DNA from: Amphirosellinia nigrospora | Lineage: Eukaryota; Ascomycota; Sordariomycetes; Xylariales; Xylariaceae | Assembly (NCBI GenBank): GCA_004123355.1 | Contig: SCHM01000002.1 | Span: forward strand, 7,723,569-7,787,568 | Reading direction: 5' to 3' | Length of the DNA: 64,000 bases | Shown: positions 1-64,000 of the stretch, piece after piece | Layout: the number at the start of each line of letters is the position of its first letter | How positions within the stretch are numbered: the first letter of the stretch is position 1 | Program-made: the position numbers and the translations under genes | Notes under the pieces: model-generated | Seen by the model: the letters and a program-made list of their open reading frames with translations, nothing else | What the model was told of the DNA's origin: nothing | The model's database searches: none

Positions 1-1
1 G

Positions 2-324
2 TGGTTGGGGTGGTGGGCGGAAAGGAACGCCTGCACGTCTTCGAATGTCGAGGACAGTTTTGATGGGGATGTGCACCATACGACGTGGACATGTGCCAAC
101 ACTGAAGGTGTTCTGCAGCATTGGAAAGTTGATGACATGGGCAAGTCAATACGCATCTCACTATTCGTAGGGTTTCTACTGATATATGGCTAACATCAAT
201 GATAGGGCACTGCTGGGCTTCGACCGAAATCAACTTCTCACAGATTTCTGTGCCTCAAGGTCCGACACACATCCAAGCGTCACAGATCATCATGGATTTC
301 TTCGACCAGTTTACGAAGCCGTAA
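2..324 (+). CDS. CE1 / PHB-depolymerase-like esterase, C-terminal part (5' cut by window edge)
   Basis: This is the last part of a secreted alpha/beta-hydrolase resembling feruloyl esterase, acetylxylan esterase or polyhydroxybutyrate depolymerase. Such enzymes release ester-linked groups from plant cell-wall polymers or cleave short polyesters. Two exons are visible, 2-140 and 206-324. The reading starts with a WWAERNAC motif, the usual W-x-x-RN-x-C segment of the family, and passes through HHTTW and EGVLQHWKVDDMG. Joining across the intron restores GHCWAST, the family's GHxW motif whose His is the expected catalytic histidine; it then ends in MDFFDQFTKP. The catalytic Ser and Asp would lie upstream of position 1. 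The join needs a GC-AG intron (141-205). Family membership is fairly secure; the exact substrate is not. Confidence 0.72.
141..205 (+). other. GC-AG intron in the esterase gene
   Basis: The intron is 65 nt. It begins GCAAGT, the standard strong form of the rare GC donor, has a GCTAAC branch-like site at 189-194 and ends ATAG. Removing it keeps the reading frame and restores the GHCW motif. No GT donor nearby does this; the GTCAAT at 145 does not yield it. Confidence 0.75.
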
Positions 325-1260
325 AGTGTATATGTGCACTTAGGGATTTCTTATACTCAATATAGAACTCGAGCTTTTTTTTTTTTTTTTTTTAAACACT
401 GGGGACCACAAATTGTGTATACCTTGTTGGATAGTAGAAAGGCCCTCGCCGGATGTCAATATCGGGTGTGTTTAATAGGCGCAGATACTTACAGTGCAAA
501 TGAATTCTATTCCATTCAATTTGAGTTCTGTCAGGTATCTCTGAGCGCAAATGACATATTATCATTGAAACAAAGAGTCTGAACTTATTAATCTTAGCTC
601 GCATAAAAAAAGCGACTATCGCGAGCTCTTCTACTGTAACAGTTCTTCGATGTGCTACGTCAGCGGATTGCGTTGTTAACTAAGGTAGGTAGAATATTCG
701 CTAGCTTAGCATGTTTCAGCTCATTGCCCAGTGCCGAACCGCAGCTGACTGGGGGTCCAGAGGCCCCCAAATTGATTGGTTGGTAAGTGCTACTTCCGAG
801 ACATTACGCACCCCGGCAAAGATCCAAAACGGCGCTTCGAGCCGTCTTTAATTGGACCGGTTGGAGGCTTGGCGCCGAGGGTGGGTCGTTGTTGAATGTG
901 CCGGCGCTTCGTCGATGTGGAAACAACTGGCCATCGCCGGTGAGATGGTAAACTCGGGGGAAGTATGTGGAGTATGCGAACGTATTGTTTCACCGACTAC
1001 AATTTTTTCGTGAGTTTTACTCTGTCTAGTTGCACGTGTACAAGGGGAACGCCAGCGTGATTGATGCCGAGTTAAGGGTGTGTCGATGCAGAAAATGGCA
1101 TGTCATTGTTGAAGCAAAAACATAGCCACGGTCGGATATGATGGTTCCGAGCGAGATACTACCTGTCAGTCAATTGCCCAAATATCGATAATAGCCCTTG
1201 TACTGCTACCCTGGGAAACATAAACAGTATCGTACATGTAGTTTGACTCATCGCATGGGC

Positions 1261-1280
1261 CACGCCACGCCACGCCACGT
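1261..1280. repeat. Pentanucleotide repeat (CACGC)n
   Basis: Four units, three CACGC and one CACGT, stand head to tail. It is a small microsatellite in an intergenic region. Confidence 0.85.
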
Positions 1281-1555
1281 CTAGGCAGCTCATGATGCCT
1301 TCAAACTTGGACCAATAGGTCACAACGACCAGTTGCCTATTTCTTTCTAGTTGTTAAAACAGAGATGCATCATCAACCAATATGAAATATGATACATAGT
1401 TATACAAGCTTCCCCTGGTCCACTGTTATACCGCATCTTGTACCAGCTGTAGGTGTACGACCAGTTCACAGCCAAGCTAAGTACAGGAATCCACCAACGC
1501 GCGTGCAAGGTAGCGTTTATTCGTTGCATCAATACCACATAATACCCAAGCTGTA

Positions 1556-1700
1556 CCTACCCGAAACTCCAAGCCTTCTCGTCTGCACACTCTCTTCCTC
1601 TTCTTTCTCAGTACATGACTCTTTTTGTTTTTATTCTTGCGACTTAATTTCGAGGACGTGCTTTTTGATACCCTTTCATTTTTCGCCCTCCGGTTCAGGC
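1556..1700 (+). promoter_or_regulatory. Pyrimidine-rich promoter region
   Basis: A C/T-rich stretch containing CTCTCTTCCTCTTCTTTCTC lies about 200-300 bases upstream of the start codon at 1876. Such CT boxes are common just upstream of transcription starts in filamentous fungi. No TATA box was identified, so the assignment is positional inference only. Confidence 0.35.
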
Positions 1701-1875
1701 ATATTTCATTTTCGACTAACCCAGGATCTTTGACTACACACCAGGTTCACAAAGCAATCTGTAACACCTTTCGAGACGAGTGCGGGCACTCCCGCGACCG
1801 AAGACAACTCACGGGAACGACCCCCAATCAATTTTTGAGGAATGATATTGTTGCCATCGTAAAATAGAAAAAAGA

Positions 1876-3921
1876 ATGATCACCAGGAACATGAAGTTGG
1901 CGATATTGCTTCTCGCATCCTCGAGTTGCACGCATGCCGCTTGGCTGCGATGGTCTGTCAACCGCGAAGCAGTCCAACCCGCCCAGGAAACAGGTCGTAT
2001 CACGGAGAGCAGCCAAATTGGATGGACGCCGATACCTACGCCTGCACCTGGCGTGCGAAGTGACGGTGAAGTCGTTTTGGATCTACTGAAGCGTCAGAAG
2101 ACAAAAACAGATTGGACAAATTCTGAGACATGTGGTTGGTTCTCTGGAGTATCGTGTAAGTAATCACCACGACCGGAAACTCGACAATCCACTTCTTGAG
2201 AATAATAGAGCTGATTCGCATATAGCCTCTGCTGTCCTTTGCGGCGACGGCTTCACCTGTGCGACCAATTCAGACCACGCGGTCGCCTGCGCATCGGGCA
2301 CCATCTCGCCGTTCTACACTGCCTGCCTCGATTTCTCGGCTTTCAAGGCCGGCTCATGCGCGAGCCTTGATGCCGCTACAGGGTGCTGGTATGTCTCAAC
2401 ACTTTGCCTCGGGGATTTTTTAATGTCTTTTCGTCCTACATACCCTCGTTAGATTTTCGGCTGAACCCATTGGACATCTGAGCTAAGGTTTCACAGTCAA
2501 GAAGCGACAGAACCGGCGTGTGGCACTTATATTTGGACGGGCTCACCGGAGCGCTTTATGTACAAGTGCTTTGAGAAAGCGTCCGTCATCTCCATTCTGG
2601 ATGTTCCCCAATTCGTTATCGATGCCTCTATCTTCTCAAAGACGCACACGACACCCACGCCTACAATCACGCCCACCAAATCTGCCACCGAGGCCAACCC
2701 TGGTTCGGCTTCTGCCCCAATCAAACTGGAGGGAGTAATCCGGGCTCAGTAGGAACTAACCCTACCTCTGGCTCCTCGCCAGGAACACCTGCCTCGGGCT
2801 CCAACGGTTCAGATGGCGCAAGCGGCTCAAATGGTTCGAGTAACTCGAATGGGTCAAATAACACGCCAGTCATTGTTGGTAGCGTGATAGGCGGAATTGC
2901 AGGCCTACTAATCCTCCTCCTCCTCCTTTTATTCTGTCTACGTCGGAAGGCGAAAGGCAAGCTCGGTCTCGGCTTCACTCGCAACAAGAAGAACAAAAAG
3001 GAGGATAAATCGAGCAAGGCGTACCATACAACCAACGTAGCCGCGGCTGCGGCGAAGGGACGCAACTCATCTGGCAGCGACGGGATGACAGCGATGCCGG
3101 TTCCGGTGCAGCAACAGCCGCAGTATCACTATTACAACCAGGAACAACAGCACTATCATCCCCAGGCACAAATGCAGCCTCAGTTTCAACCCCCAAACGT
3201 GCACTTGCAGCAGAATCAACAAGCTCCGCCGCCAGCGCAATACCAGGGCCCTGCGGGTGGGCAACCTGCCTCGATGTCCTACACAGTAAACGAAGGGCCA
3301 ACGCACATATCGCAGCCTTCGTACTCGCATGTGGCCATGCCAACGGGCTCTAACCCAGACTCGTCCTCGTCAGGAGCGCAATCTCGCTTCGTCGTCGGCG
3401 GAATCGTCCCCATACCTTACCATTCCAACGAAAAACAACAACAGCAGCAGCAGCAGCAGCAGCAGCAAAATCCGCAACAGCCGCAACCACAGCCTTACTA
3501 CCAGCCACCGCAATTCCAGCAACCGCAGCAACAGGGCATGTCATCGCAGCTACAGCCCGTGAACCATATCCACGTATACTACGCGCCGCCCGCGCACCCG
3601 ATGGAACCAGGCGTCTCGAACCCGTCCTCGCAGTCCGCCAGCCCGGCGCCAGCTACGCATACGGGGAGCGGCATCGTGCCCGACGCGCTGGGTCTCTTCA
3701 CACAGCCGCACCAGGATCACAGCCAAGCGAGGGGTTCGAGCCGAGTCCGAAGTCCGAATGAACAGAGCAGCCGAGAACGAGACGAGGAAGACTCGATACC
3801 CGCGTATTATGGACACAGTAGGGACGTGTCGTCCGCCTCGCGACGGAATCGATCACCGAGTCCGGATGTTGATGCCGAATGGCTGGCTGCTCGCGGGCCG
3901 GGATATAGGCAGAGCATGTAA
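1876..3921 (+). CDS. Single-pass membrane protein: Cys-rich ectodomain, Ser/Gly/Asn stalk, TM helix, Gln-rich tail
   Basis: The predicted protein has about 600 residues. Exons are 1876-2155, 2226-2388 and 2497 to the end. Both upstream introns have good donors (GTAAGT, GTATGT) and restore codons; the second rejoins a Cys-Cys pair (GCCQEA). The Met at 1891 (MKLAILLLASSSCTHA) is the better signal-peptide start; 1876 is the first ATG. The ectodomain carries about ten Cys in a pattern (TCGW, LCG, TCAT, GCC, ACGTYIW, YKCF) common in uncharacterised fungal surface proteins. Then come a Thr/Pro stretch, a Gly/Ser/Asn stalk, a transmembrane helix (VIGGIAGLLILLLLLLFC) with a basic stop-transfer RRKAKGK, and a long Gln/Pro/Tyr-rich cytoplasmic tail with an 11-Gln run. 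The architecture resembles a wall or stress sensor, but no function is assigned. The frame changes near 2703-2749: either a weak-donor intron (GTTCGG) is used, or the CCCC at 2715-2718 is one base short. The second reading makes the stalk continuous without an intron. Confidence 0.8.
2156..2225 (+). other. Intron 1 of the membrane-protein gene
   Basis: GTAAGT donor and CATATAG acceptor; 70 nt, phase 1. Splicing gives the sequence TCGWFSGVSSSAVLCGDG, which fits the Cys-rich domain, whereas read-through meets a stop at once. Confidence 0.85.
2389..2496 (+). other. Intron 2 of the membrane-protein gene
   Basis: GTATGT donor, GCTAAG branch-like site near 2482 and TTTCACAG acceptor; 108 nt, phase 2. 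Splicing rebuilds a TGT codon so that the domain reads GCC-QEATEPACGTYIW. Confidence 0.85.
3436..3468 (+). repeat. In-frame CAG/CAA microsatellite (11 Gln)
   Basis: Eleven consecutive Gln codons, mostly CAG with CAA at both ends, lie within a broader Gln/Pro-rich tail. The tract is likely to vary in length between strains. Confidence 0.95.
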
Positions 3922-4943
3922 TGTGCTGGATACTGATGTACCTGTAAGCTCTTATGAGCGGTTGCGGGTGGCATCTCGTGTATCTATCACATGTCTATGA
4001 TGATACGAGCAAGACCACGAAGGAAATCGAGTTTTGCTTTGTTTTGTTTTTAAGCGTGGGTGGTCTTTGCGCTGTTTTCTTACCGTCTTTTCAAACTAGC
4101 GATATGCGGTCACCACAACACATTCATGCAGTACGGCGTTTGAGCAGGATGGCATTGTTTCGTTTTTCCACACTAGAGACTTAGGTTTTTCACAGGTTAT
4201 AATCAAGAGTCGGGGAAAATACAGCGTTGGATTTATTGGCATTTAAGAGGTACGAAGAGGCGTGAATTGGAAGGAGACTAGGTACCTAGTTTGCAAAGTG
4301 CTGAGGCGAGGCGAGAAGCACCTACGCCCACCAGCCAACAATGCGTAACATGGCATTAAGCGAAGACACGCGCGATGTGGAAACCAGTGGACGTTGATGC
4401 GTCTATGCTGTGATATTGTTCCAACTCTAGGATAGTAGTCGCAATGCAACCTAGCAAGATATTGGTAGTCAGGTTCGAAAACTCCCGACCAATGAGTACG
4501 GATGTGAAGTCTCACCAAGATCTGGTAATTAATATGTCGCGACAAGAAAAACCGGATTTCATTTACTTGTTCGTTCTCTTTAGGTTCTCGTATGCATGAT
4601 GCAGGGTCTCCTGCCTCTTGCGGCTCGCCTTGCCATTAAGTAAAACAAGATGTCAGGCGCCCTCGCGACGTCCTGGCGTCCATGTTCGTCTTGTTCTGCA
4701 TTGACTCTCTTTCCTATTTTTGATGCATCTCCTCAACAGTTACTCGTACTCATTCTTGTGTAAAAGTGCAAATGCTCGCCAAATCCTGCCTCGAAAACCG
4801 GATATTATGAGATCAAGAACATGGCATGGGGTTTTGTTCACCTGCTCTTCGCAAATTTAATGTATAGTGTCATATCGTCCCCCAGCCCACCCAAATAGAA
4901 CATCGCCTTGTGGCTCTAGTCACCGCCCCGCGTCTCGTTGGTA
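3922..4943. other. Intergenic region between convergent genes
   Basis: This 1-kb spacer must hold the 3' ends of both the membrane-protein and the dehydrogenase transcripts. I see no conserved coding motif. The short frames present lack credible starts, introns or family motifs. Confidence 0.55.
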
Positions 4944-6172
4944 TTATCTCAGCCACTGTAGATTCACAGGGCTAACCGCCTCGCGACCGCTGAGCACAGC
5001 TATGATATTCCGCATGCAAAGCTCCTCGAACCCAACATGGGTCTCGACCGTGCCGCCGGCATTATGGCACGTAAGCAGGGCCTTAGTACCCGCAAACTTC
5101 TTCAATCTCTCACTGACGCTCGGCTCGTCGGCGTGGACGTCAAGCGCAACACCGCCGAGCCGGTCCTGCTCAAGCGCGTCCGCAAGTGCGTCCTCGTCCA
5201 CCAGCGCGCCCCTCGCCACGTTCACGAGCCGCGCGCCAGGCTTGAACCACCGCAGACTCTCCGCATTGATGACCTGGCCCGCGCCCGACGGCGCGCACAG
5301 CACGACGCAGTCGGCGCCGCGGATCAGCGACTCGAGCGTCGTGCAGAAGCGCGCGCGGAGCCCGGCCTCGACGGTGCCGCTCTTGCGTTCGACATCGTAG
5401 TACGTGATCTCCATGCCGAAGGCCGCGAGGCACCGGTGCGCGATCTGCTGGCCGATGTTGCCGAAGCCCACGAGGCCGAGCACGTGCCCGCGCAGGTTGT
5501 GCGACAGCGCTGTCGCGTGCTCGTGGGCGGCTTGGAAGGAGGGCGGCGAGGTCGCCGAGGCGATGCAGTACGGTAGCGCGCGGAAGGTCCCGACGATGAG
5601 CGCTACGGAAAAATCGGCGACGGCCTCACCTGCCGCCAGGCCCGAGTTGCAATATATGATGCCTGTGCCCCAATTGTTAGTTAGTATGCGGTAATTTCTA
5701 TAGTGTCCCTTCGCCCGGCATCTACTCCGATTTGCCGAGGGGCAGAATACCCCGAAGCACACCACACCACACCACCACACCACTCATAGCGTACCTTTTC
5801 TCCGAGGAGCTTGACATCAGCCCAATCAAAACCGGCGCCCGCGCTCGCGAACACGCGCACGCTCTCGGGGAGCAGGTCGATCAGCTCGGCGTCCCAATCG
5901 CCCATCTCACCCCCCGTGCCCCAGAAGGGACGAAAGATGGCGGCGAAGTCGCCCCATCTCCTCTCTCGGAGCGCGGCGACGAAGGCGGGACGAGCACGCT
6001 CCTCTGCGCTAGGCCGCACTACGTCGAACAGGGCTGCGAACTCGGCGTAGGTCTCCGGGTTGTATTTGACCGGATCGCCGATGTGCAGCACAACGGGCCT
6101 GGGACCGGAGCTGTGAGGGGCACGGTGAGCGATGTCGCTCGGGAGTGAGTCTGGGAATGGGGGTGCGGCCAT
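4944..6172 (-). CDS. D-2-hydroxyacid dehydrogenase (NAD(P)-dependent)
   Basis: The enzyme reduces 2-keto acids to D-2-hydroxyacids, or the reverse, in the cytosol. The protein is about 365 residues. Exon 1 (6172-5795) holds the substrate-domain start PVVLHIGDPVKYNPETY and the SAGAGFDW segment. Exon 2 (about 5662-4944) has the Rossmann GFGNIG (near residue 195), then the catalytic set: Arg in NVARGALVDE, Glu in LDVHADEP and His in LLTCHNAGG. The Met at 6172 (MAAPPF) fits the family start; the frame is open up to another Met at 6325. The intron has a GTACGC donor, a TACTAACTAAC branch site and a CACAG acceptor. These best sites leave exon 2 one base out of frame: an extra G at the GG of 5662-5663 would give EK-GIIYCN, as the family expects. 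The in-frame alternative uses weak GTGGTG donors within a CA-rich repeat. The catalytic residues all look intact. Confidence 0.88.
5663..5794 (-). other. Intron of the dehydrogenase gene, containing an ACCACACC tract
   Basis: Donor GTACGC at 5794, branch sequence TACTAACTAAC and acceptor CACAG at 5663; 132 nt. The plus strand at about 5760-5784 is a run of CACAC/CACC units. As sequenced, this splice leaves exon 2 out of frame by one base. Confidence 0.6.
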
Positions 6173-7882
6173 TGGGGAATCCGCGTCGTGGTTGGGGAAG
6201 AGGTGAGCGACGGCAGCGGTGGTGCAGGTGAGGCCGAGCGAGGAGTAGGCGGCGCCGTTGGCATTGGGGTGTTGGTGGGTTCCGCCATGATGCCGCCGGG
6301 CGAATGTGATCCTTCGGTTCGACAACGACGACGGCGACGACTATCTTCCTTCTGCTACCGATTCACTACTTGTAGATTGGGGAATCGGGGAGGACATGGC
6401 AATGGCGTAGAGCGTAATGTAATGGGGCTTAGGTATCTCCCCCAGGTACATGGATAGATACTTAGATAGTTATTATAGGTAGTTATTGTGACACCTCTGA
6501 ATGGCGAATGGCGGCTTCTTTGATTGGCCTGCGGATGAGCTTCCCTCGTGCAATCAGCGCATTCGACGCTCGTCCCATCCAGTCATTTGTTATGGTCGTC
6601 AGCAGCTTCACCGCCCGAAAAGTCCAGTCTAGGCCCAGCGGAAGCTATGTACTTATTGTGGGGGCCGGGTTGCATAGGTTCATTGGGCTGCCGTCCCTGA
6701 CAAAAGGCCGATATCATGCCAATTGTGTTTGATATAGATAATATAGATAGGCGGTATATGTGGTATATGTAGACGGAACATGTATGAGCTGAAAGGCCCC
6801 AGAATTGCATCCTTACCTCGGATATCATCGTTGCTGATGAGACAGACGACTGCTGATCAATGAGATCAACCATGTATGCTCAGAAGTAAATAACGTCAAT
6901 CGGTACTAAGCCATGCCTTGGCAATTTTCATTCTTCATTATTACAATTAAATGAGGGTACACCCATGCCTTTCAGGCATGTTGTGCTCATGACGACTGGT
7001 GTATCTATACCCCCTTTCGCCTGATCAGAGCCAGGTGGTTGTATCGTCACCGCATCAGCGCGCACTCGGCATGCCTGAAAAGGCAAGCCCACATGTTCAT
7101 CACATGCACGTTAAGGAGTCAACCAGAGGCGGCTCTTTTGAGGAAATAGGAAATAACAGGCATGTACATATGTAGGTGCTCTCCAGAAGCTTCCCATGTC
7201 CGCGGGTATCTGCATAAGGCACCGATAAGACTCCAACTCTACCCACCATCGAATCTCTACACTGGACGCTTCAATCTCGCCAATCGAGTGTATCGGAGCA
7301 ATAAAACGTGAGCGAAATTGGTGTAAGAACGATGATCTTGTCACGTCGTGTATCCCCTACGATTGGGTGCTTCAGCTCTCGTCATAATAGCCCTTTATAG
7401 CTATCTCATTGGTCCCCAACTCTGCCTGTTCAGCTCATACGCAAGCCCCTATCTTCTCTTAACATTGGTCCCGTAGACAAGGAGGATAGGAGATGGCCAA
7501 GGCGTCTTCCTAATATACCTAGTTATAGTATTGGTAGCTCATTGCGCAAGGTCAGATACCCAAGAACAAACGATGCATGGGCCAACCGAGAACTGACGGC
7601 CCTGGAGCTGCCGTAAATTGAAGGCGGCCGACATAAAGAACAATCTTTTTATGATAGTTTTTTTTGTTCTACTAGTTCTTGACTCGTACTATCATGCCAT
7701 GGTAGTCAATGAGTATTGCAACTAGGGATAGCGTCTACAAACAATGGAAATCTCATATATACGTGTTAAACATCTCAAAAGACTAGTGTGTCATATGAAT
7801 CAATCTGACTCTAAAACCTTGCTCTAACTACTCCCATGATCATATGAAGTTGAATACACACTTCCAAGCGCCCAAACAGAAT
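6173..7882. other. Intergenic region, no gene seen
   Basis: The 6173-6325 part is an open upstream extension of the dehydrogenase frame and may be 5' UTR or promoter. The rest holds GATA-like tracts at 6452-6480 and 6735-6770 and a perfect 7-bp inverted repeat at 6964-6980. A similar sequence occurs in reverse at about 7070-7085. No coding feature can be supported. Confidence 0.55.
6964..6980. repeat. Short palindrome CATGCCT-TTC-AGGCATG
   Basis: A perfect 7-bp stem with a 3-nt loop. A near copy (CATGCCTGAAAAGGCA) lies about 106 bases downstream. It may be a regulatory dyad or the remnant of a small inverted-repeat element. Confidence 0.6.
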
Positions 7883-9344
7883 CTACTCAGACATCTTCAT
7901 CCCCGGAATCGAGGTAAGCCCTGCGGATAGTTAGCTAGTCAATACTATAACACAAACTAGACCCTAGCTCGCGGAAGGTTGTGGCTTACATCCGTCAATC
8001 TCTTCGTTGACAGTCTTCGACTTGGTACACTTCATCGCGGACTCAGCAGATTGGGTCTGTAGCTGGCCGCATACAGCACCGTTGCAGCGAGCGTCCATGG
8101 CACGCTGGAGAGAGTCTCCTTTCCACCCGAACACATAGTCACCATGTTGTGAAAATCCGTGCTATTTCACCGTTAGAATCTTCAAGCGTGGTGAGGAGAA
8201 AGAGAGCAGCTCACTTGTCGTCGGTGCTCCAGACGAAGGGCTGCGAACCGTCCTCGGGCCATAGCTCCGGGTCATTGAACATTTGAGTCTGAGATGTATG
8301 CATAGTCAGCAAATGAGAATCATTTAGCACTCTCGCTAAGTTGAGTTGAACGACTAGAAGCCACGGCTATTTCCATGATGCAAGTGACGCTCTCAGGTCG
8401 CGCCATCCTACTTCGCGAGAAGCCGGGAAATGCACGGATTGAACTTACGTCCCACATAACCTCGTACATAACTTGCGGTATCTTCACAGGATGGCTTGCC
8501 GGGCAGGTGCCGTACGCACCGACACCCACAGCAGAGTTCGTAGTCGGATACGCCACATGGCTCATGTGATCGACGCTATCCGTAGTCTTACCATCCCAGC
8601 AGGTCGGGAACGTGACGACCGAGCGGATACCACCCGGGCACATCTCGTTGGGTAGGGATTGGCTGTCCGGGGCGCCGCAGTTGATGTTGCTCTTGTCTCC
8701 GGTCGCCGGCATGCAGCGATGGCAGACCTTGCGCGCGTCGTTTGGCCCGCGTGACGTGGCGTCCCCGACCAGCATCCGGAAGCCGGGGGTGAACGCCGTC
8801 ACCTTTTCGTTCTCGGTGGGCGATGGGATATAGTACACCGTGATGCCGCCGTCGGCGCGGAGGCCCTCGCTCACGAACTGCGGAACACGCCGGTATGTTC
8901 CGTTGCGGGCTCGGAAGTATAACACCGCTGTCTGCTTCATGTAAGCGTCGTTCGCTTTTGCTATGCTCCTCCGGAGATAGAATAAGTCAAAAACAAAACA
9001 TAACGGTAATGCTGTCATATTTAACGTACTGAAAGAAGTCAGCATGGTTCAGGAATGGTATTGTGCGTGGGATACCGACCCCAGTAATTTGAAAAGTCTT
9101 CTGAGAAGGTACAGCTGGTGCACGTCGAGGACGAAGGGAGATCATGCGTCGTCGGGTCCATCGAAGCGTTAAACGAATTCCCTCCGACGATCTGGTGCAA
9201 GTGAGGCGATGGTACGACGCCGGGGTTGACCAGAGGATCCAAACGTTCGACGACTAATTGCGAGCACTGGAACCGCATCATCGGCATCGCTTGGCCGGAG
9301 CCGCGCTCCACGAGGAGTGCCAGGGCCAGGGCCTTCCACTGCAT
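7883..9344 (-). CDS. Secreted DUF1996-domain protein
   Basis: The protein is about 343 residues over five exons: 9344-9081, 8931-8449, 8288-8215, 8161-7990 and 7920-7883. The start at 9344 gives a signal-peptide-like MQWKALALALLVERGSGQA. DUF1996 motifs then follow in order: MRFQCSQLVVERLDP, HLHQIVGGN, FSEDFSNYW, LYFRARNGTYRRVP, TFPTCWDGK, DHMSHVAYP, GTCPASHPVKIPQVMYEVMWD, QHGDYVFGWKGDSLQRAMD and IDGWLTSIPG. The family is common in fungi, extracellular and of unknown activity; conserved His and Cys suggest a metal- or glycan-related role, which is speculation. Introns 2, 3 and 4 have GTAAGT, GTGAGC and GTAAGC donors. Two one-base discrepancies occur: exon 1 ends NYW with one G too many before GTCGGT (GGGG, 9079-9082), and exon 4 starts with one G too few (GG, 8157-8158) for NTGFSQHGDY. 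The gene is either recently broken or mis-sequenced. Confidence 0.9.
7921..7989 (-). other. Last intron of the DUF1996 gene
   Basis: GTAAGC donor, GCTAAC branch site and CCGCAG acceptor; 69 nt, phase 1. Splicing makes a Trp codon in EEIDGWLTSIPGM and leads to a stop ten codons later. Confidence 0.88.
8289..8448 (-). other. Intron 2 of the DUF1996 gene
   Basis: GTAAGT donor at 8448, TGCTGAC branch-like sequence and ATCTCAG acceptor; 160 nt, phase 0. It joins VMYEVMWD to TQMFNDPELWPEDGSQPF as the family requires. Confidence 0.88.
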
Positions 9345-10040
9345 CTTGAACGGTCGATTTCTGGCTATTGCTGGCGGTGAGAAACGCAAGGTTGACGTGG
9401 GAAGCCTCAGATCACGTACGGTTTCCCCAGGTCATAGATCATAAATACCTAGCATCGTCCTATTAGGCTAGGGTCTGGTGGCCATCCCTATAAGCCGCTT
9501 CGTGTTATCTTCGTTGTTTAATGACTGATTGTTTAGATTAAAAGAGTTTAGGCGGAACTGGATGCTGCATCTAGTGTGACCTCATACCCCCTTTATTCTA
9601 CCAATCGTTTATGGACGACAAGGGAGACTATAAATTGGTATATGCAGTCAACTACTCGTTCAGTTCTGTGTGGAGGCTATAGTAGTCCTCCAGTCAATCA
9701 TTTACACCATCATGAAGTGGGATACATAATCGCTCGGCACTTTACTAAGAGCCGACAAGGGCACCCGGCTAACAAATCTACGGTCTACTAACTAACTTTA
9801 TCCGCCCAGTGCCTTACATATATGTGTGATTCTATTACAGTAAATATTACAGCTACAATCTGTAGTCATGGTTTCTTGTTCATTACCGCTCACTGCTTAA
9901 ACCATTAAACACCGAACGGCTTACCTTCTGCTCTAAGTTTGTAGCCCAACCCCCGGAGTTAACGATTTCCTATTTCGGAAAGATCTCAGCTCTAGAGACA
10001 CTGTTTCGTAAGTCTGTTTTATAAGTTGCGTATCTAGCTA
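9345..10040. other. Intergenic region bordering the AT block
   Basis: Balanced base composition. This stretch is presumably the promoter of the DUF1996 gene, which is transcribed away from the AT block. No gene is supported. Confidence 0.5.
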
Positions 10041-11735
10041 TGCTTGAGTTTTATGAAGGAGGTACGACTGAGTAAAAAGAAGGTTTTTTTGTCGATAAAA
10101 AATTTTTTTGTTTTTTATATCCTAAATAGGAAATTCTTTTACCCGAATTAAAAACCTTTTTATTTTTATTTACTATTATATATACTTAGTTTTTAGTATT
10201 TATTTTTTATTATATAAATAATTATAAATTTAATAAAATAATTTAAAATTAAATATTTATATTAAAAAAATAAATATAATATAAATAAATTATAAAATTT
10301 TATTTTTAATTTTTTTTTATTATAAATTATATTAAATTTAATTTTATATTAAATTTAATTATTTAATAATTATATATTTTATTAAACCTAATTATTTAAT
10401 AGTTATATATTATATTAAACTTAATTATTTAATATTATTTATTTAATTATATTTATAATTATTTTATTTTTTTATTTTTTTAATTTAAAATTAACTAAAA
10501 TATTTATTATTTTTAAATTATAAATTAATATTATTATTATAAATTTTATTTAAATATAATTTATTATTAAATTATTTTTTAAAAAAACTATAATTATTAT
10601 AAATTAATTATTATATTAATATAATAAATATAATAATATTTTTATAAAATATTTATTTATAATTTTTTTTATTTATTTTTTTTTTTTATTATAATATTTT
10701 AAGCGTAGTTTTAAATTTTTAAAAATTTTAAAGCTTTAGATTGATTATAATAAATATATTTTTTAAATTTTCGAGTTTTTTTTTTTTAAACGTTTTAACT
10801 AGTTTATAAAGTTTTTTTTAAACTTATTAATAAGTTTAAGCTTTTTTCGAAAAGTTTTTTTTTTTAAACGTTTTAGCTAGTTTATAAAAATTTTTTTAAT
10901 TTTTTAATAAGTTTAAGCTTTTTTTAAAAAAAATTTTTTTTTAAACGTTTTAGCTAATTTATAAAGTTTTTTTAAATTTATTAATAAGTTTAAGCTTTTT
11001 TCGAAAAGTTTTTTTTTTTAAACGTTTTAACTAATTTATAAAGTTTTTTTTAAACTTATTAATAAGTTTAAGCTTTTTTAAAAAAATAAAAATTTAATAT
11101 ATTATAAAAATAATATATTTTATAATAACGCTATTATTTAAAATATAAAGTTTATAATTATATTTAAAATTAAAAATAACTTATAATTATATTTAAAATT
11201 AAAAATAGTTTATAATTATATTTAAAATTTAAAATAATAATTTATATTTATTAAAAAACTTTTTTAATTTTATTTAAATTAAAAATCGTTTTAAAAATCT
11301 TAATATTATAATAAGTTTTTTTTATTTAAAATAAAAATTAATTATTCGTTATAATATTTAATTTTTAATTTTATTTTATAACTTAAAATTATAATTTAAT
11401 TATAAAATAATAATATAACTTTAATATATATTATTATTATTAATAAAATAAATATATAAAAAATATTATATATTAATATTTATATTTATAAGCAAATTTA
11501 TTATTATTAATTAAACAGCCGAATATTTTTATAACGTAATTATATAATTATATAAAAACAAAATATTATAATTAATAAATTAAAATAAAATAGCAGGTTT
11601 TACTATATATAATTTATTAAAAAAAAACGAACTAATATAATTAATAACTATAACTTACTTATTAACTTAAATATATAGTTCTTAAAAACTTAAGCATTTT
11701 TACCCTTAAATTAAAAGGCCTTTAATATAATATGC
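10041..11735 (+). mobile_element. R family copy A (about 1.65 kb, LTR-like or non-autonomous)
   Basis: It begins TGCTTGAGTTTTATGAAGGA and ends near TTACCCTTAAATTAAAAGGC. The same two ends and interior recur at 38,582-40,172 (same strand), and inverted at 44,340-45,985 and 59,826-60,857. It has no visible coding content. A long repeat starting with TG and present as several separate copies could be a solo LTR, but the family is not proven. Treated as an inactive fossil. Confidence 0.75.
10772..11085 (+). repeat. 77-bp minisatellite inside R copy A (about 4 units)
   Basis: The landmark AAACGTTTTA recurs at 10,788, 10,866, 10,943 and 11,020. Units have a poly-T segment, AAACGTTTTARCTA, then a TTAATAAGTTTAAGC segment. 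Confidence 0.9.
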
Positions 11736-13069
11736 TAGCTATACCTCTACTTTTTTTGTTTTAATATAAAGTTAAAACCTAGGTTTTAATTTATTATATT
11801 TACTATATATTTTTTTATTATATTTACTTATACTTTTTATTATAAAGCTAAGCTTTTTTTATTATAATTTAGTTTAAAGTAAAACCTAGGTTTTAATTTA
11901 TAATATTTACTATATATTTTTTTATTATATTAACCTATTAAAAAAAATACTAAAATAATACTAGCTAATAATAAAGCTAGTATAATTATATAATATAAAT
12001 TCGGAAAAAAAAATTTTTTAATCGTAATAACTATTAAATATTTAGTTTTTATTTAAATAAACTATAATATTATTAAGCTATAAAATTTAAATATTAAATT
12101 AAAATATTATTTTATAAATATTATTATTTTTAAGCTTTATAAAATCTTTTTAAGCTAAAACTTTTACTAAAAAAAAGCAAAAATATATTAAATATATAAT
12201 TAGTTTAATATTATTTATAAATAATTTATTTTATTTAACCGTTAATTAAATAAGTTTAAATAAACTAATAATTATTAGTTAAAAATATCGATAATTATAA
12301 TAAAGCTTAAAAATAATTTTATTTAAAATATATATATAAACTATAATTTATATAATTATTTAATCTTATAAAAAAACCTAGCTAGTACTTAATAATACCG
12401 CTAAGTACGCTTACTAAAAAAAACTTAAAAACTTAATATAAAATTATTAGCAATATAATTATATTTAATATTACTTTTAGCGATTTATAATACGATTTAA
12501 AAATTTAAAACTATTATTTTAAAATTAGTTTAAACTATATAATATAATAAAACTTTAGTTATATTTATTATATATAATTATTATAAAATATATTTTAATA
12601 AAATTTAATATTTTATATTTAAATATAACAAAAGCTTTATAATTATAATAATAAAAATAACTACGCTAAAAAAATAAAATATATAATATTTTAAAAAAAT
12701 ATATAACGTTTTTATTTATTAAAATAGCTATAATAATTTATTAGCTAATATTAAAATAAATCTAAAAAATAATTTTTATTCTATTAAATAATAATAAATA
12801 TTATAGCTAGTTTATATTATACGCTTATAACCTAGTTTTAATAACGTTAAACTATAAAAATAAAACTAATTTTAGTTTTTATATAATAAAATATAATTAT
12901 AAATATAGCAAATATAAACTCGAAAACTTTAAACGGTTTAAAAATAATTAAATAAAAATTAAAAAATTACTTTATTTAAATAAAATAATAAGCAAATAAT
13001 TATATAAATTTATAAAAGTTTATAAAGCTAAAAATAAATATAAAACTATTTCGAATATAAAAACTTAAA
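11736..13069. other. RIP-degraded DNA with a local direct repeat
   Basis: Contains two copies of an approximately 57-bp segment with the palindrome AACCTAGGTT, at about 11,769-11,826 and 11,875-11,931. Otherwise it is featureless AT-rich sequence; it may include the body of the element whose end is at 13,070-13,285. Confidence 0.6.
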
Positions 13070-13285
13070 AAAAATATAAGTTATAAAATAAAGCTTAATT
13101 AAAAAGAAAAAAATTTATTATTAGATCTACGCAATAGATCTAATAATAGATTCTTTAACTAGCAATATGCCAGCTGTTTATCTAGATATAAGTGTTGCTA
13201 AATAGCTTCCTTTTACGTTTTACGCAAAAAAACCACTAGTAATATAAACCTTTTAAAAGCTTTATTAAAATACCGGGGCATAAAA
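13070..13285. mobile_element. H repeat copy 1 (element end with stem-loops)
   Basis: It matches 23,315-23,512 along about 200 bp, including an imperfect palindrome around ATTATTAGATCTACGC and the stem-loop region that follows. This copy is the more heavily RIP-mutated. The family is unknown. Confidence 0.75.
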
Positions 13286-16200
13286 AAGTTTCTATTAACT
13301 TTAGCAAATTAATCTAACTAAGCTATATTATAATTATAATTTTTTTTATATAATATTAAATAATATTATTGCTTATTTTATTTTTTTTACTATTTTATTT
13401 ACGGGTTATTATAACCTAAAGTTTTATCGAAAAATAAAAAACTTATTTATAAGCGCATTAAGTACTAAGGCGTTAACGGCCGGGACATTAACGGGATTTA
13501 ATACTAGAATTAGTACTAGAATTAATATTAATACCGGAGTATTAGTAATTATTTTATGTAGCTTATTATAAAACGCTTATTTTTTGTTTCGGTTATTTTA
13601 AATATAAGCTTAGGGGAAAACAGTAGCTTTATAAAAAACTTTTTCGTTTTTTTTAGCAATATAAAGCAAAAACCGTGCTTAAACTAATATTTATTAATAA
13701 ATTCTTAAAAATATTAAAAATAATATACCGAATATTAGCGGTTATATTTATAACTTTAACTTTTCTACTTAATTAAATAATTAAAAATTTTTTTTTTTTA
13801 ATTAAACAATATTTAAATATAATTTTTATTTTATATATATTATTTTTATTATTATTATTATTATTAAAATATTAATTAGTTTTAATAAGTTTTAATAATA
13901 TTGTTCGTTTAAAAAAATTTTTATTATTTTTATATAGTTATAATTATATAATAAAATAATAAGATATATATAATATATTTAAAAAAATCTAGTTCGTAAG
14001 CTAAGTCGTTAATTTTATATTTAATAATTTAAAGTTTAATACGTTATTATAAATATTTTTTAGAAAACTTATTAAATAAATAATAATTATTATATAAATA
14101 AAAAAACTTTATTATTTAGTTTAAATTTTAATATTTAATATTTATTATTAAAATATTTTTTTGCTATAATAATAATAAAATTTATAATTAATTTAGTATT
14201 TTATTATAAATAATTATATAAAAACTTTATATTTTTAAAATTATATATATTTATTTAGTTTATAAATATATTAAAAAAGCTAAAAAACTTAAATTTAAAT
14301 AATTATTTATATAAAATAAATTATATAGCTTATAAAAACGTAAAATTAAAGTTTTATTATAAAATAAAAATTATATTAAACTAGTTTAATTTAAAATATA
14401 TAGTTATAAAAATATATTATAATTTTAATTATTTAGTTTTTTTTTTAAATAAACTATTTTTTATAAATAATATATAATAATTATTAATAATTTAGTATTT
14501 AATATTTTTATATATTTTTTAAAAGTTAGAAATAAACTTACGATTATAATTAAAAATAATTTTTTTAAAAATATTTTAATTATTTAAAATAATTGTTTAA
14601 TTAAAACTATTGTTTAGTTTTTAGCAATATATTTTATATTTTTAAAAATTATAAACGTTTATTTAAATATATAATAAAAAACTATATTATATAATTATAT
14701 ATATTAAAGTTATTTAATTATTATAAAATACTTTATAATTTAATAAAAAATAATAATAAAATAAAATTAATTATAATTGTTTATATTAATAATATTTTTA
14801 AGTTTAATTAAATATAAATTATTTACTAGTTTTTATTTATTATTATAATTAACGTTATATTTTAAATAATATTTATAGTATTTTTAATATATTATAATTT
14901 TTTATAAATTAAATATAGTTTTAAAGCTTTTATTATATAGTTAAGCTTAAAATAATATTTTTTATTATATATAATATATAATATTTATTTATATATTATA
15001 TATAAAATAAAATTATTTAACTTTTTTATATTTATTATAGATTAAACTATTTATAATAAAAAAATAAATATTTAGCTTTAAAAAAATAATAATATTTTTA
15101 TTATTATATAGTTTATAAAATTAGTTTTAGTAAAATTTATTTAAAATTTTTTTATAGCGAAAGTTTGTTTTATATTTTAGTTCGAAATTATATTTAAATA
15201 TATTATTTATTATTTTTATAATATATTTTATTATATTTTATATAAAGTTTAATATTATAAGTTTTTATAATTGTTTTAATTTATTTTCTAAGTTTATAAT
15301 ATTTTATATTATAGTAAATTAATTTAATATATTTAAAATATAATTAAAACGTTTTAATAAATAAAATATTTAAAAGCTATATTATAATAAATATATAAAT
15401 AAATTAACGAGCTAATTATTTATTTTATTAATAATAAAAGTATTTAATAAAGTTTAGTTAATAATGTTTTTTAGCTAAATAATTTATTAAAATAATTATA
15501 TAATATTTATTTAAATAAATTATAATATAAAGCTTTTTATAATTTATATAAAATATATTATTTTTATTTAAAAAAGCTATATTTAGTTTTAGTTTATAAT
15601 AAATATTAATTTAAATATATAATTAGTTATATTTATATAAATAATATAAGTTTACTTAGTTTTATTTAAAATCTAGTTTAATATAAAAAATTATAACATT
15701 AAAACTTTATTCGAAATATTTATTAATTTATAAATATAAAATATAATTTAAATTATAATAATAAAATATAGTTTTAAAATAAATAACGTTTTAAATAATA
15801 TTAAAAAAGCTATTTTAGCTAATATAAAGTTATAATATATAGTTTATATAATATTTATAATAACCTAAGTTATTATTTATTATTATTTTTTTTAATAATT
15901 TTTAGTAAATAAAGCTATTTTATATTTTTATAAAAGCTTAGCTAATTATATATAGTAAAAAAAAAATTATAAAAAAATCTATTTATATTAAAATATTATT
16001 TAAAAGCTTAAAAGTTTTTAAAAAATATAAACTATTTAAATATTTATATATATTTAATAATAATAAATATTTTTAAAATATTAATATAAAATTTAAAAAA
16101 TTTAATAAAAAATAATTAATAAAGATTTTTTAATAATATAACGATATTTTTTAACTAAAATAAACTAAAAATAATATTTAAATGCTATATATATTTTTTA

Positions 16201-18408
16201 AACATATTAAAAAAAATAATAATATTATTAATAAAATAGCAATAAAAATAAAAATAAAAATAAAAAACTTATTTATATATTTTAAATATAATTAAAAAAA
16301 TTTATATATTTTATTAATATTATATTAAATTATTTTATATTATAAAAGCTAATAATAATAAATTTATTTTTATAATTAAAATAAACTAAAAATTAATAAA
16401 AAAAACTAGTTATATTAATATAAATAATGTAAGTTTTTTTATAAAAACTTTTAATTATTTTATTTTATAAAAAAAAAAATAATATTAAAAATAACGATTT
16501 TATTAAACTATTATAAATTAATAATTATTTAGTTTTTATTTACGCTATAAACTTTTTTTTAAATAATAAATATAAAATATATAAAAAATATAGCTTTATT
16601 TATTTAAATTATATAATTTATTTTATAAAGTTTATTATAAATTTTATTAAAACTTTTATATTTTTTCGACTAAAAAAATAAGTTTTTATATTTAGTTTAT
16701 TTTTTATTAATTATTAATAAAAAGAATTTTAAACTATTTTATTTTAAAAATATCGATTTTATTTTTATTTATTTAAATATTATAAGCTTTAATAATTTTA
16801 GTAAATTTAGCTATTTTAAAAATTTTTTAATATAAATATAAATATTATTATTAATTATATTTTTAAAAAAATTTATAAATTTTTTAATGTTTAAAATAAA
16901 ATATATTTTTAAAAACTTAAATTTAAAAAGTTTTTTTAATATTAATATATATAGTTTTTTAATAGTAATATAATTTTAATATTTATAATAAAGTTATATA
17001 TTACGTTAATAAAAAAAATATTTAAAAGCTAAACGTTAGTAGTATTAATAGCTAAGGGCAAAAATACTGCTTTTTATGTTAAGCTAGTGGCGCGGTTGTT
17101 AGCGTAGTTGCTAGTTTTACCGGGTAGTACTAAAAAAATAACTATAAAATTTATTAATTTATTTATATATTAGTTTTATTAGTACTATATTAGTTATAAT
17201 AGTTATAATAATTAGTATTATATTAAATTTAATATTTATAATAATAAATAAATTTAAAATAGCTAAAAATCTTAAGCTAATTATTTTAACTAATAATATT
17301 ATTAAAATAATTGCTATAATAGCTAAAGTTTTTATAGTTAATTTTTATAAACTAATATATATATTATTATTATAATTTTCGCGGATTTATTTTAATTTAA
17401 TATTTTTATTTATTTTAATTAAAATATTTATAATATTAATAATTAAAATAACTTTAAAAGTTTTTGCGTTTATTATAATATTTATTATCTTTTTATATAT
17501 TATTATAAAATAAAAATTATAATTAATAAATAATATTTTATATTCGATTTATAAATATATGTTTTTTTAGCTATAATAGTTATAATATATATATTAGTAA
17601 TTTTTATATATATTTATAACTATAAATTAAAACTTTAAAATTAATAATAAAATTATTAAAGTTATAAAAAATAATAATATTTTTAAAATAGTTAATAATA
17701 ATTTTATAAAAATAAAAAAAATCGTTATTAATTAATATATTTAGTTATAGTTTTTGTTTAAAATTTAACTTTTTTTTTCGTATTTTATAATTTTAAGCTA
17801 TTTATTATTATTAATTTTTTAAATAAAAATTTAAATTTTATTTAACGTGTTATTTTTATACGTTTATTTTTAATAGTAATTATTTAGCTTTTATATTTTT
17901 TTACTATATATTTTAACGTATTAAAGTATTTATTACTAATTATAGTTTTATTTATATTTAAATTAATATATATTTTTATATTTTAACCGGTTAATAAAAT
18001 ATATATAAAAGCAAAAATATATATAGTTTAAGTATAAAACTTTATTATATATATTTATATTTAACGTTTTAAATATAAATATTTTTAATTTAAAGATTTT
18101 TTTAATTTATTTTATATAAATAATAAATTATTATTAAAAATATTTTATTTTTTAACTATATTTTTTTAGCTAATTTATATTAGTTTAAATATTAAAAAAG
18201 TTTATTTTATAAAATAGTACTTAAATATAATATTTATATATATTGTTTAAAAATAATAAATAAAAAGTATTAATATACGCTATATTTTAATAAAATATAT
18301 AGTTTATATTTTTATATATATAAAATAAAAGTATTAAATAATTTATATTTTTTATAATATTTATAATAAATAAAAGCTAAACTAAATATATAATAAAAAT
18401 ATTACTAT
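13286..18408. other. RIP-degraded DNA, no gene seen
   Basis: AT-rich fossil DNA. Less mutated patches lie at about 13,455-13,640 (with tandem ACTAGAATTA units near 13,503-13,526) and at 17,045-17,140. (ATT)n occurs near 13,846-13,866. No identifiable domain survives. Confidence 0.6.
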
Positions 18409-20825
18409 TGTTTAAGTTTTATAAAGGAGGTATAATTAAATAAAAAAAAGGTTTTTTGTTAAAAAAAAAAAATTTTTAGCTTTATTTCTTAAAAAAAAAT
18501 TCGGGTATTTTAATTAAAAATTTTTTTATTTTTAGCTATTAACTTAACTTATTAATATATAATGTTATAATAATTTATATTATATTTATATTATATTTTT
18601 AATTAATTATATTTATTTTAGTTATTTATATTTTTTTTATTTATAAGCTAAAAGTTTTATTTATTTAATAATTAACGTTTTTATATTTATATAATAAAAA
18701 AAAAAATTTAGTTTACGATTTTATTTTAACGTTAAAACTATTTTTAAAAATAATTATATAAAGTTTTATTATTATTAAAAAAATATATATTTTTAATTTA
18801 TTAGTTTATTTTAGTTATAGTTCTAATAAATTTATAGCTTTTTAAAAACTTTTAAATAAATATTAATTTTTTTAGCGCGAAATTTTTTTATTTAAACAAA
18901 TATATATATTTAAATTTTATTATAGTTATAGTTTTTATTTAATATTTAATATTATATATAGTTCGTAAAAATTTAACGTTATTTTTTGCTTTATAAAATA
19001 TTAAAATAATTAATTATTAATATTTAATTATATAATAATAATTATTTATTTAGTTTAATATTATAAAAAGTTTTTATAATAATAAATATTTTAAATTTTA
19101 TTAAATACGTTATAAAATAGTTATAGTTTTAATATATATAAATAATAAAAATAAAAGTTTTTTTTTAAATAAAATAAATTTATATTTATTATATTTTTAA
19201 TTAGCTTTTATATAAATTTAATTTTATATTTATAATTTTTTTTAAAAATTATTAAATAATAAATAATTATATTTTTTTAAACGTAAAATATTTTAAAAAA
19301 AAAAAAACCTAACTATAAAATATTAATTAATTAATATATTTAAAAATTTTTTATTATAATTAAATAATAATTTAAATATTTATTTATTAGTTTAAATTTA
19401 TAAATATATAGTTTTAAAAAATTTTTTAATTATAAATATAATAATAATATTAGTTTTATTATTTTTTTAATATATATACGTTTAAATAAATATATTTTAT
19501 TAAATAAAAATTAATATATACTATTAAAATAGCCGATTAAAGCCCGAAATTTTTTAATCGGGCAAAAAATATTTATTTTTTTTAAATTTATTTTTAAAAA
19601 ACTTTTATAAAAAAATTTACTAGCTATATAATTTATATTATAAATAAGTTTAAATTAAAAACTATTTTATTAAATATTATAAAAAACGTTTATAATATAA
19701 ATTAATAGCTATATATTTATTTTAAAGTTATTATAACGTTATAATATTTTATTTTAAGTTTATATTATTTAAATTTATAATTAAAATAAATATTAACTAA
19801 TTTTAAAAAAATTTTTATAAATAATTTTATTTTAAAAATTATTTTTAAGCTTATTATTTAATAGTTTAAAAATTATTTATTTTTTAAAGTTTAGTTTAAT
19901 AGTATTTAGTTTTTATTATATTTTAAAAGTTTAAATATTAAGGTTTTTTTTTATATAATAATAATAGCTTATTTAAATTTTTAATATTTATTAAACTATT
20001 TTTTAAAATAATTTTTTTTAATAAATTAAACTATAATATTAATACTACTAATATTATATAATTAAATTTATTAAATAATTAAAAATAAATATATAATAGT
20101 TTTAAATTAATTATAATAAATATAGTTTTTAAATTTATAAAATTTTTTTTTTTAAACGTTTAAGCTATTTTAAAATTTTATTTAAATATATTAATAAAAT
20201 TAAACTTTTATTAAAAAAAGCTTAAAATATTATAAAAATTAATATATTTTATAAAAAAGCTTATAAACTTTTTTTATAAAAAGTTTTTTATTTTTTTTTT
20301 AAATAAAAATAAATAATTAAAAAATATAATATTACTAACTAATATTTAAAAAAAGCATACTTTTATTACTAATTAATATTTAAAAAAATATACTTTCGCT
20401 ATTAATTAATATTTAAAAAAAGCGTATTTTCGTACTTTATTTTATTATAGCTAACAAAAAACTATAGTTTTAATTTTAGTTTAAAATTATAATTTAACTA
20501 TAAAACAATATTATAATTTTATTTTATATAGCTATTATTAATATAACAAACAAATAAATAATATAAAATTAACTATAATAATTAAATTATAATATATAAA
20601 TATACTTTATATTTTTAACTTAATTATATAATAAAAAAGCTATTATAATTAATAATAAATTAAAACAAAATAATAAGTTTAATTATATATAAATTATTTA
20701 AAAAGACTAAGCTAGCATAACTAGCAATTATAACTTATTTACTATATACTTACTAAAATAAACACGTAAATCCTAAAAATTTAAGTATTTTTACCCTTAG
20801 ATTAAAAGGCTTTTAGTATAATATT
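18409..20825 (+). mobile_element. Diverged R-family relative (copy C, about 2.4 kb)
   Basis: It starts TGTTTAAGTTTTATAAAGGA and ends near TTACCCTTAGATTAAAAGGC, like the ends of copy A, but its centre differs and is longer. Near 20,333-20,430 it has about three tandem units built on AATATTTAAAAAAA. Treated as a degraded fossil; family uncertain. Confidence 0.6.
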
Positions 20826-23314
20826 TTTTATTAATATTATATTTAAATTTTTTTTTATTTAAATATATATTATTAGCTTAATATATACTATAATAGCTAT
20901 TGCGTTTTTTATTATAATAATATTTATAATTGCTATTATAATTATAGCTATAGTTATAGCTATAGTTATAATTATAGCTATAGTTTTAATTATTATTATA
21001 ATTGTTATTATGTTTTTATTTTTATTATTATATTTTTTATTTTTATAAGCATTTTTTTATTGTTTTTTTATAATAGTTATAATTTTTGTTATAATTATTA
21101 TTATATTATTTATTTTATTTATTATTAAAATAATAATAATATTTATAGTAAAATTAATATTTATTTTTTAATCGATAATAATTAAAATATTTATAATTAT
21201 TATATTTAAAACGTAAATTTTAAAAGTTTTTATTATTATTTTTTAAGTAATTATAAAAAGTTTAGCGTTTAAAAATTTATATTTTATTTTTTATTTTAAT
21301 TTATAGCGCGTTTTATTAATTTTTTTATATATTTATTAATATATTTTTTTTTAATAAATAAATATAATTAATAATTATTTTAGCTTATTAGTTATAAATA
21401 TTTTTTATAATATTTTATTAATTAGAATTATTTTATGTTAAAGTTTTATTTTTATAAATATATTATAGTTTATGTTAAATAAATTAAATAAATATATTTT
21501 TATTTTACGTTATATTAAATAAAAAAAAGTTATTTTTAAAGAATTTTTTATAGCGTATTTAAAATATATTTTAAAACGTTTTTTTAGTTTTTTAAATATT
21601 AAACTTAAGTTTATTTTTACTAAATATAATAATTAATAAGCTTAATTTTATTATTTTATTATAAAAAATAAAACTTACGAAAAATAATTAAATAGTTTTA
21701 AAATTTAGCTATTATTTAATAATTTTATATTATTAAGCTTATATATAGCTTAAATATATTAAAAAAATATATATATATTTATATAAATAATATTTTTTTA
21801 TTATAATAATTTTTTTATTTTTTAAGTTATTTTAATTAAAGTTTAAAACTTTAATATTTTTATATTTAATTTTATAAATATTTTTTACTATAAATATAAT
21901 TAAAAACAAAGTTTATATAATATTAATATTTATTATTATAGCTATAACTATTAAAGCTAGTTTTATTATTTAATAAATTTAAATTATTATTAAAGTTATT
22001 TATTTTATTATTATTATTTATATTGCTATTATTATTATTATTGCTTTTTAAATAAAAAATATATTTTTATTTTTTATATTATTTTTAAAATAACGAAAAA
22101 AAAGCAAAAATAAAGATATTATTACTATATTTATTATATTTAAAAGTAAGGGTAAAAATATTATTGTTATTTTTTTTATTTATAGCTATATTATTAAAGT
22201 TAATTATTATATTATAGAAAGCTTGCTAGTCCGATATAGTTAAAAATAAAATATTAATAAAAATATAATATTAATTTTTTTTAAAACTTTATAAAAATAT
22301 TAAAATTTTAATTTATTTATACAATTAAGTTAAATTTATTATTAATTTATTTAATATTTTTTATAGTTTTTTTATATTTAGTTTAATTTAATTTTATTTA
22401 AAGTTATTATTTTATTATTATTTTAAAAATATATTTATAGTTTTTATATTAAATTTTAAATATTAATTTAGTTTTTTAAATAAAAACTTTATAAGTTTTT
22501 AATTATTATTATTAATTAAGTTTTATTAATATTAGTTTCGGTTTTAGTTATTTTTACGCTAATTTTATTTTTTTTGTTTTATTTTAACTTTTTAAATTAT
22601 ATTATTAAACGATTTATAAACGTTTTTAATAAAGCTTATATTAATAATAATAATATTTATTTTAATAATTATTACGCTAAAAATTAAAAAAAAAAAACTT
22701 TAAATAAAAGTTTTTTAATAATAAATTTAACGTTTAATTTAATAAATAATTAAATATAAAAAAATTATTATTATATTAGTTTATAATTTATTATTTTTAT
22801 ATAATATTATAAATAATAACTTAAAGATAAAATAAATTATATAAATAAATAAAATAAAATATATAAAATTTATAACTATATTTTAATAATAAAATTAATA
22901 TATTTATAAACTTTAATAATAAACTAAAATATTTAAAAATTTTATAATAAAATTAAAATATTCGGAACAATTAATTAGTAAAAATTTATAACGTTTATAA
23001 CTTTATAATAATTTTAGCTATATTATAAAAATTAATATATTTAAAATATAAAAATATTTTATTAAGCTTTTTTAAAACTAAATAACTAATTTATTTAAAA
23101 GCTTATAAAAAATATAAAAAAAAAATATAAAATAAATTAACGCTAAAGCGCAATATTTGTTTTAATTAATAAATATATATAAATTACGCGCTAATTGCCG
23201 CTAAAAAAATTAATATTTTTTAATTTCGAAAAATTTAAAAATAAATAGTTTTAATATAGTTTAATATTTATAATAAAACTACATAATAAAATATTACTTT
23301 AAAAAAATATTATA
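20826..23314. other. RIP-degraded DNA, no gene seen
   Basis: AT-rich. It includes a short AGCTATAGTTAT-type tandem at about 20,927-20,990 and no coding signal. It may hold the body of the element ending at 23,512. Confidence 0.6.
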
Positions 23315-23512
23315 AATTATAAAATAAAGCTTAATTAAAAAAAAAAAATCTATTATTAAATCTACGTAGTAAATTTAATAATAGATTTTCTAACTAGTAG
23401 TATGCTAGCTGTTTATCTAAATATAAGTGTTGCCAGGTGGCTTCCCCTTACGCTCCGCGCAAGGAAGCCACTAGCAATACAAACCCCTTAGGGGCTTTAT
23501 TAAAACTATAAT
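23315..23512. mobile_element. H repeat copy 2, best preserved, with a 9-bp GC-rich stem-loop
   Basis: It contains an imperfect palindrome (CTATTATTAAATCTACG and its mirror), then GTGGCTTCC and GGAAGCCAC as a perfect 9-bp stem round a 17-nt loop, then a second dyad CCCCTTAGGGG. Its mutated twin is at 13,070-13,285. Terminal hairpins suggest the 3' end of a mobile element; a Helitron was considered but not shown. Confidence 0.75.
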
Positions 23513-24300
23513 AAAACAATTATATTTTTAATTTAATTTTAAGCTTAGCTATTTTAACTAACTATAATATTAAATAATTATATTTTTTAATTTAGTTTTA
23601 AGCTTAACCGTTTTAGCTAACTATAATATTAAAATAATTATATTATTTAATTTAGTTTTTTATTTTTATATATAAACGTTTTTTTTTTAATAAAATTTTT
23701 TATTTTTTTTTATTAACTTATTTATAATATTTTTATTTATTAATTTATATATAGTTTATTTTTTTTGCTTTTATTATTAAGCTTTATTTTTTTTAGCTAT
23801 TATTAAATTATAAATTATAGTTTTAATAAAAGCTTTAAATAGCCGAAGTTTTTAAAGTTTAATAATTTAATAAAAATAAAAAATACCGCTTATCCGGAAA
23901 TTTTAAGCTAAAGTTTTATACTAGCGTATTATTTTAGTTTAAAATAAAGCTTATTATAATAACGTTTATTAAAAAACTATTCGAAAAAACTATTAAATTA
24001 AAAAATAAAAAAGTTTATATTTTTTACGTTAATATATAATTTTAGCTATTAAATAATAATAATATTTTGCTTAAAATTTAAAGCTAAATATATATTTTTA
24101 AAAATTATAAAATAATTATTTATTTAAATTATAATTATATATTATAAGCTATATATAATAAAAATATAAATTAGCGTTAAATTAAAACTAGAACTTAAAA
24201 CTAATTTTGTTTAAATTTTTATAAATATTATAAAAAACAAACTATATAATAATAATGCTTTAAATAATAAAAAAATAATATTTAATATATATAAGCTTAT
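23513..24300. other. RIP-degraded DNA, no gene seen
   Basis: Short direct repeats near 23,515-23,655 share the segment TTTAATTTAGTTTTAAGCTT (approximate, about 60-bp spacing). Nothing else is recognisable. Confidence 0.5.
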
Positions 24301-24592
24301 AGTTACGCTTTACACACTCGAAAAACAAGGCTTTAGCATATATAGTATATTATATATAAAATCTACAAATAAAGTAAAAAAAAAAAGTCTAAATTTATAA
24401 TACAAGCAACTATTTAAATACTTGTATAAAGTAGCTATATTTATTACTAATATTTACTTTTATTTATTATACTATATTTATTATAAATAATAATTATATA
24501 TTTATTACGAATAATAGTTATTATAAATAAAAATTATAAGTATTATAATTAATAATAAAGCATAGCTATTAAAGCTTATAAATTTATAATTA
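24301..24592 (+). mobile_element. MITE-like family M, copy 1
   Basis: It begins GTTACGCTTTACACACTCG and runs to a degraded end near AAATTTATAAT. It matches copies at 32.6, 34.7, 36.2 (inverted) and 53.8 kb (inverted). Heavily RIP-mutated in its right half. Confidence 0.8.
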
Positions 24593-27500
24593 TTTTTTTT
24601 TCGAAAAAAAAAATTTAATTTAACTAAAGTTAAAATTATAATTATTTTTTAGTAAAAAAAAAGATTGCTTTAAGTTTTTACTAATATAACTTTTTATAAA
24701 GCTTTTATACTATTAAATTATTATACTAGTTTTTTTATACGTTGTTTAAAATCTTTTTTATTTAATATAATATTTAAATATATATATATTTATACATTTT
24801 TTTTTCGTGTTATTTTTTTTTTTTATATTATAGCTTTATTATTATTTAAATATAGCTTATTAAATTTATTTTTTTACGTTGCTTCTAGCTATATTTATAA
24901 TTTTATTAAAAGTTTAGCTAAATTAAAGTTATATTATAAAAATCTTTTAATATTTTTATATTATTTTTAAAGTTTTTTATTAAATATTATATATTATTAA
25001 AGTTTTAACTTTTTTAATTTATTTAATATTATAATTTTTAATAATAAAATTAAATATTTATATTTTTTTAATAATAAACTTTTTTTTATTTTTAAGTTTT
25101 ACTATTTTTTTTTTAAATTTTCTGCTTTTTAGCTTAATAATAAATTATTAAAATATTTTTATAATTAATTTATATAATAATAATTTAATATTTTTTAAAT
25201 TATAAAAACGTTTAATATAAAAATATTTCCGTTTTTTTCGTATATTTTAAACTTTTATTATATTATAAAAAAATCTAGCTTATTAATAAATAATATTTTT
25301 TAAAACTTATTTTTTTTTTAAAATTTAATATATAATTTTTTATATTAAAATTAAGTTTTTATTAACTTTTATTAGTTTAATTAATTATATATTTTTAAAT
25401 ATACTATAAGTTTTTTTTAGCTAATTTAATAAACTATGCTATTTTTTTTTTTTTTTTATATATTTATTCGAATTATTTTTTTTTTTTAAAAAGTTTTATA
25501 GCTTTTTATTTATAGTCCGATTTTTTAATTAAAATTAAATAATATTAAAAAACTTATTTTAATTTTATAAAATAATAATTTTATTAAAATATAAAAAATT
25601 AACGTTTAAATATAATTTATAATAAATATATATTTAAATTAATTATTTTAATAATAATTTATATATAGTTATAATTTTAATTAATATATTTATTTATAAT
25701 TTTTATTTATTTTATAATTTTATAATATTTTATAATAACTAGTATATATTTTATTTTTATTAGTTTATATAGTTTATTTATAAAAATAAAAATAAATTAA
25801 AATTTATAGTTTAAAATTATAATTATAAATATTTTAAAAACTTAAAAAAATCTTTCGTAATATATTTAGTAGTATTTTTTATAATTATTTTTATAATATA
25901 AAATATAATTTATATTTATTTGTTTAAATAGTTTTTATAATTAATACGTTATTATATTTATATTTATTTTTTAATATTTATTTAAAATTAATAATAAAAT
26001 AGCGCTATATACGCTTAAATATTAAAAAAATATAAATTTATTAAAAATTTTATTTTTAAATATTTAATAAGCTTATATTTTATATAGTTTATTATATAAT
26101 AATTATAATTTTTATTTAATTTAAGCTATTAATAATATTTAATAATAAATTTATACGTTTTATTTTTATTAAAATATATAATAAATATTTTATAATATAT
26201 TTTTTAATAAAGTATATTTTTAAATATAAAAATTAAAAATAATTAAATATTTATAAAATATAATTAATTTATTTTCTAATTTTTATAAATTTTTTAGTTT
26301 ATTATTTTTAGTTTATTAATAATAAATTTTTATATTTATATTTTTATAGTTTTTTTTAAAAATTCGCTTAATTAATTATAATTTTATAAAAATATTTAAT
26401 TTATTATATATTTTAATAAAGTTTATTTAATATAACTTTATTATATAAAAATTAGTTATATTATACTATTTATTAGTTAAAATATTATAAAATAATATTA
26501 TATTTTTTTTTAATTTTTTATATTGTTAAATTTTTTTATTTTTATAATAAAACGTTAATTAATATATATTTTTACTAAAATAATATAATATTAAAAATTA
26601 TATTTTAAAAAAAAATTAACTTATTTAGTTTATTTTAAATTAAAATATTATTTTTCGCTAAAAAACTTTAATATTTAATTATTAATAAATACTAAAAAAA
26701 ACTTATTATAGCTATTAATTAATTTAAGTTTTTATTTTTTAAAATATAATATAATTATTAATAATTTTTATTATAAATATATAATTTAATTTAATATTAT
26801 AAATATTTTTAAAAAATATATTATAAAATATTAAATTTTATTATATAGTTATAATAATATATTAAAACTTATACTATTAAATATATTAATTTAACTTTTA
26901 TTAATAAATTATAATTAAAATATTTTAATAAAAAAACTTTATTAAAGTTTTTTTAAACTAAATAAAATAACTTTTTATATTTTTTAGTTTATTTAAAAAA
27001 TATGCTTTTTATATTAATTAGTTTAAAAATATTATAATATAATTTTAATATTAATAAAATTTTAATAAAAATTATAAATTTTAAAAAATTATATATTTTT
27101 AATTAATATAAAAATTTTCTATTTTAATATAACGTTAATTTTAATAAAATTTATTTAAATTTTTTTAATATTAATAATATAGCTTAAAAATTTAGTTTTA
27201 ATAATATAAAACTTAGATTTTTTTAAGTTAATTTATAATTTTACTTAAATTAATCGTTTAATATATAATAATATAAATAATAATATATTAGTATAAATAT
27301 TATAAAAATCGTTTAAAAAATTAAACATATATTATTAATATACTATTAAAATATTAAAAATTTATTAATAAAGCTAAATAATAATACTAATAATTAATAT
27401 ATATATTTTATATAAAATATTATATAATTTTATTTTTAAATAATATATAAATATAATTAAATATTTATTATATATTAAATTAAATAAAAATTTTTATTTT

Positions 27501-30357
27501 AATAATATAAGCTAAAATTTTTTAATAAAAAAAAACAAATATTAGTTTTTTTTATAATTTTATTTAGCTTATAATAATTTATATAAAAAAAAACTTATTA
27601 TTTATTTTTTTTATAAATAAAATAAATATATTATATAAATATTATTAAGTTTAATAAAATTTTTATATAAATTTTCGATTAAAAATTTTTATATAGTTTT
27701 TAATTTATTTAATAATATTTTATATAAAAAACTATATTTTAAATTAATTTTAAACTTATTTTTAAAAAACTTTATTTTATAATTTATTTATAAATAATAT
27801 AATAATAATATATTAAAGTTTATTCGGCTAAAAATATATATTAAGTTTTAGTATTTTTTAAGTATTTTTTTTTTACGCTTTTTATTTTAATTTTTTATTT
27901 TTTTTTTTAAAAATCGTTTTTATTTTTTTTTAATTTTCCGATTATTTTATTAATTTTATTAATATTAATAATATAAACGTTTTTTATTAGGTTTTTTTTA
28001 TTATTATATTAAAAATAATAATATTTAAACTAAATATTTTAGTTATTAGTTTTTTTTATATTAATTAATATTATTTTATTTTATATAATATAAGCTTTTT
28101 TTATTAAATTTTTAAATAAAAATTAAAGCTATATTTTTCGGATAAGTTTTATGTTTTTTAAAAATAAATTTTAATAAAAACTAATTAAATATCGCTTGTT
28201 TTATTTTATTAAAATTTTTTTTATAAAATTGCTATATTTTAAAATAAATATTTTTAATTTTATATTTTTTAAATATTATTTTATTTTTTTTTATTATTAT
28301 TAACGTTATATTTTTTCGATTTTAAAATTATAGTTTTATTAATTAATATTAAATTAATAAATTAAATATTATAGTTATATATTTATTTTATTTATTATTA
28401 AATAATTTTATATTATAATTAAAAAATAGCTAAAATAAAAATATTAAATAATTTTATTAATAATTTAGTAAAATATTATAATATTTAAACTATAGCTTGT
28501 TTAAAATAATATTATAAATTAAATTAATAATAATTATAAGTTTATTTTTAAAATTTTTTTATATATTTTTAATAATAAAAAAGCTTAATTAATATTTTTT
28601 TTATTTTTATTATTATATTTTATAATTTTTTTAATAAAAAAATTTATAATAATAATAAAATTAAATAATTTAATAATTTTTTTACGAATTATTAGTTTAT
28701 ATTTATATATATATTTATTTTTATATTTTTAAAAAAATTATCTATAGTTAAAAAAAATCTATTATTATATAAATATAAATATATAATAAAAATTTTTTAT
28801 TTAAATATTTTTTTATTAAATTTATTTTATAATTAATAATATTTTTTAAAAATATTTCTTTTAAAAAAAAGCTATTTTTTTTAAAATTATTTTTTTTTTT
28901 ATATTTATTATAAGTTTATTTTTTTACATATTAGCTAGCTTAATATTTAATATATTATATATAACTAAAATAATAATAATTTAAGCTTTTTTATTTATTA
29001 AAATTTAATTTTTTAAAAAATATTTTTTTAAAATATATTTTTATTAATAATAGTTAAAATATTTATTATTAAAAATTAATTATTATATTTTATCGGCGTT
29101 AAATTTAAATAATTAAATAAAATTATTATTATTATTTAATTTTAAAATAAAATAAAAAATTATTCGAACAAAATAAAAAAAAAAAAAATAAAAATTATAA
29201 TAATAAATTTTTACGTTTTTTTTTTATAAATTTTATTTTATTTATAATTAATTATTATTAAATAATAAACTATTTAAAAATAATATTTTATATAAATATT
29301 AAAATTAATATTTTTTTTTAAATATTTTAATATAGTTTTAATTATTAATCGAAAAAATAATTTATTTTTAAATTTTTTTTTTTATTTAGCTTTATTAAAT
29401 TTAATTTTATTAGCTAAATAAATAAAAATAATTTAAAACTTAAAAAATTTAGCTAATATATATTAATTAAAACTAAATAATTAAAAATTAGTTTTAGCTT
29501 TTTTATTATAGTTAATATTAATATAAATTTTTTTAAAATATTTTTAAATAGCTTTTAAATTAATTAATATATTAAAATAATCGGATAAAAAATAAAAAAA
29601 AAATTATTAACTATAATTTTTAATATAAATTTTAATATTAATTATTTTAATTACATTATTATAAAATTAATTAATATTAAATTTAAAATAATTTTATATA
29701 ATTTAAATTTATATTTTAAATTTAAGTTTATTTTTAATTATATTATTATAAAAAATAAATATTAATATTTTAGCTATATATTAACTATTTTTTTTATTAT
29801 TTAATAAAATAAAAATTATTTTATAATAATTTAATAAATTAACTATTTATTAATTTAAAATATTTAAATTATTTTAAGCGTAATTATATTATTTAATTAT
29901 TTTTTATAGTTTATTTAATAATTAATTAATAGTTTATTAGTTAATTTATTATTAGCTAAAATTATTTTTAATTATAAATTAAAAAATATTAATAATATAT
30001 ATTAATATAATATATATTTTATTATAAAAAATAGCAATTTTATTTTATTTTTTGTTTAATTAAATAAAACTTTATTTTATTTATTTAATTTTTTAGCGAA
30101 TATATATAAATTAATAATTAAATAATAATAAGCTATTATTAAAAAAAATATATTTTTATTTTTTAAAAAATAATAATAAAATTTTTATATATATTATTTA
30201 TATTAGTTTAGTTTATATTTTTATTAAAATTAAACTAAATTATTTTATTATATTATATTATTAGTTTAAAATAAAAACTAAGCTTAGCTTTTTTTATTTA
30301 TAATTTTATATAATTATTAGCTAAATATTAAATCGTATAATTAAAACTAATAATATT
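24593..30357. other. RIP-degraded DNA, no gene seen
   Basis: About 5.8 kb of very AT-rich sequence. Scattered poly-T tracts and short frames only; no element boundary could be fixed by eye. Confidence 0.6.
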
Positions 30358-32210
30358 TAATATATTATATAAACATTTTATATATATAAACATCTTGTAT
30401 ACTTTTTATATTTTTATATAAATAATTAATATAATTTAATAATAATATAAAAATTAATTAAAACTAATTAGAATTATTTTCGCTAAATGTTTTTATTTTG
30501 TTTTAATATATATGCGTATTATATTTAAGCTTGCTATAAATCCTATAATACTATTTATTTATAATATTTTTTTTATATAATAATTACTTAACTATATTTT
30601 ATTATTTATTTAACTTTTAATAGTTTTTTTAGTTTTTTAATTTTATTTTTTTTATATAATAAATATTTTTTTAATTTAAATCCGTTTGTTTTTTATATAA
30701 TATATTAGTTTAATTTATAATTTACTTTTTAAAGTTTAATTATTTTAAATTAAAATAATATAACTTAATATTTTAATATATTTATTTTTTTTATAATTAA
30801 ATTAATTATATTTAAAACAACTATAAAAAACTATTTTAATATTATACGATTTTATATTTAATATATTAAACTTATAATTTAATATTTTTTATATTATAAA
30901 ATATTTATAACTTTTAAATTTAAAATTTATTAAATAATTTTAAAAATATTTTAATTAAATTTTTAAATAAAAATTATAAAATAATATACTTTAAATCGTA
31001 TAAAATAAAGCTAGCCTTTTAAAAGCTTTTTTTAATATTTTTTAATATTATTATAACGTTATATATAATATAAAATAACGTAAAAAAATCTTTTTTTTTA
31101 ATATAAATAATATAAACTTAAGCTAATTTATTAATTTATTTATTATATAATTATTTTAAAAAATTAAAATAATTAATATTTAAAAACTAAAATTTATTAT
31201 AATAAATAAACAAACATATAAAAAATAATAATTTTATATTTTTTAATATATAATTTAAATTCGATAAAATAATAATTTTTATAGCTATTTAAAATTAAAA
31301 AATAATAAATATTTATTATATAATATATTATATAATAATCGAAATATTTAATTTAATTTAAACTTTTTTCGTTTATAGTTTAACTATTTTTCGTTATTTT
31401 AATTTTTTAATTAGTTAATAAATAGCTATTTTTATATTAAAATAATAAATAAATTAACCCGGCTAAAATAATATATAGCAAAATAAAATAATTATATAAT
31501 AAAATAGCATAAATAATAATTGCTTATTTTTAATTATTTTATTAAATAGCTTTTAATTATTTATAACGTTTATATAATATTATAACTATTTTAAATAATA
31601 TTTAATTTATTATAAATTTTATTTTATTAAAATTATAAATATTTATTTTATAAATATTTTTAGCTATAATTATATTTTATATAAATTTAAACTATTTTTA
31701 ATATATTATAATTTTCGTATAAAATTTATTAATAATTAATTTAGTAGTTAAAATATATTTAAAAATTAAATAATTATTATATAAAATTTAAAGCTTAATT
31801 AACCCCGATAAATAATATATTACGTTCGTATAATAATTAATTAGCTATATTTTTAATATTATTTAATTTAAGCAGAAATTTTTGCGAATTTAAATTAAAT
31901 ATATATTATATAATTAATTTTTTTTCGAATTTTAATAATTTATATATTACTAGCTATTTAGTTTATTTTAATAGAATTTTATTATAGCGTATATAAAAAA
32001 TCAACTAAAAAATATTATAAATTTTTATAGCGTATTATAACAATAATTTTTTATCGCGTTTTATAGCTTATAATATAAGCTATAAATTGCTTTTTTCGTA
32101 TAATAGCGCTATTATTAGTTGTTAAAATATTTAAAAATAAAAATAAAAAGTATAAAATAAAAAAAGTATATAAAATGCTTATATATATAAAATACTTATA
32201 TAATACATTA
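30358..32210 (+). mobile_element. DNA transposon remnant, Fot1/pogo-like size (copy 1)
   Basis: About 1.85 kb bounded by imperfect terminal inverted repeats of roughly 45 bp, rich in TTATATATATAAGC-type sequence and ending TATAC. The whole unit recurs in inverted orientation at 41,647-43,483. Length and TIR length fit fungal Tc1/mariner elements of the Fot1/pogo group (about 1.8-1.9 kb). No transposase frame is left. Family assignment is inference from size and ends. Confidence 0.72.
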
Positions 32211-32580
32211 TATTAAATTTTTATTTTTAAATATATAATTATTAATAATATTATAAAATTATTATATTAAATTAATTAAAAATAGTTAGTTTTTACGGCT
32301 TATTATTATAATTTCTATATAGTTTAAAAAGCTAAAATAAATATATTTTTTTATTATTTATTAAAGTTTCGTTATAAAAGCTTATCGTTTTAAATATTTA
32401 AAACAAATAAGTCCGAAATATTAATAAAAGCTTCGGCACGTACGGCCGTACGCGCTTATTATTTTAGTTTATTTTTAAAAAATATTTTAATATTTTTAAA
32501 TTAAATTAATTGTTTAATTTAATTAAAAATATTATAAAATAGTTTTAATATTTTATAATATTATAAATAATTTATAAATA
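32211..32580. other. Spacer with a 14-bp CpG palindrome
   Basis: AT-rich except for a small GC-rich cluster at about 32,431-32,455 that contains the perfect palindrome CGTACGGCCGTACG (32,439-32,452). Confidence 0.7.
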
Positions 32581-32872
32581 GTTACGCTTTATATACTCAA
32601 AAAAACAAAGCTTTAATATATATAATATATTATATATAAAATTTATAAATAAAATAAAAAAGAAAAAAATCTAAATCTATAATATAAGCAGCTATTTAAA
32701 TATTCGTATAAAGCAGCTATATTTACTGCTAATACCTGCTTTATTTACTATACTATATTTACTACGAATAACAATCACACATTTATTACGAGTAGCAATT
32801 ACTACAAGTAAAAATTATAGGTGCTATGGCTAATAGTAAAGCATAACTACTAAAGCCTACAAATTTATAACT
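32581..32872 (+). mobile_element. MITE-like family M, copy 2
   Basis: Starts GTTACGCTTTATATACTC and ends near AAATTTATAAC. Its right half (for example GGTGCTATGGCTAATAG) is only moderately mutated and aligns with the right half of copies 3 and 4. Confidence 0.85.
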
Positions 32873-34692
32873 CTTATTATTTTTTTATAAACTTTAAAAC
32901 TATTTATAGTTTTTTTTAAAATATTATATATTATAATAAGTTTAAAAAAACTAAGCTTATAAAAGCTAAATTATTTTAAATTAAAATTAAACTATTTTAA
33001 ACTAAAGCTAGGTTATTTTAAACTAAAATTAAACTATTTTAAACTAAAACTAAATAATTTTAAACTAAAACGTTAGTTAAACTATTATTTAAAAATTAAT
33101 TTAATATATTAAAAATTATTTAAATTAAACGAAAAAAAATTAAATTTAATAATTTTTTTATTTATAATAATTTTTTTATAAAATAATTTAATTAAAAATC
33201 ATATAAAATATTAATAATTATTTAATATATTAATAAACGTAATATTATTTTAATATATTAATAGTTTTTTATTAAATTATACGAAATAGCTTATTTAATA
33301 ATTAATATTAAATAGTTTAAAAATTTAAAATATATTAAAAAATAAATAAAAATTATATATTATTTAATATTTTAAAAATAAAATAATAAAAACTAATAAT
33401 ATAAACTATTAAACTTTAGTTTTAATTAAAATAATTATTAATATAATAATTATAAAATTAAATTATTATTATTTTATTATTATATTAAAACTATAAAAAG
33501 TTTTTATATAATATTTTTTTAAAAGTTATAATATTTTATAATATAATAAAAAAAAACTTTTTTATTTAATATATTATTAAAAGTTTATTTAAAAAAATAT
33601 TTTTTGCTTGTTTTTTTTTAAATATTATTTTTTTTTTTAAAAAATAAAATATAAATAAAATTTTTTTTTAATTTTAATTAATATTTTTTTTAAAACTTAT
33701 AAAAATAACTATAATAAATAAGCCGAAAAATTTAAACTAAATAAATTTAATTTTAACTTTATAAAATTAATAATTTTTATAATATATAATTTAAAAAAAA
33801 ATATAAAAAACATTAATTAAAATATAAAATATATTATTAATAATAGTTTTAAGCTTTTTATATTTTATTTAAAAAATAGTTATTATTTATAGCTTTATAT
33901 AAAAATATAATTATAATATTATAATATTATAATATTATTTAGTTTTAATAAATATTTTAATTAAATAAATTTTAATTTAATTAAAAATTTTAATAAATTT
34001 TATTATATTATAACTTTTAATTTAGTATTTATTAATAATATTTATTAAAATTATAATATAAAAAAATAAATAAAAATCTATAAGTAAATATTATTAGTAT
34101 TTTTTTATTATTTTTTTTAGCGTTTTTATTTAAAAATAAAAAAAAAGTTTAGCTTTTTTTTAAAAAAAAAAAAAAAAAAAAGCTATATTAATATTTAAAT
34201 TTTTTTAAAATTTTTATAAAATTAAATATATTTTTTTTTAAAACTATTTCGTTTTAAACTATAAAAAAAAACTTTAAAAAATTAATTAAAATAATTAATT
34301 AAAATATATAAACTTTTTTAATTTAATAAATTTTAATTATAATTATAAATCTAAATAAAATAAAAATAATATTTAAATAGTTAAAAACTATTAATAAAAC
34401 TAAAAGCTTAAATAAATATTATATAATTTTTATTAAAATTAATTATATTTTTACGAATTTTATAACGTTTAAATAAGTTTAAAAAATAAACTATAGTTTT
34501 ATTTATTTATTTTTTATAAAAAACTTAAGTTGTTTTTATACTTAAATATAAGTTATAACTAAAGTTTTATTTTTAATATTTACTTTAAGCTTATTATAAT
34601 TATAATTATATAAAAATAAAAAGCTTTTTATATATAAAATATATAAAAGAACTTTTTTTCTAGGTTTTATTTTAATATTACTTATAAATATA
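32873..34692. other. RIP-degraded DNA, no gene seen
   Basis: Near 32,950-33,080 several units of roughly 28 bp built on TTTTAAACTAAA repeat imperfectly. A-runs occur near 34,160-34,185. No gene is supported. Confidence 0.5.
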
Positions 34693-34959
34693 GTTACGCT
34701 TTATATACTCGAAAGACAAGGCTCTAGTATATATAGTATATTATATATAAAATCTATAGATAAAGTAAAAAAAAAGAAAGTCTAAGTTTACGTTATAAGC
34801 AGCTCTTAAAAATTCGCGTGGGGCAACTACATTCACTACCAATGCCTGCCTTTATTCACTGCAACTACATTCACTACAAATGGCAGTTACTACAAGTAAA
34901 GATTACAGGTGCTATGGCTAGTGGTGGGGCATAGCTACCAAAGCTTGCAGATCCGTAAC
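34693..34959 (+). mobile_element. MITE-like family M, copy 3 (well preserved)
   Basis: This 267-bp copy has ends GTTACG and CGTAAC, an inverted pair, and is flanked by TA on each side. The interior retains CpA and TpG, for example GGTGCTATGGCTAGTGGTGG. A TA target duplication and short TIRs suggest a non-autonomous Tc1/mariner-type MITE. At under 300 bp it may have escaped RIP by being short. Confidence 0.82.
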
Positions 34960-34964
34960 TAATA

Positions 34965-35590
34965 TACTATAAACTTTAAAAAAAGTATATATATTTAAGT
35001 TATATTTTTTAATAAATATTTAATAAAATAAGCTTTAAATAATATATAAAAAATATATATAAACTTTAAAAAAAATATAAATATTTAAGTTATATTTTTT
35101 AATAAACGTTTAATAAAATAAGCTTTAAAAATATATAAAAAATATATATAATTTTAAAAAAATATAACTATTTAAGTTATATTTTTTAATAAACGTTTAA
35201 TAAAACAAGGTTTAAATAATATATAAAATATATAAATTTTAAAAAAATATAATTATTTAAGTTATATTTTTTAACGAATATTTAATAATATAGCTTTTAA
35301 AATTTATATAAAAAAATATATAAACCTCGGAAAAGTATAACTATTTAAATTATATTTTTTAATAAATATTTAATAAAATAAACTTTAAAACTTATATATA
35401 AAATATATATAAACTTTAAAAAAAAAAATTATTTAAGTTATATTATTTAATAAACGTTTAACGAAAAAAGTTTTAAATAATATATATAAAATATATAAAC
35501 TTTAGAAAAAATATAAATATTTAAGTTATATTTTTTAATAAACGTTTAATAAAAAAAGCTTTAAATAATATATAAAATATATATATTAAA
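34965..35590. repeat. 88-bp tandem array (about 7 units)
   Basis: The landmark ATTTAAGTTATATTTTTTAA recurs near 34,991, 35,081, 35,170, 35,253, 35,342, 35,430 and 35,519. Units also share AATAAACGTTTAATAAAA and AAGCTTTAAA. The array starts directly after MITE copy 3. Confidence 0.9.
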
Positions 35591-36186
35591 ACTAAAAGCT
35601 TAACGTTTAAATAATATATTTATTTATAAATTAAATTAGTTTAACTTTTTAACTAAAATAGCTATAAAAACTATTTATAAATTATATAAGTTTAAGTTAA
35701 TATATATATATATTAATATTATATAAGTCCGCTAAATATTATATTATAAAGCTAAAATAATTATATAAAGCTATAATAAATTTTAAATAAATATTAAAAT
35801 TAAACTTAAATATTAAAATGTTTAGTTTTTAATTATAAAAGTTTTTATTTAAATTTATATAATTATAAAAAAAAATATAATAAAATTTTATATTTAAAAT
35901 AGTTCGATAAAAAATAAAATATAACTAAAGCTTATATTTAAATGTTTAAAATTTAAAGTTTAATTTAGCTAATAATTTTTTTAAAGTTTTTAAAAGCTTT
36001 AGTTTTTTATTTTAATTTTAATATAATTTCGCTTATATTTTTAATTTATAGCTAAATTTTAAAACTTTTTTTTTATAAACTTTTTAAAATATAAATTTTT
36101 AAAAAAATTTAAAGCTATTTTAAATAATATTATAATAATAATATAATATATTTTAGCTTATAAAAATAATTAAAATAATATTAATA
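35591..36186. other. RIP-degraded DNA, no gene seen
   Basis: A short AT-rich spacer between the 88-bp array and MITE copy 4. No coding signal. Confidence 0.5.
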
Positions 36187-36476
36187 GTTACAAATTTACA
36201 AGCTTTAGTGGCTGTGCCCCACCACTAGCCATAGCACCCGTAATCTCCACTTATAGTAACTGCCACTCGTAGTAAATGCGTGACTACTATTCGCAGTGAA
36301 TGTAGTGCAATAAATAAAGGCAGGCACTGGCAGTAAATATAGCTGCCCCGCGAGTATTTAAATAGCTGCTTATAACGTAAACTTAGACCTTTTTCCTTCC
36401 TACCTTATCTATAAATTTTATATACAATATACTATATATGCTAAAGCCTTGTTTTTTCAAGTATATAAAGCGTAAC
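36187..36476 (-). mobile_element. MITE-like family M, copy 4 (inverted, well preserved)
   Basis: A 290-bp copy in opposite orientation to copy 3, ending CGTAAC on the right. It keeps many CpA and TpG sites, for example GTGGCTGTGCCCCACCACTA. Together with copy 3 it gives the best view of the family. Confidence 0.85.
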
Positions 36477-38581
36477 TTTAATATTTTAAATTTTTATAAA
36501 AGTTTTTAAAAGTTTATATAGCTTTTATAGCTAAGTTTTATAGTTAATTTATATAATAATAAAAAAAAAAAAGTTTTAAGCATTAAAAACATAAAATTTT
36601 ATTTTTTAAAAAGAAAATTAGATTTTTATAGCATTTTTAATACTATTATTATTTATTAGTTAATTTAAACTTATTTTAAACCTTTTGTTTAAACTTTTAT
36701 TATAATAAATATAAATATAACTAATAATATAATAAAAATAAAAAAATTATTTAATTATTAAAGTATAACTAATTAAATAATAAACTAAATAATTAATTTA
36801 TTAAATATATTAAATAATATAAATAAAATTATAAATAATAATTTATAAAAATATATTAACTAATTAACTATTTAACTTATTAAGCTATTTTTTAATTATT
36901 ATAATTAATTTAAAAAATTTTAACGGTTTATTATATTAAATATAAATAAAAATATAAATAAAATATAAACTAAAATATAAACAAAATATAAAAAAAAAAA
37001 AATATATATTTATTATAACTATTAATAAATTATATTATATATAATTAATAATATATATATTTTTTTAAATAATAATAATAATAATAAAAAACTAAGCTAT
37101 ATAGTTTTTTTAATATTTATTTAATAATACGTTTTTATATAAACGTTTTTATTTTACGTTATTTTAAATATATTAAAACTAATAATTAATATATATTATT
37201 TTAAACTTAAGCGTAGCTTTATTTAATAAATAAAATTATAATATTTATTTTATATATTTTAAATTTTCGATTTTAATAAATTTATAAAAAGTTTTTATAG
37301 CTAAATTATTAATTAATTATACGTTAATAACAATAAATATTAAACTATATTATTAAATAGTTTAAAAACTAAACGCTTTTATTTATTATTATAAATTTTG
37401 TTTTTTTTTAAGTAAAAAAATTATTAAAATTATTATTATAAACTATAAATATTTTATATTAATATTTAAGTTTAAATAAATAATAAAATAATATATTTAT
37501 AAATAATTTTAATTTTTTTAATAAAATAAATTGCTTTAAAAGTTTTAAAAAAAATAGCTATAAATATTATTTAAAAAAGTTTTAGCTAGTTTTATAAGCT
37601 AGTTTAATATAAAATTAAATAATAAAACTAATAAATTTATAATAGCAAATAATACGAAAAAAAAAAAATCCTAAGATTAAACTAAAAAAAAACGTTTTTT
37701 TTAAACTAGATTTAAAAAAAAAAAAAAAAAAAATAATAAATATTTTAGTTTTATTTTTTTAACTTTTTATAAGTTTAAATAATAATATATAATAATATAT
37801 ACTAGCGTTATTTAGCTATTTTTTATTAGCTATTATTTATATAATTTACTAAAAAATTATATAATAATATATATTAATTTATATATATATATTTAAATAT
37901 TTTTATATTTAGTTGTTTAATATAAAAAGCTATAATATTTTATAAAAAAAAACTATAAAAATAGTAATAAATAAGCCGGCGCTTTTTTACGCCCGCTACT
38001 ATTATTATTAACGCTAAAAGTTTAATAACTTTTAAACGTTTTATATTATTTCGGCTTATTTTTAAAAAATATATTAAATAAAGTTTTTTATAATATTATA
38101 AAACATATTTAATATAGCCTTTTAGTTATTATTTATAAAATAGCAAAAAAAGCAAAAAAATAATAAGTCTTTTTTTTTACGCGGCTTAGCTTTATTAGCA
38201 ATTTTTAATTTACGTTTATTTTAAAAAAAACCTATTTAAATATATAAAAACTAATAAAATAATAATTATTAGCTTTATATTATAATTTTTATAAAAATAA
38301 ATATAAATATTTATTATTATATAAATAATTAATAAAATTATTTTTATAAGCTTTATATAATTATATAACTATATATAAAAAGTTTTTTTATTTAATTTAA
38401 TTTTTATTTTTTATATAGCATTTAATATAATATTTAAATAATAAACGTTATAATAAATAATTATTTTTTTTATTTTAAACTAAAGCTAATATTTTTAATA
38501 GCTATTATTTATTTTTATTTTTAAATATATATAGTTATTATTTTATACTTTTTTTATTATTTAGTTTAATATTTTATACTT
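36477..38581. other. RIP-degraded DNA with one foldback arm
   Basis: AT-rich. A segment near 38,270-38,420 matches an arm of the foldback at 56.6-56.9 kb. No gene is supported. Confidence 0.55.
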
Positions 38582-40172
38582 TGCTTGAGTTTTATAAAGG
38601 AGGTACAACTAGGTAAAAAAAGGTTTTTTTGTTAATAAAAAATTTTTTTATTTTTTATATCCTAAATAAAAAATTCTTTTACTTAAATTAAGAATTTTTT
38701 TATTTTACTTATTATTATATATATTCGGTCTTTAATATTTATTTTTTATTATATAAATAACTATAAATTTAATAAAATAATTTAAAATTAAATATTTATA
38801 TTAAAAGTAATAATATAATATAAATAATTATAAAGTTTTATTTTTAATTTTTTTTTATTATAAATTATACTAAATTTAATTTTATACTAAATTTAATTAT
38901 TTAATAGTTATATATTCTATTAAACTTAATTATTTAATAGTTATATATTATATTAAATATAATTATTTAATATTATTCGTTTAATTATGCTTATAATTAT
39001 TTTATTTTTTTATTTTTTTAATTTAATATTAATTTAAATATTTATTATTTTTAGGTTATAAATTAATATTACTATTATAAACTTTGCTTAAATATAACTT
39101 TTATTAAGCTATTTTTTAAAAAAACTATAGTTGCTGCAAAATTAACTATTATATTAGCGTAATAAATATAGCAGTATTTTTTACGGGGTGTTTGTTTATA
39201 ACTTTTTTTGCTTGTTTTTTTGTTTTTTATTATAATATTTTAAGCGCGGTTTTTAAGTTTTTAAAAACTTTAAGGCTTTAAATCGATTATAATAAACGCG
39301 TTTTTTAAGTTTTTAAGTTTTTTTTTTTAAACGTTTTAGCTAGCTTATAAAGTTTTTTTTAAACTTATTAGCAAGCTTAAGCTTTTTTTAAAAAGTTTTT
39401 TTTTTTAAACGTTTTAGCTAGTTTATAAGGTTTTTTTCGGACTTATTAACAAGCTTAAGCTTTTTTCGAAAGGTTTTTTTTTTTTAAACGTTTTAGCTAA
39501 TTTATAAAGTTTTTTTTAAACTTATTAGCAAGCTTAGGCTTTTTTTAAAAAAAATAAAAGTTTAATATATTATAAAAATTAATATACTTTATAATAACGC
39601 TATTATTTAAAATATAAAATTTATAGTTATATTTAAAATTAAAAATAGCTTATAGTTATATTTAAAATTTAAAATAGCAACTTATATTTACTAGAGTATT
39701 TTTTTAATTTTACCCAGGTTAAAAATCGTTTTAAAGATTTTAATATCGCGGTAAGTTTTTTTTACTTAAAGTAAGAATTAATTATTCGCTATAATATTTA
39801 ATTTTTTAATTTTATTTTATAGCTTAAAATTATAGTTTAATTATAAAACAATAGTATAACTTTAGCATATATTGCTACTATTAATAAAACAAATATATAA
39901 AAAATACTATATACTAACGTTTATACTTATAAGCAAATTTATTGCTACTATTAATTAAACGGCCAAATATTTTTATAACGTAGTTATATAATTATATAAA
40001 AAAACAAAATTTACGGTTAAAAAATTAAAATAAAATAGCAAGTTTTCTATACATAATTTATTAAGAAAAAGCAAACTAATATAACCGGCAACTATAACTT
40101 ATTTACTAACTTAAATATATAGTTCTTAAAAACTTAAGCATTTTGCCCCTAAATTAAAGGGCTTTTAGTAAA
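38582..40172 (+). mobile_element. R family copy B
   Basis: Same orientation as copy A, from TGCTTGAGTTTTATAAAGGA to near TTGCCCCTAAATTAAAGGGC. It is less mutated than copy A over its second half (for example TTACGGGGTGTTTG near 39,182). Its internal 78-bp minisatellite has three units at about 39,313-39,550, against four in copy A. Confidence 0.78.
39313..39550 (+). repeat. 78-bp minisatellite inside R copy B (about 3 units)
   Basis: AAACGTTTTAGCTA recurs at 39,329, 39,407 and 39,486. Confidence 0.9.
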
Positions 40173-40289
40173 AGCTTAATTAAATTAAAATTATTTTAAA
40201 AAAAAACTAAGCTTTTTTTATATCGAAAATTTTTTTTTAATATTAAGCTTTTTATCGATTTATATTAGTAAGCTTTACTAAAAATAGTA

Positions 40290-40480
40290 TAATATTAAGT
40301 TTGTATTAAATGATTAAAAAAGAAGCAAATATTAAGTAAAGCTCCTACCGGAAACAAGAGACTTACCTAGTCCCTAGCTTCTTTATTTAATTTACAAGAC
40401 TAAACTCCACTTATCAGTGGAATAAGCTCCACTCTACAGTGGGGACCCCCTGCGGGGGTCACCCCCCTATAAAAGTATAG
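40290..40480. other. Unmutated island with three consecutive hairpins
   Basis: This stretch keeps normal CpA and TpG inside the AT block. Three stem-loops follow one another: TCCACT-TATC-AGTGGA (40,406-40,421), CCACT-CTAC-AGTGG (40,429-40,442) and GACCCCC-TGC-GGGGGTC (40,444-40,460). No reading frame or tRNA is evident. It may be a mobile GC hairpin element, a fragment of mitochondrial DNA, or the end of an unknown element. Confidence 0.75.
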
Positions 40481-41646
40481 CATATATATTTAGTTTATAT
40501 ATACGATTAATTATTTTTTAACTAAATAGTTTTAATTTAATTTTTATTTAGCTATTTTATATTAAAACTATTTATAAGCTAAACTTAATAATATATATAT
40601 AATAGTTTTTTATATTTTATTATTTATTTTATAATAATTTTAAAATATTATATTTTATTAATTAATATATATTATAAAAAACTATTTTTAGTTCCGATAA
40701 AATAATGTTTTTGCAAAAATATTTAATAATAAAACTAAACGTTTTAAATTTTATTAATATAAGCTTTTTTACTTTATAAATATTATATTATTATTATTTT
40801 TAATTTAATAAGTTAACTTTTATAAAAAAAATAATTTCTTAGCCGCCCGTTTATTTATTTTAAAAAATTCGATAGTTTTATTAAATTTTTATTTATTATA
40901 AATATAAACATAAATATAAATATTTTATTAATTAAAAACTTATATAAACTAATTAATATTTAAGCTATTTTTATTTTTTTATTTAATTTATAATAAAATA
41001 ACGTTTTCGAAGCTATTTATATTAATTAACTATATATTAAAAATTCTTTAAATATTTTGCTTATTAATAACGCTTAATATAATTTAATAATATATTTATA
41101 TATTAAATAAAGCTATAATAAAAAATAGTTTAAATTATAGCGGGCTATTTAGCTTTATAATATATTAAAAAATTACGATTTTAATTTTATTAAATATTTA
41201 AACTATAGATTAAAAGCTTTTAAAAAAGCTAAAAATTTAATTATTTTTATTTTTTAGTTTTTAATTTTATATTTTTCTTTATAATATTATTATAAATTTA
41301 TTATATAATTTTTTTATTTATTATTTAAAAATAGTATATTTTTTTTAAAAGCTTTTTATTTAATACTAAGTTTTATAAACGTAATATTTATATTTAAAAA
41401 TCTTCGATATTATTTTAATAATATATTATTTTTTAAAATATTTATAATAGTTTAATTAAATTATTTGTTTTATTAAATATATTAATAATTTTTTTAATAA
41501 ATAAAAATATATTTTATTGTTTTTAATATATTATTAATTTTAATAAATAATAATATTTATAATAATAATATTAAAGCTAATAATATTAAAAATAATAGCT
41601 TTATTATTAATAAATATATTATTAAAAGTTAGTATTTTTTTATATA
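40481..41646. other. RIP-degraded DNA, no gene seen
   Basis: AT-rich spacer between the hairpin island and the second DNA transposon copy. No feature identified. Confidence 0.5.
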
Positions 41647-43483
41647 TAATATATTATATAAGTATTTTATATATATAAATATTTTATATACTTTTTTATT
41701 TTTATACTTTTTATTTTTATTTTTAAATATTTTAATAATTAATAATAGCGCTATTATATAAAAAATAATTTATAGCTTATATTATAAGCTATAAAATATA
41801 ACGAAAAATTATCGTTATAACGTATTATAAAAATTTATAACGTTTTTTAATTAATTTTTTATATATACTATAATAAAATTTTATTAAAATAAACTAAATA
41901 GTTAATAATATATAAATTATTAAAATTCGAAAAAAATTAATCGTATAATATATATTTAACTTAGATTTGCAAAAATTTTTGCTAATAAATAATAATATTA
42001 AAATATAGCTAACTAATTATTATATAAATATAATATATTATTTATCAAAGGTAATTAAATTTTAAATTTTATATAATAATTATTTAATTTTTAAATATAT
42101 TTTAATTATTAAATTAATTATTAATAAATTTTATATAAAAATTTTAATAAATATTAAAAATAATTTAAGCTTATATAAAATATAATTATAATTAAAAATA
42201 TTTATAAATAAATATTTATAATTTTAATAAAATAAAATTTATAATAAGCTAAATATTGTTTAAAATAGTTATAACGTTATATAAACGTTATAAATAACTA
42301 AAAACTATTTAATAAAATAATTAAAAATAAATAATTATTATTTATATTATTTATTATATAACTATTTATTTTATTATATATTATTTTAACTAAGTTAATT
42401 TATTATTATTTAATATAAAAATAACTATTTATTAATTAATTAAAAAATTAAAATAATAAAAATAACTAAACTATAAATAAAAAAGTTAAATTAAATTAAA
42501 TATTTTAATTATTATATAATATATTATATAATAAATATTTATTATTTTTTAATTTTAAATAATTATAAAAATTATTATTTTATTAAATTTAAATTATATA
42601 CGAAAAATATAAAATTATTATTTTTTATATATTTATTTATTTATTATATAAACTTTAGTTTTTAAATATTAATTATTTTAATTTTTTAAAATAATTATAT
42701 AATAAATAAATTAATAAATTAGCTTAAGTTTATATTATTTATATTAAAAAAAAAGATTTTTATATTATTTTATATTATATATAATATTATAATAATATTA
42801 AAAAATATTAAAAAAAGCTTTTAAAAAGCTAGTTTTATTTTATACGATTTAAAATATATTATTTTATAATTTTTGCTTAAAAATTTAACTAAAATATTTT
42901 TAAAATTATATAATAAATTTTAGATTTAAAAGTTATAAATATTTTATAATATAAAAAATACTAAATTATAAGTTTAATATATTAAATATAAAATTATATA
43001 ATATTAAAATAGCTTTTTATAATTATTTTAAATATAATTAATTTAATTATAAAAAAAATAAATATATTAAAATATTAAATTATATTATTTTAATTTAAAA
43101 TAATTAAACTTTAAAAAATAAATTATAAACTAAACTAATATTATTATATAAAAAATAAACAGATTTAAGTTAAAAAAATATTTATTATATAAAAAAATAA
43201 AATTAAAAACTAAAAAAACTATTAAAAACTAAATAAATAATAAAATATAGTCGAATAATCGTTATATAAAAAAATATTATAAATAAATAATATTATAAAA
43301 TTTATAATAAGCCCGGATATAATACGCGTATATATTAAAATAAAATAAAAATATTTAATAAAAGCAATTTTAATTAGTTTTAATTAATTTTTATATTATT
43401 ATTAAATTATATTAATTATTTATATAAAAGTGCAAAAAAATATATAAAATGCTTATATATATAAATGCTTATATAATACGTTA
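41647..43483 (-). mobile_element. DNA transposon remnant, Fot1/pogo-like size (copy 2, inverted)
   Basis: About 1.84 kb, the reverse complement of 30,358-32,210 over its whole length. It has the same roughly 45-bp inverted ends, with TATAAGTATTTTATATATAT on the left and GCTTATATATATAAATGC on the right. Its interior is RIP-degraded with no usable frame. Confidence 0.75.
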
Positions 43484-44339
43484 TAAGTTTTTTTATATTT
43501 AAAAATAAATATAAATAAAAAGCTAAAAATATTTTTATTAACTAATTAATTAAACTTTATAAATAATATATTAATAATAAAGCTATATTAAATATATTTT
43601 ATCGAAAAAAATAAACTATAATTATATAATAAATAAAAATAACTAAATAATTATTTAATATATTAAAGCTAAAAACATATAATAACATAAAAAAATTTAA
43701 ATAAATAAATATATTAAATAATTAATAATAATATGTTTATAAAAATTTAATTAGCTTTTTATAAAAATTTTCTATAAAAATTATAAAATATAAAAAAAAA
43801 ACAAAAAAAAAAGCTATAATAATTATTAAGATTTTAGTTTATATATAAAATATTATAATAATTATTTTATTGCTTAATTAAAAGTTTATTTTTTTTTTTT
43901 ATTTATTTTTTAATAATATATAATAAAATATATTAAAAATTAAAAAATAATACTACTTTAAAAGTTTTATTATATTTATTTTAAAAATAAAATCTTTATA
44001 AAGCTTGTATAAACGCGCTAAAAAAGCTAAGTTTTATTTTAAATATAAAAAGCAGCTAAAATAAATATTTTTTAATTTATAAAAAAAAACTATTAATTTA
44101 TTAAAAACTAATTAAAACTATATATAAAATATTATAATTATAATAATTAATATCTATATATTTTTTATATAAATATATAATAATAATTATAATATTATAT
44201 TAAAAAAATAAATATATATTTTTAATAAGCTTATAAGTTTTATATTTTTTTAATAGCGTTAAATTTTATATTAAACGTTTAAACGTTACGTTTTTATTTA
44301 AATAAACAAAGTTAAATATTATTTTTTTTATTAATAACT
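43484..44339. other. RIP-degraded DNA, no gene seen
   Basis: AT-rich spacer between the transposon and the inverted R copy. No feature identified. Confidence 0.5.
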
Positions 44340-45985
44340 AAAAACCCTTTAATTTAAGGGCAAAAATATTTAAGTTTTTAAAAACTACGTATTTAGGTTA
44401 ATAAATAAATTATAGTTATTAATTATATTAGTTCGTTTTTTTTTAATAAATTATATATAATAAAACTTGCTATTTTATTTTAATTTATTAATTATAATAT
44501 TTTGGTTTTTTATATAATTATATAATTATATTATAAAAATATTCGGCCGTTTAATTAATAATAATAATAATTTATTTATAAATATAAATATTAATATATA
44601 ATATTTTTTATATATTTATTTTATTAATAATAATAATATATATTAAAATTATATTTATTTTATAATTAGATTATAATTTTAAGCTATAAATAAAATTAAA
44701 AAGTTAAATATTATAGTAAATAATTAATTTTTATTTTAAATAAAAAAAATTTATTATAATATTAAAATTTTTAAACCGATTTTTAACCCGGGTAAAATTA
44801 AAAAAGTTTTCTAATAAATATAAATTATTATTTTAAATTTTAAATATAATTATAAACTATTTTTAATTTTAAATATAATTATAAACTATTTTAATTTTAA
44901 ATATAATTATAAACTTATATTTTAAATAATAGCGTTATTATAAAATATATTAATTTTATAATATATTAAACTTTTATTTTTTTTAAAAAAAGCTTAAATT
45001 TATTAATAAATTTAAAAAAAACTTTATAAATTAATTAAAACGTTTAAAAAAAAAACTTTTCGAAAAAAGTTTAAGTTTATTAATAAATCCGAAAAAAACT
45101 TTATAAATTAATTAAAACGTTTAAAAAAAAAAACTTTTCGAAAAAAACTTAAGCTTATTAATAAATTTAAAAAAAACTTTATAAGCTAGCTAAAATATTT
45201 AAAAAAAAAACTTTTCGAAAAAAGCTTAAACTTATTAATAAATTTAAAAAAAACTTTATAAACTAGCTAAAATATTTAAAAAAAAAAAACTTAAAAACTT
45301 AAAAATATATTTATTATAATTAATTTAAAGCTTTAAAATTTTTAAAAACTTAAAAACTACGTTTAAAATATTATAATAAAATAAAAAAATAAATAAAAAA
45401 AATTATAAATAAATATTTTATAAAAATATTATTATATTTATTATATTAATATAATAATTAATTTTATAATAACTATAGTTTTTTTAAAAAATAGTTTAAT
45501 AAAAATTATATTTAAGCAAAGTTTATAATAATAATACTAGTTTATAACTTAAAATAATAAATATTTAAATTAATATTAAATTAAAAAAATAAAAAAATAA
45601 AATAATTATAAATATAATTAAATAAATAATATTAAATAATTACGTTTAATATAATATATAATTATTAAATAATTAAATTTAATATAAAATTAAATTTAAT
45701 ATAATTTATAATAAAAAAAAATTAAAAATAAAACTTTATAATTTATTTATATTATATTATTATTTTAATATAAATATTTAATTTTAAATTATTTTATTAA
45801 ATTTATAATTATTTATATAATAAAAAATAAATATTAAAAACTAAATATATATAATAATAAATAAAAAATAAAAAGTTTTTAATTCGGGTAAAAAAATTTC
45901 TTATTTAAAATATAAAAATAAAAAATTTTTTTATCGATAAAAAAACTTTTTTTTTATTTAGTTATACTTTTTTTATAAAACTTAA
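44340..45985 (-). mobile_element. R family copy D (inverted)
   Basis: The reverse complement of copies A and B, with the CCCTTTAATTTAAGGGC end on the left and TTATAAAACTTAA on the right. It contains about four minisatellite units at about 44,975-45,295. With copy B it brackets a 4.2-kb stretch in inverted orientation. Degraded fossil. Confidence 0.77.
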
Positions 45986-46041
45986 ATATATTAATATTAT
46001 TAGTTTAAACGTTTTTATTTTATTATTATTATAATTAATAC

Positions 46042-46078
<37 letters not shown>

Positions 46079-49000
46079 GTTAGCTTTATTATTATTATTA
46101 TTTTAGCTTAAAAATAAAATTATATAGCTTTATTTAAAAAACGTTTTTATTTTATTAATTAAAACTAAAAAAATAATTAATATATAATTTACTTCGAAAT
46201 ATTATTATATAAAGTTTATAGCTATTTTAACTTTATTTAATATATTAAATTATATAATATAATTTTAAATTTTTTTATTTAGATTTTAGTTATAGCTACT
46301 AAAAATATTAACTAATTTTATTTTAATTTTTAACTAAACATTAAAATATTATTTAAAAACGATAAATATTATAAAATAGCTATATTTAAACTAATATAAA
46401 AAAAATAAAAGCTTATTTAATTTATATATTTTATAAAACTTTTAGTTCCGGGGAAAAAAATAATTATTTTAGCTAGTAGTTTAAACAAAAGTTAAAAAGC
46501 TTTTTAGCATATTTTATAGTATTAAATAATATAATAATAATAATAAAGAACTATTTAGCAAAAATATATTTATAAATATAAAAAATAGCTAAATTAAATA
46601 TAACTATAAACGTAAATAATAGTTAATAAACTATTTTATAATAAAATAATAATTTAATTTTTAAGTTATAAAATAAAGTCTTTATTATATTATATTAATA
46701 TATTATTATTAATAAAAAGCTTATTATTTAAAAATAAATAATAAATAAAATTTTAATAATAATTAGTTTGTTTTATATTTTGCTTAATATTATTAAAACT
46801 TTTTTATTATTATTTTATATTATTAAGCTTTATGTTTTAAAACTTTATTAGCAAAGTTGTTTAATAAATAGCTTTAATTTATATATAAATATATATAATA
46901 AATAAAAATTAATTTTTTTTATTAGCTTATAATATTACTTTTTAAATTTTAGAGTTTTTATTAATGTTTTATAAATATTATATATATTATTTTTTAATAT
47001 TTTTTTACGAAAAATCCTTTTTTAAAATATTAGCTAGTTTTATTTAAATTAAGTTTATTAATTTATTACGTATAGTTTTTAAATATAATTTTTATAACTT
47101 AATAATACGCTATATTTTTTTATTTTTTTTTTATCGTTATAGTTTAAGTATTTTTTTTAAATATAAGTTTATATATTTATAAAGTTATTAAAGCTTTTAA
47201 TATTATATATAGCTAATAAACAATAGTTAAATAATAAATAATATTATTAAAATTAATAATATTTTTTAATTATAAAACTTTAGCTAAATAATAAAATTAA
47301 AAAAAATAAAATTTATAAAAAGTTTATTTTTAAACATAAAATATTAATATTATAATAATTAATTAAATAATATTTAAAAAAGCTTATAAAATTATTATAA
47401 TATAAATATTTAAATCGAATATTTTTTAAATATAATAAAAAAATATATTAAATTAAATTAAATATATTAGCTTATTAAAAAAGCCGTTATTATAATATTT
47501 TATTTATTTATATTAAATAAAAAAAGCTATAAAAACTATATTTAATAGGATTATTTATTTTTAACTATATAAAAAGTATATTTTTTTTAATAATTTTAAT
47601 AACTATAATTATATAAAATTAGCTTAAAATAATATAATTAAAATTTATATATAAAAAATTATAATATTAATAAAACTATTATAATATTAATAAAATTTAA
47701 TTTTAATAAATTATTAAATTTTACGCCCGTTTATAGTTATTTATTAAATTATACTATTATTTAGGCTATTATAATAATATAATTATTAAAAAATATATTT
47801 ATTATTATATAATTAAAAAATTTTTATTTTATATAATATAAAATATAATTCGTTTATTAAACGATTTAAATTTATTAATAAATAAAATTTAAAATTTAAT
47901 AATGTAGTAATTATTTTTAGCTTTAATGCTTATTAATTTTTAAGCTAAATAATATATATATTAAAATACGTTATTTTTATTTTTAAAATATATTAGTTTA
48001 ACGATATATTTTTTAAAGCTTTTTTTTTGCTATATAAAACTATATAATATTTTCTTACTAGCTTAAATATTTTTTAATAAAAACGTATTATATATTAGTA
48101 TAATCTTTATAAATTAATAATATTTAAGCTAATAATTTTTCCGAGCTAGCGTAGTTTTAAAATTAAATAATATATAAGCAAGCTAAAACTATTAGCTAGT
48201 AAAAATAACTAAAGTTACTTAAGCAGCTATTTATTATTATAAGCAGCTTTAAATGCTTAAAGTTTTAAAAGTAATAAATTTTAACTTTAATAAAAAGTTT
48301 ATTATATTTTATTTAAAATATATTTAAAAATATTATATAACTATAAAGTTTAAATATTAAATACTAATAGTTTTTAATATATAAAAATAAACCTAATTTA
48401 TTAATTTTGTTTTTAATACTATTTTTATAAATACTATTAAAAATTTTATATATAGCTAAAAAATAATTATAAAAATATTTATATTTAATAATTTTAATAT
48501 AATAATATTGCTTAATATTTTATTTTTTATTAGTTATTTATTTAACGTTTAAATAAAATAACTTATTTTATAAAAAATATAATATTAACTTTAAATTTTA
48601 ATATATTTTATTTATATTTTAATTAAAACAATAAAAAAATAAACTATTAAACTTATAATAATATTTTATTTATATAGTTTTATTTTTATAATATTATTAT
48701 AATATTATATAAAAAGCTTATTTAATATATTATAGTTTTATATTTTAAAACTTTTATAAAATATTTAAATATTATTTTATATGCTAAATAACTAAATAAT
48801 TAACTTATTATATTTAATTTTATTAACTTTAGTTTTATATTTAGCTAACTAAATTTTTAAGTATTATTATTTTTTATTTTTAATTAAAATAATAAATAAA
48901 AATTTATAGCAATTTAAAACTACTTAGAAATATATTTATTGCTTAAATATATATTTATTTTTTAAACGTAAACTTAAAACCTAAATATATTTAATACTTA

Positions 49001-50065
49001 TATATATATTTAATATTTATATATATATTTATAAATATTTTTTATTATTTTTTAGTATAAACTTTTATAATATAAATATTAATATATTAAATAATATTTT
49101 ATTATATTATTAAGCTATTTTATTAAGCGTATAGTTTTTATCCCGCGTATTTTTAGCTTTTTAAAGTATATACGCTATTAAATTTTCGTATAAAATATTA
49201 TATTAATAACGTATATTTATATTTTAGTAGTTTTTATTATTTTAATAAATATTTTAATAAATATTTAAATATTCAAAAAATATTTTTTAATATTTTTAAT
49301 AGTTATATTAATATTATAAATAATATAATTATTAAATATATTAAATAATATAATATATTACGAACTATTAAATTATTAAAATTTTTTATATAATAATATT
49401 TTAAAATAAATTAAAGCTAATAATTATAGTTTTCTTATTAATTTAAAATAAACGAATTTATTAAAAAAAACTAAAAAAAATATTATAAAAAACTTAAATA
49501 AAAACTAAAACTATAATTATATATTATTTAATAAATAATAATATATTATTAACTTAATTCGGACTAATAAAATAAATAAAAAAATAAAAGCAAAAAAAAT
49601 ATATAAAATAATATAAAAAACAAAAAAAGCAAAAAAATATATAAAGCGATATAAAAAAAAAAAACTAAAAAAAAAAATAAAAAAAAAATAAAAAAAATCC
49701 ATTATATTTAAGTAAATATATTATATAACTATTTATATAAAGTTTTAGTTTAGTAATTATTATAAAATATATAAAACTATAATTAAATATTTAATATTTT
49801 AACTATTTTGTTTTTATATTTTAACCGTTTTTTTTACGTTAATATAAATATTTATTTTAAAGTTTAAAAATATTTTAAGTTTTTATTTTTTTTATTTCGT
49901 TAAAAATATAAAAAAAACTATTATAATTAATATTAAAAAGTTAAACAAACTATATTAATTTATATATATAGTTTAATTTATTATTATAATACTTTAGTTA
50001 TTTATTTTTACTATAAAAACTAATAAAATATTAACTTATTTAACGTTAGAATTTATGCTTTTTTT
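45986..50065. other. RIP-degraded DNA, no gene seen
   Basis: Includes (ATT)n near 46,040-46,078 and an A-rich tract at about 49,560-49,697 with two tandem units sharing AAAGCAAAAAAATATATAAA. The minus-strand open frame over that tract is a by-product of poly-A. Confidence 0.55.
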
Positions 50066-50316
50066 AGCAATATAATAATAACAATAATAATAACAGCAAC
50101 AATAATAGCAACAGCAATAACAACAGCAATAGCAATAGCAATAGTAATAGCAATAGCAACAGCAACAGCAACAGCAATAGCAACAGCAATAGCAACAGCA
50201 ACAGCAACAGCAATAGCAACAACAATAGCAACAGCAATAGCAATAATAATAGCAATAGCAACAGCAACAGCAATAGCAACAGCAATAGCAACAGTAATAG
50301 CAACAGCAATAACAAA
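50066..50316 (+). repeat. (CAACAG)n microsatellite eroded by CpA-to-TpA changes
   Basis: About 250 bp of hexanucleotide repeat in which units read CAACAG, CAATAG, TAACAG or TAATAG. Almost every variant is a C-to-T change at CpA, the preferred RIP site. The opposite strand is read as about 80 Leu codons only because all these variants encode Leu; it is not a gene. Confidence 0.92.
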
Positions 50317-50634
50317 TACTGCCCGATTAAACTACGGCTTTATTTTTAATATGCTATATTAATATTACTGCTTATTATTTGCGTATATATATTTAAAAAC
50401 ATATAAATTTATAATAAAAAATAAAAAAGCTTATAATAAAGCTAAACTATAATTTAATTATTAATATAATATATATATTTTAATAAAAAAATATAAAGTT
50501 TTTTACTTTTATTACGTAGTTATAATATTAATAGTTTTTATTTATTGTTTTAAAACTTTACTATAATTAATAAAATTAAATAAAAAATAGTTAAATTAAA
50601 AACTAAAATAAATTTATTTTAAATATAATATAGC
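50317..50634. other. RIP-degraded spacer
   Basis: AT-rich, no feature seen. Confidence 0.5.
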
Positions 50635-50985
50635 TTTATTTTATTTTATTATTTAAAAAATATATTTTATTTATTTTAGCTTAACTATTTAATATAAAAC
50701 AAAAAATGTTTTAAAGCGGCAAAAATAAAACAAAATATAAAAAAAAACTTTAATATTTAAAAAGCGCTCTTATTTTACTATTTAAAAAGCATATTTTATT
50801 TTATTTTAGCCTAGCTACCTAGTATAAAACAAAAAATACTTTAAAACGGCGAAAATAAAATAAAGCATAAAAAAAACTTTAATATTTAAACAGCGCTTTT
50901 ATTTTACTATTTAAAAAGTATGTTTTATTTTATTTAGCTTAACTACTTAAAATAAAACAAAAATACTATTAAAACAGCAAACACT
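50635..50985. repeat. 128-bp tandem repeat (about 2.7 units)
   Basis: Landmarks TATTTTACTATTTAAAAAG (near 50,642, 50,771 and 50,900) and a following AATAAAACAAAAA segment repeat at about 129-bp spacing. Units differ mainly by transitions. Confidence 0.85.
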
Positions 50986-52659
50986 TAAAAATAGTATATT
51001 AGTTAATAATATATAATATTATGTTCGAAAATCTGTTTTAATAATATATATACTTATATATATATATATATATATTATAAAAGAAATTTATATATAAAAA
51101 TATAATCATTATTTTTACTACTAATTAATTCTTGCTTATAACCTATAATTTAACTACGCTAATATTATATACTTTTAAACCCTTTTAATATAAAAGCGAA
51201 CTTTTTTATAAAACATATTTAATATTATATTACTAATTATTTTAAAAATATTTATAATAAATAGCTTACTTAAGTTATAATTAAAATATAGTTTTATTTA
51301 AGCTATAAACTAAAAAAATACGCTAGCTAACTAATATATAAGCTTAACTATAGTTTATTTATATATAATAATAATAAAAATTAAAAATACTATTAAATTA
51401 TAACTTTAAAAATTAATAATAACTTTTATTATTATTTTAAAAAATTAATCGATTAATATATTTTAAAACTTATATTAATTAAAATACCTTTAAAATTATA
51501 TAGCTTTTATAAACTTTAACTTAAAACTAGCATAATTAAAATAATAATACGTTTAAAAAAGTAAAAAAAACATATATAACAAAAGCTAAAGTTATAAATC
51601 AAAGTTTTAATAACAAATAATTAGCCCGAGCATAAACATAAACCTTAGCTTAAACTTAAGCTTTAGCTTTATAAGCTTAAATATAACTTTATTTATTTAT
51701 AAATAAATAACTTATTTAATAATCGATATATTTTAAATATTTTAACCTAGCTTTCGTATATTAACTTTAATAGTTATATTATTATATTTTTATTTAACTT
51801 ATTAAATATTTATATAACTAGTTATTTTTTAGCTAATAATATTTGTTAATAATAATAATATTATAAAGTTTTTTATTAATAACTAATTATTAATAAAACT
51901 AATTTTTTATATTTTAGTTTATTTAATAAATAATTTAAACAAAATATTTTAGCTTATTAGCTATTATATTTTAACGTTTTTAAAAATAATAATTATATAA
52001 TAATATTATTATTTTAATAGTTAAATATTTATATAGCTAAACTTATATAAAATAATATTTTTAATAATATTAATAATATTTTTAGTTTAATATTTATATT
52101 AATATTTATTAAAATAACTAGCTAAATATTATATAATTAGCGTATTATTTTTATAAATTATTTATTTTAATTTTTTAATAAAAAACCGCTTATTATAAAT
52201 AAGCTTTTTACCGGTTAAAAATTATTTACTATAAATAAAGTTTTTATAAATTTAAAAATCTAAGTATAATATTATTTATTAATATAGTTTTTTTTAGCTA
52301 AAAATAAATTTTTAATAAACTATATTTTATAAAATATAACTTTTATTAATTATATTTTATAAGCTATTAGTTTAAAAGCATAATATAATAGTTTAAAAGC
52401 GTATTATAATAGTTTAAAAGTTTATAATGTTTTATTTAAAAATAATACCGAAAAAATTATTTTTTTTATAAAATTAATATAAAAGCTTTTTAATAAAAAC
52501 TAGTTTTTTTATTATTATATTTAAAGCTTTTAAAAATATTAATATTAAAACTAAAAATATTTACGTTTAAAATTTTAAAAATAATTTTAATTATAAAGCT
52601 TTTATAATAGCTTTAATAAATTTAACGTTATTATTAAAACTAGCTTTTATATTTAATAA
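50986..52659. other. RIP-degraded DNA, no gene seen
   Basis: AT-rich with a (TA)n tract near 51,053-51,075. No gene supported. Confidence 0.5.
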
Positions 52660-53170
52660 AATATTGCTAAAAACTTTTGTTTTTAAACCCTTAGTTATAA
52701 TTAATATTTTTTTTATAATTTAGTTATTTTTAAAATAATATTTTAAAAAAAATCCTGCTTTTAAACCTTTAGCTATAATTAACGTTTTTTTTATAACTTA
52801 ATTATTTTTAAAATAATATTTTAATAAAAAATCTTATTTTTAAGCTTTTAGTTATAATTAATATTTTTTTTATAATATAATTATATTTAAAATAATATTT
52901 TAATAAAAAATCTTATTTTTATACTTTTAGCTATAACTAATGTTTTTTTTTATAACGTAATTACGCTTAAAATAATATTTTAATAAAAAATTTTACTTTT
53001 AAACCCCCGGCTAAAACTAATATTTTTTTTTTATAACGTAATTACGTTTAAAATAATATTATAATAAAAATCCTACTTTTAAACTTTTAGCTAAAACTAA
53101 TATTTTTTTTCCGTAATATAATTATATTTAAAATAATATTATAATAAAAAGTTTTATTTTAAATGCTTTA
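52660..53170. repeat. 79-bp tandem array (about 6-7 units)
   Basis: The landmark TTTTAAACYYTTAGYTA recurs near 52,685, 52,763, 52,842, 52,921, 53,001, 53,081 and, partly, 53,160. Each unit also has a T-run, TATAAYNTAATTA and AAAATAATATT. Unit spacing is 78-80 bp throughout. Confidence 0.92.
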
Positions 53171-53799
53171 ATTATTAATATTTTTATTTTATAATTTTAT
53201 TACGTTATAAATATTATAATAAAAAATATTTATAGGTATATTTTTTACGCCAGATATATTTTATTAAAGTAAAATTATTTTTTTATTAATAAATTTAAAA
53301 AAAAAAAAATAATTAAAAAAAATAATATTAAAAATTATTTTTAAATAATTTATAAGCTTATAAAGCTATATAAATAATATAAAAACGTAAAAAATAAAAT
53401 AAAATAAAAAGCTAGTTTATAAAAGCTAATAAAGTTATTTTAAATTTAAATTATAAGTTTATAAGCTTATTAAAACTTTATAAATATATTAACTATATAT
53501 TATTTGTTTAGCGAAAAAAAAATTTATAAATTTATTATTATTTTAGATCGAATATTTAAAGCTTTAAAACTAAAAATAAAAATTAATAAAAAAATAATTT
53601 TATATTAGCTATATTATTTAATTTAAAATATTTCCCGTAAAAATATATATATAATTAATAAAAATATAGTATTATAGCACTTTAAAATAGCTAAATAAAA
53701 CGTAGCAAAAAATAATAGTTTTAATTTTTACTATTTTTATAAAATATTAATAATATTTAAATATTTATATTAATATAATATAAAAAACTTCGTTTAATA
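53171..53799. other. RIP-degraded DNA, no gene seen
   Basis: AT-rich spacer. No feature identified. Confidence 0.5.
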
Positions 53800-54055
53800 T
53801 ATTTATATATTTAAATAATCTTATATAATAATTATAAATTATAATACTTATAATTTTTACTTATAATAACTATTATTTGTAATAAATAATATTTATAATA
53901 AATAAAAGCAAATATAAACAATAAATATATTGTTTTATTAAATCGTAAATATATAAATAGTTATTTATAATATAAGGTTAAACTTTCCGTTTTTTTTTTT
54001 TTATTTATAAATTTTACATATAATATACTATATATATTAAAGCTTTATTTTTTTA
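53800..54055 (-). mobile_element. MITE-like family M, copy 5 (inverted, heavily mutated)
   Basis: Aligns by eye with copy 4, sharing TATAATATACTATATATA near the right end and a TTATAATAACT-type centre. Limits are approximate because the ends are eroded. Confidence 0.55.
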
Positions 54056-54073
54056 AATATTATTATAAAAATC

Positions 54074-54182
54074 TATAAAGGTTAAAAAGCTATATATTAT
54101 TTATATGGGCGCAAAGCAGTTTAATTGCTTTAGCCCCCTATATAAACCTATATATATAATTATATAACTTAACCTTTAAAAG
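54074..54182. repeat. Near-palindromic foldback of about 105 bp
   Basis: Outer arms AAGGTTAAAAAGC and AACTTAACCTT, middle arms around TATATGGGCGCAAAGCA and TGCTTTAGCCCCCTATATA, with a loop of about 6 nt. The core keeps C and G, so it is less mutated than its surroundings. It is probably a small foldback MITE. Confidence 0.72.
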
Positions 54183-56609
54183 TTTTTTATAAAAGTTTAT
54201 ATACTTTTTAAAAATAGCTTTATTTAAAAAAGCAATATTTACTTTATTATAACAAATATATAAAATATAATAATTACGCTTTATATAAAAAACAAAAAGA
54301 ATTTTTTAATTAAAAAAACGTAATATATTAATAAAAATCAATAAAACTTAAAAACTTCTAAAGAATTTTATTTATATTTTTAAAATTTATTATTTAAGAC
54401 TTTTATTTTACGTATTAAATAAAACTATATTATTTTAAAACTTAAAAAAAATTAATATATTTTTTATTTTATTATAAAACTAAAATAAAACTTATAATAA
54501 TTATTTACTTTTTAAACATAATAATAAATTAAAAAAATAAATAAAAATAAATATAACTAAAATAATATATTTAACTTTTAATAAAAATATAATTAAATAT
54601 ATATTTTTTTTATATTTTTATTTTATTTTTTAGTTTTTTATTTTTTATAAATTATATTAAACTTAAAATATTATTTATTATTTTTTTGCTTTTTATTTAT
54701 AGGTAAAATTAATTCGGCTTTTTTAAAAACAATTAAATATATTTTATAGCAAAAAAATAACTTATAAATAATTTTTACTAAAAATAAAAATATTAAAATT
54801 ATAACAATAAACTAAATTATATATAATTTAAATATATTTAAAGTTAAAAAAAAATTATAAAATATTAATTTTATATTAATATTATAATTAAGTTTAACTA
54901 TTATAAAATAATATTTATTAAATATTTTAAAAAAACTAATATTAAAAATAAAAATATAGCTAAAGTTTAAATTATTAACGCTATTATTTAATATTAATAT
55001 AAAACTATTAACTTTAATAATATAAAGCTTATTAATAAAAACTTTAACGCTAATAAAACCGCTAATAAAATAAAACTATTAATAAAAGTACTAATAAAGC
55101 TTTAAAAACTTTTTTTAAATTTTAAACTTAGGTTTTTTAACGTTTAATAATATATTTTTTTAACTAGCGTTACTATTAAATATAATATATATATTTTGTA
55201 ATTTTAAAAATATTAGCTATTAATATTTACTTTATTAAAATAATTGCTTATAAGCTTTATTTAAATATAAGCCCGAAATCTTTAGTTTTATTATAAATAT
55301 ATATATTAAACAATTAAGTTTTTTTTTAAGTTTATGTTATTTTTTTAAAATATAAAAAACTATACGTTTAATAAAAAAAAAAAAAAATTTTATATTAAAA
55401 ATAAAATATAAAATAAATAGCTTAACTAGCTTTATTACTTATTAAAACGTATTAAAACTAAAAAAATTATTAAATATATTTAATAAAATACTTAAAAACT
55501 AATATAACTTAATATTTATATATAAAAATATAACTATAAAATTAATAAAACTATTTAATAAATTAGCTTTTATTATTTATATAATTGTTTTATTTTTTAA
55601 CTTAATAATATTAATATCGAAAAATTATTAAAAGTTTTATATAAATTATATTTTAAATAAAATATATATTATAAGTTATAAAATTAAATAGATTATTTTT
55701 TATAAAAGTTTTAATAAAATATTATATAAAATATATTAACTTATAAAATTAAAAATAAAACTTAATAAACTTAAATATAATAAATTTTAAGCTTAAATTT
55801 ATTTAATATATAGCTATTAATCGATTATTATTTATAAATAAACGAAACTTTTTTAATATTTATTTTTAAATTTATTAATAACTTTTAAATTTAAACTTTT
55901 TAAAATTATATTTTAAATTTTTATATAAAACTTTTTTAATTATAGTTATTTAGCTAAATTTTTTTTTTTAAATTTTTTTTAAATTTAGCTATTTAGTTTT
56001 TAATTTTTATTTAATATATTTATTATAATTATTTATAATATTTTTAGCTATAGCTTTTTTATTTTATAAATAATATTATTATTTATATTTTATTTGTTAT
56101 TTTTTTTATTTAATTAGCTTAGTTTTATTTTTTGCTATTATTAATAGCTATAATAATTTTAAATTATTCGAAAAAGCTTTATTTAATATAAATTTTATTA
56201 TATAGCTTTATTATTTTATAATATAAGTTAGCTTATATAGCTATATAGTTTTTTTTTGTTTAAAAAAAAAAAAAAAAAACTATATTTATATAATAAGTTT
56301 TATATATTATTAAAACATTTAATAAAATCGTTAATAATAATATTAAACTCGATATTATCGATTAAATAATTTTATTATTATTTTTTAATTTAAATTAATA
56401 TTATATAGCTATATTTAAATTTTTTTATAAAATTATAAAAAGCTAAATTTATCCGATTTTTATTTTTTATTAATTTATTATATAATTTTTTTAAAAAATA
56501 AAAATAATATAAACTTATTTAGTTTTTATATTTAAGCTTTTATTATTTTTTCGTTTAAAAAATAATATTATATAAATAAAAATAGCTATATATTAAAAAA
56601 TAATATTTA
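54183..56609. other. RIP-degraded DNA, no gene seen
   Basis: AT-rich. A-run near 56,262-56,278. No gene supported. Confidence 0.5.
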
Positions 56610-56930
56610 ATATAATAAAAAACTTTATAAATTTTATAAAAATAAAATATAAATATTTATTATTATATAAAAACTAATAAAATTATTTTATAAGTTTTAT
56701 ATAATTATTTAATTATATAAAAAGTTTTTTATTTTTAATAACGTAAGTTAATTTAATAATATATAATAAATATTTTAGCGGTTAATATTTATATTTTTAT
56801 TAATTAATTAATATTAAAAATAAAAATTAAAAACTAATTAAATAAAAAAACTTTTTATATATAGTTATATAATTATATAAAACTTATAAAAATAATTTAA
56901 TAATAAATATTTATTTTATAAAAATTATAG
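56610..56930. repeat. Foldback with arms of roughly 100-120 bp
   Basis: The left arm, with TTATAAGTTTTATATAATTA and then TATATAAAAAGTTTTTTATT, is mirrored by the right arm from about 56,825 on. A single related arm lies near 38,270-38,420. This suggests an inverted-repeat element with long arms. Confidence 0.6.
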
Positions 56931-58794
56931 TAAAAAATTTTAATAAAAAATATTTTATAAAATACTAAAAAATTATTAAACTAATAGCTAATTTATTTTT
57001 AAAATAATATTAGTTATTTTTTTAGCTAATTTTAAGTTTAAAAAATTTTTAGCTTTTTATAATATTTAAAAATATAAATTAATAATATTTATTTTTTAAA
57101 ACTTATAAAATATTTTTTTTAATTTTAATACTTTTTATTTAAATTTTAGCTCGATTTTATAGCTATTATAAACTAAAACCTTATTATTATATTTTTTATT
57201 ATTAATTTTTTATTAAAATTATAAAATTTATTATTAATAAAATAAATTTTAATATTATTTTTAATTTAATAAAACTTTTAATTTATTAAAGCGCTTTTAA
57301 AAAAAAAAGCATTTAAAATATTATATATATTTATTTATTAATAATATTTTAAAACTTTTTAAAAATTTTTTAGTTTATTATATAAAATATTTAAAGTAAA
57401 TAATTTTTTTAGCTTAAATAAAATAGCTAATTATTAACTTTATATATTTTAAACCGTTATTTTTTTTTAAATTATTATTTATTTTTTTAAAAGTTTAAAT
57501 AATAAAAATATAATATTTATAATATTTTTTATTTTTATTATTTTATAAACTTTAAAACTATATTATTAGCGCTATAATTAAGTTTAAAATAATTTTTAGC
57601 TAATATAAACTATTTTTTAATTATTTGTAATTTATAGCGTATAAATTTTGTATTTTTTAAAAATAAAAAGATTTTTTTATTTTAAGCTATTTTTATAAAT
57701 AATTAATTTAACGCTTATAAAATTATATTAAATAAATTAATTAATATTTAAAAAAAACTTTAAAAATCGAATATATAATTATTACGATTTTTATTTTAAA
57801 AAACTTAGCATATATTTTTTTATTTATAAAATAATATTAATTTATTTGCTTTATATATTTATATTTTTTATAAAAAAATATTTATTAGTTTAATATCGAT
57901 TTTTATTTTTTTTTTAAAAATATATATATTTTAATATAAAATTAAAATTTAATTAAGCTTTATATTTATTAAAAAATATTTCCGAAATAAATTATATTGT
58001 TTTTTTTTCGCTATAGCTTATAATATAATAAACTTAATAAAAACAATTTTTATAAAACTAAAATATTATACAATTAATAAATAGCAACTAATAATTTAAA
58101 CGTTATTATTATTAATTATTTATAAAAAAAATATATAACTATTAAAAAAATAAATTAATAAACGTTTTTTTTTTTAGCAAAATATAAAGCTTAAATAAAT
58201 ATTATAATAGCTATAAAAAAACGTTATATTTAACTATTTTAATATTAATATATACTATTTTTAACTATATAAAAACCTGCTTTTATAAAACGCGTTAAAG
58301 CAAAAAAATTATATAATATTTTAGATTTCGATAAAAAAGCTAGCTAAACGTCCGAACGTTTAACTGTTAAATTTAATAATATATATATATTAATCTATTT
58401 ATATATTGCTGCTAAGCTTAATTAAAGTATTTCTAGTATAAAATACCTAATAAAAGCACTAGCTACTAATTAAACCCTAGTGTACTACTATATATATTAA
58501 ATAAATAACTTAATAATCTATTTAATAATATATAGTTAAATTACTAGTTAATACATAATTTAATATACTTTTTTAAAAAAAGTAAATTTAGTTATTTTTT
58601 TAAATTTTAATTAATAAGCATATAATCTATATAAAATATAATAAATAAATCGTTTATTAATATATTATAGTAATAAATACTTTATAACTTATATTTAATA
58701 TAAATATTATAAAGCTAATTATTATTATATAAGTAAATAAATATAAATAATTACGTAAATAATAATAGTTAATTTATTTATATAAATATTAGCT

Positions 58795-58832
<38 letters not shown>

Positions 58833-59427
58833 CTACTATAGTTGTAAAACTTATAAATAAACAATTATATATTTATATACGCGCACTTTTTAAATAATAG
58901 CCGAAATTAATATTAATTTATATATAGTTTAATTAAATAATTATAAACTTTTAATATATATTTAAGTTATTTTTAATAATATATATAACGTTAATAATTA
59001 TTAAACTTAATATTAATATATATTTAATTATTAATATATATAATAAAAACTTATATTATATTATTATTTTTTTTATAAATATTATTTATATATTTATATA
59101 ATTTATTATTAAATAATTTAATAGTTTATTTTTGTTTTTATTTTTATTTTTATTTTTAAATAAAAAAAATATTTTTATTTATTGTTTTTTGTTGCTTTTA
59201 GTTCGCCCCGGCTAGCCGATCTAAGTTATATTAAGCATATAATATTTATAAAGCTTTATTGCTATTTTTTATACGCTAGTTTGTTAAGCTTTAGTTGTTA
59301 TTATTATAATTATTATTTTTAAAGTTGTTAATTTAATATTAAATTTTTTTAATATTTTATTAATTTAATTAAATAAATAATCTAAATAATATTAATTTTT
59401 ATTTTAGTTTTATTAAAACGTTTATTT
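56931..59427. other. RIP-degraded DNA with a 35-T run
   Basis: Contains an uninterrupted T35 run at 58,796-58,830 and a small dyad AAACGTCCGAACGTTT near 58,346. No gene supported. Confidence 0.6.
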
Positions 59428-59454
59428 TATTATTATTATTATTATTATTATTTT
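59428..59454. repeat. (ATT)n microsatellite
   Basis: About eight ATT units immediately before the GC-rich island. Confidence 0.85.
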
Positions 59455-59456
59455 AA

Positions 59457-59752
59457 TACAAGAAGCCTGGGGTAGGAGTGTATATTATGGTATCTGTAAG
59501 TCTAGTGGTGTTGTAAAGGTAGTGGTGGTGGCCCGCGGCCACCACCTACCTTATATACGTGGGGCTGTAGCCAGTGGTCAGGTGACCCACCCTACGTAGT
59601 GGTCAGGTGACCTACCCCACGTAGGTGGGGTGGCCACGTGACCCACCCCTGGGTGGGGTGTGCCACAGCCACTGGTCACAGCCACGTACAGCCATAGGGT
59701 GACCCCAGTGCCCTAGGGGGCACTGGGTCCCCTTACCTACGCGTAGCATTAT
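59457..59752. mobile_element. GC-rich, unmutated foldback island (about 300 bp)
   Basis: The only strongly GC-rich stretch in the AT block, with abrupt edges. It holds the palindrome GGTGGTGGC-CCGCG-GCCACCACC near 59,522, two tandem copies of about 25 bp (AGTGGTCAGGTGACC plus YACCCYACGT) at about 59,573-59,622, the motif CCACGTGACCCACCCC, and a 10-bp stem CCCAGTGCCC / GGGCACTGGG near 59,705. CpA and TpG are abundant, so RIP has not touched it. No open frame or RNA gene recognised. Likely a recent or size-protected MITE. Confidence 0.8.
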
Positions 59753-59825
59753 TATAGCTGTTTTTTTTATTATTATTAGTTTAGTTTATTATTTATATAG
59801 TTAAAAATAATATAAATTATTATTA

Positions 59826-60857
59826 TATTAAAAGCCTTTTAATTTAAAGGTAAAAATACTTAAGTTTTTAAAAACTATATATTTAAATTAATAAATAAGT
59901 TATAATTACTAATTATATTAGTTTGCTTTTTTTTAATAAGTTTATATAATAAAACCTGCTATTTTATTTTAATTTATGAATTATAATATTTTTTTTTTAT
60001 ATAATTATATAATTATATAAAAAATATTCGGCCGTTTAATTAATAATAATAATAAATTTATTTATAAATATAAATATTAATATATAATATTTTTATATAT
60101 TTATTTTATTAATAATAATAATATATATTAAATTATATTATTATTTTATAATTAAACTATAATTTTAAGCTATAAAATAAAATTAAAAAATTAATTATTA
60201 TAATAAATAATTAATTTTTATTTTAAATAAAAAAAACTTATTATAATATTAAAATTTTTAAAATAATTTTTAATTTAAATAAAATTAAAAAAGTTTTTTA
60301 ATAAATATAAATTATTATTTTAAATTTTAAATATAATTATAAACTTTATATTTAAATAATAATATTATTATAAAATATATTAATTTTTATAATATATTAA
60401 ATTTTTATTTTTTTCGAAAAAAGCTTAAATTTATTAATAAATTTAAAAAAAACTTTATAAATTAATTAAAACGTTTAAAAAAAAAAAACTTTTTAAAAAA
60501 AGCTTAAATTTATTAATAAATTTAAAAAAAACTTTATAAATTAGCTAAAATATTTTAAAAAAAAATTTTTTAAAAAAAGCTTAAATTTATTAATAAATTT
60601 AAAAAAAACTTTATAAACTAGCTAAAATATTTAAAAAAAAAAAATTTAAAAACTTAAAAAATATATTTTTATAATTAATTTAAAACTTTAAAGTTTTTAA
60701 AAACTTAAAAACTATATTTAAAATATTATAATAAAAATAAAAAAATAAATAAAAAAATTATAAATAAATATTTTATAAAAATATTATTATATTTATTATA
60801 TTAATATAATAATTAATTTTATAATAATTATAGTTTTTTTAAAAATAATTTAATATA
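59826..60857 (-). mobile_element. R family copy E (inverted, partial)
   Basis: Same order as copy D from its left end through about three minisatellite units (60,413-60,645). The match stops at about 60,857, where unrelated AGTAGCTAGGGGGTACG begins. Degraded fossil, cut or interrupted by something else. Confidence 0.72.
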
Positions 60858-63800
60858 TTAAGTAGCTAGGGGGTACGATATTATATATAATAAAAAATAA
60901 AATAAATATTTATATATATCGATTTATTTTTTTTAATTATTTGTATAAAAGCTAGGCTTTATGCAAAGAATTTTTTTATACGAAAAAAATTTTACTACAA
61001 TATATTATATAACCGGATTAAGCGGATATATTAGCTTAATTTTATTATAAATAATTAATACTATAATTAATAATTAGCTATTATATATAATTAATATTAA
61101 TATATTAATTTTATATATAAATAATATTATAATTATAATATTAGTTTTTTTTTTTTAGCTATAGCGTGCTTTTATACGATTATTTTTTTTAATATAAAAA
61201 ATTTAAACGTAAAAAAATATTAAATATATTATATAATAAATATATAAATAAAAAAACGTTTAATAATATATTAAATTGTTATTTTTTTAAAATACCCGGT
61301 GTTTACATAATTATATATAAAAAAAAAAGTTAATAAATATAAATAAAAAAACTAATTTATACGTAATTATTATATATAATTTTTTTGTTTAATTTATTTA
61401 AATATTTTAAAAATTAAATAATATATTGTTTTTATATTTGCTATTATTATATATAGGTTAAGTCGCTTTTATACTATTTTTCTGTTTTTTTTTTTTTTTT
61501 TTTTTTTTACGCGCGTATATTTATTATATTATATATATATATATATATATTTCGTACGTATATTTTAACTAATTTTATAAACTTATATAATATTAAGTTT
61601 AATAATTATTATATAATAATATAATATAATAATAATATTAATAATAATATTAATAATATTAATATATTAGTAGTAATATTATTTATATAATAATTAATAT
61701 GATATTATATTATCGTAAAGTTTTTAAGTTTTTTTAAATATTATATTAAAATAATTAAAATAAAATCGCTATTATTATAATAGCTACTATTAAACTTGCT
61801 AATTTATCGGGGTTTTTATTTACGCTTTATGTTTTTGTTTTTAATATATATATAGTTTTAAAACTTTATACGTTTAAAAAATAGCGGCGCTATAAAGTTT
61901 ATAGCTTTTTTACTAAAAGTTAAGTTTATAAAGCTTTATATTAATATTATATAAAATATATATATATTTTTATTTATTTATTTATATAAATAATTTTAAT
62001 ATATATTTTAATTAATTTGTTTTATTATATAATAAAATAAAAAAATATAATTATTTTGCTTTTTTATATAATATTATTTTTTAAATATTATTAATTATTA
62101 TTTTCGTTAATATATAAGTAAAGTTTATACGTTAAAAAAAATATTTTTATATAATTTTTATTTAAAATTATAGCTAAATTATTATTTTATGCTAAAATAA
62201 TTTATATAATAGTTATATTATTATTAAAATGTTTTATTTAATTAATATTATAATATTAAATTTTTAAAGCGGCGCTTATAGCGTTTATATATAACGATTA
62301 TAAATATTTGTTATTTTTATATATATAGTTTAAGTTTAAAAAAAGGAAAAAAAATAAAAATTAGTTATATATATTATTTTTCGGAGTATAAATTTTAATT
62401 ATTTTTATTATAATTTTTTAACTTTTTTATTATTTATATATAATATTTATTTTTTTAAATTTTATACGTAATATATTGCTTTTATATATTTAGCTATTAT
62501 TTATTATATAAATATATTTTTTAGTTTTTTAATAAATATTTTAATTTATATAATAGTTTATTTATAAAAACTAAAGTTTTAATATTTAGTTTAACGTACG
62601 TTTAATAAATATATTAGCTAAGTTATTTTTATTATTAATTTATTATATTTTAAAGATTTTTTTTTTTCGTATAATTTTAAAAAATATAATATTTATTATT
62701 AATTTTTTTTTTTAGGTTATTTTTAATTTAATTAAATAATTATATAACGATTTAAAATCTAAATATAAATAATAAATATTAAATAAGTTAAATATTTTAT
62801 AACTTTTTAAAATATTATATAAAATAATAATATTATTAAAACTATTAATTATATTATATAATTTACTAGCTAAAATATTTATATAATTTTTTATATTTGT
62901 TTAAATTTTAATATATAATATTGTTTTCGATTTTAAAGTTTAAGTTTATTATTTTTTTATATAAACTTTAATTATAAATATAATAATAAATTAAACTATA
63001 AAATTATATTTATATATTTATAAATAATTTATTATAAAAATAAAAACTTTATATAATAAAAATCGAAAAAAATATAAGCTTTTTAATAAGTTATTTTTTT
63101 ATATTTAATTATATATTTAATATTTTAATATTATATAATTATAGTTTAATAATTTAAGCTATAATAATAAATTATATAGTTTTAAATTAATATATATTAT
63201 TAATATATATTTTTTAGTTTATTAAAAAATATAAGCTTAAATAATTTTTTTATAAAAATTAATTTTAATTAAATTTTAGTTTAGTTTTTTTAAATTATTA
63301 TAATATTTTGCTTATATAAAAAATCTTTTTGCTATTAAATTTAAAAAATATTTAAAAATAAAATTTTTTTAAATTTACGCGAAGTTTTATTTATTTAAGT
63401 TTTTTTTTTTGCGCGATAAAAAATCTAACGTAATAAAACTTAATATATTATTTATTATATTTTAATTATTTTAAAAATATTTAAATATTATATATAATAA
63501 TAAATATAAATTATATATAAATATTTATATTTAAGTTTTTTTAATAATATTAATATATATTTTAAATTAATATAGTTTAAATTTAGCTAAACTATATAAA
63601 ATTATATAATATATAAAATAATTTTTAAAAAGTATTTTTTTTTTAATTTTAAAAATAAACAAATATAAATATTATATAATAGTTTATTTTTTAATTAAAT
63701 ATAAGCTTAAATAATATTTTTAAATTCGTATAAAGTTTAAAGTTTTATATAAAAATAAAACTAAATATTAAAATTAGCTATTAATTTATTTATTAAATTA

Positions 63801-64000
63801 TTAGCAATTAAATTAAAATAATATTTTTTTCGATATTATTATATTTTTATATAATAAATTTAAATTTTTTATATAGTTTATAATTTTTTTTTTAACTTTT
63901 ATATAAAATAAAACTTAAAAATTATTTTTTTTTATAAATATTTAAATATATATAATAAATTTAAAAACGTTTTATATAATAAGTTTATTAATTTTTATTA
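60858..64000. other. RIP-degraded DNA to the window edge
   Basis: AT-rich with a 24-T run (61,485-61,508), CGCGCG just after it, and (TA)n near 61,528-61,550. No gene or bounded element identified. Confidence 0.55.

Follow-up and report, generated by a model that had tools for sequence, protein, structure and literature searches.

The window analyzed here, a stretch of 64,000 nucleotides from contig SCHM01000002.1 of the ascomycete Amphirosellinia nigrospora, raises the question of what the short GC-rich island that it carries in AT-rich DNA may be, and how the island has kept its composition. A first-pass annotation had described a sharp-edged, palindrome-rich block of about 300 bp, and had proposed an undescribed MITE or a structured non-coding element, left untouched by RIP through small size or recent arrival. 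The island itself is borne out: it spans window positions 59454-59748 on the minus strand, and its 295 bp have a GC content of 58.6%, against 8-10% in the flanking DNA, with sharp borders. The edges first assigned to it, 59457..59752, lie 3-4 bases from those found here, while the dyads named in the annotation and the duplicated 25-bp unit are present. Our analysis indicates that the island is very probably the minus-strand solo LTR of a small, protein-less, TRIM-like family of LTR retrotransposons, with the following features:

59454..59748, minus strand: probable solo LTR, 295 bp, based on at least 17 LTR copies, which occur in this genome at 10 or more loci as solo, LTR-internal-LTR or tandem arrangements
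59524..59546, no strand assigned: palindrome GGTGGTGGCC-CGC-GGCCACCACC, with arms at 59524-59533 and 59537-59546
59550..59557, minus strand: TATA-box-like TATATAAG in the LTR, a putative promoter by inferred function, present in 14 of 15 LTR copies
59573..59622, no strand assigned: 25-bp direct repeat of two units, 92% identical, at 59573-59597 and 59598-59622
59704..59727, no strand assigned: palindrome CCCAGTGCCC-4 nt-GGGCACTGGG, with arms at 59704-59713 and 59718-59727

On the minus strand the window LTR runs TGCTACGCG...CTTGTATTA, the right-hand end being ...CTTGTGTTA in most other copies; the LTR thus read starts with TGCTACG and ends with TTGTGTTA, for which the window copy has TTGTATTA. 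In the same sense the GGTGGTGGCC/GGCCACCACC palindrome lies just downstream of the TATA-like box and the CCCAGTGCCC/GGGCACTGGG palindrome near the start of the LTR. Among the 15 aligned LTRs, with the alignment read by eye, both 25-bp units are complete only in the window copy, and part of the extra unit is also seen in the two outer LTRs of one other locus, L012.

The first-pass annotation had called for a genome-wide search for copies. Searches of the window's own genome (48.1 Mb in 11 contigs; all repeat counts are lower bounds) recovered relatives of the island at 72-92% identity over most or half of its length. These searches, combined with manual reading, place at least 17 LTR copies at 10 or more loci, together with two fragments of 62 and 59 bases (L019 and L020); the island is not single-copy, and we rejected a single-copy gene because of these relatives elsewhere in the genome. 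Solo LTRs are found at three loci (the window, L009 and L015). Four loci have the order LTR-internal-LTR, with element lengths, taken from the edges, of ~1308 bp (L010), ~1413 bp (L011), ~1382 bp (L013) and ~1503 bp (L014). Three LTRs lie at the single locus L012, the L016+L017 locus is an LTR-internal-LTR copy interrupted by nested gypsy insertions, and L018 is a truncated copy. The internal region measures ~0.8-1.0 kb and is of the same kind in all six loci that retain one, and the LTRs are mostly 258-295 bp long. The four longer copies tested (L010, L012, L013 and L014) contain no stop-free stretch of more than 164 aa. Two details of individual copies were also recorded. At L012:4507-4529 the terminal 23 bases of the last LTR are repeated once more ahead of the target duplication, and the L010 copy (C4:11766788-11768122) lies ~1.6 kb from the end of contig C4 and is perhaps subtelomeric.

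Alignment of the element edges for target duplications, also among the checks first suggested, showed duplications at most loci. With the edges defined, in window orientation, as TAACACAAG...GTAGCA, an exact 5-bp target duplication is present at seven of the nine loci that retain both outer edges, while mismatched pairings of loci agree in 2 of 72 cases and the other boundary shifts from -4 to +4 (k = 5) match at no more than three of the nine loci. The copy at L010 misses an exact duplication by one base (AATTT/AACTT). The window copy fails the strict 5-mer test (TATTT versus TTATT) and, if one additional T is allowed on the left, has TTATT at each side; its exact junction base is blurred, as the junction sits in a TTA microsatellite. 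The split locus L016+L017 has TTATT on both of its outer edges, 18.7 kb apart (C4:7644539 and 7663254), and we treat it as one element because these distant edges share that sequence. At the window copy the insertion site comprises:

59100..59453, no strand assigned: left flank, belonging to a dispersed AT-rich repeat of older date that was the insertion target, from repeat matches
59448..59452, no strand assigned: left target-site copy TTATT, followed by the extra T at 59453, from the flank table
59749..59753, no strand assigned: right target-site copy TTATT, from the flank table and from paralogous flanking repeats without the island

The segment 59100-59420 is matched in full or nearly so at no fewer than 28 other places, with 70-87% identity, among the 40 of 133 candidates that were scored, and a small GC-rich patch (window 59203-59219) lies within this dispersed repeat. 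Empty sites, at which the flanks of the window copy abut without the island, occur at 12 or more loci of the flanking repeat; eight of the 12 were read, and all eight are continuous. The suggestion of a recent arrival is right in so far as the element entered DNA that was already degraded.

The longer copies carry a primer-binding site, TGGTGCGGTGAG, of 12 nt, two bases (AA) past the LTR end. An intact site is found in L014 and in one of the L012 units; in the other L012 unit, as well as in L010, L011, L013 and the split copy, it carries transitions. It is an exact complement, over 12 of 12 nt, of CTCACCGCA plus CCA, the 3' end of three intron-bearing tRNA-Phe genes. ARAGORN labels these genes Ile(gat); by our own reading of the anticodon loop, ACTGAAGA, and of the intron that follows it, they are more plausibly Phe(GAA). 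The match was not blind, as the pattern used to find the genes was derived from the observed primer site; it gave eight matches (control 7), of which three are the tRNA genes and five are not. Earlier, 39 distinct tRNA sequences taken from 50 loci had been compared with the primer site and gave no 3'-end match longer than 6 nt (the scan scored 63 of 1644 candidates), and an acceptor-stem pattern for the matching tRNA gave eight matches (control 46), none of them tRNA-like on inspection. Self-priming was considered and set aside, the longest word shared by the primer-site region and the window LTR being 6 nt. The TATATAAG box, seen in 14 of 15 LTRs, has the orientation required by the primer site. 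Transcription from the plus strand was rejected, as this box and the sole primer-binding site both lie on the minus strand.

Other hallmarks of LTR retrotransposons are unevenly represented. Direct terminal repeats around an internal region, a duplication within the 4-6 bp range and a tRNA primer site are all seen; a polypurine tract and TG...CA ends are not. Ahead of the 3' LTR of L010-L014 and L017 there is TATGTGTGTGGCATT, or a mutated form of it, and no polypurine tract. The LTRs end in TG...TA at the outer edges of all nine loci, the canonical TG...CA being absent, and one inner LTR end is mutated in each of L013, L014 and L017. Despite the noncanonical ends and the lack of a visible polypurine tract, we file the element as a small non-autonomous LTR retrotransposon.

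In order to follow point mutations in the family, 15 of the 17 LTR copies were aligned, with the interrupted copies L016 and L018 and the fragments L019 and L020 omitted. Changes were counted against the commonest letter of the 15 LTRs; these rows share ancestry, so the counts do not amount to a formal test. One row, L010_3240, extended 60 bases too far; the columns concerned lie outside the counts, while the GC value of that row is too low. The alignment contains 133 C:G>T:A changes, 20 reverse transitions and 33 transversions, and 85 of the 133 C:G>T:A changes fall at CpA/TpG, which accounts for 48 of 160 C/G positions. In the window copy four of the five substitutions are CpA>TpA or TpG>TpA, and the island can no longer be called untouched by RIP. 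Comparison of the LTRs within elements reveals a similar picture, with differences that are mostly RIP-style in four of the five elements. The L010 pair has 13 differences and the L013 pair 14, all of them transitions and 11 at CpA/TpG in each case; the L014 pair has 13, with nine of the CpA/TpG type and two transversions, and the L011 pair 30, with 16 of this type and three transversions. The exception is the outer pair of L012, in which seven of eight differences are transversions, against the RIP trend; this excess may be an effect of the alignment, the stretch being rich in repeats. Whole-element GC content is 48-56% in L010, L012, L013 and L014, ~34% in L011 and ~37% in the L017 part of the split copy, the last two values including a few dozen bases of AT-rich flank. 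These base changes show that the copies were grazed by RIP-type mutation after insertion. The island most likely owes its GC content to a landing that followed the mutation of the surrounding repeat, with only light RIP-type change since.

A different account of the GC-richness is that the island, whatever its origin, is protected mainly by a size below the threshold for RIP. A minimum of ~400 bp is reported for Neurospora (PMC2621366, partial text), and in Podospora most solo LTRs of crapaud have escaped RIP, an outcome that the authors of that study ascribe to size (PMC10787394, partial text). Against this, copies of 1.3-2.5 kb also have the GC content of 48-56% at four of the six longer loci, and a gypsy element of 5.8 kb with two identical 212-bp LTRs (L095:1787-7565, C4:7644786-7650564) has 50.9% GC, so a size below 400 bp is not the whole reason. 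Solo copies also carry changes of the CpA/TpG type (four in the window, none in L009 and seven in L015), and a 275-bp repeat of Stagonospora nodorum is strongly RIPed (PMC2621366, partial text), which speaks against a strict size threshold. We therefore regard size as unlikely to be the main cause. Protection by size, as first suggested, fails to explain the family, in which longer copies are GC-rich, and may help the solo copies, for which a size effect on top of age is possible by analogy with what is argued for crapaud (PMC10787394, partial text). Age fits the retention of GC better than size does, and a late arrival combined with weak or rare RIP fits best.

With regard to the identity of the island, a solo LTR could also derive from a full-size autonomous retrotransposon, the coding copies of which have been lost or are too mutated to be seen. 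The window does hold one LTR only, and heavily mutated elements exist in this genome. The six loci with an internal region, all of 0.8-1.0 kb and of the same kind, argue against this origin, as does the failure of own-genome searches to find any coding copy with this LTR, and we consider it improbable.

A structured non-coding RNA gene, or a dispersed regulatory RNA, has still less in its favor. On each strand the island folds more stably than any of 200 shuffled sequences (z of -5.35 on the minus strand and -4.96 on the plus strand), so the RNA-folding check first suggested does return strong folding. The two strands fold with nearly equal strength, as expected from the palindromes alone, and no selected structure is apparent. 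When the minus-strand fold was scored on the other 14 aligned copies, 1139 pair cells comprised two compensatory changes, 77 one-sided changes, in which pairing is kept after one change, and 33 broken pairs; the one-sided cells carry little weight, because C>T alone can turn G-C into G-U. The dyads thus display no covariation and nothing indicates a selected RNA structure, contrary to the proposal of a structured non-coding element. No Rfam match reaches the gathering score in the window, L010, L012 or L014, and known RNA families were rejected on this basis; the seven below-threshold matches on the island (best E 0.049) are to unrelated families. Furthermore, the ends of the island coincide with target duplications, and an RNA gene appears very improbable.

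A MITE or other short foldback DNA transposon, moved by transposase cut-and-paste, would be short, non-coding, multi-copy and palindrome-rich with short target duplications at its sides, and the first-pass annotation was correct to expect a multi-copy mobile element with target duplications, but the island has direct LTRs and no terminal inverted repeats (its ends are TAACACAAG and GTAGCA), at six loci an internal region bearing a tRNA-complementary site is accompanied by two or three copies in direct orientation around it, and LTR-internal-LTR loci carry one duplication across their outer edges, which leaves this reading with almost no credibility.

The solo LTR of a small retrotransposon can be compared with several known systems. 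TRIMs are shorter than 1000 bp and have LTRs of 100-250 bp, whereas the element described here is 1.3-1.5 kb long with LTRs mostly of 258-295 bp and no polypurine tract was seen; it shares their lack of coding capacity, 164 aa being the longest stop-free stretch in L010, L012, L013 and L014. The element is thus outside the strict definition of a TRIM in its length and its polypurine tract. TRIMs are also known from the ascomycete Venturia inaequalis (PMC4646964, partial text). Helenus elements, TRIMs of rust fungi and some Agaricomycetes with tRNA-derived sequence in the LTR, are likewise non-coding and have 5-bp target duplications and solo LTRs (PMC10886601, partial text). Unlike Helenus (TRIMp3), the LTR described here has an unconvincing B box (best match with three mismatches in 11) and a TATA-like box instead; A-box-like matches with one mismatch are common in the LTRs, and the window has no match to a tRNA model. 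The persistence of GC-rich solo LTRs in a fungus with RIP is shared with crapaud (PMC10787394, partial text), from which the present family, judged by description, differs in being short and non-coding. Retrozymes are non-autonomous retrotransposons of plants with hammerhead ribozymes (PMC4918200, partial text); a small non-autonomous element is common to both, and the structured LTR prompted a test for such ribozymes, but Rfam searches gave no hammerhead match. No published description of the element was recognized in the literature searched, in a comparison by description. On the same footing, the family is apparently a new one of a known kind, and an ordinary mobile element. It adds a TRIM-like case with a clear tRNA-Phe primer site.

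These features point to a life cycle in which RNA polymerase II would transcribe the element from the TATA-like box in the LTR, and tRNA-Phe would prime reverse transcription at the 12-nt primer-binding site, probably in trans by the enzymes of an autonomous LTR element. Integrase would then insert the copy and make the 5-bp target duplication, and recombination between the LTRs may later delete the internal part and leave one LTR. Of this cycle we infer transcription, mobilization in trans and the recombination step. A search for the autonomous partner by the primer-site pattern found exact matches at 14 places (control 12, no enrichment); three are the family's own, and beside the other 11 this LTR is absent in the 61 bases read. 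Of 32 places with reverse transcriptase matches, the one read is the gypsy element described below, and no partner emerged from these searches. We tentatively suggest, giving the combination slightly less than an even chance, an undescribed small LTR family primed by tRNA-Phe, with a partner that has left no recognizable copy, the late spread of which, alongside that of an unrelated GC-rich gypsy family, would be due to RIP having turned weak or rare in the lineage. The island marks a datable event, the landing of an element in repeats that were already degraded, and such a late insertion stands out in a RIP-eroded genome. Lightly changed, moderately changed (L011 and the split copy) and saturated AT-rich stages coexist here, and may be used to track the strength of RIP over time; should RIP have faded in the lineage, the LTRs, with their graded CpA loads, would serve as a clock of that fading.

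The 5.8-kb gypsy element at C4:7644786 has an unbroken frame of 1075 aa, with reverse transcriptase, RNase H and integrase zinc-binding matches above the Pfam cut-offs and an integrase core match below its cut-off. It interrupts the U5 of the small element's split copy and is bordered on each side by ACCC, a 4-bp duplication. Its family was considered as the helper and rejected as a relative, as it has a different LTR, 4-bp duplications and no TGG primer site directly after the LTR. Four other places in the genome have the same reverse transcriptase score, which suggests late gypsy activity.

At the split locus (C4:7644539-7663254; L095 and L098) the small element is divided over 18.7 kb by an older, RIP-mutated gypsy with an AATA duplication; this older gypsy itself holds a young gypsy copy, in addition to the young one in the U5 of the small element. 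The truncated copy of the small element at C9:1136440 is also touched by gypsy, with no matching duplication. In total three gypsy insertions touch the small family, among at least ~30 insertion loci (43 LTR matches, paired manually). A separate sequence, L111 (C9:207260-207320), is exactly complementary over 20 nt to the 3' end of tRNA-Phe with its CCA; judged by this complementarity, it may serve another LTR element as primer site and could lead to the helper. Contig C9 (1.33 Mb) holds 15 of the 32 reverse transcriptase matches, far above its share of the genome, and is perhaps an accessory chromosome or a transposon-rich fragment.
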